Below, in pieces: positions 1 to 64,000 of a stretch of DNA of 64,000 nt. Numbering within the stretch: position 1 is the first letter of the stretch; each line of letters starts with the position of its first letter. The notes beneath the pieces were generated by a model. That model saw nothing but the letters and a program-made list of their open reading frames with translations, searched no databases and was not told where the DNA came from. The translations under genes were made by a program, and so were the position numbers. Location: positions 1,659,142 to 1,723,141 of the forward strand of contig NZ_VLLL01000005.1 of assembly GCF_007994225.1 (NCBI RefSeq). Reading direction: 5' to 3'. This DNA comes from Stackebrandtia albiflava. GTDB lineage: Bacteria > Actinomycetota > Actinomycetes > Mycobacteriales > Micromonosporaceae.

Positions 1-1
1 A

Positions 2-883
2 CGCATCACCGGTATCTGCAAGGTGTTGCGCGGCGACCGGCGCGAGGCGGCCGACCTCTTCGAGGCGGCACTTCGCCGGTGGCGGCACCTGGGTGACCCG
101 GTCGGCGAGGCGTCGGTGTTGGGGAACCTGGGAGTCCTGTGCCATGAACTGGGCGAATTCGACCGGGCGGTGCGGCTGCAACGCGAGACGATCGACCTGG
201 CGCGACGCCTCGACCAGCCCAAGACGCTCGCCTCCGCCCACTCGCATCTGGGGAAGGCGCTGTGGCTGCTGGGTGACCTGACCGAGGCCGTACGGCAGCT
301 CCGCATCGCCCACGACGTCTTCACCGGCCTGGGGGTGCGGATCGGTGCCCTGGCCGCGTTGAACGACATGGGCGCGGTGTACCTGGCCGCCGGTGACCCC
401 GATGAGGCCGCCGGGTGTCACCGCGCCGCGATGCGCCTGGCGGAGCAGGACGACGAGGTCACCGGCAGGGTCACCGCCCACCTGGGGCTCGGCCGGGTCC
501 ATCGCGCGACCGGACGCCACACCGAGGCCGTCGTCCACCACCGTCGCGCCGCCGAACTGTCCGCGGTGGGCGGTGGCGCCATGCACATCGGCTCACTGGT
601 CGAACTCGGTGTGACCGAACGGGAGGCGGGCGACATGTCCGGGTCACTGCGGCGGCTGACCGAGGCCATCGCCCTGGCCGAACCGGCCGGCGACCACGCC
701 TCCCTCGCCAAGGCGCTGCGGGCGCTGGGCCACTGGCACCTCGCACACGGAGACCCGGACTCCGCGGTGGTGACACTGGAGCGCGCCGCGTCGCTACGGG
801 AGGCGCTGCCGCCGAAGGACGCCGCCGCGATCCCCGCGGAGCTGGCGGACGCCCGCCGCGCTCAGTCCGAGGGCAACCGGTAG
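2..883 (+). CDS. TPR-rich C-terminal part of a transcriptional regulator (5' truncated)
   Basis: The reading frame is open from the first bases of the window (Arg-Ile-Thr-Gly-Ile-Cys before the first in-frame GTG at 23), so the true start lies outside. The visible protein is a run of about seven 38-42-residue helical repeats with TPR-like A/G/L/Y spacing (for example '[17 protein letters not shown]' and '[17 protein letters not shown]'). This is typical of the C-terminal sensor arm of AfsR/SARP or LuxR-ATPase regulators in actinomycetes. No DNA-binding or NTPase domain is inside the window, so the family is inferred from the repeats alone. The 3' end overlaps the convergent oxidoreductase gene by 22 bp. 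Confidence 0.75.
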
Positions 884-1956
884 GCGGACGCGATCAGCTC
901 GTACGACCGTAGCCGGGCCTCCCGGCCCCACACGTTCGTGGTGATCATGAGTTCGTCGGCGCCGGTCCGGCCGACGAGGTCGTTCAGTCCCGACGTCACC
1001 TCGTCCGCCTCACCGTAGACGACGTCGGCGAGCCACCGGTCGAGGAAGTCCGCCTCGGCCGGACTGTAGGGGTACGTCTCGGCCTCCTCCGGAGTCGGCA
1101 TGAGCTGCGGCCGGCCGGACCTCACCCGCAGCATCGCCAGCCCCATCGTCCGGGCCGACCGGTGGGCGTCGCGGGCGGTGTCGGCGGCGACCGCGCTGGC
1201 CGCGATCATCGCGTAGGGCGCGTCGAGGACCGCCGAGGGCGTGAACGTGCGCCGGTACAGGTCCAGTGCGGGGATGGTGTTCCGGGCGGAGAAGTGGTGC
1301 GCGAACGCGAACGGCAGCCCCAGTGCCCCGGCCAGTTGCGCACTGTAACCGCTGGAGCCCAACAGCCACACCGGTGGCCGGGAGACCCGGCCGGTACCGC
1401 CCTCGACGGTCGCCTGCACCGGGCCGGGGACCGCGTGGATCCGCCGGTACGGGTGGTCCTCGGGGAAGCCGTCGTCGAGGAATCCGATCAGCTCGGCGAC
1501 CTCGGCGTGGAAGTCGTCGGCGGCGGTGTCCGACCGTCGTAGCGCGGCGGCGGTCGCCCGGTCGGTACCCGGCGCCCTGCCGAGTCCCAGGTCGATGCGT
1601 CCGGGTGCCAGCGCCTCCAGGGTGCCGAACTGTTCGGCGACGATCAGCGGGGCGTGGTTGGGCAGCATGACGCCACCGGAACCCAACCGGAGACGCCGCG
1701 TGTGGGCGGCGAGGTGCGCGATCAGCACCGCGGGCGAGGACGACGCGATGCCGGGCATCGAATGGTGCTCGGCGACCCACAGCCGGTGGTATCCCCACCG
1801 TTCCGCGGACCTGGCCACCTCGGTCGTGGTCGCCAGGGCGTCCACGGCGTCACCGCCGGTGCTGACCGTGGCGAGGTCGAGCACCGACAACGGGACGGGC
1901 GCGACCCCGTGCGCGGTGCCACGCACGGGGTCGGTCGGGGTTCGGGCGTCCGGCAC
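862..1956 (-). CDS. LLM-class flavin-dependent oxidoreductase (luciferase-like, MsnO8-type)
   Basis: The protein has 364 aa and the bacterial-luciferase-like monooxygenase fold. Family hallmarks are '[11 protein letters not shown]' near the N terminus, 'RLWVAEHH' and '[14 protein letters not shown]', followed by '[14 protein letters not shown]', which matches the F420/FMN-dependent alkanal-monooxygenase-like subgroup. The GTG start at 1956 has a GGAG element a few bases upstream. It is cytoplasmic and the substrate cannot be told from sequence. It appears monocistronic, convergent with the preceding TPR gene, with the Rieske gene starting a separate unit. Confidence 0.85.
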
Positions 1957-2098
1957 GGGGTTCTCCGTTCAGCTCGCGAAGGCGGGTCGCCTGTGGCGAA
2001 CCCGCCCGAGGACCGGATCATTCCGGCCGGTACGCGAGTGCGATCGGTGACACACCGATCCGTGCCGGGGTACGCGTGTCGGTTTTCGGGAGGAGTGG

Positions 2099-2563
2099 TC
2101 AGGCCAGGACGATGTCGGTACCCGACACCTTGATCGGGACCTCGGTCAGGCCGGTCTGGGCGGGCCCCTCGATCAGCGAGCCGTCGGCCGCGGTGAACTG
2201 CGACTGGTGCAGTGGGCAGGTGATGACGCCGTCCACCGGCGCGTCCAGGGGGTTGGCCTGGTGGGGGCAGGCACGGTCGAACGCGACGAACCTGCCCTCC
2301 TCGGGTTGCACGATCACCAGGTTCTCGGTGACTATCCCACCGCCGACCGGTACCTCGTCCACCGTGGCGAGGACCTCGCCGTCCGCCGGCGGGGTGTCGG
2401 AGGACGCGGCCTCGGATCCGTCGCCGCCGGTGGCCGGTTCGTCTTCGCCGGAACCGCAGGCGGCCAGCACCGCCGCCGCCGAGATCCCCATCGCACCGCA
2501 CAGCAGTCGCCGCCGGGTCGTCTTCAGTACGCCCATCGCAAGTCGTTCGTCCGCATCGGACAT
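2099..2563 (-). CDS. Rieske [2Fe-2S] lipoprotein exported by Tat
   Basis: The protein has 154 aa. The N terminus carries a twin-arginine stretch (TRRRLL, residues 16-21), a short hydrophobic segment and a lipobox ending at Cys36 (LAAC), so it is probably a membrane-anchored extracytoplasmic lipoprotein. After a Gly/Ser/Asp-rich linker comes a compact Rieske domain with ligands C99-P-H101 and C116-P-L-H119, the standard 2Cys/2His set for a [2Fe-2S] cluster. The ATG has GAGG nine bases upstream. Such stand-alone actinobacterial Rieske proteins are usually annotated as electron carriers with unknown partner. It lies 15 bp downstream of aroE on the same strand and could be its last operon partner. 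Confidence 0.9.
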   Translation of the reverse strand: MSDADERLAMGVLKTTRRRLLCGAMGISAAAVLAACGSGEDEPATGGDGSEAASSDTPPADGEVLATVDEVPVGGGIVTENLVIVQPEEGRFVAFDRACPHQANPLDAPVDGVITCPLHQSQFTAADGSLIEGPAQTGLTEVPIKVSGTDIVLA

Positions 2564-2578
2564 ATAACGTCACCTCAT

Positions 2579-3379
2579 CTAGAGATCCTGCAGTGCCGCG
2601 CGCATGTGAGCCTCCGGCGCGGCCACGCCGGTGAACAGCACGAACTGCCGCACCGCTTGCGCCAGCAGTAGATCCCGCCCGGTGACGACCGGGCGGCCCG
2701 CCGCCATCGCGGCGGCTGCCAACGGGGTTGGCCATGGATCGTATAGGACGTCGAACACTATGGTCGAGTCCCGGAATCGCGGCCGCAGGCCGTCGGCGAC
2801 ACCGGCGGGGACCGTCGAGACGACGACGTCGGCGTCCCCGCACGCCTCGGCGGCGTCCCACGCCGCGGGCCGGACCCGGACTCCCAACCGGTCGCCGATC
2901 GTGGCCAGATCCGCCACCGCCTCCGGCCGCCGGGCGTACACGGTCACCTCCGCGGCGACGAGGTCGGCGGCGGCCCCCAGCGCGGCCCGCGCGGTGCCGC
3001 CGGCGCCCAGGACCGCGAACCGTCCGCCCGGCCGGGCGCCCGCCCGGCGCAGGACGTCGACCATCCCGGGCGCGTCGGTGTTGTCGGCGTACCAGCCGTC
3101 GCCGCGCCGGATCAGGGTGTTGGCGGCACCGAGCGCGACCGCCGTGGGGGTCGCGTCGGCGGCGTGGGCCAACGCGGTCTCCTTCAACGGCATCGTGATC
3201 GACAGGCCGCGCCACTGCGGCCCGAATCCCGCCAACAGCTCCGGGAACTCGGCCTCACCGCATTCGATCGCGGTGTACTCCCAGTCGGTGAGCCCGGCGG
3301 CGAGATAACCGGCCCGGTGGATGACGGGGGACAGCGAGTGCCGGATCGGTCGCCCCAGCACGGCCGCGCGTCGTGTCAC
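2579..3379 (-). CDS. aroE: shikimate dehydrogenase
   Basis: This 266-aa enzyme reduces 3-dehydroshikimate to shikimate with NADPH in aromatic amino-acid synthesis. Signatures are the substrate-binding 'RHSLSPVIH' near the N terminus, 'ITMPLKETAL' with the catalytic Lys, 'NTDAPGMVDVL' with the catalytic Asp, and the Rossmann 'VLGAGGTARAAL'. The frame stays open further upstream, but I place the start at the GTG at 3379. It overlaps the mltG stop as GTGA, the same coupling seen at ruvX/alaS and rarA, and gives the family's usual N terminus 'TRRAAVLGRPIRHSLSP'. Confidence 0.93.
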   Translation of the reverse strand: MTRRAAVLGRPIRHSLSPVIHRAGYLAAGLTDWEYTAIECGEAEFPELLAGFGPQWRGLSITMPLKETALAHAADATPTAVALGAANTLIRRGDGWYADNTDAPGMVDVLRRAGARPGGRFAVLGAGGTARAALGAAADLVAAEVTVYARRPEAVADLATIGDRLGVRVRPAAWDAAEACGDADVVVSTVPAGVADGLRPRFRDSTIVFDVLYDPWPTPLAAAAMAAGRPVVTGRDLLLAQAVRQFVLFTGVAAPEAHMRAALQDL

Positions 3380-4554
3380 AGGATGCCGTTGTCCCGGGCG
3401 ATCTGTTCGTTCTCCGCGTGTTCGTCGGCGGTCTCGGCGAAGGCGGAGTTGCCCTCCTTGTCGATCGCGACGAAGAACAACCACTCGCCGGGCGGCGGGG
3501 ACACCGCGCCCTCCAGGGCGAGCAGGCCCGGGCTGTTGATGGCGGTCGGCGGAAGCCCCGCGTACGCGTGGGTGGACCACAGGTTGTCCGGGTCGTCCAT
3601 CTCGGCGTCGGTCAGCTCCCCGGAGGGCTTCTTCTCGCCCCCGGCGACCATGAGGCCGTAGTTGGTGGTGACGTCGAACTCCAGGCAGTTGAAGAGTTCC
3701 CCACTGCAGGCGAAGTCCTTGTACAACCGGTTGTAGGCGACCCGGGCGATCTTGCCGATGTCTCCGGGGACGCCGGCCTCGGCCTGCGCCAGTGAGGCGA
3801 CGATCAACGCCTCGTAGGGGCTGATGTTGAGGTCGTTCTCCGCCTTCTCGATGAAGCCCATCTCGGTGACCACCGAGTTGAACTGGGCCACCATCATCGA
3901 CAGGATTTCGGCGGCGGTGGCATTGGGCGGGAACGTGTAGGTCTCGGGGTAGAGGAAGCCCTCGATGGACTTCATGACCTCTTTACCGTCGGTGCGGGTG
4001 AACCAGAAGTCGGCCACCCCCAGCGCCTCCGGGTCCTCCGCGGCGGCCTCGAACTCCTCCACCGGGATGCCGGTGGCCTCCTCCAGCCTCTCGTAGATGG
4101 TGAAGGTCTCCAGGCCCTCGGGAATGGTGAAGCCGTTCGTCTCGCGGTTCTCCGGATTCAGCAGCGCGAGGACCGCCGCCTCCCCCGACATCTCCTCCTG
4201 GAGGGTGTAGATGCCCGGTTGGATCCCCTTGGAGTCGGAGTTGGCCTCGGCGGCCTCGATGAACGCACCCGTGCTCGCGACCACGCCCTCGTCGAACAGC
4301 ACCGTCGCGATGTCGGCGAGCAGGGCACCCTCGGGGATCTCGACGGCGACCTCGGTGCCGTTGCCGTCGCCCTCGAAGTCCTCGGACCCGAACATGTCCT
4401 GGACCTTCTGGTAACCGAACCAGCCGCCCACGCCCAGGGTGCCGAGCAGCACGACCACGAGGAGCAGGGTGAGACCGGACCTGCCACGCCGGCGACGGCG
4501 GTGGCTTCGGGGTTTGGCGGCGTCGTCGGCTTCGAACGGCAGTTCGTCCAACAT
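3376..4554 (-). CDS. mltG: endolytic murein transglycosylase MltG
   Basis: The protein has 392 aa. A basic cytoplasmic tail (RRRRRGRSG) precedes a single membrane helix around residues 28-48 ('LLLVVVLLGTLGVGGWFGY'), then the extracytoplasmic YceG domain. The catalytic-Glu region reads 'LIVASLAQAEAG', and the C-terminal signature 'YAGLPPTAINSPGLLALEGA' plus 'FFVAIDKEGNSAFAET' is diagnostic. MltG cleaves nascent glycan strands at the membrane and so terminates peptidoglycan chains. It is 6 bp downstream of ruvX and overlaps aroE by 4 bp, the standard actinobacterial order. Confidence 0.95.
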   Translation of the reverse strand: MLDELPFEADDAAKPRSHRRRRRGRSGLTLLLVVVLLGTLGVGGWFGYQKVQDMFGSEDFEGDGNGTEVAVEIPEGALLADIATVLFDEGVVASTGAFIEAAEANSDSKGIQPGIYTLQEEMSGEAAVLALLNPENRETNGFTIPEGLETFTIYERLEEATGIPVEEFEAAAEDPEALGVADFWFTRTDGKEVMKSIEGFLYPETYTFPPNATAAEILSMMVAQFNSVVTEMGFIEKAENDLNISPYEALIVASLAQAEAGVPGDIGKIARVAYNRLYKDFACSGELFNCLEFDVTTNYGLMVAGGEKKPSGELTDAEMDDPDNLWSTHAYAGLPPTAINSPGLLALEGAVSPPPGEWLFFVAIDKEGNSAFAETADEHAENEQIARDNGIL

Positions 4555-4560
4555 CGTCGT

Positions 4561-5022
4561 CTATGCCTTCCGCTGTCGCTCCAGCCACTGCTGGAGAATC
4601 TCCACTGCGGCCGCCTGGTCGACCACCGCGCGCCTGCGTCTTCCCTTGACGCCGCGCTCCGCCAACCTACGTGACGCCACCACCGTGGTCAACCGCTCGT
4701 CGAGCAGGCTTACCGGGATGGGATTCACGTTGTCGCGCAACGTTTCCGCATAGTCACGGACCTCCGCGGCGGCGAAGCTCTCGGCACCCGACAGCGTAAC
4801 GGGAAGCCCCACCACTATCTCGACCACGTCGTGTTCGTCGGCGAGTTCGGCGATGCGCCGGATGTCCCGGGGCACCTCCCCCTCGGGTGCGCGGGTGTCC
4901 CGCGGCACCGTCTCCAGCGGCGCGGCGAGGATGCCGTCGGGGTCGCTCCAGGCGACCCCGACGCGCACCTTTCCCACGTCGACGCCCAATCGGCGGCCAC
5001 GTACCGGCGGGGTGCCGGTCAC
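4561..5022 (-). CDS. ruvX: Holliday junction resolvase-like / pre-16S rRNA nuclease YqgF
   Basis: The 153-aa protein belongs to the RNase-H-like YqgF/RuvX family. The N-terminal '[16 protein letters not shown]' carries the first catalytic Asp, '[12 protein letters not shown]' the acidic second strand, 'LLDERLTT' the third motif, and '[15 protein letters not shown]' the C-terminal Asp helix. Family members have been linked both to Holliday-junction cleavage and to 16S rRNA 5' maturation. The GTG start at 5022 overlaps the alaS stop (GTGA), so translation is probably coupled. Confidence 0.95.
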
Positions 5023-7700
5023 GCGGGTCCGATCTGGGCGGTGACCGACTTCAACAGCTCGTCGGCCTGCGCGGCGGGCACGCCGCCGCCCTGCGCGAGG
5101 TCGGCGTTGCCGCCGCCGCGTCCGGACAGGGCCGCCTTCACCAACGCCTGAGCGGACAGGCCGTGCCCGACTCCGGCCTTGTTCACGGCGACCACCAGGC
5201 TCGCCTTGCCGCCGGCGGTGGCGACGACCGCCGCCACGCCGGGCTGGTCCTGCGGCAGGTGTCCCCGCACCTCCTGGGCGAGGTTACGGACGTCGCCGCC
5301 CGAGGTGCCGGGGGGAGCGATCAGCGCCGCGACCCGCACGCCACCGACGAGGGCCGCACCGGCGGCCTGTCCGGCGGCGTCGTCACGCAGCTGCTTGGCG
5401 CGCAGCGCGGCCAGTTCCCGTTCGGCGTCCTTGGCGCGCTGCATGAGCGCGGCGATCCGGTCGGGCAGTTCGTTGCGGGGCGCGCCCAGTTCGTCGGCGA
5501 TCTGGCTGACCAGGTCGCGTTCCCTGGCGAGGTACTGGTACGCCTCCAGTCCGGTGACCGCCTCGACGCGGCGTTGACCCGACCCGACCGACGCCTCCGC
5601 GGTGATCACGACGGGACCGATCTGGGCGGCGTGCTCCACGTGGGTGCCGCCGCACAGTTCCCGGGACCACTCGCCGCCGATCTCCACGACCCGGACGGTC
5701 TCGTCGTAAGTCTCGCCGAACAGCGCCAGCGCGCCGATCTCGCGCGCCTGCGCCAACGGCATGTACCGCACCGCGACCGGCAGGTCCCTGCGGACCGCCC
5801 GGTTGGCGACCTCCTCGACCTCGCTGCGGGTCGAGTCCGACAGCTTGGAGCGCCACGAGAAGTCGAGTCGCAGATAGCCGGGACGGTTGAACGAACCCGA
5901 CTGCAACGCCGACGGTCCCAGCACCTCGCGCAGCGCGGCGTGCACCACGTGGGTGCCCGAGTGCGCCTGCCGGGCGCCGAGCCGCCACTCGGGGTCGACC
6001 GCGGCGTCGGCGGTGTCGTCCACGCCGATCTCGCCCTCGGTGACCCTGATCTGGTGAACCACCAGTCCCTTGACGGGCCGCTGGACGTCGACGACCTCGG
6101 CGGTGCCGCCCGGTGTCGTGATGACACCGGCGTCGGCGTGCTGGCCACCGGACTCCGCGTAGAACGGCGTCTTGTCGAGCACGATCTCCGCGACCTGGCC
6201 CGCGACCACCACCGGGACGGGAACCCCGTCACGCAGGAGCGCCAACACCCGCGAATCGGTGCGCAGCGTCTCGTAGGCGAGCCACTGGCCGGGGCCGTTG
6301 CGGTCGATGATGTCGCGGTAGGCGGACTTGTCGGCGTGCCCGGTCTTGCGGGCCTGCGCGTCGGCCTTGGCGCGCCGGCGCTGCTCGGCCATCAACTGCC
6401 GGAAACCGTCCTCGTCGACGGACAGTCCCTGTTCGGCGGCCATCTCCAGGGTCAGGTCGATGGGGAAGCCGTAGGTGTCGTGCAGTTCGAAGGCGCGGGC
6501 GCCCGGCAGCACCGTGGACCCGGCCTGCTTGGTCTGGGTGACCGCGGTGTCGAGGATCGTCGTGCCCTGCCGCAGGGTCGCGCGGAACGCGTCCTCCTCA
6601 CCGTAGGCGTAGGCGGAGATCCGTTCGAAGTCCTTCTCCAGCTCCGGGTACGACGGGGCCATGCAGTCCCGGGCGACCGGCAGCAGTTCCGGCAGCGCCT
6701 TGTCCTCGTACCCGAGTAGCCGCACCGCGCGGATCGCGCGCCGCATGATGCGCCGCAGCACGTAGCCACGTCCCTCGTTGGAGGGGACGACGCCGTCGCC
6801 GATCAGCATCAGGCTGGTCCGGACGTGGTCGGCGATGACCCGGAACCGCACGTCGTCGGGGTGCGCGGACTCGGCGGTCCGGCCGGAGGAGACCCCGTAC
6901 CGCTTGCCGGTCAGCTCGCTCGCCTTGTCGATGAGCGGGCGCACCTCGTCGATCTCGTACATGTTGTTCACGCCCTGGAGCATGTACGCGACCCGCTCCA
7001 GGCCCATGCCGGTGTCGATGTTCTTCTTCGGCAGCGGGCCGAGGATCTCGTAGTCCTCCTTGTTGGTGCCCTCGCCGCGGAGGTTCTGCATGAACACGAG
7101 GTTCCAGAACTCCATGTACCGGTCACCGGCGTCCCAGTCACGGTCGGCGCCGAACTCGGGGCCGCGGTCGATGAGCAGTTCCGAACAGGGACCGCACGGA
7201 CCGGGGATACCCATCGACCAGTAGTTGTCCTTCTTCCCCAACCGGACGATGCGGTCGTCGGGGAGACCGGCGACGCGCTTCCACAGCTGCACGGCCTCGT
7301 CGTCGTCGTGGTAGACAGACGCGTACAGGGCCGACTCGTCGATGCCGAAACCACCGTCGGACTGGGCCTTGGTCACCAGTTCCCACGCGAGCGCGATCGC
7401 GCGCTCCTTGAAGTAGTCACCGAACGAGAAGTTCCCGTTCATCTGGAAGAACGTGCCGTGACGGGTGGTCTTGCCGACCTCGTCGATGTCGGGGGTGCGG
7501 ATGCACTTCTGCACCGACGTGGCACGCGGATAGGGCGGTGGCACCTGCCCCAGGAAGTAGGGCACGAACTGGACCATCCCCGCGTTGATGAACAGCAGGT
7601 TCGGGTCCTCGATCGCGGGCAGCGGTGCGCTCGGTACCACCGTGTGGTCGTTGGCCTCGAAATGGGCCAGGAACCGCCGCTTGATCTCGGCCGTCCTCAT
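5019..7700 (-). CDS. alaS: alanyl-tRNA synthetase
   Basis: This 893-aa enzyme charges tRNA-Ala and edits mischarged Ser/Gly. The class II catalytic core starts at '[23 protein letters not shown]', with 'NAGMVQF' and '[16 protein letters not shown]' of motif 2. The editing domain has the zinc/water-binding 'HSGTHVVH' (HxxxH) and '[13 protein letters not shown]' (CxxxH). A C-terminal C-Ala/DHHA1 region ending in a Gly-rich '[14 protein letters not shown]' follows. Length and domains are those of a complete bacterial AlaRS. It overlaps both neighbours by 4 bp. Confidence 0.97.
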
Positions 7701-7993
7701 CGAATGACACCTCCGTCTCCGCGCTCGTACCAGTCGTCTTCATCGTCGTCGAGCAGTTCGCCGACCGGACGCCCCTCGGCTATCGCCTGGTGCAGTTCGG
7801 CCTCCTTGACCGCCATGCCCTCCGACACGTCCGCCATGAAACTACGCAACGAACCGCCCGCTGTCACGGCGGTATTCCGCAGCCGGTCGGCGATGCCCGC
7901 CGGGGACATCGCCTCGGCGCCCCTGGCCAGTCTCCGCACCACGATCACGCCGACGGCCACGCCCACGCCGAGCCACAGGAGTCGCTTCACCAT
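7697..7993 (-). CDS. small conserved membrane-anchored protein (DUF6167-like)
   Basis: The protein has 98 aa. One N-terminal hydrophobic helix (residues 4-21, '[18 protein letters not shown]') is followed by a short amphipathic segment '[40 protein letters not shown]' split by polar residues, and an acidic tail 'DDDEDDWYE'. This matches the small protein that sits between alaS and the DUF948 gene in many actinobacteria. Function is unknown. The stop overlaps the alaS start (ATGA). The family label is recalled, not searched. Confidence 0.8.
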
Positions 7994-8002
7994 GGTCGTC
8001 CC

Positions 8003-8509
8003 CTACTTCCCGGCCGAGTGGCGGCCGCGGCGGCGGGACGTCTTCAGGGTCTGCCGGATCTCGGCCTCCTCGGTCTCCCGGCGCCGCTTGGCGGCGGCCC
8101 GCCGGACACCGAAGCCGAAGGCGGCGACCTTCACCAGCGGGTTGGTCGCGGCGGCGGCCACCAGGGTGGACACGTTCGCGACGTTGCCGGTCACCTGCTG
8201 GGCGTGCTCGGTCATGGTGTCGACCTTGACGAGCTGTCCGTTGACCTCGTCCAGTGTGAGGTGGCTCTTCACCAGTGCCGTGTTGACGTGCTCGACGGTC
8301 ACGTTGATGTTGTCCAGCATCACCGAAGCGCGTGCGTCCACGTTCTCGATGGTCTTCGTGGTGCGCTTGAGCAGAGTGCTCAGCTTGGTGACCAACAGGT
8401 ACGACAGTGCCAGTGCCAGGATGAGGAAGGCGGCCGCGAAGACCAGCCCCACCACGTTGCCACCGGTCAATACTATGTCGCTGCTGGCCGCCGAGTACCG
8501 GGCTGACAC
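8003..8509 (-). CDS. DUF948 domain-containing membrane protein
   Basis: The protein has 168 aa: a short N terminus, one strong membrane helix (about residues 18-42, 'GNVVGLVFAAAFLILALALSYLLV'), a long predicted coiled-coil rich in T/V/N/H ('TTKTIENVDARASVMLDNINVTVEHVN') and a basic C-terminal tail 'RRRGRHSAGK'. This is the DUF948 layout. The GTG start has GGGGGAG seven bases upstream. It lies 9 bp before the DUF6167-like gene, in the rarA-to-aroE series. Function is unknown; an envelope or coiled-coil scaffold role is inference only. Confidence 0.85.
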   Translation of the reverse strand: MSARYSAASSDIVLTGGNVVGLVFAAAFLILALALSYLLVTKLSTLLKRTTKTIENVDARASVMLDNINVTVEHVNTALVKSHLTLDEVNGQLVKVDTMTEHAQQVTGNVANVSTLVAAAATNPLVKVAAFGFGVRRAAAKRRRETEEAEIRQTLKTSRRRGRHSAGK

Positions 8510-8600
8510 GTCAGCTCCCCCTTGTCAGGTCGATTTGCCGGAATTCCGAGGCGTGAACACGCAGGCTCGACCTTACCGCCGACGTCCACGGGCTCCCCGC

Positions 8601-9137
8601 TCACCCCGGGGCGTCCGCCACCTCCGACGCGGCAGTCACGACGGCCGCCACCGTGGCGAACCGGCATTCGGCCGTGTCGGGATCGCACCCGGCGCCCCGC
8701 ATCCACAGGTCCAGGAAGAACTCGTCGCGCCGAAGGCACTGCCGCACCGCGTCGTCCGTCGCGGGGCAGTCTTCCGGTACCGGCCGCCAGCCCGCCGTCC
8801 GCAGTGCCACCGCGTAGGCGTCGGCGGTCTCGGCGACCGGCCGACCGGACTGCCAGACCCGTTCCCGGATCCGGCACCTGTGGAGGCACCAGCGGCTCCC
8901 GTCGGCGGCGTCCTCCGGTTCCGACGCCGCCCACTCGGGCAGCTCCAGTTCGTCCAGTGCCGTGAAGGCCGGGTCGCGCGTCAGGGCGTCGAACCCGGCC
9001 ACGACCACCGTGCAGGCCGCGGCGGCGAGCAGGACGGTGGCGAGGGTGGCCAACCTCAGCCGGCGGATCCGGACGTACTGCCGGACCAGTTCGGCCCGGC
9101 CGTGGCCCCGGGGTCCGGCGCCGTCCCGATGCGTCAC
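8601..9137 (-). CDS. hypothetical single-pass membrane protein
   Basis: The protein has 178 aa from a GTG at 9137 that overlaps the rarA stop as GTGA. The frame continues upstream, but that part is antisense-like shadow of rarA. Residues 1-22 are basic, residues 26-48 form one membrane helix ('[22 protein letters not shown]'), and the rest is an extracytoplasmic domain with several Cys residues (WCLHRC, EDC, RQC, GC, EC) that could form disulfides. I do not recognise the family. Its position directly after rarA suggests co-transcription. Confidence 0.7.
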
Positions 9138-10492
9138 CGGTCGCCCTCCAGCCCGTCCCACACGATCGCCCTGAGCCGCGGAAGCCGGTCGGCGATCCCG
9201 GCCTCGGCGCCGTGCCGGGTGGGTTCGTAGTAGACGCGGCCCGCGACACCGTCGGGCGCGTACTGCTGGCTGACGACGCCCTTGGGGTCGTCGTGGGGGT
9301 AGCGGTACCCGGTGGCGTGTCCGAGTTTCCGGGCGCCCGCGTAGTGGCCGTCCCGCAACGAGGCGGGCACGGCTCCGGTGGCGCCGTCGCGGATGTCGGC
9401 GATGGCGGCGTCCACGGCGGTAACGACCGCGTTCGACTTCGGACTGGTCGCCAGGTGCACGACCGCCTGCGCGAGGTTGATGCGCCCCTCCGGCATGCCG
9501 ATGAACTGCACCGCCTCGGCGGCCGCCACCGCGATCTGCAACGCCGTCGGGTCGGCCATCCCGACGTCCTCGCTGGCGAAGATCACCAGCCGTCGCGCGA
9601 TGAACCGGGGATCCTCCCCGGCGACGATCATGCGGCCCAGCCAGTGCAGTGCCGCGTCGACGTCCGACCCGCGCAGGCTCTTGATGAGCGCGCTGGCGAT
9701 GTCGTAGTGGTTGTCGCCGTCCCGGTCGTAACGCACGGCGGCCACGTCGATGGCGGCCTCGGCGGTGGACAGCGCGATCGTGTCCAGGCCGGCGGCGTCC
9801 GCCGAGGCGGCGGCGGCCTCCAGCGCCGTCAACGCCTTGCGGGCGTCGCCCGCGGCCAGCCGGATCAGGTGGTCCCTGGCGTCGTCGGCCAACGCGAACC
9901 GGTCCGCCAGGCCCCGCGGGTCGGTCGTCGCCCGGTCCAACAGCGCGCCGATGTCGTCGTCGCCCAACGGTTCCAGGGTCAACAGGACGCACCGGGACAA
10001 CAGCGGCGCGACGACCGAGAAGTACGGGTTCTCGGTGGTGGCGGCCAGCAACGTGACGGTGCGGTCCTCCACCGCGGCCAACAGCGCGTCCTGCTGCGTC
10101 TTGGTGAACCTGTGCACCTCGTCGATGAACAGGACCGTCTGCCTGCCCCCCCGGCGGCGGGTGGCCCGGGCGGCGTCGATGACGGCACGCACGTCCTTGA
10201 CTCCGGCGTTGAGGGCCGACAGCGGGACGTAGTGGCGGTCGGTCGCCGAGGCGACCAGGTGCGCCACGGTGGTCTTCCCGCAACCAGGCGGCCCCCACAG
10301 GATCACCGACAGCGGCGCGTCACCGCCGACGAGTTGCCGCAGCGGCGATCCAGGTGACAGCAGGTGACGCTGACCGACGAGTTCGTCCAGCGACGCCGGG
10401 CGCATCCGCACCGCCAGCGGCGCGTCCGCCGGTGTGTCGCCCCGCCCCGCCGGTTCGGGCTCCTCGATGTCGAACAGTCCGGGCCCCTCCAT
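9134..10492 (-). CDS. rarA: replication-associated recombination protein A (RarA/MgsA, AAA+ ATPase)
   Basis: The protein has 452 aa. Walker A is GPPGCGKT (67-74) and Walker B is 'LFIDEVHRF' with DEVH at 124-127. Sensor '[10 protein letters not shown]' and arginine-finger region 'LLSRC' follow, then the MgsA C-terminal tetramerisation domain '[27 protein letters not shown]'. RarA acts at stalled replication forks. The N terminus begins '[12 protein letters not shown]', with an FD-type motif resembling the clamp- or SSB-interaction peptide of this family. It heads the minus-strand housekeeping run. Confidence 0.95.
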
Positions 10493-10540
10493 GTCGGAAC
10501 ACGTTACCGGCAGCCTCCGACGGCGGTGGAGCGGCCGAGC

Positions 10541-11008
10541 TCAGCCCGGTTCCGGGGGTTCGGCGGGCGCCACCCTGACGAAGTCGAACCGCGACGGGAA
10601 CGGGGCGGTGTCGATGCCGTCGCCGGTGATGCGCACGACGCGGCCCCGCGCGTCGCACTCGAACGCGGTGGCGGTGTAGGTGGGACTCCAGTCGACCTCC
10701 GCGCCGGTGCCGAGCCGGTTGACGCCGTCCAGCCGCCACACGACGTGACCGTCCTCGGTGACACGCCAGGTCCCCGAGCCGGTGGCGCGGTAGGGCGAGT
10801 CGAGTGTCGTGGCGGTGCCGTCGGCCGCCTCGGAGTCGGACAGCGTGACGGTGCTGTCGGTGCCGGGGCCGGCCTCCTGCCGGAAGGTGCCGAGGTAGTC
10901 GCCCCGCCAGGGGTGGCACTCGGGCGGTTCGTCGGCCCCGCTCGCCCCCATCGCGGCGGCGGCGACCAGGACGACCGCCCCGGCGGCGACGGCAGTGGCC
11001 CGTTTCAT
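10541..11008 (-). CDS. secreted hypothetical protein
   Basis: The protein has 155 aa from the ATG at 11008, chosen because GGAGGTG lies immediately upstream and the frame then opens with a signal peptide (MKRA then 'TAVAAGAVVLVAAAAMGASGA'). The mature part is a small beta-rich domain with two Cys (PPECHPW, FECDARG) and Trp/Tyr/Thr-rich strands ending 'FDFVRVAP'. This resembles small secreted domains of actinomycetes, but I cannot name a family. It lies 48 bp downstream of a convergent-free gap after rarA's start on the same strand, probably as its own unit. Confidence 0.7.
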   Translation of the reverse strand: MKRATAVAAGAVVLVAAAAMGASGADEPPECHPWRGDYLGTFRQEAGPGTDSTVTLSDSEAADGTATTLDSPYRATGSGTWRVTEDGHVVWRLDGVNRLGTGAEVDWSPTYTATAFECDARGRVVRITGDGIDTAPFPSRFDFVRVAPAEPPEPG

Positions 11009-11142
11009 GACACCTCCGTGGCACGGTGGGGCGGGACCGGTCCACAGTCCACATGCGGCACCGGACGGATCGACCATAGCGCAGCCGGGGCGCCGGGGTG
11101 AGCAACCGCACAACGCCGTGTCGGGATGCGTCCCGGGGCCGG

Positions 11143-11148
11143 TATTAA
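11143..11148 (+). promoter_or_regulatory. -10 element of the MFS exporter gene
   Basis: TATTAA lies 11 bases before the ATG at 11160 in otherwise GC-rich DNA, with no Shine-Dalgarno between. This predicts a very short or absent 5' leader. No convincing -35 is visible. Confidence 0.4.
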
Positions 11149-11159
11149 TGTGATCCGAC

Positions 11160-12470
11160 ATGAGTTCGCCCCACCCTCGTCGTCTCCACGGTTTCCGCCG
11201 GTTCCTCGGCTCGGTCGTCGTGGACACCCGGCCGCTGCGGATCCCGGCGTACCGGCGACTGTGGGTGTCGGGGGCGGTGACCGCCATCGGCAGTCAGTTG
11301 ACGGCGGTGGCGGTGCCCAAGCAGGTCTACGACCTGACCGACTCCTCCGCGATGGTGGGCGTGTCGGGCGCGGTGGCGTTGGTGCCGTTGCTGGTGTTCG
11401 GGCTGTGGGGCGGGGCGATCGCCGACACCCTCGACCGGCGTCGCCTCATGGTGTTCAGCAACGTCGGGGTGGCGGCGACGTCGGCACTGTTGTGGCTGCA
11501 GGCGTGGCTGGATCTGCGGTCGGTGTGGCTGGTCCTGTTGTTGCTCGGCCTGAACCAGGTCTTCTTCGCCATAAACTCGCCCGCGCGCAGCGCCGCCATC
11601 GCCCGGCTGGTGCCCGACGAGCTGGTGCCGCCCGCCGTCGCGCTGGGCTCCACCACGATGCAGTTCGGCGCCGTGATGGGACCGATGGCCGCCGGGGCGC
11701 TCATGCCGTTCGCGGGACTGTCGACGCTGTACCTCGTCGACACCGTCGCCCTGGCACTCGCCGTCGTCGCGGTGTGGCGGTTGCCCGCGATGCCGCCGCT
11801 GAACGGGCCGTCGCGTCGCGCCGGGTTGCGCGACGTGTGGGAGGGCTTCCGGTACCTGCGACTGCAACAGGTGTTGCTGGCGTCGTTCCTACTGGACGTC
11901 ATCGCCATGGTGGCGGGGATGCCCAGGGCGTTGTTCCCCGAGATGGCCGAACGGACCTTCGGTGACCCGGCGGGCGGCGGGATCGCACTCGGCTGGTTGT
12001 ACGCCGCCATACCGTTGGGCGCCCTGTTGTGCGGTCTCATGTCGGGGCGGCTGTCCCGGTTGCGACGGCACGGTGTGGGCGTCACGGTGAGCGTGTGCCT
12101 GTGGGGCGCGGCGATCGTCGGGTTCGGACTGTCCGGTTCACTGTGGGTCGCGGTGGCGTTCCTGGCGCTCGCCGGGGCCGCCGACTTCGCGAGCATGGTG
12201 TACCGCGGCAGCATGTTGCAACAGGCCACCACCGACGAGATGCGGGGCCGGTTGCAGGGCGTGTTCATCGTGGTCGTGGCGGGCGGTCCCCGGCTGGCGG
12301 ACCTGACCCACGGGTGGGTCGGCGAGACCGCGGGCACCTCGGTGTCGGCCTCGGGGGGCGGCGTGCTGGTCATCGTGCTGACGATCGTGGCGGTGGCGTT
12401 GATCCCGTCGTTCTGGCGGTACCGGACGGGTTCCGGTTCGCGATCGCCGGAGGCCGCCTCGGCGGGATGA
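11160..12470 (+). CDS. MFS transporter (EntS-type exporter)
   Basis: The protein has 436 aa and about 12 membrane helices. N-terminal 'RIPAYRRLWVSGAVTAIGSQ' and the cytoplasmic-loop signature 'GGAIADTLDRRRLMV' between TM2 and TM3 are typical of the enterobactin-exporter-like (EntS/TetV, DHA3) MFS branch. A second copy of the loop motif is 'GLMSGRLSRLRRHG'. Export of a hydrophobic metabolite or drug is the usual role; the substrate is not predictable here. It stands alone between two minus-strand genes. Confidence 0.85.
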   Translation: MSSPHPRRLHGFRRFLGSVVVDTRPLRIPAYRRLWVSGAVTAIGSQLTAVAVPKQVYDLTDSSAMVGVSGAVALVPLLVFGLWGGAIADTLDRRRLMVFSNVGVAATSALLWLQAWLDLRSVWLVLLLLGLNQVFFAINSPARSAAIARLVPDELVPPAVALGSTTMQFGAVMGPMAAGALMPFAGLSTLYLVDTVALALAVVAVWRLPAMPPLNGPSRRAGLRDVWEGFRYLRLQQVLLASFLLDVIAMVAGMPRALFPEMAERTFGDPAGGGIALGWLYAAIPLGALLCGLMSGRLSRLRRHGVGVTVSVCLWGAAIVGFGLSGSLWVAVAFLALAGAADFASMVYRGSMLQQATTDEMRGRLQGVFIVVVAGGPRLADLTHGWVGETAGTSVSASGGGVLVIVLTIVAVALIPSFWRYRTGSGSRSPEAASAG

Positions 12471-12558
12471 CCGGTGAGACGGTGACCCCGCCGTCCGTGG
12501 CCGTGCGACGAGGTCTCGCGGCGGTGGTCGTCGCCCGATCGACACACCGGTCGGGTGG

Positions 12559-13164
12559 TCAGCGGTCGTGGCGTTCGACCAGCGCGGTCAGCTCAGCCAC
12601 CTGCCGTGAATCCGACAGCGCCGAACCGAGGGCGACCACCTCGGCACCGGCGGCGAGGAAGTCCGGAGCCGTCGCCACCGAGACGCCGCCGGTCGCCACG
12701 AGTCTCAACCCGGGGAAGGGGCCGTGCATCGCCTTGAACCACGCCGGCCCCAGGGTCGTCGCCGGGAACGCCTTGACCCAGTCGCAACCGGCCGCCAGCG
12801 CGCGCTGCACCTCGGTCGCGGTGGCGACACCGGGCAGGTGCGGCAGGCCCGCCGCACGGCTCGCGGCGGCCACCGTCGTGTCGAGGCCGGGTGCGACGGT
12901 GTACCGGGCTCCGGCGTGCGCCGCGGCCCGCACCTGGTCCTCGGTGACGACCGTTCCGGCGCCCACCGTCTTCCCTCGCTCGGCGCCCGCCGCGACCGCG
13001 GCGGCGAGCGACGCGACCTGATCCGGTTCGCCGATCGGCACCTCCACGAGTTCGACCCCGGCGTCCCAGGCCGTGGTGGCCAGTTCCACCGTGCGGGCGG
13101 CGGGCAGTCCACGCAGGATCACCATGATGCGGTGCCCGGCGAAGAGTTCGTCGAATCCGGTCAT
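12559..13164 (-). CDS. eda: bifunctional KDPG/KHG aldolase
   Basis: This 201-aa class I aldolase cleaves 2-keto-3-deoxy-6-phosphogluconate to pyruvate and glyceraldehyde-3-phosphate. Visible motifs are 'MVILRGLPA', the catalytic Glu in 'VELVEVPIGEP', 'VGAGTVVTEDQV', and the Schiff-base Lys in 'DWVKAFPATTLGP', followed by 'VATGGVSVATAPDFLAAGA'. Length is normal. It overlaps the sugar kinase by 4 bp (ATGA), and the two together form a 2-keto-3-deoxygluconate catabolic pair. Confidence 0.93.
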   Translation of the reverse strand: MTGFDELFAGHRIMVILRGLPAARTVELATTAWDAGVELVEVPIGEPDQVASLAAAVAAGAERGKTVGAGTVVTEDQVRAAAHAGARYTVAPGLDTTVAAASRAAGLPHLPGVATATEVQRALAAGCDWVKAFPATTLGPAWFKAMHGPFPGLRLVATGGVSVATAPDFLAAGAEVVALGSALSDSRQVAELTALVERHDR

Positions 13165-14099
13165 GTCGGTTCCCCTTCCGAGAGAAGACGTGCGACGGTG
13201 TCGGGACCGGGCGGCGGGCCGATGTCACCCGGCACCGACAGCGCCGCCGCGGCGGTCAGGTGTCCCAGTCGCAGGGCGGTCGACGGGGAGGCTCCGCGCA
13301 GGGTCCCGTACAGGTAACCGGCGGCGAAGGCGTCACCGGCGCCGACGGGTTCGACCACGGTGACCGGTGGCGTCGCGGCGAACACCTCGGTGTCGCCGGT
13401 GAAGGCGGTCGCGCCGATGTCGGCGTCCTTGACCACGAGGGTCGCCGGGCCGGGAAGCAGTCTGCGCACGGCGGCGGGAGTCGTGGTGCCCCAGAGGGTT
13501 TCGGCCTCGTCGCGTCCCACGAACACCAGGTCGCTGCCCGCGGCGAGGCGGTGCAGGGTGTCGGCGGCCTCGTCCGCCGACGGCCACAGTTTCGCGCGGT
13601 GGTTGACGTCGAAGCTGAGCAGTCCCGGGTGCGGCCGGTCGGTGACCAGGTGGGAGACGAGGGCGCCGCAGGTCTCCGACAGCGCCGGGGTGATGCCGGA
13701 CAGGTGGAGGATCCGGCCGTCCGGGAGTCCCGCGGCGAACCCGGGGGTCATCGCGGCGGCGGCGGAACCGCGCCGGTAGTAGTGGACCGTCGCGCCGTGC
13801 GGGTCCTTGAAGTAGACGCCGGTGGGCAGCGACCCGTCGACCTGGACACCCGGCACCGACACCCCCGCACCGGTGAGCCGGTCGACGATCATGGTGCCGA
13901 ACGGGTCGGCACCGACCCTGCCGTGCCATGCGACGCGGGCACCCAGGCCCGCCAGGTTCACCGCCACGTTGGACTCGGCGCCCGCGACGGTCAACCGCAG
14001 CGGTGTGCCCTCGCACAACGGACCGGGTACGTCCGGTGACACGAGCGCCATGGACTCACCGAGGCAGACCACGTCGATCGCTGTGGTGGGTGACGCCAT
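13161..14099 (-). CDS. PfkB-family sugar kinase (probable 2-keto-3-deoxygluconate kinase)
   Basis: This 312-aa ribokinase-like enzyme has PfkB signature 1 near 'LTVAGAESNVAVNLAGLGARV' and signature 2 at 'VEPVGAGDAFAAGYLYG', with the catalytic Asp in GAGDAF. The adjacent, translationally coupled eda makes KDG the likely substrate: KDG is phosphorylated to KDPG and then cleaved by the aldolase. The assignment rests on context as well as family. The ATG has a purine-rich AGGATGGAA stretch upstream. Confidence 0.85.
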   Translation of the reverse strand: MASPTTAIDVVCLGESMALVSPDVPGPLCEGTPLRLTVAGAESNVAVNLAGLGARVAWHGRVGADPFGTMIVDRLTGAGVSVPGVQVDGSLPTGVYFKDPHGATVHYYRRGSAAAAMTPGFAAGLPDGRILHLSGITPALSETCGALVSHLVTDRPHPGLLSFDVNHRAKLWPSADEAADTLHRLAAGSDLVFVGRDEAETLWGTTTPAAVRRLLPGPATLVVKDADIGATAFTGDTEVFAATPPVTVVEPVGAGDAFAAGYLYGTLRGASPSTALRLGHLTAAAALSVPGDIGPPPGPDTVARLLSEGEPT

Positions 14100-14189
14100 C
14101 TCGGTTCCATCCTGTCGTGCCCGGGGTGGTCGTCACTGTAGCCGCCCGTTCGGCTCCCGGCCCCGGGCGTCGGGTGTGGGAGGGCGGGA

Positions 14190-16688
14190 TCACCTGGCAC
14201 GCCGGTTGGTGCGGGCCGTCGCCACGGCGGTCGTGGGGTCCTCGGGCCACGGATGCCGTGGGTAGCGGCCCCGCAGTTCCGCGCGGACCTGGCGGTATGC
14301 CCCCCGCCAGAACGACGGGAGGTCCGCGGTCACCGCGACGGGGCGACCCGCCGGGGACAGCAGGTGCAGCACCACGGGGACCCGGCCGTCCGCCACGGTG
14401 GGAGTGACCGTGGCGCCGAAGAACTCCTGGAGTTTGGCGCTGACGGTGGGGGCCGCCGGGTCGGAGTAGTCGATGCGCCGGCGGCCGCCGCTGGGTATCT
14501 CGACGGTGACCGGCGCGAGCCGGTCGAGGTCGGCGGCCTGCCGCCAGTCGAGTAGCCGGCGCAGCGCCGCGGACACGTCGATGCGGGCGAGATCGCGACG
14601 GTTACGGCATCGGGCCAGATCCGGCGCGAGCCACTGTGGGGCGTCGCGGGCGAGCCGATCCGGCGACACGTCGGGCCAGTCGTCGCCGAGGGCGTGCCGG
14701 CAGAACGCGATGCGGCGGCGGAGGTCGTCGGCGGCGCCGTCGAAGCGCAGCAGCGCCAGCCCCTCCGCCGCCAGTCCGTCGGCAAGCGCCGCGGCGACCC
14801 GGTCGGCGGGCGGATCGCCGATGCGGGCGCGACGCAGTTCCACGGCCCCGAACCGGTCCACCCGGTCGGCGGTGACGTCGCCGTCCCGCCAGACGACCTC
14901 GTCGGTGGTCGTCCACTGTGATGGATCGATGAGGCGGGCGGTGTCGGCGTCGGTGGCCGCGCCGAGCCGCACGGTGGCGGTGGACTCGCCGGGGCGGCGG
15001 GACGCGTCGGCCACCGCGATCCACTCCGCGCCGGACAGCGCCGAGCCCGGTGCCAGCGCCACGGCGGTTCCGGACGCCAACAGGTAGTCGCCACCACCGG
15101 CGCGGCGCCACCGTCCCTGCCAACGTGGATAGGCGAGTCCGATGACGATCGCGGCCGCCCGGTCGCCGCGCACTGGCGGCGTCGGGCCCGATTCGCCCAG
15201 CGCCCGCCGCAGCCGCGCGGTCTCGGCGCGCCACTCGGCGCCCCGCCCGCCCCGGTCGTCGGCGAGCCGTCGCCGGAGGCGGGCCAGGTCGTCACCGTCC
15301 CGGTGGTCGCCGGAGAGCACCGCGACGAGTTCTGCGGCGGTACGGGCCCCGACGTGCTCGGCGCCGTCGATGAGGGCCCGCGCCAGCCTGGGGTGGACGC
15401 CCACGGCGGCGATGCGTTCGCCGCGCCGGGTGACCCGACCGTCCTCCTCGACCGCCCCGAGGGACGACAGGACGGCGGTCGCGGCGGCGACCGGCCCGGC
15501 CGGAGGCGGTGCGACCATCCGGAGCCCCCTCCCCAGCGGGGTTCCCCACCCCGCCAACTGGAGCAGGAACCCGGTGAGGTCGGCGGTGTCGATCTCCGGT
15601 GCCGAGTGCTGTGGCAGCCGTTCGTGTTCTGCCTCGGACCAGCACCGGTACACGGTGCCCGGTCCCGTGCGTGCCGCGCGGCCGGCGCGCTGCACGGCGG
15701 CGTCGCGGGCGGCGCGCACGGTCACGAGGGAGCCCATGCCGCGGGCGTGGTCGAGCCGGGGTTGCCGCGCCAGTCCGGAGTCCACGACGACCTCGACGCC
15801 GGGGACGGTGAGACTGGACTCGGCGACGGCGGTGGACAGCACGATCCGGCGGCGGGTCCCGGGGCGCAGTGCGGCGTCCTGGCGTTCCGCGCCCTGGCGA
15901 CCGTGGAGGGTCAGGACGTCGGCGCCGGAGACGCCGTTGAGCAGCCGCGCCACCGTGTCGATCTCGCCGACGCCGGGCAGGAAGACCAGTACGTCGCCGG
16001 TGCGTTCGGTGACGGCCCGGCGCACCGTGGTGGCGACGTGCGCCAGGAAGTCCCGATGGACGCCGAGGTTCGCGGATATGGCGGGCCGCCCCGCCGGACA
16101 CCACACGACCTCCAGCGGATGGACCGGGGCGGTGGCGGTCAGGACCGGTGCCGGTTCCGGCCCGCCCAGTACGTCGGCCAGCCGGTCGGCCTGGGCGGTC
16201 GCGGACGTCGCGAGCAGCCACAGGTCGGGGCGGAGGCCGTCGCGCACGTCGGTCAGGAAGGCGACCGCCAGGTCGGTGTCGAGGTGGCGTTCGTGGCACT
16301 CGTCTATGACGACGGCGGACACGCCGGCCAGCTCGGGGTCGTGTTGCAGCCGCCGTACCAGGACTCCGGTGGTGACGACCTCGATCCGGGTGTCGGCGGA
16401 TACGGCGCGGTCACCCCTGACGGTGTAGCCGACGAACTCACCGAGCCGGGTCCCGGTGAGTTCGGCCATGCGGCGGGCCGCCGCCCGGGTGGCGATCCGG
16501 CGCGGCTCGGCGACCAGTACCCGCCCGGGAACGGCCTCCGCCAGTGCGAGCGGCACGAGGCTCGTCTTACCGGTGCCCGGCGGTGCCACCAGTACGGCGG
16601 CACCGCCGGTGCGGAGTGTCCCGACCAGTGCCGGAAGTACACCGTGGACCGGCAGGTCGGATCCGGGAACCGTGGACGAGGACGTCAT
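14190..16688 (-). CDS. hrpB: ATP-dependent RNA helicase HrpB
   Basis: The protein has 832 aa from the ATG at 16688, which overlaps the upstream stop as ATGA; the open frame beyond it is shadow. It is a DEAH/RHA helicase: motif I APPGTGKT (35-42), Ia 'AEPRRIATRAAARR', motif II DECH (129-132), motif III 'ATSAT', and motif VI-like 'QRAGRAARTGPG'. HA2 and the HrpB-specific C-terminal domain ('PQWLAPDLARCRNRRDLARIDV', 'LLSPAGRPVAVTADLPSFWRG') are present. The family's cellular role is poorly defined. It is the third gene of the GntR-DUF1648-hrpB operon. Confidence 0.93.
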   Translation of the reverse strand: MTSSSTVPGSDLPVHGVLPALVGTLRTGGAAVLVAPPGTGKTSLVPLALAEAVPGRVLVAEPRRIATRAAARRMAELTGTRLGEFVGYTVRGDRAVSADTRIEVVTTGVLVRRLQHDPELAGVSAVVIDECHERHLDTDLAVAFLTDVRDGLRPDLWLLATSATAQADRLADVLGGPEPAPVLTATAPVHPLEVVWCPAGRPAISANLGVHRDFLAHVATTVRRAVTERTGDVLVFLPGVGEIDTVARLLNGVSGADVLTLHGRQGAERQDAALRPGTRRRIVLSTAVAESSLTVPGVEVVVDSGLARQPRLDHARGMGSLVTVRAARDAAVQRAGRAARTGPGTVYRCWSEAEHERLPQHSAPEIDTADLTGFLLQLAGWGTPLGRGLRMVAPPPAGPVAAATAVLSSLGAVEEDGRVTRRGERIAAVGVHPRLARALIDGAEHVGARTAAELVAVLSGDHRDGDDLARLRRRLADDRGGRGAEWRAETARLRRALGESGPTPPVRGDRAAAIVIGLAYPRWQGRWRRAGGGDYLLASGTAVALAPGSALSGAEWIAVADASRRPGESTATVRLGAATDADTARLIDPSQWTTTDEVVWRDGDVTADRVDRFGAVELRRARIGDPPADRVAAALADGLAAEGLALLRFDGAADDLRRRIAFCRHALGDDWPDVSPDRLARDAPQWLAPDLARCRNRRDLARIDVSAALRRLLDWRQAADLDRLAPVTVEIPSGGRRRIDYSDPAAPTVSAKLQEFFGATVTPTVADGRVPVVLHLLSPAGRPVAVTADLPSFWRGAYRQVRAELRGRYPRHPWPEDPTTAVATARTNRRAR

Positions 16689-17662
16689 CCGGCGGTGGCG
16701 CGGTCGGCGTGGAGCAGGCCGTTTATCACGCCCGCGGCGGTGTCGGCGTCGGGGACGCTCACGTAGACGTCCTTCCTTCCCCTGCGGGTCAGGCGCAGGC
16801 AGGTGCCGGAGCGGAGCATCACGGCGGTGGCGCGGGGTGTCGACCGGAATCCCCAACCGCCGACCTCCAGGGCGTGCCGCTCGACCTCCGCGGCCTCCTC
16901 GATGTCGGCGAGGCGGATCCGCCACACCGGCCACCCGAAGGGTCCGAAGCGGAGTGTGACGCCCCGCTGCCCGGCCGACACCGTGACCGACGTGAGCGGC
17001 ACGCCGGCGAGGGCGACCAGCAGCAGCGTCGCGGGCACCGGCCAGGGAACGTCTCCGAGTCCGGCGATGTACAGCGCCAGGGTCAGCGCGGCGAGGCAGG
17101 CGATCACGACGGACATGACGGTCATCCACGTCGCGTGCACCCGGGTCGCCCACATCAGTCGTTGGCCGGGGGCGACGTCGATGCGGCCGGGAGCGGCCTG
17201 TGGTTCGCGGACCTCGTCGGCCCGCCCGGCGACGAGCACTCCGAGCAGTCCGCCGGCGGCGGCGGGCAGCAGCATCAGGACCACCGCCTCCACGCCGAGG
17301 TCGGCCTGCCGCCAGTCACCGACGTCGAGGTTCGCCAGCAGGATCTGGATGTGCACCCCGGCGAGCATTCCGCCGAGGCCGAACAGCCCGCCGAGTAGGA
17401 ACCCGCGGTTGAGGCGCGGTGCCAGGGCTCCGCGTGCGGCGGCGACGACGCCGAGTGCGGCGCCGAGCCACGCCACGGCGGTGAACGCGACGAGGATCGT
17501 CGTGGCCCCGGCCGTCCGGTCGGGGTCCCCGCCGGGTCCCCAGTGGGTCGCGAGGGTGGCGGGGAGCCGGTCGGATAGGGCGAGTTGGGTCGCGACGAGT
17601 CCGGCCGTCAGCACGGCCGTCCACACGACGATGGTCGTGATGAGTGGCAGGCGGCGGGTCAT
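16685..17662 (-). CDS. DUF1648 multi-pass membrane protein
   Basis: The protein has 325 aa. The first membrane helix (residues 7-27) and the DUF1648 motif 'LPATLATHWGPGGDPD' are at the N terminus, with about five more membrane helices up to residue 225. A C-terminal soluble PH-like domain follows ('GVTLRFGPFGWPVWRIRLADIEEAA'). This architecture commonly pairs with YtrA-type GntR repressors, as here, where it overlaps that regulator's gene by 4 bp. An envelope-stress-related role is inference. Confidence 0.85.
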   Translation of the reverse strand: MTRRLPLITTIVVWTAVLTAGLVATQLALSDRLPATLATHWGPGGDPDRTAGATTILVAFTAVAWLGAALGVVAAARGALAPRLNRGFLLGGLFGLGGMLAGVHIQILLANLDVGDWRQADLGVEAVVLMLLPAAAGGLLGVLVAGRADEVREPQAAPGRIDVAPGQRLMWATRVHATWMTVMSVVIACLAALTLALYIAGLGDVPWPVPATLLLVALAGVPLTSVTVSAGQRGVTLRFGPFGWPVWRIRLADIEEAAEVERHALEVGGWGFRSTPRATAVMLRSGTCLRLTRRGRKDVYVSVPDADTAAGVINGLLHADRATAG

Positions 17663-18021
17663 GGGGCTTCCTCGATCATCGTGATGAGCTCCTGTCTGGT
17701 GTATCCGTGGTGTGCGGCCAGGGCGATGAGTCCGTGTACCGCCTCCTTGACCGCCGCCGCGCCCGGGGATCGGGGTGCGACCGTCACTCCTCTGCCGCGC
17801 CGGAACTCCAGCAGCTGCTCGTCTCGCAGTTGCCGGAACGCCCGCAGCACGGTGTTCGGGTTGACGTCGAGTTGTTCGGCCAGGTCCCTGGCCGGGGGGA
17901 GCCGGTCGCCGGGGCGCCAGTGCCCGTCCGCGACCGCGCGCCGGATCCCCGCGGCGAGCTGTTCGTGCAGGGGCCGGCTGTCCGCTGATTCCAACCGCAA
18001 CAACATGATGCTATTGAGCAT
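17659..18021 (-). CDS. GntR-family (YtrA-type) transcriptional repressor
   Basis: The protein has 120 aa: an N-terminal GntR winged helix ('PLHEQLAAGIRRAVADGHW', 'LPPARDLAEQLDVNPNTVLRAF') and only a short C-terminal dimerisation tail, as in the YtrA subfamily. The ATG at 18021 has GGAG 11 bases upstream; a second in-frame ATG at 18006 is possible. The start codon lies inside a near-perfect inverted repeat (18005-18029), so the gene is almost certainly autorepressed together with the DUF1648 gene and hrpB. Confidence 0.88.
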   Translation of the reverse strand: MLNSIMLLRLESADSRPLHEQLAAGIRRAVADGHWRPGDRLPPARDLAEQLDVNPNTVLRAFRQLRDEQLLEFRRGRGVTVAPRSPGAAAVKEAVHGLIALAAHHGYTRQELITMIEEAP

Positions 18022-18029
18022 AGCACCAT
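18005..18029 (-). promoter_or_regulatory. GntR operator overlapping the regulator's start codon
   Basis: On the plus strand, arm ATGATGCTAT (18005-18014), spacer TGAGC and arm ATAGCACCAT (18020-18029) match as an inverted repeat at 9 of 10 positions; the inner TGCTAT/ATAGCA arms are perfect. The dyad covers the proposed start codon and the 29-bp gap to the glutaminase gene. Autoregulation is inferred. Confidence 0.65.
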
Positions 18030-18050
18030 CTACTCCATCGCCCCGGTGAT

Positions 18051-18980
18051 TCAGAACACCGAGCAGCCCGTCTCCGTCGTGAACCGGTCGAGCGCGTCCA
18101 TGCCCGCCACCGAGTTGCCCCGCCGGTCGAGCCCGGGACTCCACACGCACAGGGTGTAACGCCCCGGTACGACCGCCATGATGCCGCCGCTCACCCCGCT
18201 CTTGCCCGGCAGACCGACCCGGAACGCGAACTCCCCCGCCGCGTCGTACGCGCCGCAGGTCAACATGATGGCGTTGACCCGCTTGGCGTCCCCCCGCGAC
18301 AGCAACCGACTCCCGTCCGCCCGCAGGCCGTGCCGGGTCACCACACCGCCGGCGCGCGCGACCTCCTCACAGGACATCTCCACGGCACACTGCCGCACGT
18401 AGTGGTGCAGCACCTGCGGAACCGGGTGCCGCAGGTTCCCGTAGTCGGCCATCAGGTGACCGAGCGCGGCATTGCGGTCGATGTGGGCGGCCTCGGAGTC
18501 CGCGACCCGCTGGTCGAAGTCGAGATCGGGCGCCCCGGACTCCTCACGCAGGAAGTCCCGCATCAGTTCGCAGGGCTGGTCGGTGTGGTCCAACAACTCG
18601 TCGGTCACGGCGAGCGCGCCCGCGTTGATGAACGGATTGCGCGGTATCCCCTGCTCGTACTCCAACTGCACCAGGGAGTTGAACGGGTTACCGGACGGCT
18701 CCCGCCCCACCCGCGTCCACAGGTGCTCACCCCGGTGGGCCAGCGCCAACACCAGGGCGAACACCTTTGAGATGCTCTGGATCGAGAACCGGTGACGCCA
18801 CTCCCCGACGCCGATGGTCTCGCCGTCCGGGAACGCCAAGGCCATGCCGAACCGGGCCGGGTCGGCCTCGGCCAGTACCGGGATGTAATGCGCCACCCGG
18901 CCGGCCGGTTCGGCCCGCCCCACCGTCTCGGCGATGCGTCGCAGGGTTCCGTAGAGCGCGGCCGTGTCGTTCATGGGCAT
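18051..18980 (-). CDS. glsA: glutaminase
   Basis: This 309-aa enzyme hydrolyses glutamine to glutamate and ammonia. It has the serine-dependent beta-lactamase-like fold, with catalytic SxxK in 'FSIQSISKVFAL', 'PSGNPFNSLVQLE', 'NPFINAGALAVTD', the 'YGNLRHPV' region and the C-terminal 'GLPGKSGVSGGIMAVVPG'. It is complete and of normal length. No partner gene suggests a special pathway. Confidence 0.95.
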   Translation of the reverse strand: MPMNDTAALYGTLRRIAETVGRAEPAGRVAHYIPVLAEADPARFGMALAFPDGETIGVGEWRHRFSIQSISKVFALVLALAHRGEHLWTRVGREPSGNPFNSLVQLEYEQGIPRNPFINAGALAVTDELLDHTDQPCELMRDFLREESGAPDLDFDQRVADSEAAHIDRNAALGHLMADYGNLRHPVPQVLHHYVRQCAVEMSCEEVARAGGVVTRHGLRADGSRLLSRGDAKRVNAIMLTCGAYDAAGEFAFRVGLPGKSGVSGGIMAVVPGRYTLCVWSPGLDRRGNSVAGMDALDRFTTETGCSVF

Positions 18981-19028
18981 GACCGTAACGCCGCCCGGCG
19001 GGTGAGGGCGCGGTTCGGGGCGACACGG

Positions 19029-19451
19029 TCAGGACGGCGACGTCGCGCGAACGCCGGGCCAACACCGCAACAGATAGGCCGCCATGACACCGATCGCCGC
19101 GTACACCACGGTCACCGGCACCAGTACGGCCGGCCATGCCGGCAACAGCATCGCCGGCGCCACCGCGCACGCCGCGGGGATCAACACGACTCCCATCGGC
19201 CGCCACACCGACGACAGCAGGGACGACACCGTCACCGACACGAACAACGCGACCCCCTGGTAGAACAGCGACACCCACAGCGTCGCGCAGAGCACCGCGA
19301 AGAACCGTGAGACCGTCGTGGCCTCCCATGCCGCCGCCGTCAACGGGGGCCACATGAGCTGGAGCGACAACACCGTCACCAGTACGGCGCCGACCCGGTC
19401 GCGACGTGACAGCGGTGCGCGTCCGACCGCGGTCCTGCCCACCGTCACCAC
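19029..19451 (-). CDS. hypothetical multi-pass membrane protein
   Basis: The protein has about 140 aa with four hydrophobic segments ('VGAVLVTVLSLQLMWPPL', 'FFAVLCATLWVSLFY', 'VALFVSVTVSSLLSSVW', 'MGVVLIPAACAVAPAMLLP', then 'LVPVTVVYAAIGVMAAYLL'). Tandem GTG codons at 19451/19448 follow a GGAAGGG stretch; the longer upstream frame is less hydrophobic and lacks a good ribosome site, so I prefer the shorter start. No family is recognised. Confidence 0.6.
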   Translation of the reverse strand: MVTVGRTAVGRAPLSRRDRVGAVLVTVLSLQLMWPPLTAAAWEATTVSRFFAVLCATLWVSLFYQGVALFVSVTVSSLLSSVWRPMGVVLIPAACAVAPAMLLPAWPAVLVPVTVVYAAIGVMAAYLLRCWPGVRATSPS

Positions 19452-19782
19452 GCGCCCTTCCGTACCGGATGCGGCGACGACGAGAAGGCCGGCGCGACAT
19501 CGATCCGGATGCGGTGGGGATCCGTCACGTAGACGGCGGAACAGGACTGTACAGGCGTCATCGCGACCCTCCGGTCTGGAGCGGGTGCCCGTCCTCCGCA
19601 ATTCGACCACGGTGGGGTGTCCACATGCCATGCTTCGTCGCCGAGGTCACACCGGAGCGGCCCCGTGCCGTGACGGGGCACGGCGGGAGACTTCCGGCGG
19701 TCCGGAACCCGCCCACGTCCTCTCTCAGTGGACCGTCGGCGTCGAACGGCGGGCCGATGACTCCACCGGCCCGCCGTCGCAC

Positions 19783-21930
19783 TCAGTCCTCGGGCGTGAG
19801 CCTGACCCGGCGCAACAACTGCGCGTTCACCGCGACCACGATGGTCGACACCGACATCAGCACCGCACCGACGGCCGGGCTGAGCACGATCCCGGCCCAG
19901 GCCAACGCACCGGCGGCCAACGGGATCGCCACCACGTTGTATCCGGCCGCCCACGCCAGGTTCTCGCGCATCTTGCGGTACGAGGCCGCCGAGAGCCGCC
20001 GGACACCCGTGACACCACGCGGATCCGAGGACGCCAGTACGACACCCGCCGACTCCATGGCCACATCGGTCCCCGCGCCGATGGCGATTCCGACGTCGGC
20101 CCGGGCCAGCGCCGGTGCGTCGTTCACGCCGTCGCCGACCATCGCGACCACCAGGCCCCGGGATTGCAACTCGGCCACCGCACGGTCCTTGTCGGCGGGC
20201 AACACCTCGGCGAACACCTCGTCCTGCGCGGTGAATCCGAGGTCGGCGGCGACCGCCTCGGCCACCGGGCGGGCGTCTCCGGTGATCATCACGATCTTGC
20301 CGACACCCTGCTCACGCAACTGACGGATCGCCTCCCGGGCCTCGGGCCTGACCTCGTCCTCCAGGGCGATGGCCCCCAGGGCGGTCGGCCGGTCACCCGT
20401 CAACCGCCACAGGTACAACACCGCCGCGCCTCGGCCCGACCACTCGGCCGCGTGGGCGGCGAGCTCCTCGGGAGCGGCCACACCGAGTTCCCGCAGCAAC
20501 GCCGGTCCACCGACCGCGTAACGGACACCGTCCACGGTGGCCTCGACACCACGCCCGGTCAGCGAACCGAACTCGGTGGCGACCGGACGGTCCTGTGGGG
20601 CGGCGGCGACGATCGCCCGCGCCAACGGGTGTTCGCTGTCGGATTCGACCGCCGCGGCGATCGCCAGGACCTCGTCCCGGTCCCTGCCACTCACCGCCGC
20701 CACCCCGCTGACGGTGTGGCTTCCCTTGGTGAGGGTGCCGGTCTTGTCGAACAACACCGCGTCGACGGTGCGCATCCGCTCCAGCGCGAGCCGGTCCTTG
20801 ACGAGGATCCCCGCCTTGGCGGCGACGGCCGTCGACAGTGCGATCACCAGCGGAATGGCGAGCCCGAGGGCGTGGGGGCACGCGATCACGAGGACGGTCA
20901 CGGTCCGGACCACGGACTCCGACAGGCTTCCCGCCAACGCCCACGCCACGAAGGTGACCACCGCCGCGGCCACCGCGATGTAGAACAGCAGTGCGGCGAA
21001 CCGGTCGGCGAGCACCTGGACCCGGCCACCGGAACTCTGCGCCTGCGCGACCATGCGCTGGATCCCTGCCAGCGCCGTGTCACCTCCGACGGCCTCGATC
21101 CTGACGCGGATCGCCGAGTCGGTCGCCACGGTCCCGGCGACCACCTTGTCACCCGGTTCTCGGCGGACCGGCCGGGACTCCCCGGTGATCATCGATTCGT
21201 CGAGTTCGGCCTGCCCCTCGGTGATCACGCCGTCGGCGGGGATCCGGCCGCCCGACCTCACCAGGACGACGTCGCCCAGGGCCAACGCGGACACCGGCAC
21301 CGTCTCCACTCCCGATCCGGTCACCCGCTCCGCGTCGTCGGGAAGCAGCGCCGCAAGTGCGGCCAGTGCGCCCTGCGCCTGCCCGATCGCCTTCATCTCC
21401 TGCCAATGTCCCAGCAGCATGATGGTGACCAGCGCGGCCAGTTCCCACCAGAAGTCCAGCCCGAACAGGCCCAGACTCGTCGCCAGCGAGGCCAGGAACG
21501 CCACGGTGATCGCCAGGCTGATCAACAGCATCATCCCGGGCGCGCGGTCGCGGGCCTCCTGCCAGGCACCGACGAGGAAGGGCCAACCACCGTAGAGGAA
21601 CACGGCCGTTCCCAACACCGGCCCGACGAGTTCCACCCCGGGGAAGTCGATCCGGTATCCGAACCACTCCATGATCATGTGGCTGGTGATCACGATGGGG
21701 ACGGTGAGGACCAGGCTGAGCCAGAACTTGCGGCGGAAGACGTCCGGATCGTGACCGGCGTGCTTGTCATGGCCGCCGTGGGCGTCGTGGCCGGAGGCAC
21801 CGCCGTGGGCGTCGTGCGTGGCGTGGCCGGAGGCACCGCCGTGGGCGTCGTGGCCGGAGTGAGCCTCCCGTACAGCGGGTGGCGGCTCGGCGCCCGTGCC
21901 GTGCTCTCCGTGCTGTGGGTGCTGCGTCAT
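19783..21930 (-). CDS. copB: CopB-type heavy-metal P-type ATPase with His-rich N terminus
   Basis: This 715-aa P1B ATPase has a His/Gly/Asp-rich cytosolic N terminus built of 'HDAHGGASGH'-type repeats, eight membrane helices, actuator 'ITGES', the intramembrane 'CPHALG' motif (CPH, the CopB/P1B-3 class), phosphorylation site 'DKTGTLTKG' and hinge 'MVGDGVNDAPAL'. CPH pumps with His-rich tails are generally assigned to Cu export. The ATG at 21930 follows a GGAGGGAAGG ribosome site; the open frame further upstream runs over the CsoR-type palindrome and is not coding. Copper-responsive control is inferred from that palindrome. Confidence 0.92.
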   Translation of the reverse strand: MTQHPQHGEHGTGAEPPPAVREAHSGHDAHGGASGHATHDAHGGASGHDAHGGHDKHAGHDPDVFRRKFWLSLVLTVPIVITSHMIMEWFGYRIDFPGVELVGPVLGTAVFLYGGWPFLVGAWQEARDRAPGMMLLISLAITVAFLASLATSLGLFGLDFWWELAALVTIMLLGHWQEMKAIGQAQGALAALAALLPDDAERVTGSGVETVPVSALALGDVVLVRSGGRIPADGVITEGQAELDESMITGESRPVRREPGDKVVAGTVATDSAIRVRIEAVGGDTALAGIQRMVAQAQSSGGRVQVLADRFAALLFYIAVAAAVVTFVAWALAGSLSESVVRTVTVLVIACPHALGLAIPLVIALSTAVAAKAGILVKDRLALERMRTVDAVLFDKTGTLTKGSHTVSGVAAVSGRDRDEVLAIAAAVESDSEHPLARAIVAAAPQDRPVATEFGSLTGRGVEATVDGVRYAVGGPALLRELGVAAPEELAAHAAEWSGRGAAVLYLWRLTGDRPTALGAIALEDEVRPEAREAIRQLREQGVGKIVMITGDARPVAEAVAADLGFTAQDEVFAEVLPADKDRAVAELQSRGLVVAMVGDGVNDAPALARADVGIAIGAGTDVAMESAGVVLASSDPRGVTGVRRLSAASYRKMRENLAWAAGYNVVAIPLAAGALAWAGIVLSPAVGAVLMSVSTIVVAVNAQLLRRVRLTPED
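21774..21859. repeat. in-gene tandem repeat encoding the His-rich metal-binding tail
   Basis: Three imperfect copies of a roughly 27-36 bp unit, each starting 'gccgtgggcgtcgtg', lie inside the ATPase gene and encode HDAHGG-type units. Copy number is likely to vary between strains. Confidence 0.6.
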
Positions 21931-22297
21931 CGTGACCTTCCCTCCGGACTCGACCTGTGCCGACCATAGGTGACCGTGCGCCGCCGTCGAGCCGTTTGCG
22001 GCGGTCGCGGTCTCGGCGGTCGTCCCGCCACCGCATTTATACCCCCTGGGGGTATAGATCGACCAGTCCGCCACTGTGATTTCCGCTATACCCCTCCCCC
22101 GTATCTGCATGAGTGTCCGGTCCGGATCGCCGCCGCGCATCGCGGGCGAATCCGCCGGGAGGCGTACGTCCCACCCGTGACGACCGCAGCGGACGGCAGG
22201 GGACACCACTCGGCCGGATCCAGGCGGAACCGCCGACTCCGCGGTAACGGTCCGAACGGGACGGTCTCCTCACCGCGGTGAACCGGGTGTCCACCCG
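21931..22297. other. intergenic region upstream of the metal ATPase
   Basis: These 367 bases separate the monooxygenase stop from the ATPase start, both on the minus strand. They hold the CsoR-type palindrome at 22038-22056 and, about 30 bp away, a second half-site-like block TATACCCC (22087-22094). I see no credible coding sequence; the open frame running across it is an upstream extension of the ATPase frame. Confidence 0.6.
22038..22056 (-). promoter_or_regulatory. CsoR-type copper operator
   Basis: TATACCCCCTGGGGGTATA is a perfect 19-bp palindrome around one central base. It matches the TACCCC...GGGGTA form of CsoR/RcnR-family operators. On the ATPase strand it abuts TATAAA, a likely -10 box. 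No csoR gene is in the window, so the repressor would act in trans. Confidence 0.75.
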
Positions 22298-23854
22298 TCA
22301 CGGTGAGGAGACCGGGGCCGGGAGGCTCAACACCCGCGCCAGGACGGCCGAGAAGACCTCCGGTTCCGGACGATCCCCCCGCCAGGCGACCACGCCGTCG
22401 GGACGCACCAACACCCCCTCCGAAGACCCCAACCGGTAGACCCCGGCCACCTCGCCACCGCAGCCGTGCACGTCCACGGGTACCGGCGCGCGGCGTGTCA
22501 CCCGCCGCCAGCCCAGCGCGTCGCCGGCCGTCAGGAGCACGAAGCGGTCACCGAACAGGTCCACGGTGGATCTGCCGTCGGCCAGCCACACGTGCGGTGC
22601 CCGGGTTCCCGGTCGGCCGGTGAGAGAGGCCGCCGGCGACACCACCGGCGGCGGCCGTCCCGTGACCACCGCGTTCGAGCGGTATCCGAAACCCAGCAGT
22701 ACGTCGTTCCGGTCCACGATGGGTTCGGTGGCGCCGCCGCCGGAACCGAACCGGTGCCCGGCACGTGCCGTCGCCTGCGCCAACGCCGCCGTCGCGGCGG
22801 GACGCCGCTCGGCCTCGTAACTGTCGAGCAGGCCGTCGCCCGCCCGGCCGAGCGCCACCGTCGCCAGTTTCCACGCCAGGTTCCGGGCGTCCTCCACACC
22901 GGTGGAACCCCCGAATCCGCCGGTGGGCGGCATGACGTGTGCCGCGTCACCGGCGAGGAACACTCTTCCCACCCGGTACCGGTCGGCAACCGACGCGCCG
23001 ACCCGGAACCGCATGACCCTTCGGTCGCTCCCCGGAAGCTGGGGCAACAACGTGACCGGCAGGTCGGGCACACCTACCGCCTGCCGCACCAGGGTCACGC
23101 AGGTACCGACGTCGTCTCCCGCCTCGTCCACGGTGCCGAACACCCAACGGTGCGCGTCGCGTCCCAGCGACATGAGGAAGGTGCCCGGTCTCGGACGGGA
23201 CAGGTAGGCCATGTCCACCGTGCGCCCCGCCAGCGCGGGCCGCAGGTCGGCGGCGACCAACGCGGTCAGCATGCGACGTTCTCCGCCCGAATCGGTCGAC
23301 GCCACACCCAGCGCGTGGCGGATGGGGCTGTCCGCCCCGTCCGCGGCGACCAGATAGTCGCACTCGACGGGCTCGGGTTCCGCTCCGGCGACACGTAGGA
23401 CGCCCGACACGTGATGGCGGTCCTGCCGCAGATCCGTCAGTTCGACACCGAACCTCACCCGCGCACCCAGTTCGACCGCGCGGCGGCACAGCAGCCGCTC
23501 CACCCGGTCCTGGTCGATGGGCAGGCCGGCGCAGGGACTCAGGTCCGCCCCCGCGGCGACGTCGACGTGGAGCGCGACCGCCTCGTGCCGGCCCGCGAGG
23601 CTGTCCGCCCGGACCGACACGTAGTCGGCGGGACCCGGCAGGTGCAGCCGATCCGCCAGCAACGCCGGTTCCAGACCGACCTGCCGGTACGACTCCATGC
23701 TGCGTATCGAGAGGCTGCGCTGCCGAGGATGGCTGAGCAGGCCGGCGTGCCGCTCGACGAGTACACAGCGGACACCGTGCCAGGCCAGGAAGACCGCGCA
23801 CGACAACCCCACCAGTCCCCCACCGACGACCAGCACCCTCGGCCCGCCGGACAT
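22298..23854 (-). CDS. FAD-dependent aromatic monooxygenase (group A), last gene of the MRYWY cluster
   Basis: The protein has 518 aa. Rossmann FAD motif GGGLVG (11-16), the DG motif 'ADGADSPIR' (171-179) and the GD motif 'AGDAAHVMPPTGGFGG' (301-316) define the para-hydroxybenzoate-hydroxylase fold. It resembles the large polyketide/phenol hydroxylases with a C-terminal thioredoxin-like domain. Such enzymes hydroxylate aromatic rings with NAD(P)H and O2. Its ATG overlaps the previous stop (TGATG). In this cluster a Tyr or Trp side chain of the peptide is a plausible substrate, by inference. Confidence 0.88.
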   Translation of the reverse strand: MSGGPRVLVVGGGLVGLSCAVFLAWHGVRCVLVERHAGLLSHPRQRSLSIRSMESYRQVGLEPALLADRLHLPGPADYVSVRADSLAGRHEAVALHVDVAAGADLSPCAGLPIDQDRVERLLCRRAVELGARVRFGVELTDLRQDRHHVSGVLRVAGAEPEPVECDYLVAADGADSPIRHALGVASTDSGGERRMLTALVAADLRPALAGRTVDMAYLSRPRPGTFLMSLGRDAHRWVFGTVDEAGDDVGTCVTLVRQAVGVPDLPVTLLPQLPGSDRRVMRFRVGASVADRYRVGRVFLAGDAAHVMPPTGGFGGSTGVEDARNLAWKLATVALGRAGDGLLDSYEAERRPAATAALAQATARAGHRFGSGGGATEPIVDRNDVLLGFGYRSNAVVTGRPPPVVSPAASLTGRPGTRAPHVWLADGRSTVDLFGDRFVLLTAGDALGWRRVTRRAPVPVDVHGCGGEVAGVYRLGSSEGVLVRPDGVVAWRGDRPEPEVFSAVLARVLSLPAPVSSP

Positions 23855-24849
23855 CACGGACCGCCGGTCACGGGTTCGGCCGCGCACTTCGTCACCGCCG
23901 CGTCGCGTCCACATCGTGTCGTCGTGCGGACGCGCATGCCGTCACGCCCGGGATCGACCGTCAGGACCCGCTCCTCGGTCCAGCCGGCGAGACGGAGGTC
24001 TCCGCCGCCGAGGTGTACCAGACCGAATCGTGGCGTGCCCTCCACCACCAGGACGGGGCCGTCCGGCGTGACGACGATCTCGGCGGGCACGGTCGCGTCG
24101 GCCGGCGCCACGGGTTCCTCTTCGGACCACTCGAGGAATCGTCGCGGTAGGGGGAAACGACACCGCAACGCGTCGCGTTCACCCGGGGTGAGCGGCACCG
24201 GTGCGCGGGCCAGGACCACGTCCTCCACGGCGATCCCGCCGAGGTATCCGGACGGGAACAGGTCGAGCAGTTCCTTGCCGACCAGGCAGTCCAACACGAG
24301 GTGGACCCGTGCCGTGGTGCCGGTGTTGGCCACGAGGTGTGGACGGTCGAAGTCCCCGAACCAGAGCCGTCCGGCCTCCCAGTGGAACGACCGGCCGTCT
24401 ATGACGACGGTCGCCCCCGGGTTGGTGACCACCGGGACGTGCAACCGCACCACGCCCCAGGGCATGCCGCACTTGGCGTCGCGGTGTTCGGCCACCTCCA
24501 CGCCGGGCCCCAGGGCCATGAGACGGACGGCGAGCAGACCGGCCGGGAACTCCCGGATCAACCGGCGCAGCGCCGGTGCGCCGTCGAGGTGAGGGGTCTC
24601 GGCGTGCTCGACCAGTCCGGCGCCACCGGCGTCGGTGCGCAACGGGTCGCCGCCGGGACTCCGCAACGGCAGGATGGTCCAGTCGATGTCGGACTGCCGC
24701 CGCATCCCGTCCTGTCCGATGGCGCGTTGCGCCCGCCAGGGGCGGCGTCGCAGCTCGGCCACCTCGGCGGCCAGTTCGGCGGCGTCGTAACGGCGGGCGA
24801 GCCGGACCGCCGGGGGAAGCGCCCGCCAGTCCGTGGGGTGGTCGATCAT
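23854..24849 (-). CDS. aspartyl/asparaginyl beta-hydroxylase-like dioxygenase
   Basis: The protein has 331 aa from the ATG at 24849 (GGAGG six bases upstream). An AspH/LpxO-type cupin domain spans about residues 75-190: 'EHRD' with His122, 'VVRLHVPVVTN' (135-143) and 'RPHLVANTG' with His171, then Arg181 in 'RVHLVLD'. This fits the two-His iron site and 2-oxoglutarate-binding Arg of the family. The C-terminal 140 residues have no recognised domain. The frame stays open upstream to a GTG at 25071 and would swallow the 18-bp MRYWY gene; that GTG sits against the Shine-Dalgarno and is an unlikely start. Beta-hydroxylation of a peptide residue is the inferred role. Confidence 0.8.
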   Translation of the reverse strand: MIDHPTDWRALPPAVRLARRYDAAELAAEVAELRRRPWRAQRAIGQDGMRRQSDIDWTILPLRSPGGDPLRTDAGGAGLVEHAETPHLDGAPALRRLIREFPAGLLAVRLMALGPGVEVAEHRDAKCGMPWGVVRLHVPVVTNPGATVVIDGRSFHWEAGRLWFGDFDRPHLVANTGTTARVHLVLDCLVGKELLDLFPSGYLGGIAVEDVVLARAPVPLTPGERDALRCRFPLPRRFLEWSEEEPVAPADATVPAEIVVTPDGPVLVVEGTPRFGLVHLGGGDLRLAGWTEERVLTVDPGRDGMRVRTTTRCGRDAAVTKCAAEPVTGGP

Positions 24850-24881
24850 GGTTCCTCCGGGGATGGTTCGGCGAGGTGATG

Positions 24882-24911
24882 CCGTGGCCCGGCGGCCGTG
24901 CCGGGCCACGG
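24882..24911 (-). terminator. strong GC hairpin after the MRYWY gene (attenuator-like)
   Basis: There is a 12-bp perfect stem (24882-24893 paired with 24900-24911) and a 6-base loop, with no U-tract. It lies in the 197-bp gap between the MRYWY stop and the hydroxylase start. It could reduce read-through from precursor to downstream tailoring genes or protect the 3' end of a precursor transcript. Confidence 0.55.
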
Positions 24912-25046
24912 TCATGACAGCTGCCGGATCGCCGTCCGGCCCACGTGCTCGATGTCGTCGTCCGAGGCGCACCGATGCCGGGCCGGGCGGACGGCAGTTC
25001 AGGGCATGTCGGTCACCGGCACGCACGCCGGCACCGACCGCCGTCC

Positions 25047-25064
25047 TCAGTACCAGTAACGCAT
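25047..25064 (-). CDS. pentapeptide RiPP precursor MRYWY (biarylitide-type)
   Basis: This is an 18-bp gene: ATG-CGT-TAC-TGG-TAC-TGA on the minus strand. It is preceded by AAAGGAGG with a 6-base spacer to the ATG, the best ribosome site I see in the window. Biarylitides are the known precedent: bytA-type genes of 18 bp encode pentapeptides beginning MRY, whose position 3 Tyr is cross-linked to the position 5 aromatic residue by a P450, leaving a cyclic tripeptide. Here Tyr3 and Tyr5 (or Trp4) would be the cross-linking partners. The gene lies inside a minus-strand operon with P450, sulfotransferase, methyltransferase, AspH-like and FAD-monooxygenase genes, 67 bp after the methyltransferase. 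Expression and modification are inference. Confidence 0.8.
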   Translation of the reverse strand: MRYWY

Positions 25065-25070
25065 GGCACA

Positions 25071-25078
25071 CCTCCTTT
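25071..25078 (-). promoter_or_regulatory. Shine-Dalgarno deciding the MRYWY start
   Basis: AAAGGAGG, six bases before the ATG at 25064. The alternative in-frame GTG (25071-25069) for the downstream hydroxylase begins on the last base of this element, so it cannot be served by it. Confidence 0.8.
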
Positions 25079-25131
25079 CAGGACCGTGTGGCGTTCACAC
25101 TCCTCCGGTTCGCCGTCGGCGCCCGGAAGCC

Positions 25132-25911
25132 TCAGCGGTCGTGGGCGAGTCGGGCGACCAGCGTGCCCTTGTCGTCCAACGGCGTACCGCTCTTCTCGAT
25201 CGCCGTGCCACCGACGGGGACGAGTCCCGCCGCGGCGAGGTCGGCCACGACTCCGGCGGGCCGGTGCATGTGGTGATCACGTTCCACGACGTGGCGGCCG
25301 ATCTCCTCCCCCGCCGACCACGTCCGGTAGACGTGCCTGACCCTCGCGAGGTCGTCGGTGACCGGCCGCACCTCGGTGGACAACGTGTACCGGCATTCGC
25401 CCTGCACCGCCGCCCGCACCTCGTGCTCGTCCAGGTCGGGTATCACCTCGTCCTCGACCATGTCCATGGCCAGCACGCCGCCGGGCGCCAGATGCGCCGC
25501 CAGGGTCTCGAACAGGGCGGGCCGCGCGGTCGGCGGCACGTGTTCGTACACCGCCGACAGGTACACGTAGTCGAACCGGCGGCCCAGGTCGAATCCCGGT
25601 GCCGCGACATCCAGGACCGTGACCCGGTCGCGCAGCCCCGGATCGGCGGCGAGCTTGGTCAGCAGCACCGCCCGCATCGTCGGGGACCTCTCCAGGCACG
25701 TCACCGTGCCCGCCCGCCGCGCGACCGCCATGGTCATCCGTCCCGTGCCGGGGCCGATCTCCAGCGCGTCACCGCCCTCGGGCGCCATGTCGGCGAAGAA
25801 CCCGACCAGCTCGGCGGAGCCGGGCCCCACGTGCAGCAGGTCGTAGAGTCCGGCGACGGCACCGTAGGGGTCGGTGTCGGCGGTGACGGTCAGGTCGGGA
25901 ACGGGGGTCAT
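25132..25911 (-). CDS. SAM-dependent class I methyltransferase of the MRYWY cluster
   Basis: The protein has 259 aa from the ATG at 25911 overlapping the sulfotransferase stop (ATGA). Motif I is 'LEIGPGTGRM' (50-59), with an acidic residue after the second strand in 'VTCLERSP', 'VTVLDVAAPGFDL' and the post-I 'YVYLSAVYEHVP'. The fold is that of small-molecule O/N-methyltransferases. Within the cluster it may methylate the peptide's termini or phenols, by inference. It ends 67 bp before the MRYWY start. Confidence 0.85.
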   Translation of the reverse strand: MTPVPDLTVTADTDPYGAVAGLYDLLHVGPGSAELVGFFADMAPEGGDALEIGPGTGRMTMAVARRAGTVTCLERSPTMRAVLLTKLAADPGLRDRVTVLDVAAPGFDLGRRFDYVYLSAVYEHVPPTARPALFETLAAHLAPGGVLAMDMVEDEVIPDLDEHEVRAAVQGECRYTLSTEVRPVTDDLARVRHVYRTWSAGEEIGRHVVERDHHMHRPAGVVADLAAAGLVPVGGTAIEKSGTPLDDKGTLVARLAHDR

Positions 25912-26558
25912 GCGTCCTCCTGGTGACGGGGTGACGGCCGGCCGGGGAGTGCCCCGGCGGCGGCGGCACGGTCGAGGTACTGGCCGGTGGTGTTCACGTG
26001 TGGGAAAGGGGCGTCGGGTACGGCCACACCCAGGCCGGCGCACAGCGGCTCCCAGCCGCGGGCGGGATCGCACTCGACCAGCCGGTCCGGCGGCACCTCG
26101 GCGCGGACCTCCTCGTTGTGCCGCAGGTACACGGCGACGGCGTGGGACCGGTCGGCGAAGCGTCCGCCGAAGGTGCCCCGCCATACGATGTGTTCGATGG
26201 CGTGGTCGGCGGCGGTCCGTGGCCGCGCCGGGCGGGTGCGGTACAGGGTGGCGTGGACGCTGTCGTACCAGGTGTCGGGGTCCCTGACGGTCAGCAGCAC
26301 CTTGGCGTCGGGGAACGCCGCGGCGAGGTCACGCCAGTAGCGGCTGCCGGGCCAGGCCACACTGGACCGGTAGCCCGCGAGCAGCCCGGCGGCCGTGACG
26401 CCCGGCTCGCCGGACGCCAGGGCGGACCAGCCACGGGCGTGAACCGGATCGACGGCCAGCATCCGCATGTAGTGCACCGGGCCGAGTCCCAGCGTCTCCA
26501 GTGCGGTCCGGACCGAGGAGGTTCCGGTGCGGCCGAACGCGGCGCCGACGACCCTCAT
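25908..26558 (-). CDS. PAPS-dependent sulfotransferase-family protein
   Basis: The protein has 216 aa. The 5'-phosphosulfate-binding loop 'GRTGTSSVRTAL' (9-20) and the 3'-phosphate motif 'LTVRDPDTWYDSV' (89-101) are those of the Sulfotransfer_4-like family. The short C-terminal region 'PFPHVN' is also characteristic. Sulfation of a tyrosine hydroxyl in the product is a reasonable inference, since the precursor has two Tyr. It starts 28 bp after the P450 stop and overlaps the methyltransferase gene by 4 bp. Confidence 0.82.
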   Translation of the reverse strand: MRVVGAAFGRTGTSSVRTALETLGLGPVHYMRMLAVDPVHARGWSALASGEPGVTAAGLLAGYRSSVAWPGSRYWRDLAAAFPDAKVLLTVRDPDTWYDSVHATLYRTRPARPRTAADHAIEHIVWRGTFGGRFADRSHAVAVYLRHNEEVRAEVPPDRLVECDPARGWEPLCAGLGVAVPDAPFPHVNTTGQYLDRAAAAGALPGRPSPRHQEDA

Positions 26559-26586
26559 GACCGGCCGCCTCGCGGTCGTGGAGCGG

Positions 26587-27756
26587 TCATCGCAGCGCCG
26601 TCTCGAAACGGGCGGGACTGCGCAGCGTCAGGTTCGGGTGGTACTCGGGCGCGTTCACGGCGTGGGTGTCGGGATACCGTTCGGCCAACAGGTCGAGCAC
26701 GGCGCGGATCAGCACCACGCTGAACGGCGACCCCAGGCACGACTTCGGGCCGCGACCGAACCCCAGGTGCGGATTCGGATGCCGGTCCAGGAGCATCCGG
26801 TCCGGTTCGGGGAACCTGTCGGGATCCCGGTTCGCCGCGCCCAGCAGCAGGGTCACCGCCTGCCCCGCCTTCACCTCGGTGTCGCCGACGCGGGTGTCGT
26901 GGACGCAGGCACGAGCGACCGCGTGGATGGGTGAGCAGTACCTGACCACCTCGTCGATCGCCCGAGCCGGGTCGGCGGCCCGGAATCCGTCGAGGGTGGC
27001 CGCCTTGTGGTGGAACAGGGCGATCGCCAACAGGGACAGCAGTTTGCTGCCCGAGCTGTATCCGCTGAACAGCAGTCCGCGCACCGTGTTCGACAGCACC
27101 ATCGGATCGATCCCGGAGTCGGCGACGTGGGAGACGACCGCGCCGAGCACACCTCGGCTCGGCGGGTCGGCGAGCCAGCCGTCCACGAGGGTGCCGAGTT
27201 CACGCTGCGCCTGCTGGACGGGAGCGGCACGTTCGGGCCACAGTCCGGCGTCCATTCCGGCCCCCACGACGCGGCCGACTCCGCTGAGCCAGCCACCGTC
27301 CGGCTCGGGGACTCCGAGGTAACCGCAGATGGTGGCCAACGACAGGGGTTCGGCGAGGTCGGCGACGAAGTCGAAGGAGGGACGGCCGGCGAGGCGTGTC
27401 AGCAACGCCTCGGTGTGGTGCCGCACCATCCCGTCCAGCCCGGCGGCCGGCTGTTCGCGCAGTGCGGCCATGAACGGTCGCCGTACGGCGGTGTGTTCGG
27501 GCGGGTCGAGGGTCAGCATGTTGACGGCGCGGGGTGGCATCTCCTCGCCCACCCTGCGCCAGTCGGCGGCGAAGTTCGCAGTGTCGCGCAGGACGTCGAC
27601 GCAGTCGGCGTGGCGGGTGAACATCCACGAGTGGAGACGTGGATAGAAGAAGACCGGCCGTTCGGCCCTGAGGCGGGCGTACGCGGCGTGAGGATCGACG
27701 AGCGCCTCCGGACTGGCGATCGACAGGATCGGGTCGTCGGCAACCGGTTCCGGCAT
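26587..27756 (-). CDS. cytochrome P450, probable peptide cross-linking enzyme
   Basis: The protein has 389 aa. The heme-binding motif 'GFGRGPKSCLG' places the thiolate at Cys340, and the helix-K ExxR is EVVR (269-272). The I-helix reads 'LLFSGYSSGSKLL' (228-240), lacking the usual acid-alcohol pair (A/G-G-x-D/E-T). Oxidative cross-linking P450s of RiPP and glycopeptide pathways often deviate here. The ATG has GAAGGGAG eight bases upstream. It is first in the minus-strand run that contains MRYWY, so it is the candidate biaryl- or ether-forming enzyme. A conventional hydroxylase role cannot be excluded by sequence. Confidence 0.9.
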   Translation of the reverse strand: MPEPVADDPILSIASPEALVDPHAAYARLRAERPVFFYPRLHSWMFTRHADCVDVLRDTANFAADWRRVGEEMPPRAVNMLTLDPPEHTAVRRPFMAALREQPAAGLDGMVRHHTEALLTRLAGRPSFDFVADLAEPLSLATICGYLGVPEPDGGWLSGVGRVVGAGMDAGLWPERAAPVQQAQRELGTLVDGWLADPPSRGVLGAVVSHVADSGIDPMVLSNTVRGLLFSGYSSGSKLLSLLAIALFHHKAATLDGFRAADPARAIDEVVRYCSPIHAVARACVHDTRVGDTEVKAGQAVTLLLGAANRDPDRFPEPDRMLLDRHPNPHLGFGRGPKSCLGSPFSVVLIRAVLDLLAERYPDTHAVNAPEYHPNLTLRSPARFETALR

Positions 27757-27837
27757 TCGCGTGCTCCCTTCGCCAACACCGCCGGCGAGCGGCTCGTTAC
27801 AGACTAGGGGTCACGACATGATCACACCACAGAGTCG

Positions 27838-27855
27838 TCCATAAGTCATCCATAA
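27838..27855. repeat. tandem TCCATAA direct repeat upstream of the P450
   Basis: TCCATAA occurs at 27838-27844 and again at 27849-27855, an 11-bp period (one helical turn), next to the proposed promoter. It is a possible activator-binding site. Confidence 0.4.
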
Positions 27856-27880
27856 TGGATCGAGTACGGGTTCGCTTCAA
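27852..27880 (-). promoter_or_regulatory. candidate promoter of the P450/MRYWY operon
   Basis: On the minus strand, TTGAAG (27880-27875), a 17-base spacer and CATTAT (27857-27852), about 95 bp before the P450 start. The whole 27757-27965 gap is conspicuously AT-richer than its surroundings. A second -10-like TAGAAT lies at 27904-27899. Confidence 0.45.
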
Positions 27881-27965
27881 CACCAACGCTTCTCATCGAT
27901 TCTAATGTGTCTGTACAACACCCGGCGATCCGGAGTGGACCGATGCCGGTGGGTTTAGGCAGCGC

Positions 27966-28916
27966 TCAAGGACGCAGCAGGATCTTGCCTCCGACCGCCG
28001 GTCGCAACGCATGCCGCAGCGCCACCGGCCACGCGGTGAGCCGGTACTCCGCCGCGATGGAGGTCCGGAACACCCCGCGCCGCAACAGGTCGAACACCTC
28101 GTCGAAGGCGCTCCGCAGCGCACCCCGCTCCATCCGGTGGACCCGGTCCCGCAGCCGGAAGAACTCGACCGTCACGTCCGGGCGAGACACGACCGACCGC
28201 GGCAGGGGTTCACCTGACAACAGTCCGTAGTGGAACAGAACACCGCCGGGCCGCAACCGCGCGGCCAGCCGGGCACCGTCGCGCCCGCCCACACAGTCGA
28301 ACACCGCGTCACACCGGGGCAGTCGATCGACCGCGTCCGGATCGGCGGAGACGTCCACGAAACGATGGAATCCGGCCCTCGGGGCTCCCGGCGACCGCCG
28401 GGCGACACCGATCACCTCCACTCCGCGCGCCGCCAACAGGGCCGCCACCATGCCGGCCGTCGCCGAACCCGCCGCGTTGACCGCGACGACCTCGGGGCGG
28501 TGGAGTGCGAGCGATTCGACCATGGAGACCGCCGTCAACGGATTGACGTAGGAGGTGGCGGCCACCCGGTCGTCGAGGTCGTCGGGGACCGGTACACACC
28601 AGTCGGCGTCGGTCGTCTTGACGGTCTGCCATCCACCGGCCGACCCGATCGGGATGACCCGCCGCCCGACCGGCAGGCCCGGGGCACGACTCCCGACGAC
28701 CCGGCCGACCCCCTCGAATCCGGGCACGAAGGGCAGGACAGTCCGGGTGGCGTACGCGCCGGTGACCGGTATGAGGTCGGACGGGTTGACCGGTGACATC
28801 GACATCGCGACCCGCACCTGACCGGGACGCAGGGGCGGCGGGAGCACCGGCACCAGGCGCAACACGTCGGCCGGACGACCGAACCGGGCGGCGCTGAGCG
28901 CGACCGGGCGACTCAC
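27966..28916 (-). CDS. zinc-independent medium-chain dehydrogenase/quinone reductase-like protein
   Basis: This 316-aa MDR-superfamily protein has a GroES-like N terminus ('GQVRVAMSMSPVNPSDL', 'PFVPGFEGVGRVV') and a Rossmann domain with 'AVNAAGSATAGMVAALLAARG'. The catalytic-zinc Cys/His residues of alcohol dehydrogenases are absent, as in enoyl or quinone reductases. The GTG start overlaps the stop of a 62-aa upstream ORF (GTGA). It lies 209 bp upstream of the P450 on the same strand; membership in the MRYWY cluster is possible but unsupported. Confidence 0.82.
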   Translation of the reverse strand: MSRPVALSAARFGRPADVLRLVPVLPPPLRPGQVRVAMSMSPVNPSDLIPVTGAYATRTVLPFVPGFEGVGRVVGSRAPGLPVGRRVIPIGSAGGWQTVKTTDADWCVPVPDDLDDRVAATSYVNPLTAVSMVESLALHRPEVVAVNAAGSATAGMVAALLAARGVEVIGVARRSPGAPRAGFHRFVDVSADPDAVDRLPRCDAVFDCVGGRDGARLAARLRPGGVLFHYGLLSGEPLPRSVVSRPDVTVEFFRLRDRVHRMERGALRSAFDEVFDLLRRGVFRTSIAAEYRLTAWPVALRHALRPAVGGKILLRP

Positions 28917-29101
28917 GCGGCCGCCTCACTGCCGAGTCGGCGGCACGGAGCGGCCACCACGCTGCCGACCGGGCGGCACCGTGTCGGCGCCTCACACCGG
29001 TACCGCAGGGCGGCGCGCCGATCCGCCGCGCTCACGGGGGTGTTCCCGCACGGGCACGTCCGCCCGAACGCGGATCGGCGGCGCGACGTCCCACAGGCCA
29101 T
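28913..29101 (-). CDS. possible 62-aa Cys-rich small protein
   Basis: The ORF starts at an ATG (29101) and ends with a GTGA overlap to the dehydrogenase start, the coupling style of this genome. Cys residues are clustered: ACG near the start, 'TCPCGN', 'YRCEAPTRCR' and 'APCR'. This suggests a small zinc-ribbon-like protein. The ribosome site is weak and I know no homologue. It fills most of the 313-bp stretch between the dehydrogenase and tRNA-Val; the rest shows nothing. Confidence 0.35.
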   Translation of the reverse strand: MACGTSRRRSAFGRTCPCGNTPVSAADRRAALRYRCEAPTRCRPVGSVVAAPCRRLGSEAAA

Positions 29102-29229
29102 GGCGTGATCATCCCAAGCCGCCGCAGCCGGATCGGCTCCCCCACCCGGCCGGAATCGGACACGTCTCGACTCACCCCACCCCTGTGACGGTCCGGCGAA
29201 GGACTCGGGTACAGTTGTCGACGTCCCAC

Positions 29230-29304
29230 GGTCGATTAGCTCAGCGGGAGAGCGCTCCGTTCACACCGGAGAGGTCACTGGTTCAATCCCAGTATCGACC
29301 ACCA
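29230..29304 (+). tRNA. tRNA-Val (anticodon CAC)
   Basis: The acceptor stem GGTCGAT (29230-29236) pairs perfectly with ATCGACC (29294-29300), followed by discriminator A and an encoded CCA (29302-29304). The D-arm is 'TAGCTCAGCGGGAGAGC', the anticodon stem-loop CTCCG-TTCACAC-CGGAG gives CAC, and the T-loop is 'GGTTCAATCCC'. Lower-GC accessory DNA begins directly downstream, so this may be an integration hotspot. Confidence 0.97.
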
Positions 29305-29722
29305 CGAAATGCCAGGTCAGAGCACTCGATGCGAGTGCCTGTTCCCGAATGGTTCCTGAGTTCGTTGCCGGACTGAACCCACCAACGCGACACAAGCCCC
29401 ACCTAATGACTGGCCGGACTTCGCCCATCGGCCTATCGTCGGGCCAGAGACCCTTGAACATGCCATGTATTGACGTCCACCGGCGGCGCGGCACCCCGGC
29501 CGGCACCCCGGCCAGGATCGAAACCCCCAACGCCGGGTTCCGGCAAGCCACCTCTGTACTCTCGATACCACATCGGCGACGCAGCTCACGCAATGGTTCG
29601 GCTTCGGCATCCTCATGCCGCCTTGCCGGCCTTCGTTGCGGTCCGTTACATCGTTGCGTCACACGCATCGGCATACGGTTCCCCGGTCCACCACACGCCG
29701 ACGACTAGAAGGGGAGCCCGGC
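29305..29722. other. non-coding accessory DNA after tRNA-Val
   Basis: These 418 bases lack a convincing gene on either strand. A minus-strand frame ending in 'DTGIEPVTSPV' is only the antisense translation of the tRNA. By eye I found no second copy of the tRNA 3' end here that would mark an attachment site. Confidence 0.5.
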
Positions 29723-30544
29723 TCATCGGGACGGCCTTCGCATCACCCTGTCGCCGAACTCGCCGACGATCTCGGCCACCTTGCCCGGGGCGAGGCTGTT
29801 CGCCGCATGACCTTGCCTGCGCATTCGCACACGTTCGGTCTCCGGTATGGCGCGTTCCAGCGCATCCAGCCGTTCGCCCAGGTGGGCCGGACTGCGTTCA
29901 CCGCCGAGCAGGACGACGGGCACACCGATTCTCGCGTACGCATCGAGCCGAAGACCGAGTCCGTCGATGGCCTCGCAGTCGTCGAGTTGGTGCGGAGCGA
30001 GGCGAGCCAGTTGGGGAAACACAGGAACACAGACGCCCGTCATCCATGCCGTCCATGCGGGCGCCCGCACGATGTCACGCAGAAAGACGGCCAGCGCCCT
30101 ACCCGGCCTTCCGGCGGCCATGGCGGCCTGCGCCCGCGTCAACGCCTCCCCACCGAGCGGCGGTCCGACCACACAGGGCGGTTCGTACAGCACGGCGCCC
30201 GCGAACGCCTCGGGCAACGCCACGAGCGCCTCCAACGCCAGCACCGCGCCGGACGAGTGCCCCACGATGAGCATCGGCTCGTCGATCGACTCCACGAGTG
30301 CACGCACATGCGCGACCTCCTCGGCCATCGTGCACGCTTCACGTGCCTTGAGGTCCCGCCGATACTGTCGGCGATGCAGGCGCAGCACCCTGAATCGCGA
30401 CGCGAGTCGAGCGGCGACCTTCTTCCAGGACGCACCCTCGTCCATGCCGCCGTGGAGAAACAGGATCACCGGGCCACGGCCCTCGTCGAACGCACGCACA
30501 CCTGTGCCGTCGAGTGCCGTGGCCGTGATCAATTCGGAACCCAT
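29723..30544 (-). CDS. alpha/beta hydrolase
   Basis: The protein has 273 aa. 'LFLHGGMDEG' forms the oxyanion region, nucleophile Ser lies in 'IVGHSSGAVLALEAL' (GHSSG), the late 'PVVLLGGERSP' strand carries the acid region, and the His is in 'MRRQGHAAN'. It is a complete soluble esterase/lipase-fold protein of unknown substrate. GGAGGT lies seven bases before the ATG at 30544. It is the first gene of the accessory stretch after tRNA-Val. Confidence 0.87.
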   Translation of the reverse strand: MGSELITATALDGTGVRAFDEGRGPVILFLHGGMDEGASWKKVAARLASRFRVLRLHRRQYRRDLKAREACTMAEEVAHVRALVESIDEPMLIVGHSSGAVLALEALVALPEAFAGAVLYEPPCVVGPPLGGEALTRAQAAMAAGRPGRALAVFLRDIVRAPAWTAWMTGVCVPVFPQLARLAPHQLDDCEAIDGLGLRLDAYARIGVPVVLLGGERSPAHLGERLDALERAIPETERVRMRRQGHAANSLAPGKVAEIVGEFGDRVMRRPSR

Positions 30545-30946
30545 CAGCAGACCTCCAGGGTGATCGCACGTCTCGGCGTATCGAACAGGATGTCAGATTG
30601 TGAACTAACGGATCCGGCTCGCCGCCCGGCGTCGACAACCGGCACGCCCGGGGATGGTCCCTTGCCGGTCCAGCGGCGAACAGCGTCACGTGCTGCTCCC
30701 CGCACGCTCGGAGGGAGCAGTGGGTTGAAAGCGGAGAACTCGCCATGGACCATCCGAGAAACGATGTGTCTCAAGGGAGGGATACCGTTGTTACTCACCT
30801 GAGCGGGGCGGTTCCGCATGTGGGTGACCGCGGCCGGCCCCACGCAGGGCCGTGGAAGTCCCTCCGCGACGTGGCCGTGCACAACCAAGAGGCGTCCGGC
30901 AGGCTCACCGCGCTCGGACCGGCGAGAACGAGAGCAGAGACCTCCG
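30545..30946. other. intergenic stretch between hydrolase and GIY-YIG gene
   Basis: This is a divergent 402-bp region. A plus-strand ORF from the ATG at 30753 region (MDHPRNDV...) has a GGAG upstream but runs 130 bp into the nuclease gene in another frame and resembles no family. I see no firm gene, only the likely promoters of the two neighbours. Confidence 0.4.
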
Positions 30947-31759
30947 ATGACACTGACACTCGGCGCCGTCCTCGGCAGCGCAGGCATCGAACCAGCGGGA
31001 TGCCTGGTGATCCGCCACGCGTACGTCCAGGAACACGCCGACACAGGACTGCGGGGCGTCCACGCCGACTCGACCGATGAGGAGATCCTCGCCTACACGA
31101 GTCGGCAGTCGGCGAAGCCTCGGAAATTTCCCCCGGTCCCGCCCCGCCTCTGGGTCGTGTTCATGCCCGAAGGTGGGAACCGGGCGCGCCTGTGGTCCGT
31201 CATAGACAACCGGGGCGAGGTCTCAGACGACGGCTCCCTGCGCACGTTCGACCTCGTAGAGACCGATCACCTGGCAGACCTGAGGAACCGGCTCGTAATC
31301 GGATGGAGATCACCGCGGACATGGCGGCTCAACGGGCCCACGGCGGCCGGGTACCCGGTGGTGGAGATCGCCGACGCTCAGCCGGAACCGTTCCCCGGCT
31401 TCGACCGACTCGTCCTCAGTCATGCGAAGCTCCACGCGGTGATGCGCGAACACCGATACGCGGCGTGGCGGACGGCGCTGTCCTCTGTGGTGGGCGTCTA
31501 TCTCATCACCGATACCCGTGACGGCCGCCAGTACGTGGGCAAGGCCGACGGCGCGGAGAGCATCAGGCAACGGTGGAGCGCCTACACGTCCAACGGACAT
31601 GGCGGGAACATCGAACTGCGCAGGATCGATCCCACGAGCTTCCGCTTCTCCTTGCTCCGAGTCTTCGACCCCTCGACACCGACGAAGGTGATCGATGAAG
31701 CCGAGAGCCACTTCAAGTTCGCCCTGGACACACGGAAACACGGCCTCAACCGGAACTGA
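30947..31759 (+). CDS. GIY-YIG nuclease family protein
   Basis: The protein has 270 aa from the ATG at 30947. The C-terminal domain starts 'GVYLITDTRDGRQYVGKADG' with the GIY...YIG pair as GVY and YVG, followed by 'IRQRWSAYTSNGHGGN' with the conserved Arg, and a final acidic 'VIDEAESHFK' with the metal-binding Glu. The N-terminal 175 residues form a separate domain of unknown function. Stand-alone GIY-YIG nucleases with such N-terminal domains occur in restriction-like or mobile-element contexts; a defence role here is only suggested by the accessory location. Confidence 0.85.
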   Translation: MTLTLGAVLGSAGIEPAGCLVIRHAYVQEHADTGLRGVHADSTDEEILAYTSRQSAKPRKFPPVPPRLWVVFMPEGGNRARLWSVIDNRGEVSDDGSLRTFDLVETDHLADLRNRLVIGWRSPRTWRLNGPTAAGYPVVEIADAQPEPFPGFDRLVLSHAKLHAVMREHRYAAWRTALSSVVGVYLITDTRDGRQYVGKADGAESIRQRWSAYTSNGHGGNIELRRIDPTSFRFSLLRVFDPSTPTKVIDEAESHFKFALDTRKHGLNRN

Positions 31760-31781
31760 GCAGGAGAGGAGGAATCTTCCG

Positions 31782-32009
31782 GTGATGGTGCCGACGCCTC
31801 GCGATACGTTCCCGGTCTTCAACTGGAGTACGCCTTCGTCCGGTGTAGTGCTGCCATCCGGGTGCATGCGCACTCCCACTTCCAGGTCAGGCGGAATTCC
31901 GACCCGGCGACTTCGCTCGCTCGCGCGAACCGACGGAGCCGCACCGGAAGCGCGATCGGCCATCAGGGCGTCTAGTCGTGATGCCTCATACTCGCGACGG
32001 CATGTCTAA
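31782..32009 (+). CDS. doubtful small ORF behind a strong ribosome site
   Basis: AGGAGAGGAGGA lies right after the nuclease stop and is followed eight bases later by GTG-ATG. The encoded 75 residues are Ser/Arg/Pro-rich ('TRRLRSLARTDGAAPEARSA') with no recognisable fold. The purine-rich site is the only real support. It may be an eroded gene. Confidence 0.2.
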   Translation: MMVPTPRDTFPVFNWSTPSSGVVLPSGCMRTPTSRSGGIPTRRLRSLARTDGAAPEARSAIRASSRDASYSRRHV

Positions 32010-32290
32010 CTCAGCAGCCGCTCCAACACATCGAGGGTCTCCTGGATGTCCAGTTCGTCCTGGCGAGGCAGTTCGTGAAGATAGCCCCGATCAAGTGCGA
32101 CAGCATAGATCTGCTCAAGTTCCCACCACTGTGAGCGAAGCTCCTCGCCATATGGAAGTTCCTCGAGTTCCAAAAAAATCGAGCTTAGGTCATTGACCAG
32201 ACTCCGGAGTGTGATCTTGCCGGCACGGTACTTCTGAATCGACTGACATGCGCCTTCGCGCAACCACTGTTCACCAGAACTCTCACTCAT
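32006..32290 (-). CDS. hypothetical small acidic protein
   Basis: The protein has 94 aa, rich in Glu/Leu, predicted all-helical ('LRSLVNDLSSIFLELEELP', 'ELDIQETLDVLERLLS'). Codon use is visibly less GC-biased than in the housekeeping genes (GAT, AAG, AGT, ATT are frequent), which suggests recent acquisition. Small acidic helical proteins of this kind are often immunity or antitoxin proteins, but no toxin is adjacent and I do not recognise the family. Confidence 0.65.
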   Translation of the reverse strand: MSESSGEQWLREGACQSIQKYRAGKITLRSLVNDLSSIFLELEELPYGEELRSQWWELEQIYAVALDRGYLHELPRQDELDIQETLDVLERLLS

Positions 32291-32430
32291 TGATCGATCC
32301 TTCCCTGATCACCGGCCAACCTCACATCGGGACCGGTCTGTTGCTCGTTCCGTAGAAACGCGAATGCCTCGCCCTGCCGGATCTGATTTCCTGCACAGTG
32401 GCCCAGGGCTTGAAATGCGATACGACCACG

Positions 32431-33063
32431 TCAGTCGAGGAGCGCCACGTAGACCGGGGTCGCCAGAATCGTGTCGGAGTCTCGGGCCAGTACCTTCGCC
32501 ACGAATTCGACTCGCTGTTCCGGTCCGGACATCCGCGAGACCGCGGACCGCACGGTGGAGAAGACGTCGAGTTGGGGAGAGCTCTCGTGCGTGACGGCTT
32601 GGAGCAACTGCGCGTCCTCCGCCGGCGAGGCGACTTCGATCCCCTCCATGAGCGCAGGCGCGTTCGATCCAGATGCGCCTGCGTCGGCTGGCTGCCAGCC
32701 TATGAGGTGGCGACTCGACCCGCTCAGCACCACCGTCGTCGCATCGGGACGCCCCCCGAACAGTGCGATACGACCGCCTGTCTCGGTGTGAACGATGTCC
32801 CAGCGCATCGGCATCGTGGCCCAGAAGAAGGCGTTCCCCTCATCGATGGTGCCGAGCAGTTCCCCGTCCTGAAGATGACGGAGCACGCGTTCGAGTCGTG
32901 CGATCCGACCTCCGCCGGTGGTCGTCCTCGCCCGCCTGACACTGAGCACCTCCAGGTCGAACGCGATCTCGGTCTGACTCTCCCCGATCGGCCGGGAGTC
33001 GAACTGCGGCAGGATCATGTCCACCTTGGAGTCCGATATGTAGAGGAAGTAGCTGAACGACAA
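32431..33063 (-). CDS. DUF7019 / SAVMC3_10250-like family protein
   Basis: The protein has 210 aa. The N terminus 'SFSYFLYISDSKVDMILPQ' and C terminus 'VEFVAKVLARDSD...TPVYVALLD' match, from memory, an uncharacterised actinobacterial family. I start at the TTG at 33063 because it gives the family N terminus and has AAGGA seven bases upstream; the frame continues upstream without a good ribosome site. It is divergent from a 93-aa ORF. Function is unknown. Confidence 0.72.
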   Translation of the reverse strand: MSFSYFLYISDSKVDMILPQFDSRPIGESQTEIAFDLEVLSVRRARTTTGGGRIARLERVLRHLQDGELLGTIDEGNAFFWATMPMRWDIVHTETGGRIALFGGRPDATTVVLSGSSRHLIGWQPADAGASGSNAPALMEGIEVASPAEDAQLLQAVTHESSPQLDVFSTVRSAVSRMSGPEQRVEFVAKVLARDSDTILATPVYVALLD

Positions 33064-33099
33064 GGAGATCCTTTTCGGACTGAACTGGACGGGTTCGGT

Positions 33100-33381
33100 G
33101 TGCGAAACCGAGAGTACAGTCCGGCCGTAGCCGACTCGGTCGCGAAGGCGCGTAGGCTGGATGCCACGTCGCCGTTCGGTCCGGCCGGATCGAGCGACCT
33201 CCCTGGAGTGCAGACGGCGATGCGGGATGCACTGATCCTGTTCGTTCAGGTGGCCGAGTCGGATCGCCGCTTCATCGACGAGGTGCTCATGTGTCAACGA
33301 GAGTGGCGGCGGCTGCGGCGAGTCCTGCTACGCCTGTCGCCTCGCGTTCCTCATTCTCCGGCCATGCCGACGCTCGGATGA
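33100..33381 (+). CDS. possible small protein, divergent from the DUF7019-like gene
   Basis: This is a 93-aa ORF from a GTG at 33100. The core 'MRDALILFVQVAESDRRFIDEVLMC' followed by 'REWRRLRRVLLRL' reads like a genuine helical protein, and the third codon positions are mostly G/C. The ribosome site is weak. I have no family for it. Confidence 0.4.
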   Translation: MRNREYSPAVADSVAKARRLDATSPFGPAGSSDLPGVQTAMRDALILFVQVAESDRRFIDEVLMCQREWRRLRRVLLRLSPRVPHSPAMPTLG

Positions 33382-33592
33382 CCGGCACCCGTCGATCCGG
33401 TGAGTGACCGACGGGTGCTCATTCCGGAGAAGACGACGGCGGCTCGGTGTGAACGCGCGTCGGGCCATACCGTCGGAAACGCGTCCGCACCACTGCCGTG
33501 AGGTGCCGGGCACGGTGGCGGCGCCGGTGGTGTCGTGCGCGGTTCCGGCTTAGGATGAGGTCGGTCGTCGATGTCTTCGGAAGGGGATTCCG

Positions 33593-34132
33593 ATGCTGCG
33601 TGAGGCGGTGGAGTCGGACGTGCCGGCGATCGGCGCGCTCATGCGGAGATCGGTGCGGGAGGTCTTCCCGCTGTTCCACGACGACCGCGAAACGGCGGCG
33701 GCCGCCCGGTACCTGACCGAGCCCGACACCGTGCTGATCGAGGACCGCACCTACTACGTCCACGAGGCCGGCGGGCAGATCGTCGCCTGTGGCGGCTGGA
33801 GCAGACGGGACAAGCTCTACACCGGTTCGGGTGCGGCGCCCACCGACGACCGGATGCTCGATCCGGCGACGGAGCCCGCGCGGGTACGCGCGATGTTCGT
33901 ACGCGGCGACTGGACCCGCCGTGGGCTGGGACGGGCGATCCTCGCGAGGTGTGAGCAGGCCGCCCGGGCCGAGGGGTTCGGGGCGCTGGTCCTCATGGCC
34001 ACACTGCCCGGCGTACCGCTGTACCGGTCCTTCGGCTTCCGTGAGCTGCGATCCACCCGTATTCCACTGCCGAACGGCGTGTTCCTGGACGGCGTGTCGA
34101 TGGAGTATCCCCTCTCGACGGCGGCGGGGTAG
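33593..34132 (+). CDS. GNAT-family N-acetyltransferase
   Basis: The protein has 179 aa. 'MLREAVESDVPAIGALMRRS' is the GNAT start, acetyl-CoA-binding motif A is 'VRGDWTRRGLGRAILARCE' (R/Q-x-x-G-x-G/A), and 'GVPLYRSFGFRELR' is motif B. Substrate unknown. GGAAGGGGA lies a few bases before the ATG. It is convergent with the helix-turn-helix regulator gene that follows. Confidence 0.9.
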   Translation: MLREAVESDVPAIGALMRRSVREVFPLFHDDRETAAAARYLTEPDTVLIEDRTYYVHEAGGQIVACGGWSRRDKLYTGSGAAPTDDRMLDPATEPARVRAMFVRGDWTRRGLGRAILARCEQAARAEGFGALVLMATLPGVPLYRSFGFRELRSTRIPLPNGVFLDGVSMEYPLSTAAG

Positions 34133-34141
34133 CCCGCCGGG

Positions 34142-34705
34142 TCATTCCGGCGCCGGAAGCGTCGGGTGGTCGGTGGGGTAGATGCCGATCGCGAAGCCGT
34201 ACATCGTCTCACCGGATCGCGGCAGCCGGTCGTACTCGGCGACCAGTTCGGCCATCCTCTCCCAGAACCGGGACGCCTGCTCCTCCGAAATGCGTGCGTG
34301 CCGGATGAAGCCCCAGAGTCTCCCCTGCCCGAAGGCCGCGGCGGATTCGCGTGCCGCCACCTCGAAGTCGTTGAAGTCGCCGGACTCCTCCCCACCTGCC
34401 GGTGAAGGCTCGGCCGCCACATGGAACATGCGCGCGGTGCGCCCGTAGAAGCGCTCTTCGATCGCGCGGACTCTGCGCGTACGCACCACCTGGAGGAGGC
34501 CGTTGCGGGTGAGCACGTCCACGTGGTGGGCGACGGTGCTCTTAGGTCGTTCGACGGCCGCCGCCAGTTCGGTCACGGTCGCGGCGCGTTCGTGGAGCAG
34601 CTGCAGGATCGTGGTGCGGAGTGGGTGGCCGATGGCCTTCACCTGGGCGGCGGTGGTCAACGCCATCCGATCGGCCAGTTCGTAGTCCGGGGGGTTGTCG
34701 ACCAT
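34142..34705 (-). CDS. ArsR-like winged-helix transcriptional regulator
   Basis: The protein has 187 aa from the ATG at 34705. The wHTH reads 'QVKAIGHPLRTTILQLLHE', 'ATVTELAAAVERPKSTVAHHV' and 'LVRNGLLQVVRTRRVRAIEERFY'-like residues. The C-terminal 110 residues form an effector domain as in the YdfH/helix_turn_helix ArsR-type regulators with a long tail. No Shine-Dalgarno precedes the ATG, but TAGTCT lies eight bases upstream, so the mRNA may be leaderless. It is divergent from a dienelactone-hydrolase-like gene across a 65-bp gap with a palindrome. Confidence 0.85.
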   Translation of the reverse strand: MVDNPPDYELADRMALTTAAQVKAIGHPLRTTILQLLHERAATVTELAAAVERPKSTVAHHVDVLTRNGLLQVVRTRRVRAIEERFYGRTARMFHVAAEPSPAGGEESGDFNDFEVAARESAAAFGQGRLWGFIRHARISEEQASRFWERMAELVAEYDRLPRSGETMYGFAIGIYPTDHPTLPAPE

Positions 34706-34726
34706 GGTTGAACAGACTACCATCAC

Positions 34727-34736
34727 GGAACGTTCC
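34727..34736. promoter_or_regulatory. palindrome in the divergent regulator/hydrolase promoter
   Basis: GGAACGTTCC is a perfect 10-bp palindrome, followed by AATG-TCGAT-CATT (34742-34754 region), in the 65-bp gap between the two divergent starts. It is a likely operator for the adjacent regulator. Confidence 0.45.
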
Positions 34737-34770
34737 AATAATGTCGATCATTGAACGGGAGAACGCCGAC

Positions 34771-35346
34771 ATGGCAGAAGTGCTGCTGTACCACCACATT
34801 CAGGGCCTGACCGACGGAGTGCGGGCCTTCGCCGAGGAACTGCGGCGGGCCGGGCACACCGTGCACACCCCCGACCTGTTCGACGGCCGGACGTTCGCCA
34901 CTCTCGACGAGGGCTTCGGATTCGCGCGCGACACCGGCTTCGACGTGATCCGGGAACGCGGAGCCGCCGCGGCAGAACCGCTCGGCACCGACCTGGTGTA
35001 CGCGGGGTTCTCCTTCGGTGTCACCATCGCGCAACGACTCGCGCAGACGCGGCCGGGTGCCCGTGGGGCACTGCTCATGTACTCCTGCATCCCGGTCACG
35101 GAGTTCGGGGAGGCGTGGCCGAAGGGCGTGCCGGTACAGATCCACGGCAAGGAGGGCGACGAGTTCTTCGACGAGGACCTGCCGGCGGCGCGCGAACTGG
35201 CCGGTTCCACTGCGGACGCCGAACTGTTCGTCTACCCCGGTGACCAGCACCTCTTCGCCGACTCCTCGCTTCCCGACTACGATCCGGAGGCGGCCGCGCT
35301 GCTGTCGAAGCGGGTACTGGCGTTCCTCGCCGCCGGAACGGGATGA
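34771..35346 (+). CDS. dienelactone-hydrolase-family protein
   Basis: The protein has 191 aa from the ATG at 34771 (GGGAG nine bases upstream). Features are 'LYHHIQGLTDGVRAFAEELRRAGHTVHTPDLFDG' split by the beta-strand pattern of the family, nucleophile region 'YAGFSFGVTIAQRLA' (Gly-Phe-Ser-Phe-Gly), acid in 'GKEGDEFFDEDLP' and the terminal 'YPGDQHLFAD' His. The usual DLH nucleophile is Cys; here it is Ser. It is probably the target of the divergent regulator. Confidence 0.85.
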   Translation: MAEVLLYHHIQGLTDGVRAFAEELRRAGHTVHTPDLFDGRTFATLDEGFGFARDTGFDVIRERGAAAAEPLGTDLVYAGFSFGVTIAQRLAQTRPGARGALLMYSCIPVTEFGEAWPKGVPVQIHGKEGDEFFDEDLPAARELAGSTADAELFVYPGDQHLFADSSLPDYDPEAAALLSKRVLAFLAAGTG

Positions 35347-35430
35347 ATCCGGTGAATCCGTGTCCCGGCGGCTGCCGTCCCGTGGGATCCACCGGCGACG
35401 GGTGGCGCAGAACGAGTCCGTGAGGCATCA

Positions 35431-35518
35431 TGGAGGTCGCCTCCCGGTGCGCAGTCCACGGTTACTTCCTCTCCAGAAACGACACCGTGGGCGCCCCGAT
35501 CTCGGGAGGCGACCTCCA
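35431..35518. repeat. 88-bp imperfect foldback (hairpin or MITE-like) element
   Basis: The outer arms TGGAGGTCGCCTCCCG (35431-35446) and CGGGAGGCGACCTCCA (35503-35518) are perfect 16-bp inverted repeats. A second nested pair, CCACGGT (35456-35462) and ACCGTGG (35484-35490), is also perfect, with further near-pairing between, leaving a 21-base loop. It sits in the 261-bp gap between two convergent genes. It could be a bidirectional terminator, a structured RNA or a miniature transposable element. Confidence 0.6.
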
Positions 35519-35607
35519 CACCGGACGGCACGGTGCGGCCGAGAGGCGGTCGGCGACGGATCCCGTCGCATCCCACCTCGGCATGGCGGGGCCGCGCACC
35601 GTGGAGA

Positions 35608-38600
35608 TCACGCTCGGCCGGTCGGCCTCGGGGAGGTGCCGACGGTCTCGGACAGCGAATCGGCCAGCGCCTGGATCTTCGCCGCCTTGGCCTGACCGAT
35701 GTCGCGATAGAGTCCGGCGGCGGTGGTCAGATGCGATCGCGCCGCGGCCGTGTCACCGACGGCGGACAGCGCGCGGCCGAGGCCCTCATGGGCGAGGGCC
35801 TCGCCGGCGGGATACGGAACGTCGGCGAACCGGCGTAGGACCTCACGGAACCGCGCGATTGCGGCGCCGTGGGCACCGGCGTCGTGGTCCAGTTCGGCCA
35901 GGCCGATGTCGGCGAAGCACACTCCGATGTCGTTGCCGAGCTCGGCGCACAGCGTCCGCGTCTCGGTGTATCCGTCGCGCGCCATCCGGTGTTCCCCGGC
36001 GGCGTGGGCGGCACGGCCCAGCGACACGAGTGACACCGCCAGTTCGTAGGAGTCCTCGTTGCGCCGTTGCAGTTCCACCGCCTGCCGACAGTGCCGCAGG
36101 GCGTCCCGGTACTCCCCGGCGTCCCGGCAGATCTCCCCGAGCAGCCCGTGGGTCTGGGCCACGCCCTGCAGGTCGCCGAGCTCCTCGTGCAGCCGCAGCG
36201 ACGCCTTCGCGTGGAGTTTGGCCTCGGGCAGTCTGCCCGCCAGTCGTTCGGCCATTCCGAGATACTGCCGGGCGTTGGCCTCGGTGGAACGGTCACCCAC
36301 CTCACGCGCCAGGCGTGCGCCCAGAGTGGCGTACTCGATCAGGGTCTCGTACTCGCTGGTTCCGGAGTACCCGAGCGCCATCGCGGTGAGCACCTCCGCC
36401 TCGGCTCGCCGGTCCCCCACCTGCCGCGCCAGCTCCAGCGCCTCCTGGTTGAGCGCGGTGTTCCGCGCCATGTCACCGACCGCGACCGCGTTCTCGGCCT
36501 CGATCCGCAGGGTGACGATGACGTCGTCGAGCGCACCGAGGGAGCGGAACCCGGCGATGGCCTGCGAGGCGTGGTCGCGGTCGTCGCCGAAGAGCGGCGC
36601 GACCCGCGCCAGACCGGCGGCTGCGCGGAACCACGTGAGGCCGCCCGGTTCGGCGTGCTGTCGGGCGGCCAGATAGGCCGTGTGGGATTCTCGGAAGCAG
36701 GCCAGGTCCGCGAGCTGCTTCCCCAGCCGCACCGCGTAGTCGCCGATGGCGGTGTCGGCGGGGAATCCCAGGCACGCCAGCAGGGCGGCGAGTTCGGCGC
36801 GTATCCACTGCGGAGACGCGGCGTCGATCCGCTCGGTGTAGTGACGCAGCAGGCGCCGGCGGGCCGCCGGCAGGTCGACGTCCAGGTCGCGGGCGAGCGT
36901 GAGGGCGTGTTCCCGCAACAGGTCGTGCATGCCGAACCGCCCGGGACCGGACTCCGCGCACAGGCTCACGGAGCCGAACGCCCGCAGGAGACGCCGCGCC
37001 TCCGGTTCCGAGGTCTCCAGCAGGGCGGCGGCAGCCGCCGTGTCCATACGCGGTCCCGGGTGGACCGCCACCAGGCACAGCCGCCGCGCGTCCTCTTCCG
37101 ACAGCCGGGAGGTCGACCAGGAGAGCACCGACGCCACGGCGGTGGCGTCGTCTCCTCCGGCGGCGAGCGCGGCCAGCCGGTCGGTCTCCAGCTCCGCGAT
37201 GTACTGCGTGAGGGTCGTGTCGGGGTGGGCGGCCTGGAATCCGGCGGCGGCCACCAGTAGCGCCAGCGGCAACCGGGCGCACAGCTCCACCATTCGTCGT
37301 ACCGCCTGCGGTTCGGCGGCCACGACGGCGCCGCCGACGAGTTGCCGTACCAGGGTCTCCGATTCGGACTGCGGCAGTTCGTCCAGGAAGATCCGCCGGG
37401 CGCGTTCTCGTGCCGCCAGGCCGTCCATCCGGTCTCGGCTGGTGATGACCGTGAGGCAACCGGCGACCGGGGTGAGTACGGGCCTCACCTGTGCGGCGTC
37501 GAAGGCGTCGTCGAGCAGGATGAGGTACCTGCCGCGCTCCAGGCGTTCTCGCAGCAGCGCGCGGGCCTCCTCGGCGTCGTTGGGGAGTCGTTGACCGTCC
37601 ACTCCCAGTTGCCGCAGCAACTGCCGCAGCGCGTCGGCGGCGGTGACCGGGGATCCGCCGAACCCCTGCAGGTCGACGTGCAGGCCGCCGTCGGGAAACG
37701 CGCGCCGGGTCGACGCCCGGTGCGCCCAGTGCACCGCCAGGCCGGTCTTGCCCACGCCGCCGGTTCCGGCCAGCAACACCGGTGGGGCCGCGGTGTCGTG
37801 GGCCGCGTAGGCGAAGGTGTCCAGCGTGGCGAGGTGTTCGCGTCGCCCGACGAAGCCGTGGACGTCGGCGGGCAACTGGTCGCGGACGGGTGGCCGTCCG
37901 CCGGCCGCGCCCGGTGTGGCCGGCGGCTCGGTGGAGTCGCGGCCGCCCGGGGTCGCCTCCTGCCGGAGGATGCGCAGATGCAGTCGGCGCAGCGCCTCGT
38001 CGGGGTCGGTGCCCAACTCCTCGGCGAGCCGGATCCGCATGTCCTCGTACACCCGAAGCGCCTCCGGCGCCCGCCCGGCCAGGCACAGCGCCTCCATCAA
38101 CAGTCCGGTGGCGCGTTGCAGGTAGGGGTTCTCCTCCAGCAGCCGTCGCGCCTCGCCGAGCACCCTGCCGTACTGCCCGAGGGCCAACTCGGTCGCCAGC
38201 CGGTCCTCTACGACGGCGAGTCGCTGTTCCTCCAGGTGGGCCGCCATCGTGGTGAGGACACTCCCCGGCAGGTCCGCCAGGGCCGGGCCGCGCCACAGGT
38301 CGAGCGCCGCGCACAGGTCGGCGTGGGCGTCGCCGTGACGGCCGGACGCCAGATGTTCCCTGCCGCGCCGGGCCAGATCGTGGAACCGGTCGACGTCCAC
38401 ATCGGCTCCGACGATGCGGTAACCGTCGCCGACCGACTCGATCGGATCGTGGCCGGCGTCGGACAGGATGCGACGCAACGCCGCCACGGAGTTCTGGACC
38501 TGCCGTTTCGCGGTGTCGGGAGGTCGTTCCCACAACGCCTCGACGAGCCGGTACATCGGGATCTGCGCTCCGGAGCCGAGCAACAGCATCGCGAGGATCT

Positions 38601-38679
38601 TGGGACGGTGCCGCCCGGTCACCGCCACCGGTTCACCGTCGCGACGGACGTCGAGCGGCCCCAGGATCCGGAACTCCAT
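35608..38679 (-). CDS. AfsR/SARP-family regulator with BTAD, NB-ARC and TPR domains
   Basis: The protein has 1023 aa from the ATG at 38679 (AGGAGGTG just upstream). The OmpR-like winged helix (about 1-95, 'MEFRILGPLDVRRDGEPV') precedes a BTAD domain to about 245, an NB-ARC ATPase with P-loop 'GTGGVGKTGLAVHW' and 'RYLILLDDAFDA', and about eight C-terminal TPRs. This is the canonical AfsR layout of pathway activators for secondary metabolism. No biosynthetic genes adjoin closely, so its targets are unknown; both clusters in this window are candidates only by distance. Confidence 0.92.
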   Translation of the reverse strand: MEFRILGPLDVRRDGEPVAVTGRHRPKILAMLLLGSGAQIPMYRLVEALWERPPDTAKRQVQNSVAALRRILSDAGHDPIESVGDGYRIVGADVDVDRFHDLARRGREHLASGRHGDAHADLCAALDLWRGPALADLPGSVLTTMAAHLEEQRLAVVEDRLATELALGQYGRVLGEARRLLEENPYLQRATGLLMEALCLAGRAPEALRVYEDMRIRLAEELGTDPDEALRRLHLRILRQEATPGGRDSTEPPATPGAAGGRPPVRDQLPADVHGFVGRREHLATLDTFAYAAHDTAAPPVLLAGTGGVGKTGLAVHWAHRASTRRAFPDGGLHVDLQGFGGSPVTAADALRQLLRQLGVDGQRLPNDAEEARALLRERLERGRYLILLDDAFDAAQVRPVLTPVAGCLTVITSRDRMDGLAARERARRIFLDELPQSESETLVRQLVGGAVVAAEPQAVRRMVELCARLPLALLVAAAGFQAAHPDTTLTQYIAELETDRLAALAAGGDDATAVASVLSWSTSRLSEEDARRLCLVAVHPGPRMDTAAAAALLETSEPEARRLLRAFGSVSLCAESGPGRFGMHDLLREHALTLARDLDVDLPAARRRLLRHYTERIDAASPQWIRAELAALLACLGFPADTAIGDYAVRLGKQLADLACFRESHTAYLAARQHAEPGGLTWFRAAAGLARVAPLFGDDRDHASQAIAGFRSLGALDDVIVTLRIEAENAVAVGDMARNTALNQEALELARQVGDRRAEAEVLTAMALGYSGTSEYETLIEYATLGARLAREVGDRSTEANARQYLGMAERLAGRLPEAKLHAKASLRLHEELGDLQGVAQTHGLLGEICRDAGEYRDALRHCRQAVELQRRNEDSYELAVSLVSLGRAAHAAGEHRMARDGYTETRTLCAELGNDIGVCFADIGLAELDHDAGAHGAAIARFREVLRRFADVPYPAGEALAHEGLGRALSAVGDTAAARSHLTTAAGLYRDIGQAKAAKIQALADSLSETVGTSPRPTGRA

Positions 38680-38746
38680 CGCACCTCCTGTGACGTCCGG
38701 GTTCGGCGAGAGAAAACATACCCGCCGCGCCGGACACCTCCGGTGT

Positions 38747-40027
38747 TCAGCCGATGTCGACGACATGCGCCCACGCCGGCGGCACGTCCGGCTCGTAGTC
38801 GGGGTCGGTCTCGTCGACGGCCCGTGGGGGCCGGGGGAAGAGCCCGACGATGGTCCGGCACGGCGGCGGGGCGGACGGCCACGGGGTCTGACCGTCGGTC
38901 AACGCGACTATCACGTCCGGGCGGGGCCGGGCGGCGACCGCCCGCGCGAAACCGGAACGCAGGTCCGTACCACCGCCGCCGGTGAGTGTGACGCCCTCCG
39001 CCCGGCAGAGCGGGACGGCGATCCCGGCCGCCGCGTCGCACGAGATCACCGAGACCAGGTCGCGTCGGCCCGCCAGGGCGCGGGAGATCGCGGTGACCTC
39101 CAGGAGGGCGGCACCGAGTTCGGCGTCGCTCACCGACGCGGAGGTGTCGATCACGACGCAGACACGCGGCGGTGTGCGTCGCAGGCTGGGTAGCACGACG
39201 CCCGGGAGGCTCGCCGCGCGGCGGGAGGGGCGCCGGTAGCTGTGGTTCTCTCCGGCTCCCGGCGCCCCCACGGCGGAACGGATGGCGGCGCCCAGGAGTT
39301 GCCGCCACGGCTGCGGCGGGTGGAACGCCTCGTCGGCCCAGCGACGCCACCCCTTCGGGGCGTTCCCCGGGCGGCCCTTGAGCGCCTCCGCGACCCGAAA
39401 CCGCACCCTGTCGCGTTCCTGCCTGCTCAGGCCCTCGGCGCCTTCGGCTCCCAGTTCCCACGGGCGTTCGTGCCCGTCGGCGCCGCTTCCGCAGTCGAGC
39501 CACGCCAGGTCGGCGGCGAGCCCGGACATCGACGACATGTGGAGGTACTCCTCCATCAACAGGCCGTTCGGCAGGTTCAGCATCGACGGGAGTGCCACCC
39601 CGGTCGGCTGTGGCAGGCCGTCCCCGTAGATGTCGTCGTTGATCTCGAAGTCGGCGGCGATGTTGCGCCGCAGTCGCTCGCCGGGGCCGTGCTCGCCGTG
39701 TGCGTTCGCGTGGCGTTCACCGCGTCGGTGGTGGTCGCGGAGCAGGTGGGAGACCTCGTGCACCCACACGCCGGCGAGTTCGTCCACCGGCATCCGCGCC
39801 ACGAACGCCGGTGAGACGTAGCAGCGCCAGTAGGCGTCGACGGCCATCGTGGGCACCGACGGGTCCTCGATCACGTGCAGCGCGAACAGCGCGTCGGCCA
39901 GGTAGGGACGTACCTTCACGGCGTGGAGTCGCGCGGCCAGCAGCTTCTCCATGTCCAGCCGCGGGCCGTGTTCCCCCGCGTGCCGCGCCGGTGAAGCCGG
40001 GCCGGGGTGCGTGGTCGTCTCGGTCAT
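38747..40027 (-). CDS. VWA-like protein with metallopeptidase-like N terminus (DUF2201)
   Basis: The protein has 426 aa from an ATG overlapping the MoxR stop (ATGA). The N-terminal DUF2201_N domain has a zincin-type 'HEVSHLLRDHH' (HEVSH 90-94) and an acidic helix 'ADFEINDD'. The C-terminal VWA-like domain begins 'VCVVIDTSASVSDAEL' (DTSAS MIDAS-like) and has 'GGGGTDLRSGF'. Such proteins are partners of MoxR AAA+ ATPases, forming a chaperone-like module. The substrate is unknown. Confidence 0.88.
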   Translation of the reverse strand: MTETTTHPGPASPARHAGEHGPRLDMEKLLAARLHAVKVRPYLADALFALHVIEDPSVPTMAVDAYWRCYVSPAFVARMPVDELAGVWVHEVSHLLRDHHRRGERHANAHGEHGPGERLRRNIAADFEINDDIYGDGLPQPTGVALPSMLNLPNGLLMEEYLHMSSMSGLAADLAWLDCGSGADGHERPWELGAEGAEGLSRQERDRVRFRVAEALKGRPGNAPKGWRRWADEAFHPPQPWRQLLGAAIRSAVGAPGAGENHSYRRPSRRAASLPGVVLPSLRRTPPRVCVVIDTSASVSDAELGAALLEVTAISRALAGRRDLVSVISCDAAAGIAVPLCRAEGVTLTGGGGTDLRSGFARAVAARPRPDVIVALTDGQTPWPSAPPPCRTIVGLFPRPPRAVDETDPDYEPDVPPAWAHVVDIG

Positions 40028-41250
40028 CGGCTCGCCCCCGCCACCGACAGATCCGCCCGCCGGGCGAGTCCCACGACTCCGGCCAACCGGTCGATCGACT
40101 CGGGGACCTCCCAGTCGTCGCGCCGGAGTTCGGCGAGGGCAGACGCCGGAGCCACCAGCAGGTCGGGGGTGCCGGTCTCCAACGCCCGCACCAGTACCGC
40201 CCACGCCGCGTCCCAGCGTTCCCGCTGCGGCCGCGAGGCGACGGCGGCGACGACGGCGTCCAGCGCCGCCTGGCGCAGATCACCCCGTGTCGGCAGGTCG
40301 GCCACGGCGGGATCGGCGAGCAACGACTCGGGGTCCGGCAGGTCCATGCGGTCCAGGTGGGCGAGCAGTTCGAGACCGGGGCCGTCACCCACGGCGCCTC
40401 GGATCAGCAGGGCCAGGACGTCCCGGGAGACCGAGGCCGCCGTGGCGAACGCGAGCAGGGTCAACGCCGTCTCCCAGCTGCGAGGGGACGGCCAGGCGCC
40501 GCCTCGCCGGGTCTCGGTGTTGGGTAGCCGGTGTATCAACTTCGGACGGAGGGTGAGGAAGCCGCAGACGGCGCGACGCGCGAACTCCACCGCCTCCGGC
40601 AACCGTTCCGGCGCCAACCGGGGAAGTTCCGCCCGTGGCCAGACCCCACCCAGGCCGCGGACCACGACTTCGCGGTCGTGGACCCAGTGCAGGTGCACGA
40701 AGCGGTTCGCCAACGGAGGGCTCAGTTCCCAGCCGTCGGCCGCCGAGGCGCGCGGGTTGGCGGCGGCCACGATCCGCACACCCGGCGGTAGTCGCAGCGC
40801 GCCCACGCGGCGTTCCAGGACGACCCGGAGCAGCGCCGCCTGGACGGCGGGCGTGGCCGTCGACAGTTCGTCGAGGAACAGCAGGCCGCGGCCCGCGCGG
40901 ACCAGTTCCACCGCCCACCGGGGTGGGGCCATGGGTACCCCCCTCACCTCGGGGTCGTCGCCGACGATGGGCAGGCCGGAGAAGTCGGAGGGTTCGTGGA
41001 CGCTGGCGATGACGGTCGTCAACGGCAGCTCGAGGGACTCGGCGAGCCGGGTGAGGGCGGCGGTCTTGCCGATGCCCGGTTCACCCCACAGCAGTACGGG
41101 GAGGTCGGCGGCGACGGCGAGGGTGAGTGCTTCGAGTTGCTCGTCTGCGCGTGGCTCGGTCGTGGTGGTGCGCAACATGGTCAGGAGGTCGTCGGCGAGC
41201 CCGAGTCGGGTGCCGGTCAAGGTTGTCGCGTGCGGGGTATCGGTGTTCAT
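40024..41250 (-). CDS. MoxR-family AAA+ ATPase
   Basis: The protein has 408 aa. Walker A is GEPGIGKT (56-63), Walker B is 'GLLFLDELSTA', sensor 1 is 'VAAANPR', and the arginine-finger region is 'LSPPLANRFVHLHW'. I take the ATG at 41250, with GAGG eight bases upstream; another ATG lies two codons earlier. It is the central gene of a three-gene operon with an unknown 481-aa protein before it and the VWA-like protein after it. Confidence 0.9.
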   Translation of the reverse strand: MNTDTPHATTLTGTRLGLADDLLTMLRTTTTEPRADEQLEALTLAVAADLPVLLWGEPGIGKTAALTRLAESLELPLTTVIASVHEPSDFSGLPIVGDDPEVRGVPMAPPRWAVELVRAGRGLLFLDELSTATPAVQAALLRVVLERRVGALRLPPGVRIVAAANPRASAADGWELSPPLANRFVHLHWVHDREVVVRGLGGVWPRAELPRLAPERLPEAVEFARRAVCGFLTLRPKLIHRLPNTETRRGGAWPSPRSWETALTLLAFATAASVSRDVLALLIRGAVGDGPGLELLAHLDRMDLPDPESLLADPAVADLPTRGDLRQAALDAVVAAVASRPQRERWDAAWAVLVRALETGTPDLLVAPASALAELRRDDWEVPESIDRLAGVVGLARRADLSVAGASR

Positions 41251-41342
41251 CGGCATCACCTCGTGTGTCAGGACGGGACGGCCCGTCGGAATGTCGTGCG
41301 GTGGTGGGCGCCGGTCGTCGCGGCGGACTGCGGGGTCCCGGA

Positions 41343-42788
41343 TCAGCGGGACTGAGCGGTGCGGCTTCTGCCACGGCTGTCGCGTTTGCGGCGCACCGCC
41401 GGAGGTGTGCGCCGGGTGATCCGGGGGCGGTGGTCGCCGCCGGGTCGTCCTCGTTCGGTTCCGCTTCTCGGGTCGTCGATGCCGGAGCGCTGGAGTGGCT
41501 CGGCGAGACCGGACCGGAACAGTCCGTGTGCGACGCGTCCGGCGACCGCCGCTTCGAGTTCGTCCCGGAGCGGTCCGGGCCGCAGTGTCGCGGCGGGACC
41601 GAGCAGCCGCTCGAGCACGGCGAAGGCTCCCGTGAAGTCGCCGTGGCGGAGTCGTTCCCGGATCGCCGGCAGGTCCTCGGGGTTGCGATGTACCGTGTCG
41701 ATCGCCCGGAGGCAGGGCAGGCCGGGGCCGCCGAGCGCCATCAGCAGTTCTTCGCGGCGCAGTTGCTCCGGGTGGTGGTCGATCGCGGCGAGCACTCCGT
41801 CCCGCAACGCGATCCGGTGGCTCTGCCCTCGGCACTCCACCCGTTGAGGTCCGTCCGGTTCGGCGGCGGGCGGCGGGGTGGCGGAGCCGCCGGGTGTCAA
41901 CGCCTCCGCGACGAGTGGATGCAACCGCTCCACCGTGATCAGTCCCCGACGGAGCAGTTCCAGGTCCGGAGGGACCCGGGCCGCCGCCTCCGGTAGCAGC
42001 GGGAGCGCCGCCACGTCGAGGTGGGTCGAGGATCCCCGTGCCACCCGGAGGGTCGGGACATGGCCGTCGTCTGGGGCGACGATCTCGTACACGCCGTGGT
42101 CCTGCACGCCGAGACGCACCGTGAACAGCCGCTCGGTACAGGAGTCGGCCCGCAACAGGATCTCGGCCTCGGCGGCCCACCGGGACACCGCCCACGGCAT
42201 GTCGCGTTCGGGATCCGGATCCGATGGGTCCCCGCCTGCCGGTGCGATCCCGCCGCCGCGTCGTGCCAGGTCACCGCTGCGCGTGGCGTCCCAGAGGTGC
42301 CGGTGCAGGTCGAGCCGGAACCGCCGGTGGGGGTGGGGATGCGGGTGGTGCCGGGGAGCGTCCTTCAGGGACCCGTCCCACAGTGCCAGGCTCATCCGCT
42401 GACCGGTGTCCGCCCAGGCCGGAGGAGTCCGTACCACCAGTGCGGGTGGTGTGACGCCGGGCAGGTGGTAACGGGCCAGCCGGACGGTGAGGCCGGGACG
42501 CAGCCGTCCATCCCCGACGATGCGGGGCATGTGCCATCGGAGCAGGTCCGGCGCCAGGCGGCGCAGGTCCGTCCGGAGCCGGGTGACGAGTTCGGTGCCG
42601 TACCGGTGGCGGGCGGTACGCAGATCGAGATCCACGTCGATCCGGGCGGCCGCGCAGGCCCCCGCCCAGTCACCGACGACACGGCGTGCGGTGGCGGTGT
42701 GGATCATGGACGCAGGGACGGCGTACTCGCGTACGTGTCGCCAGGTCGAGAGGTGGGGTGGAATCCCGTTCACGAGGTGGTGAGCCAT
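41343..42788 (-). CDS. unknown third component of the MoxR/VWA-like operon
   Basis: The protein has 481 aa. I do not recognise a domain. Visible are a His/Pro-rich stretch 'RHHPHPHPHRRF', a central 'GVYEIVAPDDGHVPTLRVARG' segment with beta pattern, a Leu/Arg-rich helical C-terminal third and a basic low-complexity tail ('RKRDSRGRSRTAQSR'). The ATG at 42788 has AAGGTGA six bases upstream. It lies 92 bp ahead of the MoxR gene on the same strand and is probably its dedicated partner. Confidence 0.7.
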   Translation of the reverse strand: MAHHLVNGIPPHLSTWRHVREYAVPASMIHTATARRVVGDWAGACAAARIDVDLDLRTARHRYGTELVTRLRTDLRRLAPDLLRWHMPRIVGDGRLRPGLTVRLARYHLPGVTPPALVVRTPPAWADTGQRMSLALWDGSLKDAPRHHPHPHPHRRFRLDLHRHLWDATRSGDLARRGGGIAPAGGDPSDPDPERDMPWAVSRWAAEAEILLRADSCTERLFTVRLGVQDHGVYEIVAPDDGHVPTLRVARGSSTHLDVAALPLLPEAAARVPPDLELLRRGLITVERLHPLVAEALTPGGSATPPPAAEPDGPQRVECRGQSHRIALRDGVLAAIDHHPEQLRREELLMALGGPGLPCLRAIDTVHRNPEDLPAIRERLRHGDFTGAFAVLERLLGPAATLRPGPLRDELEAAVAGRVAHGLFRSGLAEPLQRSGIDDPRSGTERGRPGGDHRPRITRRTPPAVRRKRDSRGRSRTAQSR

Positions 42789-42923
42789 CAGCACTCACCT
42801 TGCGCGAACGATTCCCCCAATCCGTATGAGGCGTGATTCATCATCGTGGCCATGGTAACCCGCCGATGCCAACCGGAGGGGATCACCGTCCACTGCGGCG
42901 TCGTGGACGGGTCTCCCGGGTGG

Positions 42924-43307
42924 TCACAGCGGTGTGAGTCGCGTGCGCAACAGGCAGAACTCGTTGCCCTCGGGGTCGGCCAGGACGTGCCACCGCTCGG
43001 TGCCCGTCTGGCCGACGTCGACCGGCCGGGCACCGAGTCCACGCAGTCGCTCCAGTTCCTCGTCCGCGTCGCGGTCGGTGGGGTTGACGTCGATGTGCAG
43101 CCGCAGCTTTCCGCGGCGCGGGTCCCGGCTGGGGCTGAGTACCAGGGTGGGTTGCGCCCCACCGAAACCGACACCGGGAGGGCCGATCTCGATGCTCCCG
43201 TCGGGGTCGCGGTCGAACTCGACGTACCCCAGGACCTCACTCCAGAACGCGGCGAGACGCTCGGGGTCGACGCAGTCCAGAACCAGCTCACTGATGCGGG
43301 AGGCCAT
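42924..43307 (-). CDS. VOC (glyoxalase-like) family protein
   Basis: The protein has 127 aa. The single betaalphabetabetabeta pair reads 'SELVLDCVDPERLAAFWSEVLGY' then 'HVLADPEGNEFCLLR', the standard actinobacterial glyoxalase-like_dom layout. Function is unknown. TATACT lies seven bases before the ATG with no Shine-Dalgarno, so the transcript is probably leaderless. It is divergent from the MerR-like regulator. Confidence 0.88.
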   Translation of the reverse strand: MASRISELVLDCVDPERLAAFWSEVLGYVEFDRDPDGSIEIGPPGVGFGGAQPTLVLSPSRDPRRGKLRLHIDVNPTDRDADEELERLRGLGARPVDVGQTGTERWHVLADPEGNEFCLLRTRLTPL

Positions 43308-43314
43308 GCCCGGC

Positions 43315-43320
43315 AGTATA
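43315..43320 (-). promoter_or_regulatory. -10 box giving a leaderless VOC transcript
   Basis: TATACT on the minus strand (5/6 match to TATAAT), seven bases ahead of the ATG at 43307. Confidence 0.55.
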
Positions 43321-43480
43321 CGTGGATCGCCGTCGTGGCCCCTCTCGGCGAATGGGGCCGGCCCCGTCCCCGGACGGGTCGCACCCGGTTCGCCGTATCC
43401 GGTCCGGGACCGCGAATCGCCGGACGTCGGCTAGGCTGCACGACTCGTACCGGGTGGTGAGACGCGGAAAGGGGGTGGTC

Positions 43481-44740
43481 ATGCGTCCCACGGACCTCGC
43501 GCGGGAACACGGTATCTCCACACAGGCCGTGCGCAACTACGAGCGCGACGGGTTCATCCCGCCCGCCGAACGCACCCGCAGCGGCTACCGGGTCTACACC
43601 GGACTGCACGCGGCGGCGTTGCGTACGTTCCGGGCCCTCTCGCAAGCCTACGGGCACGCGACCGCCGGTGAGATCATGCACGCGTTGCACGACGGCGCCC
43701 TCGACGACGTCTTCATGATCATCGATCGCGGTCACGAGCAACTGCTTCGCGACCGGGCCACACTGGAGGGTGTGAGGGCCGCGATCGGCCGGCTCACGGC
43801 CGAACCGGGCGACGCCTCCACCCGGAGGCCGGCGACGGCCTCCTACACGATCGGCGCGCTCGCGCGGCGGCTGCGCGTCACCCCGGCGACCCTGCGCAAC
43901 TGGGAGGCGGCCGGGATCCTCGATCCGGTACGCGACAGGTCAACCGGGTACCGGCGCTACGACACCGGTGACGTGCGGGACGCCGAACTCGCCCATCTGC
44001 TGCGACGCGGCGGCCACCCGGTCGACCATGTCGCGACGGTGGTCCGGCGGGTCCGCGAGGCCGGCGACACCGAATCCCTCTCCGAGGCGCTGAACGGCTG
44101 GCACCGCAGGCTGTCCGCGCAGGGCCGCGCCATGCTCGACGCGGCCTCGCAGCTCAGCTGTTATCTGGACGCGCGCGAACGTCGGGACGCGGACGACCAC
44201 CGCGCGGCGTTACGCCTCATCTCGCGGTCCACCGGTCGTCGTGTCGACTCCACACTCCAGGCCGGTTCAGCCCTCGTCGAGGACTTCACGCAGCTTCGCC
44301 GCGAACTCGTCGGGCTTACCGGTCTGGCCGTACTCGCCGCCCAGGAAGCCGCCGTGGCCGTCGGGGAAGATCACCGGTGCCACGCCGAGCCGTTCGGCGA
44401 TCGCGACCGCTCCCCGGTACGCCAGTTCGCCTTCGGAGTCGGCACCGGCGGCCAACACCAGCCGCACGGGGGCCGTCTTGAGGGCCTCGAAGTCGTACCG
44501 GTGGTGGGTGCTGGAGACCATGTTCTGGCCGAGCAGCGCGTCGTCGCGGGAACCGTCGTCCTCGGTGGGGAGGCCGAAGGTGGCCGGGTCAGGGGCCGGC
44601 CGTGCGGCGTAGTCGGCGGGAACCGGACCGCGCAGGCTTATCAGTTCGATGAACTTGGCCATCCCGGCGCCCATGCCGTCCTTCAGGTAGATGTCGTGGA
44701 TCGCCTGCGACGCGGCGAGCGCCTCGGTGCGGTCCGGTAG
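43481..44740 (+). CDS. MerR-family (TioE-like, double HTH) regulator with read-through tail
   Basis: The ATG at 43481 has AAAGGGGG upstream. Two MerR helix-turn-helix modules are present: 'LAREHGISTQAVRNYERDGF' near the start and 'LARRLRVTPATLRNWEAAGI' after about residue 125. This is typical of TioE-like regulators, which usually end near 250 aa. Here no stop occurs until 44740, giving 419 aa. The last 155 or so residues are translated from the antisense of the neighbouring hydrolase gene and are unlikely to fold as a domain. The native stop seems to be lost. Confidence 0.8.
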   Translation: MRPTDLAREHGISTQAVRNYERDGFIPPAERTRSGYRVYTGLHAAALRTFRALSQAYGHATAGEIMHALHDGALDDVFMIIDRGHEQLLRDRATLEGVRAAIGRLTAEPGDASTRRPATASYTIGALARRLRVTPATLRNWEAAGILDPVRDRSTGYRRYDTGDVRDAELAHLLRRGGHPVDHVATVVRRVREAGDTESLSEALNGWHRRLSAQGRAMLDAASQLSCYLDARERRDADDHRAALRLISRSTGRRVDSTLQAGSALVEDFTQLRRELVGLTGLAVLAAQEAAVAVGEDHRCHAEPFGDRDRSPVRQFAFGVGTGGQHQPHGGRLEGLEVVPVVGAGDHVLAEQRVVAGTVVLGGEAEGGRVRGRPCGVVGGNRTAQAYQFDELGHPGAHAVLQVDVVDRLRRGERLGAVR

Positions 44741-45139
44741 GACGTCGGCGGCGGGCGGCTCGTGCGCCACGACGGTGCGCAGCCGCTCGGTCGCTCCGCT
44801 CTCGACCAGTACCAGGGCGTTGACGGCGCCACCGCTGGAGGCGAAGACATCCACCGGTGCCAGCCCGACCACGTCGAGGATCCGGCGCAGGTCGTCGGCG
44901 TGTTCCTGCGGGGTCGTGCGCTCGGCGCCGTCGGTGCGGACGCTGCGTTCACTGCCGCGCGGGTCGTAGGTGATCACGGTCCTGTCGGTGAAGTGACCGG
45001 CGAGGATGTCGAACCCGGCGGCCCCCATGGGTGAGCCGATCGCCAGCAGTGCGGGGCGGTCACCGGATCGCGCTTCGCGGACGTCGTAGTGAAGTACCGC
45101 TCCGGGTACTTCGAGTGTGTGGGTTCGCCGTTCGGTCAT
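44267..45139 (-). CDS. alpha/beta hydrolase
   Basis: The protein has 290 aa from the ATG at 45139 (AGGAGGT four bases upstream). Features are 'TVITYDPRGSERS', the nucleophile elbow region 'VDVFASSGGAVNALVLV' (SSGG) and the C-terminal 'IFPDGHGGFLGGEYGQTGKPDEFA', which is typical of actinobacterial hydrolases paired with regulators. Substrate unknown. A GTACC-N5-GGTAC dyad lies just upstream. The 3' half is covered antisense by the MerR read-through. Confidence 0.87.
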   Translation of the reverse strand: MTERRTHTLEVPGAVLHYDVREARSGDRPALLAIGSPMGAAGFDILAGHFTDRTVITYDPRGSERSVRTDGAERTTPQEHADDLRRILDVVGLAPVDVFASSGGAVNALVLVESGATERLRTVVAHEPPAADVLPDRTEALAASQAIHDIYLKDGMGAGMAKFIELISLRGPVPADYAARPAPDPATFGLPTEDDGSRDDALLGQNMVSSTHHRYDFEALKTAPVRLVLAAGADSEGELAYRGAVAIAERLGVAPVIFPDGHGGFLGGEYGQTGKPDEFAAKLREVLDEG

Positions 45140-45160
45140 GAATACCTCCTGGTGAGACTT

Positions 45161-45175
45161 GTACCGCACGGGTAC
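45161..45175. promoter_or_regulatory. GTACC-N5-GGTAC dyad before the hydrolase gene
   Basis: Perfect 5-bp arms, 22 bp upstream of the start at 45139, in the 262-bp divergent gap to the antiporter. Candidate operator only. Confidence 0.3.
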
Positions 45176-45401
45176 GACAGTTCACATTGAACCTCACGTT
45201 CCGGGGCGTCCGGCGCCGCCGTGCCGGGCCACCGACCGCGGGCACCCCTGCCTGGTCGTGGCGTGGTCCTCGGAGGCCGGGCCGACGTGGAGACGGGGAG
45301 AAGGTCGCCCGGCCCCTTCCGCGCGGTGGACGGCGGCACGTATGGTGTGCGACGGAGTGCCGGGAAGTCTGGTCGGCGAAACGTCGACGAGAGGCCATAC
45401 G

Positions 45402-46610
45402 GTGTCCCTTTTGCTGTGCTTTGCGCTCCTGCTGTTGGCGGCGGTCCTGCTGTCGTCACTGGCGCACCGGACGATCCTGTCCACCGCGGTGCTCTTCCTG
45501 GCCGCCGGTTTCGTCCTCGGTGACGGCATGACCGGCGTGATCTCCCTGACGCCCGACGACCCCACCGTGAAGCTGCTCGCCGAGCTGGCGTTGTTCGCCG
45601 TGCTGTTCACCGACGGCATGAAGGTGGGTTGGCCGCAGCTTCGTACCGCGTGGCGGCTGCCCGGGCGGGCGCTCGGCTGGGGGATGCCGTTGACGCTCGC
45701 GGTCACCGCCCTGGCGGCTCATTTCATCGTCGGACTGGACTGGCCGGAGTCCCTTCTCATCGGCGCGGTGCTCGCGCCCACCGATCCGGTGTTCGCGTCG
45801 GCCCTGGTCGGCAACGAGAAGGTGCCACCACGGCTGCGGCATCTCCTCAACGTCGAGTCCGGCGTCAACGACGGGATCGCGCTGCCGTTCGTCATGGTGT
45901 TCCTGGCGGTCAGCGCCGGATCCGACGACCTGCACCTGGGTGCGTTGGCGCTGGAACTGTTGGTCGGCCTCCTGATCGGCGTCGGTGTGCCGTGGTTGGC
46001 GCTGCGGCTGGAACGGTTGCGGTTCTTCGCCGCCTCCACGCAGTACGAACCGCTCAACGGACTGGCGATCGGCATGGTCGTGCTCGCGCTGTCGTACGCG
46101 CTGCACGGGAACCTGTTCATCGCCGCGTTCACGGCGGGCATCACCGTCGCGACCTTCGGGCCGCGGCAACGCCAGGCCTTCGAGCACTTCGGTGAACTCG
46201 GCGCGGAGCTGCTGAAGCTGGCGGCCCTGTTGGTGTTCGGTGTGCTCATCTCCCCCGCGTTCCTCGGTGAGATCTCCTGGACCGGTTGGCTCTTCGTGGC
46301 GGTGGCGATCTTCCTCGCGCGACCGGTCGCCCTGTGGTTCTCGTTCCTGGGGGCGGGTCTGAACCTGCGGGAGCAGGCGGCCGCCATGTGGTTCGGGCCC
46401 AAGGGCTTCGCCTCGGTCGTCTACGGCCTCATCGTGTTGAAGTCGGGAATCGCCGAAGCCGACCTGCTGTTCCACCTGATCGCGGGGGCGATCGTGGTGT
46501 CCATCCTGTTGCACTCCTCCACCGACGTCGTGGTGGCGCGGTGGTTCGACGACTCGGCCGAGACGCCCGCCTGGCATCGACGGGTCCGGCGGTTGACCGG
46601 GCGGCGTTGA
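45402..46610 (+). CDS. CPA1-type cation/proton antiporter
   Basis: The protein has 402 aa from the GTG at 45402 (GAGAGG nearby). About 12 membrane helices are visible. Family motifs include 'ESLLIGAVLAPTDPVFASALVG' (TM with the P-T-D-P signature) and 'NVESGVNDGIALPFVMV' with the ion-binding Asp in the S-G-x-N-D motif. It exchanges Na+ or K+ for H+ at the cytoplasmic membrane. The longer upstream frame has no hydrophobic start and is not preferred. Confidence 0.9.
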   Translation: MSLLLCFALLLLAAVLLSSLAHRTILSTAVLFLAAGFVLGDGMTGVISLTPDDPTVKLLAELALFAVLFTDGMKVGWPQLRTAWRLPGRALGWGMPLTLAVTALAAHFIVGLDWPESLLIGAVLAPTDPVFASALVGNEKVPPRLRHLLNVESGVNDGIALPFVMVFLAVSAGSDDLHLGALALELLVGLLIGVGVPWLALRLERLRFFAASTQYEPLNGLAIGMVVLALSYALHGNLFIAAFTAGITVATFGPRQRQAFEHFGELGAELLKLAALLVFGVLISPAFLGEISWTGWLFVAVAIFLARPVALWFSFLGAGLNLREQAAAMWFGPKGFASVVYGLIVLKSGIAEADLLFHLIAGAIVVSILLHSSTDVVVARWFDDSAETPAWHRRVRRLTGRR

Positions 46611-46667
46611 CGGCAGGTCAACCGACCGGTTCCGGTGACTCCGGCGGGATTCCCACGTCGCCATCTG

Positions 46668-46705
46668 ACTGAACGCTTGTATAGTATGCAGTACATGCGT
46701 TCAGT
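46668..46705. promoter_or_regulatory. large TetR-type operator dyad covering the promoter
   Basis: ACTGAACGC (46668-46676) and GCGTTCAGT (46697-46705) are perfect inverted repeats. Adding TTGTA/TACAT inside gives 14-bp arms with one mismatch and a 10-base spacer. The -10 candidate TATAGT (46680-46685) lies inside, and the right arm overlaps the ATG at 46695. It suits autorepression by the TetR protein. Confidence 0.65.
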
Positions 46706-47348
46706 TCCCGGGCACGAAGCGGCGTCTCCGCACGACATGACGGCGCGGGCGCGCATCCGCGACGCCGCCATCCGACAGTTCGCCGACAGGGGATTCGCCG
46801 GCGCGACCATGCGCGGGATCGCCGCCGCGGCGGGGGTGTCGGTCGGCCTCGTGCAGTACCACTTCTCGTCCAAACAGGAGTTGCGGCGCGCCTGCGACGA
46901 CGCGGTGGTGGAACGCTTCGGCTCCCGGTTGTCACGGCAGGCCCACGAGGGGCTGCTCAGCGACCCCGACGTCATGGCGGCGGTGATCCACGCCGGTGAA
47001 CCACTCGCCCGGTACCTGGCCCGCGCCCTGTCGGAGGAGTCCGAGGCCGGGAACCGGATGTTCGACCGCCTGGCGGAGGCCGCGGAGTCGTTCCTGTCCA
47101 CGACGTGGCCACGGCGCTTCCCGCCCGGTTCACGGGACGCGGCCGACACCGCCGCCGTCATGGCGGCGATGCACGGCGGACTCGTCGTCCTCAACGGCCA
47201 GGTCGCCCGGCGCCTCGGCGTCGACCCACTCGCCCCGGACAACGCCGCCCGCATCGGCACCGCGATGAGCCGCCTCTACATCGCACTGGGCGGATTCGCC
47301 GAGTCCGCCCGGGCACCCGTACTCCCGGAGGACCTCGATGAACCGTGA
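46695..47348 (+). CDS. TetR-family transcriptional regulator
   Basis: The protein has 217 aa. The HTH is 'IRDAAIRQFADRGFAGATMRGIAAAAGVSVGLVQYHF' in the usual TetR order ('AGVSVGLVQYHFSSKQEL'). The ATG at 46695 is favoured because TATAGT lies ten bases upstream and the operator dyad spans it, implying a leaderless mRNA. Starts at 46686 or 46737 are possible. The gene overlaps the following methyltransferase by 11 bp, so that gene is the probable target. Confidence 0.85.
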   Translation: MRSVPGHEAASPHDMTARARIRDAAIRQFADRGFAGATMRGIAAAAGVSVGLVQYHFSSKQELRRACDDAVVERFGSRLSRQAHEGLLSDPDVMAAVIHAGEPLARYLARALSEESEAGNRMFDRLAEAAESFLSTTWPRRFPPGSRDAADTAAVMAAMHGGLVVLNGQVARRLGVDPLAPDNAARIGTAMSRLYIALGGFAESARAPVLPEDLDEP

Positions 47349-48187
47349 ACCGGTGGACCACCTCGACCCCGTGCAACGCAGCCTGCTCATCACCTTGAAG
47401 GGTCGCGCGGAGGACTTCCCGCCCGAGGCCCCCATCCTCGGCGACCCGATCGCCGCGCAGATCACCGAACGACTCGACGTCGACATGACGCGGGTCCGGC
47501 TCACCACCGGTGTGCCGCTGGCCATCGTCATCCGAAGCCGGATGCTCGACCGTCTCGTCACCGACTTCCTGCGCCGCAACCGGCGTGCCGTCGTGGTCGA
47601 ACTGGGATGCGGCTTGGAGACCCGCCAGTGGCGCATCGACGTCCCCGACGGGACCGAGTGGTACAACGTGGACTTCGCGCCGGTGATGGAGTTGCGCGGC
47701 CGGGTGCTGCCGCCGCGCCGGGGGGGACCATCCGGTGGCCGCCGCGCTTCCCGACTGCGGCTGGCTGCGGGACGTCCCGGACGACCGGGCCGTGATCGTG
47801 GTCGCGGACGGCCTGTTCGGGTTCCTCGACCCCGACACGGTCGCCACGGTGTTGCGGGAGATCACCGGGCACTTCCCGCACGGCGAACTGGTGTTCAACG
47901 CCTACACACCGCTCGTCGCCCGGATGATCGCCAACACCACGACGCGGTCCGTGGGGCTCCCCAAGGGGTACCGGGGATTCGGTATCGCAGATCCCCGCGA
48001 GCTCACGGCCCGCTGCCCGGGTCTGCGGTTCGTCGAGGAGCAGACCGGTGTCACGGCTCCGGAGACCGCCCGCCTGCCATGGTTCACCCGGTTCGTCGCC
48101 CGGCTGTTCGCCCACTGGCCCGCGCAGGCACGGCGAGGGGTCTGGGTGCTCCGATACGCGTTCGGCGCGGAACCGGGACGGGTCTAG
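47338..48187 (+). pseudogene. PPM1/LCMT-type O-methyltransferase with a frameshift in a 7-G tract
   Basis: The first frame (from the ATG at 47338) encodes the N-terminal half including motif I 'VVVELGCGLETRQWRIDVPDG' split by the family's pattern, and 'WYNVDFAPVMELRGRVLPP'. After the seven G at 47720-47726 the family sequence continues one frame over: 'VAAALPDCGWLRDVPDDRAV' then 'VVADGLFGFLDPDTV', ending at 48187. Removing one G would restore a roughly 280-aa enzyme. It could be a sequencing error, a real mutation or slippage-controlled expression. The gene is coupled to the TetR gene. Confidence 0.75.
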
Positions 48188-48229
48188 CGCCGGCGGGGGA
48201 ACGGTGGACCCCGGTGGACGTGCCGACGC

Positions 48230-48802
48230 TCACCGGGGCACGAAGTAGACGGCGATGATCATGGTGGGTTCCATGTCGTCGTCGATCGGTACGTGACCCT
48301 GATAAGTCATGACTCGGAAGGACGACTGGATCGCGGTGTCCTCGGGGACGGTGACGGTCTCACCGGTGGGGGCGGCCGGCGCCACGCATTCGACGTCGAA
48401 CACGTGGCGCTCGCCGTCGTGTTCGTACATGTCCAGCGTGCCGGAACCCTGATCGAACCCCTCCTCGACGAATCGGCACGAGGTCCACACCTCGTATCCA
48501 CCCTCGGGAAGCAACGTGAGCGCCGTCTCGCCGCCCGAAGGAAGCACGAACATCTCGTCGGATACGGCGTCGGCGGTCACCTCCGTCACCACCTCGTCGA
48601 AGCCGTCACCCCCCAGCGGGTCGGCCATCGACAGTAGTTCGACCCAGGACTCGCCGGGCAACGGCGCCGGTCCCACCGGCACGTCGTCGGGCGTTCTCAG
48701 GTCGGCCGACACCAGACCTGCCAGACCGGCGACCAGACCCGTCACCACCACGAGGGTGGTACGCGGCCACGGACGGAACAGGCGTCGCAGCGGCGATGTC
48801 AT
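48230..48802 (-). CDS. hypothetical membrane-anchored protein (first of a paralogous pair)
   Basis: The protein has 190 aa from an ATG overlapping the upstream stop (ATGA). A basic start 'SPLRRLFRPWPRT' precedes a membrane helix (about 16-33) and an extracytoplasmic domain with two Cys (TSCRF, VECVAP), ending 'IIAVYFVPR'. Size, layout and the C-terminal beta pattern resemble the upstream neighbour, so the pair may be diverged duplicates. No family is recognised. Confidence 0.68.
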   Translation of the reverse strand: MTSPLRRLFRPWPRTTLVVVTGLVAGLAGLVSADLRTPDDVPVGPAPLPGESWVELLSMADPLGGDGFDEVVTEVTADAVSDEMFVLPSGGETALTLLPEGGYEVWTSCRFVEEGFDQGSGTLDMYEHDGERHVFDVECVAPAAPTGETVTVPEDTAIQSSFRVMTYQGHVPIDDDMEPTMIIAVYFVPR

Positions 48803-49386
48803 CCGGCCTCCCGGCTGTCGAGTACCGCCAGCACCAACCAGCCACCGACGGCGACGTCCTGCATGGCCGTGATCGACACCACCAAATCCTCGGTGAAGAC
48901 GAGCCGTTCTTCGATCCACAGCGGAGTCGAAGGGCAGGGGATCAGGAAGTCCCGGTAGACGTCGGACTGCATCCTCACGGTGATCTCGGGAGCGGATTCA
49001 CGCTGTGTGGCCAGCACTCCGCACATGAGGCCGAGCCGGTAGTCACCTGCCGGAATTACCGTCATGGCGGACTCCGTGCTCTCCGTGGTGACCGGGATCA
49101 GCATCTCCGGCGGTCCACCGAGATCACGGTCGATCGCGTCCGTCATGGCGTCGCGGAGTTCGTCGACGTTACCCGGCGGGGCGGGCGGGTCCGGGAACGT
49201 CCGATGTCGCACGGCCAGGAAGGTCACCGATGCCGACAGGACCCCGGCGACGACCACGACGACGAGAAGGCGCCACCTCCGGCGCACCACGGCGGAGCGC
49301 GCCTCGCCGGTTCCGGGAACGACACCCGCCTCCCCCGCCGTCACGACGGGCTCCGACTCCCGTTGCGGCGTTTCGTTTTCAGACAC
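48799..49386 (-). CDS. hypothetical membrane-anchored protein (second of a pair)
   Basis: The protein has about 195 aa. A Glu/Pro-rich cytoplasmic start precedes 'RRRWRLLVVVVVAGVLSA' as the single membrane helix, then an external domain with two Cys (LMCGV, LIPCPS) and a hydrophobic C terminus 'VGGWLVLAVLDS'. The start is uncertain: GTG at 49386 (used here), ATG at 49404 or GTG at 49446 are all in frame, and none has a strong ribosome site. Function unknown. Confidence 0.65.
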   Translation of the reverse strand: MSENETPQRESEPVVTAGEAGVVPGTGEARSAVVRRRWRLLVVVVVAGVLSASVTFLAVRHRTFPDPPAPPGNVDELRDAMTDAIDRDLGGPPEMLIPVTTESTESAMTVIPAGDYRLGLMCGVLATQRESAPEITVRMQSDVYRDFLIPCPSTPLWIEERLVFTEDLVVSITAMQDVAVGGWLVLAVLDSREAG

Positions 49387-49598
49387 ACACCGATCGTGCC
49401 CCATCTCCGCCACGGTGCCGTCGTCCGATCGGAGGGGATCCGTCACGCCGCCGCTTCACCGCGCCGACACGCCGCCCCGCCGCGACGTGGCGCGGGCCGT
49501 GCCGCACACTCGTGGCGACGACGGTCGCCACGGTGGCGTTCCCGTCCCGGCCGCGGTGGCCTGTGCCGGCTCCGCAACCGACACGAGGGGAGAGAAGT

Positions 49599-50030
49599 AT
49601 GGTCACCCGACTCCGGCCCACCGACCTGGAACTCGTCCAGGCGGCCGTCCACGTCGCCCGTACCCGCTGCCGCGGTGACAACCACACGGTCGCCGCCGCC
49701 GCCCGCGACCGTGACGGCCGCATCGTCACCGCGGTCAACGCCTACCACTTCACCGGCGGACCGTGTGCCGAGCTGGTCCTCATCGGCGCGGCGGCCTCGC
49801 AGGGCGTCTACACACTCGACACGATCGTCGCCGTCGGCGACCGGGAGCGGGGCGTGATCCCACCGTGCGGCCGATGCCGTCAAGTCCTGTTCGACTACTT
49901 CCCGGACATCGACGTCATCGTCGGCGGCGGCGACCGGATTCATACCGTGCCGGTCGCGGACCTGCTGCCGGAGACCTACGTGTGGACCGATCACCAACTC
50001 GACACCCCACCGGCACCACCCGAGCACTGA
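49599..50030 (+). CDS. blasticidin-S-deaminase-like cytidine deaminase
   Basis: The protein has 143 aa from the ATG at 49599 (GGGGAGAG upstream). The zinc site is 'FTGGPCAELVLIGAA' (Cys-Ala-Glu rather than His-Ala-Glu) and 'PPCGRCRQVLFDYFP' (PCxxC), and the C terminus is 'DLLPETYVW'. This Cys-Ala-Glu, GGP and LLP...YVW combination matches blasticidin S deaminases closely. It could confer nucleoside-antibiotic resistance or act in pyrimidine salvage. It stands alone, away from any nucleoside cluster. Confidence 0.88.
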   Translation: MVTRLRPTDLELVQAAVHVARTRCRGDNHTVAAAARDRDGRIVTAVNAYHFTGGPCAELVLIGAAASQGVYTLDTIVAVGDRERGVIPPCGRCRQVLFDYFPDIDVIVGGGDRIHTVPVADLLPETYVWTDHQLDTPPAPPEH

Positions 50031-50094
50031 CGGGCCGCGGCGGCCCCGACCCGGACGAGCGCGACATATGACGCGATTCGGGCGACGTGGGATC

Positions 50095-50100
50095 CATACT
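50095..50100 (+). promoter_or_regulatory. -10 box for a leaderless transcript
   Basis: CATACT, six bases before the GTG at 50107, with no Shine-Dalgarno in between. Confidence 0.4.
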
Positions 50101-50106
50101 GAACGG

Positions 50107-50781
50107 GTGACTCAGACCACGATCGGTCCGCGACTGGACCTGCTGCTCGCGTTGATGATGGCCCTGGCGGCGGTCGGCACCGCGTGGGCGGGCTTCCAGA
50201 GCGCGAAATGGAGCAGAGTCCAGGCGAACACGTACGCGGCGGCCGGCGCCGCCCGGTCCGAGGCCGGGCGGGTCGCCACCGTGGCGGCGCAGCAGCGCAC
50301 GATCGACGTCGTCACGTTCACGTCGTGGCTCAACGCGTTGAACGCCGAGATCGTGGCGGGTGACATCGAGACGCCTCGGGGCGGATACACCCCCGACCCG
50401 GAGTCGGTGTCGGGTTTCCTGTTCACACGGTTCGGGGAGGAGTTCCGGCCCGCGGTGGACGCCTGGTTGGAGACACGTCCCCTCATCGACCCACGAGCAC
50501 CCGCCACGCCGTTCGACATGCCCGAGTACCGGCTGGCCGCCGAGCAGGCGGCGGCCGAGCGGGTGGGCGACGCCGACGAGCTGGCGGGGGTCGCGCGCAC
50601 CGCCAACCAGCGTTCCGACAACTACGTGCTCACCGCCGTCGTGTTCGCGCTCGTCCTACTGTTCGCCGGGCTCGCCGGCAAGACGCCGCACTCCTTGGCG
50701 CGGCGGGTGCTCACCGTGGTGGGCGCCGTGGCGTTGGCGGGCTGTCTGGTGACGCTGCTGGTGTTCCCCGTCGAGCTGTGA
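50107..50781 (+). CDS. hypothetical membrane protein (three helices)
   Basis: The protein has 224 aa from the GTG at 50107. One N-terminal helix ('LDLLLALMMALAAVGTAWAGF'), a long soluble, Ala/Glu-rich coiled region and two C-terminal helices ('YVLTAVVFALVLLFAGLAG', 'VLTVVGAVALAGCLVTLLV') are seen. 'AWAGFQSAKWSRVQANTYA' is a motif I associate with DUF4337-like proteins, without certainty. Its biochemical role is unknown. Confidence 0.75.
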   Translation: MTQTTIGPRLDLLLALMMALAAVGTAWAGFQSAKWSRVQANTYAAAGAARSEAGRVATVAAQQRTIDVVTFTSWLNALNAEIVAGDIETPRGGYTPDPESVSGFLFTRFGEEFRPAVDAWLETRPLIDPRAPATPFDMPEYRLAAEQAAAERVGDADELAGVARTANQRSDNYVLTAVVFALVLLFAGLAGKTPHSLARRVLTVVGAVALAGCLVTLLVFPVEL

Positions 50782-50810
50782 CACGGTGAAGCGGCTCCGC
50801 CGGGCGGGTG

Positions 50811-51095
50811 TCACGCCGGTGGTCGTGGCGTGGTCACCGAGCGCCGCAGCCAATGCGCGTCCTCGGCGGGATCGTCCCACACCAGGGCCACGAACCGTCC
50901 ATCCACACTGTACTCCGGCACGATCGGCCACTCGTCCGCCCCCGCGACGTCCGGCGGCCGGATGCCGATCCGTTTCGCCAGGGCGGTCAGTTCCCGGGTA
51001 TCCAGTTCCTCCACCCGGTTCAGCAGTTCGGCGAGGCTCTTCGGCGGACCGATGACCGGCCACTTCGCGTCGACGAGTGGCCACGGTTGAGTCAT
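50811..51095 (-). CDS. hypothetical small protein
   Basis: The protein has 94 aa from the ATG at 51095 (GGAG ten bases upstream). The text is soluble and Pro/Trp-rich ('WPLVDAKWPVIGPPKSLAE', 'EYSVDGRFVALVWDD'). No family is recognised. It is convergent with the preceding membrane-protein gene. Confidence 0.6.
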   Translation of the reverse strand: MTQPWPLVDAKWPVIGPPKSLAELLNRVEELDTRELTALAKRIGIRPPDVAGADEWPIVPEYSVDGRFVALVWDDPAEDAHWLRRSVTTPRPPA

Positions 51096-51348
51096 GTGAG
51101 ACGTTCTCCGTTCGGTCGGATGGCACGACTGGCATTCGGCCGATCGCACCTGCGCATCTCTGTCCTCACAGGACGACACCGGTGGGATCGGCCTCCAGCC
51201 TGTCTCGGAGCTGCTAGGTATGAGTTAGGTCTTCCCAGGGGCACGGCCGTGGTGGCTCTCGCGGGTGGCGGTCTGCCGTGGCGGCCACGGTGACGGTGGA
51301 ACGGGTAACGTCGGCGTGACCCGGAACCGACTCACCCGAGGTGCCGCC

Positions 51349-52047
51349 ATGACCCGCTGGTCCACCGGCCGACTCGTCGCCGGGCTTCACGCGCTGATCG
51401 ACCGGACCGAACCGGCCGACCGGCCGTCGGTCGTCGGCGTCACCGGGATCGACACCTCGGGGAAGTCGTGCCTCGCGGCCGCGCTCACGACCCGGCTACG
51501 CGCCGCCGGTCGCCGGGTGCAGCCGATCCACGTGGACGACTTCCACCGGCCCAGGGCCGAACGACACCACCCCGAACTGCCCGGACCCGAGGAGCTCTAC
51601 CGGTTCGGCATCGACCACGACCGGCTCCGTCGTGAACTGCTGGAGCCGATACGGCACCGCGGCGGCGTGGACGCGCGGCTGATACTGCTCGACCACTACA
51701 CCGACACGTGGGGCCTGGACCGGACCTACCACGTCGACGCCGCCACCGTCGTCCTCGTCGAGGGGATCTTCCTGCTGCGGCCCGAACTCCGGCCGTACAT
51801 CGACCTGATGGTGTTCCTGCACGTCGACGAGGCCACCGCGCTGGAACGCGCCGCCGCCCGGGACGTGCCACTGCTGGGCGCCGAGGTACTGGAGAGATAC
51901 CGCCGCAAGTACCTGCCGGGGCAGCGCGCGCACCTGGCGGCGCACCCGCCCGAGGACCACGCCGACGTCATCGTGGACAATCGCGATCACGCCTTCCCGA
52001 AGGTTCTCAAGTGGCCGGGCCGCCCACCCGACGACGTGCGGCCGTGA
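51349..52047 (+). CDS. uridine-kinase-like P-loop kinase
   Basis: The protein has 232 aa from the ATG at 51349. P-loop 'GVTGIDTSGKSCLAAAL', 'IHVDDFHRP' with the DD of nucleoside kinases, 'VVLVEGIFLLRPELRPY' and the lid region 'RYRRKYLPGQRAH' match the actinobacterial uridine-kinase/phosphoribulokinase-like group. It would phosphorylate a nucleoside or similar small molecule. The stop is 107 bp before secA2. Confidence 0.87.
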   Translation: MTRWSTGRLVAGLHALIDRTEPADRPSVVGVTGIDTSGKSCLAAALTTRLRAAGRRVQPIHVDDFHRPRAERHHPELPGPEELYRFGIDHDRLRRELLEPIRHRGGVDARLILLDHYTDTWGLDRTYHVDAATVVLVEGIFLLRPELRPYIDLMVFLHVDEATALERAAARDVPLLGAEVLERYRRKYLPGQRAHLAAHPPEDHADVIVDNRDHAFPKVLKWPGRPPDDVRP

Positions 52048-52153
52048 CGGCGCCCGCCGGAGAGGACGACTCGGACGGAAACCCGGTGGGAGCCTGGCCC
52101 ACCGTGCCGGTGGCATGGCAGGCTTGAGTCCGTCGCCTACCGGGAGTCGCCCC

Positions 52154-54472
52154 ATGACGAAGAACAACCGCCTCGGCCGCTGGCTGTCGAACGGTGGAAT
52201 CCGCACCGGCCGATACTCACGGGTGATCCAGCGCGCCGGAAGGGAGGCCGAGCGGTTCCGTGAGATGACCGACGCCGAGTTGACCCGGGCCGCCGAGTCG
52301 CTGCTGGGCGACCCGAGACGCGAACGGGACCGGCTGGTCGACTTCGTGGCGCTGGGACGTGAGGCCGCCGAACGCGCCGTCGGGCTCCGGCCGTTCGACG
52401 TGCAACTCACCGGCGCGCTGTGGATGATGGCCGGCACCGTCGTGGAGATGGACACCGGTGAGGGCAAGACCCTGGCGGGCGCGTTGGCGGCGTCCGGTTT
52501 CGCGCTGCGGGGCCGTTCGGTCCACGTGGTGTCCGTCAACGACTACCTGGCGCGGCGTGACGCCGAGTGGATGGGACCGCTGTACGAACTGCTGGGTGTG
52601 TCGGTCGGCTGGATCGGCGCCGAGTCCACTCCGGACGAACGACGCGAGGCGTACTCCCGCCGCGTCGTCTACGGTTCGGTGTCGGAGTTCGGTTTCGACG
52701 TGCTGCGGGACAACCTGTGCACCGATCCCGACGAACTCGTCACCGGTGACGTCGACGTCGCCCTCGTCGACGAGGCCGACTCCGTGCTGGTGGACGAGGC
52801 GCGCGTCCCGCTGATCCTGGCCGGGAGCGTGGAGACCGGCACCGCGCTGGAACGGGTCACCGAGGTCGTGTCCCGGCTGCGTCCCGGCAGGCACTACCGG
52901 GTCGACGAGGCCGGTCGCGACGTCCACCTGACCCGCGCGGGTGAACGCGCCGTCGAGAAGGCGTACGGCGGCATCGACCTGTACGACGCCGACCAGAACG
53001 GGGCCGTGCTCACCGAGGTCAACCTCGCCCTGCACGCGCGGGCCCTGCTGCGTCGCGACGTCGACTACATCGTGAGAGACGGCCGCGTCGAACTGGTCGA
53101 CGCCTCACGGGGCCGGGTCGCGAAACTACAACGCTGGCCTGACGGGCTCCAGGCCGCCGTCGAGGCGAAGGAGGCGGTGGCCGCCACCGACAGCGGCGAG
53201 GTCCTGGACACCGTCTCGGTGCAGGGCCTGATCCAGCGCTACCCGATGCTGTGCGGCATGACCGGGACGGCGATGCCCGCCGAGGAACAGTTCCGCCGGT
53301 TCTACAACCTCAGCGTGGTCCCGTTGCCGCCGAACCGCCCGTGTGTGCGCGACGACGAACCGGACCGGTTCTATCAGACGGCGGAGGACCGCGACGAGGC
53401 CGTGGTCGCGCACATCGTCGAGCGACACGAGACGGGGCAGCCGATACTGATCGGCACCCTCGACGTGGCCGAGTCACAGCGGCTCGCCGACCGGCTCACC
53501 GAGGCCGGCGTGGGTTGCGTGGTCCTCAACGCCAAGAACGACGCCGACGAGGCCAAGGTGATCGCCTCGGCGGGGCGGCTCGGCGCGGTGACGGTCTCCA
53601 CCCAGATCGCCGGACGCGGCACCGACATCCGGTTGGGCGGCCCGGACGGCACCGAACACGACGAGGTGGTCGCGCTGGGCGGCCTGCACGTGGTCGGCAC
53701 CGGTCACCACAGCAGCAAACGCGTCGACGACCAGTTGCGTGGCAGGGCGGGCCGCCAGGGCGACCCGGGGAGTTCGGTCTTCTTCGCCAGCCTGGAGGAC
53801 GACCTCATCACCCGTCACGTGCCCGGGTTGAGCGGGCCGGGTGACCTGGACGGCAGGATCACCAGTCCCCGTGTCGCCGTCAGGGCGGCACACGCGCAAC
53901 GCATCGCCGAGGGACTCAACCTCGACCAGCACTCCCTCACCTGGCAGTACCACCGGTTGCTGGAACACCAGCGGACGCTCGTCGTCGAGGAACGCGACCG
54001 GCTGCTGCACACCGACGCCGCCGTCGATCGGTTCCGGGAGGCCGCCCCCGACGGGTTCGAGGAGTTGTCCGCGCAGGTCTCCGAGACGGAACTGGCCCGG
54101 GCCGCCCGACTGGTCTGGCTGCACCAGATCGACCGGCACTGGGTGGACCACCTGGCGGTCCTGGCGGATCTGCGGGAGACCATCCACCTGCGGGTACTGG
54201 GCCGGCAGCGCCCCGTCGACGAGTTCCACCGGGAGGCGATCCGGGCGTTCCAGCCGTTGATCTCCCGTGCCGAGGCCGCCGCGGTGGAGACGATGGAGTC
54301 GGTGACGGTGCGGGACGACCGGATCGACGTGGCCGCCGCCGGTGTGGCGCGCCCGTCGGCGACGTGGACGTACCTGGTGACCGACAATCCGTTCGGGACG
54401 GCTCTGGAACGCGACATGCGCGGTATGAGGTCCCGGTTCGGCGGCGGCAACGCCGACGACGCCGACGACTGA
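52154..54472 (+). CDS. secA2: accessory Sec translocase ATPase SecA2
   Basis: The protein has 772 aa from the ATG at 52154 (GGGAG eight bases upstream). DEAD-motor features are 'MDTGEGKTLAGALAA', 'SVNDYLARRDAEWMG', 'DEADSVLVDEARVPLI', 'CGMTGTAMPAEEQF', 'STQIAGRGTDIRLG' and 'QLRGRAGRQGDPG'. It lacks the long C-terminal linker and zinc tail of SecA1, and its length fits actinobacterial SecA2. SecA2 powers export of a small subset of proteins; no dedicated substrate or SecY2 gene adjoins. Confidence 0.92.
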   Translation: MTKNNRLGRWLSNGGIRTGRYSRVIQRAGREAERFREMTDAELTRAAESLLGDPRRERDRLVDFVALGREAAERAVGLRPFDVQLTGALWMMAGTVVEMDTGEGKTLAGALAASGFALRGRSVHVVSVNDYLARRDAEWMGPLYELLGVSVGWIGAESTPDERREAYSRRVVYGSVSEFGFDVLRDNLCTDPDELVTGDVDVALVDEADSVLVDEARVPLILAGSVETGTALERVTEVVSRLRPGRHYRVDEAGRDVHLTRAGERAVEKAYGGIDLYDADQNGAVLTEVNLALHARALLRRDVDYIVRDGRVELVDASRGRVAKLQRWPDGLQAAVEAKEAVAATDSGEVLDTVSVQGLIQRYPMLCGMTGTAMPAEEQFRRFYNLSVVPLPPNRPCVRDDEPDRFYQTAEDRDEAVVAHIVERHETGQPILIGTLDVAESQRLADRLTEAGVGCVVLNAKNDADEAKVIASAGRLGAVTVSTQIAGRGTDIRLGGPDGTEHDEVVALGGLHVVGTGHHSSKRVDDQLRGRAGRQGDPGSSVFFASLEDDLITRHVPGLSGPGDLDGRITSPRVAVRAAHAQRIAEGLNLDQHSLTWQYHRLLEHQRTLVVEERDRLLHTDAAVDRFREAAPDGFEELSAQVSETELARAARLVWLHQIDRHWVDHLAVLADLRETIHLRVLGRQRPVDEFHREAIRAFQPLISRAEAAAVETMESVTVRDDRIDVAAAGVARPSATWTYLVTDNPFGTALERDMRGMRSRFGGGNADDADD

Positions 54473-54490
54473 CCGCCGCAACACCGTGGT

Positions 54491-54508
54491 GGCCGGTCGC
54501 GACCGGCC
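54491..54508. terminator. palindromic hairpin between convergent genes
   Basis: GGCCGGTCGCGACCGGCC is a perfect 18-bp palindrome 19 bp after the secA2 stop, between secA2 and the convergent ATP-grasp gene. Likely a shared terminator without U-tracts. Confidence 0.5.
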
Positions 54509-54613
54509 ATGCGAGTCGCCGTGTGAATCGACCGGTTTCCGGGACCGGTGACCCGTGTGACCGGGGTTCACGGCCGGCTCCCCGGGACGGGCGCGCTCTC
54601 GGATGCGCCGGGA

Positions 54614-55612
54614 CTACAGGGTGAGCTGGTGGCGGTGGGCCGCGGAGGTGATGATCGCGTCGGCGATGTTGCGCAGCCTGCCGTCACCGGGTACCTCCCG
54701 GGCCAGGTCCAGGGTCATGCCGGGCCGGCAGCCCGGGGCGGCGTTGACCTCCAGTAGCCGGATCCGCCCGTCGCCGGTCACCCGGAAGTCCACCCGCGCC
54801 ACGTCCCGGCAGCCCAGCGCCCTCACCATGGTGAGCGTCGCGCGTCGCAACGCGTCGGCGACCCCGGGTGCGAGGTCGGCGCGGACCCGCCCGACCGGGT
54901 GCCGCGTCTTCAACTCCTCGTCCAGTACCGCCCGGTCGGCGGCGTCACCCCGGGGATAGATGTACTCGACGGGTTCCAGCACGCCGTGCATACCGGTGTC
55001 GGCCGCCTCCAGGTATCCGACGGTGACGTCTCGACCGGGGATGAACTCCTCGATCAGGACGCCGTCACCGAATCCCTCCAGTAGGTGTTTCGCCTGTTGG
55101 ACGGCCTCGGTCGCGTTGCCGACGACGTTCGCGGCACTGATGCCGGTCGACCAGCCCTCGAAGTTGGGTTTGACGATCGCGGGCAGGACCAGTGCCCCGG
55201 TGTCGATGTCCTGGACGTCCCGCACGAACTGCCACCGCGGCGTGGGCAGGCCCGCCCGGTGCGCCACCAGTTTGGTGAGGTGCTTGTTGTCCGCGACGGT
55301 CAACACGTTGGCGGGCGAACCCGCGTGCGGTAGTCCCGCGTCCTCGAACAGCATCCGGTACAGCGACTGTCGCCAACCGTTCCGGGGTCCCTCGGCGATG
55401 TTCAACACCAGGTCGGCGCCGCTTCCGGCGACGCGCTCCAGGATGTCGCCGGCCGGGCCGGACACCTCCAGCGCGGACACCCGGTGCCCCAGGCGACCGA
55501 CCGTGTCGACCACCGCCGCGAGATCGTCGTCGGGTGTGAACGCCGGGTCCACCGACCCGGCGGGCGGCGTGTTGTACACGACGGCGACGTGCATCCCGGC
55601 ACCGCCGCTCAC
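54614..55612 (-). CDS. D-alanine--D-alanine-ligase-like ATP-grasp protein
   Basis: The protein has 332 aa. Features are 'LNIAEGPRN' in place of the Ddl 'N..EG' loop, the ATP-binding lid 'VKPNFEGWSTGIS', 'IEEFIPGRDVTVGYLE', and metal ligands in 'ARVDFRVTGDGRIRLLEVNAAPG'. I use the GTG at 55612, whose overlap with the aminomutase stop (GTGA) fits this genome; ATG 55594 is an alternative. Family members form peptide bonds between amino acids. Coupling to a tyrosine-aminomutase-like gene suggests a ligase acting on beta-tyrosine, by inference. Confidence 0.85.
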   Translation of the reverse strand: MSGGAGMHVAVVYNTPPAGSVDPAFTPDDDLAAVVDTVGRLGHRVSALEVSGPAGDILERVAGSGADLVLNIAEGPRNGWRQSLYRMLFEDAGLPHAGSPANVLTVADNKHLTKLVAHRAGLPTPRWQFVRDVQDIDTGALVLPAIVKPNFEGWSTGISAANVVGNATEAVQQAKHLLEGFGDGVLIEEFIPGRDVTVGYLEAADTGMHGVLEPVEYIYPRGDAADRAVLDEELKTRHPVGRVRADLAPGVADALRRATLTMVRALGCRDVARVDFRVTGDGRIRLLEVNAAPGCRPGMTLDLAREVPGDGRLRNIADAIITSAAHRHQLTL

Positions 55613-57246
55613 AGGATCGGCCCGTCCGCGGCGGCCGACGCGGCGGCCAGGACCTCACCGGCGGCCAGGGCCGCGGCCGCCACCTCGATGTCGTCGCTCA
55701 TCCACCGGTCCCGGTCCACGAACGGCACCTTCTCCCGCACCGCGTCGTACACCGCCCTGCCGACGGGGCTGAGCCCCGCACGGCTGTCGGCGATGTCGGC
55801 CGCCTGCGCGGCGGCCAACAGCTCCACGGCGAGGATGCGGTTGTTGTTCTCCCATACCCGGCGGGCGTGGCGCGCCGCGATCAACCCCATGCTTACGACG
55901 TCCTGGTTGTCCCCGTTGGAGGGGATGCTCTGCGTGGAGGCGGGCCCGATGGTGCGGTTCTCGGCGACCAGCGCCGTCGCCGGGTACTGCGCTCCGGCGA
56001 ATCCACTGTTGAGGCCGGGTTCGCCGGCCACCAGGAACTCGGGCAATCCGTCACTGAGGTGCCGGTTGAGCAGGCGATTGGTCTGCCGTTCCGACAGCAC
56101 CCCCAGTTGGGTGAGGGCGATCGTGGCGTAGTCCATGACGAACGCGACCGGCTGGCCGTGGAAGTTGGCGCCGTGGAAGACCTCCTCGATGCCCTCGCCG
56201 CCGAAGAACAACGGGTTGTCGTTGGCGGAGTTCAGCTCGGTTTCGAGGGTGTCGTGGGTGTGGCGCAGCGTGTCCCGGACCGCGCCGAGGATCTGCGGGA
56301 TCGCGCGCAGGGAGTACGCCTTCTGGATGTAGACGCCGGTACGGGTGACGGGACGTCCCTCCTTGCTGTCGGCGGCCTCACGTCGCAGGTCCGCGTGGGA
56401 ACGCAGCAGGCCGCTTCCCCGCGTGAGGGTGCGCAGGTTGGCGGCGCAGGCGATCTGACCGGGATGCGGGCGGGCCAGATCGTGCCCCTCGGGCTGGAAC
56501 GGACCCGCCGAGCAGCGCAGCAGTTCCACCACCAGACCGGTGATGATCTCGGCCTGCCTCACCTGATCCCAGGCCGCCGACATGGTCAGGCAGCCGAGCC
56601 CCGTCATGGCCGAGGTGCCGTTGATCAGGGCGAGCCCCTCCTTGAACCGCAACCGGAGCGGCGTGATGCCGAGGGAACGCAGGACCGTGCCGGTCTCCAC
56701 CGGTTCGCCGTCCCGCAGCAGGTACCCCTCCCCCATGACCGTCGCGGCCATGTGCGCCAACGGCGCCAGGTCGCCGCTGGCCCCCAGTGACCCCATCTGC
56801 GGGATCGCCGGCGTCACCCCCTCGTTCAAGTACAGGGCGAGTCGTTCCAGCAGTTCGGGCCGCACAGCGGAGTACCCCTTGGCCAGCGAGTTGAGCCGGG
56901 CGGCGAGAATCGCGCGGGACTCCGGTTCGGTGAACAGCGGCCCCACCCCGGCGCTGTGGCTGCGCACCAGGTTGGTCTGGAGTTCCACCTCCTTGTCGGT
57001 GTCGACGAGCATGTAGATCATCTCGCCGTAGCCGGTGGTCACACCGTAGACCGGCGTACCACTGGTCACCGTGTCCTCGAACTGGCGGCGGCTGACCTGC
57101 GCGCGTTTCAGGGAGGCTTCGGCTATCTCGCAGCCCACCTCCTGCCGCGCGACGGCACACACGTCGTCCACGCGCAGATTCCCACCGTCGAACACGACGG
57201 TGGCGTCGGTGGCGGTGGCCGACAGGGCCGGTGCGGGACACATCAT
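55609..57246 (-). CDS. MIO-dependent tyrosine 2,3-aminomutase-like enzyme
   Basis: The protein has 545 aa. The MIO cofactor triad is A156-S157-G158 in 'GSLGASGDLAPLAHM', the catalytic Tyr67 lies in 'YGVTTGYGEMIYM', and 'ELQTNLVRSHSAGVGPL', 'NSANDNPLFF' and 'PSNGDNQDVVSMGL' follow. The 'GYGEMIYM' and 'SHSAGVG' text matches, from memory, SgcC4-type tyrosine aminomutases of enediyne pathways better than histidine ammonia-lyase (no hut genes here). The ATG at 57246 has GAGGAG seven bases upstream. Product would be beta-tyrosine, possibly with 4-coumarate as by-product. It overlaps the ATP-grasp gene. Confidence 0.85.
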   Translation of the reverse strand: MMCPAPALSATATDATVVFDGGNLRVDDVCAVARQEVGCEIAEASLKRAQVSRRQFEDTVTSGTPVYGVTTGYGEMIYMLVDTDKEVELQTNLVRSHSAGVGPLFTEPESRAILAARLNSLAKGYSAVRPELLERLALYLNEGVTPAIPQMGSLGASGDLAPLAHMAATVMGEGYLLRDGEPVETGTVLRSLGITPLRLRFKEGLALINGTSAMTGLGCLTMSAAWDQVRQAEIITGLVVELLRCSAGPFQPEGHDLARPHPGQIACAANLRTLTRGSGLLRSHADLRREAADSKEGRPVTRTGVYIQKAYSLRAIPQILGAVRDTLRHTHDTLETELNSANDNPLFFGGEGIEEVFHGANFHGQPVAFVMDYATIALTQLGVLSERQTNRLLNRHLSDGLPEFLVAGEPGLNSGFAGAQYPATALVAENRTIGPASTQSIPSNGDNQDVVSMGLIAARHARRVWENNNRILAVELLAAAQAADIADSRAGLSPVGRAVYDAVREKVPFVDRDRWMSDDIEVAAAALAAGEVLAAASAAADGPIL

Positions 57247-57417
57247 CGACAGTCTCCTCGTCGTCGCATCGTTGCACAGCGTAGCGACGGTCTCGGTGTC
57301 CGGATGGTCGTTGGCGGAAGTCACCGGTGGATCGGGGATATCCACCCGCCGACGTGGTCTCGTGAGGGGCGGCCGCGATCCCGTCCGGGACGAGTGGCCT
57401 GAGGCCCGCACGCCTGC

Positions 57418-57435
57418 CTTCGGACGGCTCCGAAG
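57418..57435 (-). terminator. hairpin after the LuxR-ATPase regulator gene
   Basis: CTTCGGA-CGGC-TCCGAAG, a perfect 7-bp stem with a 4-base loop, 34 bases beyond the regulator stop at 57469 in the 222-bp gap before the aminomutase. Weak terminator candidate. Confidence 0.35.
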
Positions 57436-57468
57436 CCCCTCGTCGGGCGCCGAGCGGGGGCGGTCGGC

Positions 57469-60240
57469 TCAGACCGTCTTCATGGGCACCAGGCCCAGAT
57501 CGGCCAGTGCCGCGGCGCCACGGGCGGCGTCGTCACCGCCCGCCAACACCAGGCTCCGGGCCGCCTGGTACGTGCAGCCGGCGGCCTCGAAGGCTGCGGC
57601 GGTGGCCGCGACCCGCGGCCGGTCGCCGCTCAGCAGCGCGTCCGCTCGTTCCACCAGCGCGGTGGCGACCGGGTTGCCCGCCACGATGCCGCGGGCCTCC
57701 GCGACGAGGCGGCCCGCGTCCACACTGCCCGCCGCCACGGCCGCCTCGACGCGCAACGCGACGTACCAGTGGAACCAGATCCACATGATCCGGCTCCGCA
57801 CCTCCTCCGGTTCCGGCCGCATCCGCGCCAGGGCCTCGTCGGCGCGTCCGTGGTGTAGCAGCGAGATCCCGTCGAACACGGCCCCGTATCCGTGGGTCTG
57901 CCAGGGTGAGTCGTCCAACCGTTCCAGCATCGCCCGCCATTCGCGTCGCGCGTCGTCGTCACCCCGCAGGCCGTGCACCATCGCCACGGCCGCCACCGGT
58001 GGCCCCAGTCCCGCCCTGGCCGGGCTGCCCGAGCGCCGCCACGAGTCGAGGAAGCGGGCACCGTCGGTCACGACCTCGTCGACGCCGCCCGCCAACGCCT
58101 CCGCCACCAGCGACCAGCTCGTCGCGCGGTGCCCGACCTCGGCCAGCAGCGGATGCTCCGCCAGGCGGCGCGCCCACCGCAGCGCGTTCGGCAGGTCACC
58201 GGCACCCAGGGCGGCGGCCATCGAGGTCCCCAGCGCGTCGATGAGTTCGTGGGTGGTGGCGGGACCGTCGGGCGCCGTCTCCAGCAGCGAGAGACGCCGC
58301 CGGGCGATCTCGACGGTGGCGAGCGGGTCGCCCGCCCAGCTGCGTGTGACGGTGAGGGTGTCGAGTGCGGCGGATTCGGCGAGCGGATCACCGGTGACAC
58401 CTGCCAGAGCGACAGCCCGTTCGGCGCGGCGGATCGTCGCCGAGACGACGGACTCCGACGAGTCGCCGGCCCCGAACGCCTCTACGAGGGTCCGGCCGGC
58501 CTCGGCCAGCGCGACCGCCGCCACCGCGGCGGGATCGTCGCCGGCGATCTCCCGTGCCCGCGTGATCAACGCCTCGGCCTCCTCCTGGGGAGGCGTCCGC
58601 GCGAACTTGGTGTCGAACCGGTACAGGGTGGTCGCGGCCGTCGCCAGGTCGGTCGCGGCCCCGGGAAGGTCACCCGCCCGCCCGGCGGCGTCCGCCGCGG
58701 CCCGGTGCAGGCGGTACATGTCCTCGCCGTTCATCCGGCACCCGGCCACGGCCGCCGCCCGTCGCAGGATCGCGGCGGCGGCCGCCGGGTCGTCGGCCAA
58801 CACGGCCGCCTGTTCGTGTCGCTGCTGCGATTCACCGAGCAGGTTGCGGGCGAAGGCGAGCGTGGCGAGGTCGGTCGCCAGGCGGTGGGCATCCGGGCGC
58901 AGGTCCGGCCGGTCGGCGGCCCAGGACAGGGCGGTGCGGAACTCGTCGGCCACCGCGTCGAACCCGCCACGGTCGGGCGGTCCGGCGACCAGTCGTTCGG
59001 TCGTCGCCAGGCACCAGCGGAGGTGCGCGGCGCGGACGTCGGCGGTCTCGCCGGCTTCGCCGAGCCGTTCGACGCCGTATCGGCGGATGGTCTCCAGCGC
59101 CCGGTACTCGGTGCCGCGCGGGGAGGCGGTGACGGTGAGCAGGCTCTGTTCGGCGAGCCTGGCCAGTCCCTCCGCGGTGATGCCCGGTTCGCTCGCGGTC
59201 ACCTCCGCCGCCTCCACGGCGGTGAACGGGCCGACGAACACCGACACGCGACGCAGGAGTGCCCGGTCGTCGGGTTCCAGGAGCGCGTGACTCCAGTCGA
59301 GGGCGGCCCGTACCGAGCGGTGGCGATCGTCGGCGCGGGATCCGCCGGCCAGCATCCGCAGCGGGTCGGACAGCCCGGCGTCGAGACCGTCAAGGCCCAG
59401 TGAGGGCCAGCGGGCGGCGGCCAGTTCGATCGCCAACGCCATCCCGTCCAGTCGTTCGCAGAACTCCGCGATCCGGTCCCGCAGGGCGTGGTTCGGAGGC
59501 CACCCGCCCGCCGCCGCGCGGTCCATGAACAGTGCGACCGCGTCGGACGCACCCGCGCCCTCCAGCGACAGGGGCGGCACCGGGTACACCCGTTCGAACG
59601 GCACCATCAGGCGGGCGCGGCTGGTCGCCAACACCGTCAACCGTGGGCATCCGGCCAGCAGTCGTTCGATGAGGCGTGCCGCGCCGTCGCGGACCTGTTC
59701 GCAGTTGTCGAGTACGAGCAGGGCGTGGCGGTCGGTCACCGCCGAGACCAGCGACTCGTCCAGGCCCGCCCCCGGCTGCTCACCGATGCCGAGCGCTCCG
59801 GCGACGGTGGCCGCGACCATGTCGGGATCGGTGGTGGACACCAGGTCCACGAACCAGACGCCGTCGGGGTGGGGGGCGTCGGAGGCCACCGCCAGCGCGA
59901 GCCGGGTCTTCCCCACTCCCCCGGGTCCCACGGCGGTCACCTGGCGATGGCGGCCGATCATGTCCGCGAGCGTGGAACGTTCTCGTTCCCGCCCGACGAA
60001 CGACGTCAACGGTGCCGGCAGGGGTGGCCGCCGGTGTCCGGGTTCGGCGTCGCCGGCCCGGGCGGCGTACCGCGCCAGTACCCGCCGGTCCGAGGCTCCC
60101 AGTTTGCGGAGGAGCGAGGACACGTGGCTCTCCACGGTGCGCACCGAGATGAAGAGGCGTGCCGCTATCTCGGCGTTGCCGAGGTGTTCCCCCAGCAACG
60201 CCAGCACCTCCGCCTCCCGCGTGGAGACCTCCACCGTCAC
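57469..60240 (-). CDS. LuxR-type regulator with ATPase and TPR-like domains
   Basis: The protein has 923 aa from a GTG at 60240 with GGAGG eight bases upstream; the frame extends further but lacks a comparable site. The N-terminal LuxR/GerE helix-turn-helix reads 'LSTREAEVLALLGEHLGNAEIAARLFISVRTVESHV'-like with 'NAEIAARLFISVRTVESHV'. Then come a P-loop ATPase ('VGPGGVGKTRLALAV', 'HALLVLDNCEQV', 'RLTVLATSRARL') and about 500 residues of helical repeats. The HTH-first order is unusual relative to LAL regulators, where the HTH is C-terminal. It lies upstream of the aminomutase on the same strand. Confidence 0.88.
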   Translation of the reverse strand: MTVEVSTREAEVLALLGEHLGNAEIAARLFISVRTVESHVSSLLRKLGASDRRVLARYAARAGDAEPGHRRPPLPAPLTSFVGRERERSTLADMIGRHRQVTAVGPGGVGKTRLALAVASDAPHPDGVWFVDLVSTTDPDMVAATVAGALGIGEQPGAGLDESLVSAVTDRHALLVLDNCEQVRDGAARLIERLLAGCPRLTVLATSRARLMVPFERVYPVPPLSLEGAGASDAVALFMDRAAAGGWPPNHALRDRIAEFCERLDGMALAIELAAARWPSLGLDGLDAGLSDPLRMLAGGSRADDRHRSVRAALDWSHALLEPDDRALLRRVSVFVGPFTAVEAAEVTASEPGITAEGLARLAEQSLLTVTASPRGTEYRALETIRRYGVERLGEAGETADVRAAHLRWCLATTERLVAGPPDRGGFDAVADEFRTALSWAADRPDLRPDAHRLATDLATLAFARNLLGESQQRHEQAAVLADDPAAAAAILRRAAAVAGCRMNGEDMYRLHRAAADAAGRAGDLPGAATDLATAATTLYRFDTKFARTPPQEEAEALITRAREIAGDDPAAVAAVALAEAGRTLVEAFGAGDSSESVVSATIRRAERAVALAGVTGDPLAESAALDTLTVTRSWAGDPLATVEIARRRLSLLETAPDGPATTHELIDALGTSMAAALGAGDLPNALRWARRLAEHPLLAEVGHRATSWSLVAEALAGGVDEVVTDGARFLDSWRRSGSPARAGLGPPVAAVAMVHGLRGDDDARREWRAMLERLDDSPWQTHGYGAVFDGISLLHHGRADEALARMRPEPEEVRSRIMWIWFHWYVALRVEAAVAAGSVDAGRLVAEARGIVAGNPVATALVERADALLSGDRPRVAATAAAFEAAGCTYQAARSLVLAGGDDAARGAAALADLGLVPMKTV

Positions 60241-60379
60241 CGTGCGCTCCTCCGTGTCCGTGTCCGTGTCGTCGAGTCCGTGGCGGAGTCCGTGGTCGCC
60301 ACGGATGTGGATCCGCCGTGCGACGGGGATCGTTGCCACCACACCGGGTCCCCGCGACCCACGATCACAGGGAGCGATC

Positions 60380-60736
60380 ATGACCGATTCGACCACCATG
60401 GGGATCAAGACGGTCCTGCATCCGGTCACCGATCTGGCGAAGGCCAAGGACCTGTACGCCGCGCTGCTCGGAGGCCCACCGCAGACCGACGGGCCATACT
60501 ACGTCGGCTTCGACGCCGGAGGCCAGCACGTCGGCCTGGTCCCCGGGGGAGGCCCGCAGGCCATGACGTCGCCGGTGGCCTACTGGCACGTCGCCGACAT
60601 CGAGGCGAAGCTGGCGGAACTGACGGCGGCGGGCGCGACCGTACGCGAAGCCGCCCACGACGTCGGCGGCGGGCGTCTGGTGGCCGCCGTCACCGACCTG
60701 GACGGCAACGTACTCGGACTGATCCAGGACCGCTGA
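60380..60736 (+). CDS. VOC family protein
   Basis: The protein has 118 aa from the ATG at 60380 (GGGAG six bases upstream). The single glyoxalase-like module opens 'VLHPVTDLAKAKDLYAALLG' and closes 'AAVTDLDGNVLGLIQD'. This small form is common in actinobacteria. It is divergent from the LuxR regulator and is followed 76 bp later by a larger VOC gene. Confidence 0.88.
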   Translation: MTDSTTMGIKTVLHPVTDLAKAKDLYAALLGGPPQTDGPYYVGFDAGGQHVGLVPGGGPQAMTSPVAYWHVADIEAKLAELTAAGATVREAAHDVGGGRLVAAVTDLDGNVLGLIQDR

Positions 60737-60812
60737 ACACCGCACCGCACACCGGCGCGGACGGTACGGTCCGCGCCGGTATCCCCCTCCCTCCCACCCC
60801 GAAGGAACCGCG

Positions 60813-61703
60813 ATGACATCCATCGACCACATCACCCTGCAGGTGCCCGACCCGGTGGCCGCCGGATCGTTCCCGGAGACGGCGTTCGGCCTCGGCGATC
60901 GGATCCGGGTCGGCGCCTCGCAGTCACCCACGACCGGCTTCCGCGGCTTCGCGTTGTCGTTGGTGGTCGCGCAGCCCGGCACCGTCGACGCTCTCGTCGC
61001 CTCGGCGCTGGACGCCGGCGCGACCACGCTCAAACCCGTCACCCGGAGCTTCTGGGGTTACGGCGGCGTCATCCGGGACCCGGGCGGCGCGATCTGGAAG
61101 ATCGCCTCCTCCTCGAAGAAGGACACCGGTCCCGTGACGCGGGACATCGACGACGTCGTACTGCTGCTGGGCGTCGACGACGTCGCCGTGACGAGACGCT
61201 TCTACACCGAGCGTGGCCTCACGGTGGCGAAGAGCTTCGGCCGCAAATACGTGGAGTTCGCCACCTCACCGGTCAAGTTGGCCCTGTACGGGCGCCGCGC
61301 GGCGGCCAAGGACGCCGGGGTGCCGCCGGAGGGCACCGGATCCCACCGCATCGTCATCGGCGGCGCGGCGGCCTTCACCGACCCGGACGGGTTCGAGTGG
61401 GAGGCGGCGCGGACCGGCGCCGTGGCGCGGTTACGGGCACGGCCGGGCGGCCGCAACGGTGCCGTCCGGCCGTCCGCGTCCGGCGGCGGGGTTGAAGAAT
61501 GCCGCCGGAGAATGAACAATGTGTGCGATCGCCGACGGCGCGATACGAAGTGCCGCGCCGCATCCGGTCTCACCGGCGCCCCGGGTGAGACGGCGGGACG
61601 CCGACCGGCGAGGCGACGACCCGGCGCAACGACCGTGACCCCCGGAGGAGCTTCCGAATGCTCGACGATGACGTGGACCCCGCCCTCGCCGCCGAAAAAC
61701 TGA
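60813..61703 (+). CDS. two-module VOC family protein with odd C-terminal tail
   Basis: The protein has 296 aa. Two VOC modules are visible: residues 1-100 ('DHITLQVPDPVAA', 'IRDPGGAIWKIASS') and 110-205 ('DIDDVVLLLGVDDVAVTRRFY', 'FTDPDGFEWEA'). After 'FEWEAA' the frame continues about 90 more residues that are Arg/Gly/Ser-rich with scattered Cys and look non-domain. The frame then runs 46 bp into the next gene. A lost stop or a sequence error near 61420 is possible. Confidence 0.75.
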   Translation: MTSIDHITLQVPDPVAAGSFPETAFGLGDRIRVGASQSPTTGFRGFALSLVVAQPGTVDALVASALDAGATTLKPVTRSFWGYGGVIRDPGGAIWKIASSSKKDTGPVTRDIDDVVLLLGVDDVAVTRRFYTERGLTVAKSFGRKYVEFATSPVKLALYGRRAAAKDAGVPPEGTGSHRIVIGGAAAFTDPDGFEWEAARTGAVARLRARPGGRNGAVRPSASGGGVEECRRRMNNVCDRRRRDTKCRAASGLTGAPGETAGRRPARRRPGATTVTPGGASECSTMTWTPPSPPKN

Positions 61704-62443
61704 TCCACCCCCAGTTCCCCCGCGCCGCGCGGTACGACCCGGTGTGGCAGGGCAGGTACGGCATCGGACCGAATCCGCTGTGGTTCGCCGAATCGCTGTC
61801 GGAACTGCTCGAACTGACACCGGGGATGCGTGTCCTCGACCTCGGTTGCGGGCATGCCATCAGCGCGATCTTCCTGGCTAAGGAGTTCGGTGTGGAGGTC
61901 GTGGCTGTCGACCTGACGGTGGACCCGGATGAGAACCGGGCGCTCATCGCCGAAGCGGGGGTGGAGTCGCTGGTGACGGCGGTACAGGGCGACGCGCACG
62001 ACCTGGGATTCGACGCGGAGTCCTTCGACGCCATCGTCAGCCTGGACGCCTACCAGTACTTCGGCACGGAGGAGTCGTTCCTGCCCGGTCTTCTGCGGGT
62101 GCTCAAACCGGGCGGCCGGCTCGGCGCCGTGGTGTTGGGTCTCACGGCGGAGTTCGACGACGGCATCCCCGAACACCTCACGCAGGGCAGCACGCCGGAC
62201 CTCAGCGAGTTCCACAGTCCGCAGTGGTGGAGCGATCTGTGGAAGCGTTCCGGCATGGTCGACATCGAGTACGCCGACATGCTGCCCGACGGATGGCGCC
62301 ATTGGGTCCGGTGGTTCGAGCTGGCCGGCGGCTCCGGGCACGAACGGTGGCGCGAGTACTGCGCGCGGTGGGCACAACGCCTCGAGGTGGACGCCGGACG
62401 GACGCTCGGGTTCCCCAGGATCGTGGCACGTAAGACCGGCTGA
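61658..62443 (+). CDS. SAM-dependent class I methyltransferase
   Basis: The protein has 261 aa from the ATG at 61658 (GGAGGAG eight bases upstream). Motif I is 'VLDLGCGHAISAIFLA', post-I 'VEVVAVDLTVDPDENRAL', and motif II region 'FDAIVSLDAYQYFG', with 'LKPGGRLGAVVLG'. A C-terminal Trp/Arg-rich region ('WWSDLWKRSGM', 'WRHWVRWFELA') is typical of the UbiE/cyclopropane-like small-molecule branch. Its start lies inside the preceding VOC frame. Confidence 0.88.
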   Translation: MLDDDVDPALAAEKLIHPQFPRAARYDPVWQGRYGIGPNPLWFAESLSELLELTPGMRVLDLGCGHAISAIFLAKEFGVEVVAVDLTVDPDENRALIAEAGVESLVTAVQGDAHDLGFDAESFDAIVSLDAYQYFGTEESFLPGLLRVLKPGGRLGAVVLGLTAEFDDGIPEHLTQGSTPDLSEFHSPQWWSDLWKRSGMVDIEYADMLPDGWRHWVRWFELAGGSGHERWREYCARWAQRLEVDAGRTLGFPRIVARKTG

Positions 62444-62594
62444 CTCCCGGCCGGATGCGCCACGCCCTCCACCGGTCGGTGCCCGGTTCCCACGTGGACG
62501 GATACCGGTCGGTCGCCCCCGGCTTTCCCCGTTTCCGCGACCGGCCCCTTCCGGCCGGGGTTAGCTGGAGGCGCACGTTCACACGGGAGGGTAA

Positions 62595-63236
62595 ATGAGA
62601 ACCATGGGAAGGAGTGCCGCGCTGTCGAGTCTGGCGGTGTTGTGCACATTGGGCGTCGCCTCCGCGGCGGCGGCCACACCGGCGGAGACACCGACCGGTA
62701 CGCAGACCTGTCAGGTGGCTCCGCACTCGGGTGCCCTGTTCGACGCCGCGCAGGCGGTGGTCGACATCGGTGCCCACCTGTCGTGCGGCGGGTTGACCGT
62801 CGACCTGGACGCCTACGCTGCCGCGACCGACTGCGGTCCGGCGGTCAGTGGCAGCACGACGGATCCGGCGACGGGCGCCTTCGTCCACACCAGCACGATC
62901 CGATGCCAGGTGACCGGTGCCGGACTCATCCGGATGGGCTCGGACGTGACGGCCGTCAACGGCCACGGCGGCACCGTGAACTCCAGTCGGAGTACGACCA
63001 CGACGGGGATGGCGGGACAGACGCTGATCGTCACGGCCGCCGTCACCGTCCAACCGTTCTACGACCGGGCCGGTCGGCCGCCGTCCGTGCGGACCTCGGT
63101 CGGTGCGGCGCAACCCGGTCGGCCGGAGGTCACGTTGACCACCGGTGGGTCGGACACCGTCGCGGACCGGCGGACGGATCCGCCGCTGCGGGTGCCGACC
63201 GTTCCCGGTCGCGCCATGCCGCAGCAGGCGATCTGA
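62595..63236 (+). CDS. secreted hypothetical protein
   Basis: The protein has 213 aa. The signal peptide is 'RSAALSSLAVLCTLGVASA' then AAATPA; four Cys (TCQVAP, LSCGG, TDCGP, IRCQV) suggest disulfides; the rest is a Thr/Ser/Gly-rich beta domain and a Pro/Arg-rich tail. GGGAGGG lies just before the ATG. No recognised family. Confidence 0.72.
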   Translation: MRTMGRSAALSSLAVLCTLGVASAAAATPAETPTGTQTCQVAPHSGALFDAAQAVVDIGAHLSCGGLTVDLDAYAAATDCGPAVSGSTTDPATGAFVHTSTIRCQVTGAGLIRMGSDVTAVNGHGGTVNSSRSTTTTGMAGQTLIVTAAVTVQPFYDRAGRPPSVRTSVGAAQPGRPEVTLTTGGSDTVADRRTDPPLRVPTVPGRAMPQQAI

Positions 63237-63306
63237 CCGGCGGCTCCCCGGACATCCGGCATTTCCGGGGAGCCGTACCGCCCATCCCCCTCGCACGGGA
63301 GACCAC

Positions 63307-63999
63307 TCACCCCGCGAGGCGTCGCAGCCGGGCGCGCAACGGCTCCGTCCCGTCCTCGTGCGCCATCGCGTCCCGGATGGCCGACGCCCGCTCCCGCAGC
63401 CGGGGTTCGGTAACGGCCGCCGTCACGGCGCCGGCCAGGGCGGCGGCGGTCACCCTCTGCATCGGTACGGGCGTGGTGGCGGCGCCGAGCGCGTGCAGCC
63501 GTCGGGCCCAGAAGTGCTGGTCGGTGTGTTCGGGCAGTGGGATGGAGGGGACACCCGCGCGCAACGCGGCCGAGGCCATTCCGGCACCGGCGTGATGGAC
63601 GACGGCCGCCGTCTCCGGTAGCAGCCGGTCGTGGGGCAGGTGGCCCACATGGACGACCTGCGAGTCGTCGAACTCGGCGGCGACGTCGCGAAGGTCGCCG
63701 CCCTGCAGGATCGCGCGTGTCCTCGTGGCCCGTAGGGCCTCGGTGAGTGCCCGCCCGACCGTCGCGTCCGTCGGCAGACTGCCCAATGAGACCACGATCG
63801 GTGGCGGACCCGCGCCGAGGAAGGCGGCCAGACGCGCGGGCGGGTTCCACTCGGGTTCGGGACGCCACCAGAACCCGTCGAGCGACAGGTGCGGCGGCCA
63901 GTCGCCGGGCCTGGGCAGGACGACCGGGCTGATCCCGTGGTGGACGGGCACGCCCGTCCGGCGGCGTCGCCGTTGCCCGGCCCGGCGGCTACGGGGCGG
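63307..63999 (-). CDS. family-1 glycosyltransferase, C-terminal part (truncated by window edge)
   Basis: The frame is open from the right edge; the first in-frame GTG (63951) is internal. Visible are 'SPVVLPRPGDWPPHLSLDGFW', 'PPIVVSLGSLPT' and the donor-binding motif 'HVGHLPHDRLLPETAAVVHH' continuing into 'AGAGMASAALRAGVPSIPLP' and 'EHTDQHFWARRL'. This matches GT1/UGT-type enzymes that glycosylate lipids, sterols or antibiotics. The acceptor domain lies outside the window. Confidence 0.85.
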   Translation of the reverse strand, partial: PPRSRRAGQRRRRRTGVPVHHGISPVVLPRPGDWPPHLSLDGFWWRPEPEWNPPARLAAFLGAGPPPIVVSLGSLPTDATVGRALTEALRATRTRAILQGGDLRDVAAEFDDSQVVHVGHLPHDRLLPETAAVVHHAGAGMASAALRAGVPSIPLPEHTDQHFWARRLHALGAATTPVPMQRVTAAALAGAVTAAVTEPRLRERASAIRDAMAHEDGTEPLRARLRRLAG

Positions 64000-64000
64000 T

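Follow-up and report, generated by a model that had tools for sequence, protein, structure and literature searches.

The 18-bp genes for the pentapeptide precursors of biarylitides have been called the smallest known genes (Padva et al., PMC13417212, July 2026). According to that paper, a clade of six clusters with the precursor MRYWY is founded on Stackebrandtia nassauensis, and five of the six carry a sulfotransferase. The S. nassauensis precursor gene, bytA, lies about 1400 bp downstream of bytO, and bytA stands apart from bytO in all six MRYWY clusters, an arrangement described as unique among 277 clusters (PMC13417212). AciB, the P450 from Actinocatenispora rupis, turned 36% of the peptide Nle-RYWY into a single -2 Da product in vitro, for which deuterium labelling pointed to a C-C bond between Tyr3 and Tyr5. 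Neither S. nassauensis nor A. rupis gave a detectable product in culture, nor did either cluster when expressed heterologously (PMC13417212). A literature search for MRYWY returned this paper alone.

Two other P450s, RufO and P450Blt, are known to bind pentapeptides (PMC12186263). In P450Blt, His234 contacts His-5 of the substrate, and the neighbouring residue is Glu238, whose own contact with His-5 is broken in P450Blt (PMC12186263). For a third system, myxarylin, the order of events is cross-linking, leader removal by a host peptidase and N-methylation (PMC12951456), an order that we take as an analogy below.

We analysed a 64,000-nucleotide stretch of the Stackebrandtia albiflava genome, referred to here as the window. 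Its minus strand carries an operon with genes for, in order, a cytochrome P450, a sulfotransferase, a methyltransferase, an 18-bp gene, an aspartyl/asparaginyl hydroxylase family protein and a flavin-dependent aromatic hydroxylase. The 18-bp gene (25047..25064, minus strand), of the bytA type, reads ATG CGT TAC TGG TAC TGA from 25064 to 25047 and encodes MRYWY. It is preceded by the ribosome-binding site AAAGGAGG (25078-25071), which together with a 6-base spacer to the ATG fills 25065..25078 on the same strand. The initial annotation of this DNA, which had described an 18-bp MRYWY gene on the minus strand behind a well-spaced ribosome-binding site, was right about sequence, strand and frame.

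How specific such a short gene is was gauged with pattern searches and reversed controls. Across the whole genome, the pattern MRYxx had seven matches, six of which end in TGG, leaving only the one at 25047 with a true stop; the search pattern ended in TRR and so admitted TGG as well, and its reversed control, which was equally loose, gave 17 matches. Among 200 genomes of the family, three, the source genome included, contain the full MRYWY with a TRR ending; TGA is the stop in all three, and the reversed control gave 0 in the 200 family rows. When GGAGG was required ahead of MRYWY, the only hit among 396 phylum-sampled genomes was the source genome itself.

Related loci were collected by scanning genome contigs for the P450, which yielded 29 loci; adding the window, G021 and the MRYWY-carrying family genomes G012 and G046 brought the table to 33 loci. 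A P450 at least 44% identical to that of the window is present in 31 of the 33, and 30 of these 31 have a pentapeptide gene, encoding MRYWY (6 loci), MKYWH (22), MRYWH (1) or MRYRH (1). All 30 pentapeptides have Tyr at position 3 and either Tyr or His at position 5. The assignment to the biarylitide class, made earlier from the neighbouring P450, is borne out by this pairing: the window holds an 18-bp gene for an MxYxY/H pentapeptide and a homologous BytO-type P450 in the same operon. Two distant loci make up the remainder, L036, which showed no pentapeptide gene, and L035, which has no P450 match at E 1e-20. At L011 (Nocardioides speluncae), a search for any pentapeptide and for partial motifs found none; its P450 (2335-3486) is 53% identical to the window's and lies beside a sulfotransferase gene on the opposite strand (4252-3614, 47%). 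L031 (Actinomadura sp. J1-007) carries the MRYRH gene twice, roughly 60 and 141 nt beyond the P450; the fourth residue of this peptide is Arg.

MRYWY occurs at six loci: the window, L008 (Actinomadura barringtoniae), L009 (Nonomuraea jabiensis), L010 (Actinomadura xylanilytica), L058, which is from the window's family and a different genus and might, at a guess, be A. rupis, and L059, which is Stackebrandtia nassauensis and thus distinct from the window's Stackebrandtia. They span at least four genera, with the gene in the same cluster position in each, and the window P450 is 61-69% identical to the P450s of the other five. Within Stackebrandtia, the P450 occurs in 2 of 5 genomes searched.

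Comparison of these six loci indicates that the 18-bp gene is under selection. Over its 18 bp the mean pairwise identity is 92%, and the only variable places are the third base of the Arg codon (CGT, CGC, CGG) and the stop (TGA, TAG), so that all changes are synonymous. Just upstream, mean identity is 75% for bases -15 to -6 and 72% for bases -5 to -1. Further out, the segment spanning -70 to -16 and the 40 bases that follow the stop (+1 to +40) are 27-30% identical, which is the chance level, since unrelated 30-mers from the same six loci are 29% identical. A conserved peptide and ribosome-binding site amid drifted flanks mark this as a five-codon gene that is translated and under selection. 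Conservation of both elements in related genomes had been proposed as a check on the initial annotation, and it held at all six MRYWY loci.

Might the 18 bp instead be a chance open reading frame near the 5' end of an extended hydroxylase gene? The aspartyl/asparaginyl hydroxylase family protein is assigned to 23854..24849 (minus strand; 331 aa; PF05118, E 2.7e-14), but its frame is open upstream to a GTG at 25071, out of register with MRYWY, and a start there had been raised as a worry at the outset. When the long frame was used as the query, four of five homologues aligned only from residues 81-88 onward, past the ATG at 24849, which is residue 75. The remaining homologue, from L059, aligned from residue 55, and thus with the last 20 residues before that ATG; this part overlaps the conserved hairpin described below and still lies after the locus's own bytA. 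Used on their own against 8 loci, the 74 upstream residues gave a best E value of only 0.16. Moreover, three of the six MRYWY loci are without the Asp/Asn-type hydroxylase and still keep MRYWY, with only synonymous variation in the 18 bp. The start at 25071 is unsupported, and we consider a chance frame within the hydroxylase gene to be next to impossible.

A second alternative accepts that MRYWY is translated but makes it a regulatory mini-ORF, that is, a leader or attenuation peptide for the downstream genes and not a substrate. Its position, with a hairpin and then the later operon genes directly behind it, would suit such a role. Yet in 23 of the 24 loci with a YxH pentapeptide, the P450 match ends 27-60 nt ahead of the precursor gene (in the remaining one, L034, the gap is 465 only because the P450 match is split in two pieces), and homologues of the other four enzymes were not found in 21 of these 24 loci. 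The residue at position 5 also varies in step with the P450 I-helix, as set out below, and AciB takes the MRYWY-type peptide as a substrate (PMC13417212). We therefore regard a purely regulatory peptide as very improbable, and favour a bytA precursor gene. In all six MRYWY loci, a gap of 801-1526 nt separates the end of the P450 match from the start of bytA. In the window, the bytA ATG lies 1522 nt past the P450 stop, which exceeds the usual biarylitide limit of about 500 bp; because the published MRYWY clade separates the two genes, this gap is no bar to membership.

The P450 (26587..27756, minus strand; 389 aa; PF00067) is of the type encoded by bytO, the cross-linking enzyme, and has its heme ligand at Cys340, as placed by motif. 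Among solved chains the nearest is 22yx, followed by RufO (8spp, 9eby; E 2e-76) and P450Blt (8u2m; E 3e-71), the last three codes being named after PMC12186263 and PMC12951456. In the RufO alignment and in a multiple alignment, from which the rows L043, L044 and L049 (read on the wrong strand or frame) were dropped before counting, His234 and Glu238 of P450Blt fall on Phe230 and Ser234 of the window P450. A motif read-out of all 31 P450s gave Phe and Ser at these two I-helix positions in all six MRYWY P450s; all 24 YxH P450s have His there and 23 have Glu, the exception being L060 with Ala. The L011 P450 has His and Ala (HAGYAS), the same as the MKYWH P450 of L060. The position-5 residue and the two I-helix positions thus change together, although this is a correlation along one clade, and the Phe/Ser change is, as far as the data go, one event along it.

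The likeness to RufO raises a third alternative, in which the P450 modifies MRYWY without cross-linking it, for example by nitrating it in the way that RufO nitrates MRYLH, and the peptide is no more than the source of a modified amino acid for another pathway. RufO (8spp) does rank slightly above P450Blt among the matches. However, a scan of 14 frames within the cluster and beside it detected no nitric oxide synthase family, and AciB, from another MRYWY cluster, gives a -2 Da C-C product in vitro (PMC13417212). A P450 that leaves the peptide uncross-linked is accordingly a far-fetched reading, and we favour a cross-link between Tyr3 and Tyr5. The initial annotation had left the linkage open between Tyr-Tyr, Tyr-Trp and ether; a Tyr3-Tyr5 C-C bond is now in print for AciB (PMC13417212).

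The remaining enzymes of the operon point to further modification. The sulfotransferase (25908..26558, minus strand; 216 aa) matches PF17784 at 175.7 bits and has 9kf1 as its nearest solved chain (E 1.7e-54); a literature search on the PDB code 9KF1 returned nothing relevant. Its gene overlaps by 4 bases (ATGA) with that of the SAM methyltransferase (25132..25911, minus strand; 259 aa), which has Pfam methyltransferase domains. The methyltransferase scored 77.7 bits against a daptide-type methyltransferase model, under its cut-off of 175, and its best solved chain was 3g2m (E 1.5e-11), with CorZ (9sot) at E 1.3e-8; the likeness to CorZ is that of a general class I enzyme only. Downstream of the Asp/Asn-hydroxylase gene, the FAD aromatic-ring hydroxylase (22298..23854, minus strand; PF01494 and PF21274) likely starts at the ATG at 23854, which overlaps the preceding stop (TGATG), although a longer frame runs from 23914. 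The closest NCBIfam model is the aklavinone 12-hydroxylase RdmE, at 361.9 bits and so under the cut-off of 700. None of the 14 scanned frames showed a peptidase domain, and characterised biarylitide clusters are likewise without a peptidase (PMC12951456). Outside the operon lie a zinc-dehydrogenase-like oxidoreductase gene upstream and a copper-type P-ATPase gene downstream, neither of which we take as a cluster member. The latter encodes a P1B ATPase (window 19783-22209, minus strand), sits directly downstream of the cluster and is probably unrelated.

A methyltransferase and a flavin hydroxylase are each present in 6 of 6 MRYWY loci, a sulfotransferase in 5 of 6 (it is missing from L010), and an Asp-hydroxylase-like gene in three, namely both Stackebrandtia and L058. 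At E 1e-20, the 25 other loci have no flavin enzyme, two methyltransferases (L012 and L060), three Asp-hydroxylases (L012, L060 and L031) and one sulfotransferase (L011, on the opposite strand); several of these loci end at contig ends, so that the absence of a gene there is weaker evidence. The MRYWH cluster of L012 (Micromonospora sp. MW-13, 8001-12223) combines a P450, a methyltransferase and an Asp-hydroxylase-like gene, and another, distant P450 comes after it.

Between bytA and the hydroxylase gene, the window contains a 12-pair hairpin of the terminator or attenuator type (24882..24911, minus strand), and an equivalent, of 9-13 perfect pairs, follows the bytA stop in all six MRYWY loci. 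The distance from the stop to the hairpin is 9-21 nt in the five relatives and 135 nt in the window; two further strong stem-loops lie in the intervening 24912-25046 (minus strand). Equally long stems occur in 0 to 9.5% of random stretches from the same loci. In an alignment of the six sequences over 11 pairs, 65 of 65 cells are paired and three pairs are changed on both sides, and slid versions of the alignment pair in 18-48% of cells. The both-side changes were reached in 5 of 500 shuffles and the count of pair types in 185 of 500, figures to be read with the caveat that there are six sequences and that related sequences can exceed shuffles without any structure. The control for the hairpin covered 22 of the 30 pentapeptide loci, the MKYWH loci L016, L020, L022, L025, L027, L028, L029 and L033 being left out; in the 16 YxH loci included, the best stems had 5 to 15 pairs, and several were no better than background.

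The hairpin was also considered as a motif specific to the cluster, and this was rejected. Its exact stem, GTGGCCCGG...CCGGGCCAC, occurs at four other sites in the genome (10 strand matches, versus 4 in the reversed control), each 5-7 bases past the end of a long open frame, where frames were taken from stop to stop and are not gene calls. Because each of the other copies follows a long open frame, the hairpin is better read as a terminator-like element of the ordinary kind. A scan for terminators with a T-run did not pick the hairpin. Perhaps, then, the hairpin after bytA is a leaky terminator, with part of transcription reaching the hydroxylase and flavin enzyme genes. A hairpin of this sort has been considered before: for myxarylin, PMC8708641 lists a supplementary figure on the predicted secondary structure between bytA and bytO, beside a terminator hairpin.

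Taken together, the best explanation is that the 18-bp gene is a biarylitide bytA whose product is cross-linked by the P450 between Tyr3 and Tyr5 and then tailored, and we assign this reading a probability of roughly 93%; the three alternatives discussed above (long hydroxylase frame, regulatory peptide, nitration) were weighed and rejected. The ribosome would make MRYWY from the 18-bp bytA. By extension from AciB, the P450 would then remove two hydrogens and join the rings of Tyr3 and Tyr5, with the bulky Trp4 in the loop. If myxarylin is a guide, a host peptidase would next cut off Met-Arg, and the methyltransferase would probably methylate the freed N-terminus. Going by their families, the flavin hydroxylase probably acts on an aromatic ring, and the sulfotransferase probably places a sulfate on a phenol or hydroxyl. 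The three loci with the Asp/Asn-hydroxylase-like protein probably use it to hydroxylate a side chain. For the cross-linked tripeptide, calculated [M+H]+ values are 529.208 (YWY minus 2H), 543.224 with CH2 added, 545.203 with O, 609.165 with SO3, and 639.176 with CH2, SO3 and O together. The hairpin probably ends part of the transcripts, so that bytA would outnumber the messages for the hydroxylase and the flavin enzyme. As the S. nassauensis and A. rupis clusters have given no product, these tailoring steps are without support from a mature compound. The full picture, in which the product is an N-methylated, ring-hydroxylated, usually sulfated Tyr-Tyr-bridged tripeptide, the I-helix Phe/Ser pair sets Tyr-5, and a leaky terminator raises the supply of precursor, is one that we offer tentatively, as possible rather than probable.

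The observation in the initial annotation is correct but no longer new. A YWY core, not known to the initial annotation as a described one, is in print (PMC13417212, July 2026), as are the class and the cross-link. The gain is modest because the clade and its cross-link are already published. What the window adds is comparative evidence that an 18-bp gene, of a kind that gene callers miss, is translated and kept. It also yields simple predictions for the MRYWY clade, on the P450 residues that would favour Tyr at position 5 instead of His and on the two enzymes, methyltransferase and flavin hydroxylase, that all loci found have in common. The two enzymes in 6 of 6 loci, the I-helix Phe/Ser pair and the conserved hairpin go beyond PMC13417212 in its accessible form, the main text of which is without the words hairpin, terminator, flavin, FAD, methyltransferase and monooxygenase.

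How does the window cluster compare with known systems? RufO, of rufomycin biosynthesis, is a related P450 that acts on the pentapeptide MRYLH, but it nitrates Tyr3 without forming a cross-link (PMC12186263) and, in our alignment, keeps the I-helix His and Glu, whereas the window has Phe and Ser there and no nitric oxide synthase in the scanned frames. The myxarylin cluster, bytAOZ, also pairs a pentapeptide with a P450 and a SAM methyltransferase, but differs in its MNYLH precursor and its Tyr-His link (PMC12951456, PMC8708641), and its methyltransferase is only distantly similar to that of the window; PMC12951456 does not use the word sulfotransferase in its main text. The YxH biarylitides (MKYWH, MRYWH and MRYRH, with P450s 44-54% identical to the window's) have in common with the window an 18-bp precursor gene, a ribosome-binding site and a homologous P450, and two of their loci, L012 and L060, also have a methyltransferase and an Asp-hydroxylase-like gene. 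They differ in that bytA directly follows the P450 gene, position 5 is His, the I-helix pair is His and almost always Glu, and no flavin hydroxylase was found in the loci compared. From the MRYWY clade of PMC13417212, in turn, the window cluster shows no definite difference as far as the accessible text goes: the pentapeptide is identical, bytA lies far downstream of the P450 gene, and five of six clusters have a sulfotransferase. Our own set, likewise, comprises six loci, five with a sulfotransferase and all six with a gap of 0.8-1.5 kb. Since the number of loci, the number of sulfotransferases and the inclusion of S. nassauensis all match the published description, the window cluster is probably one of the six published MRYWY clusters.
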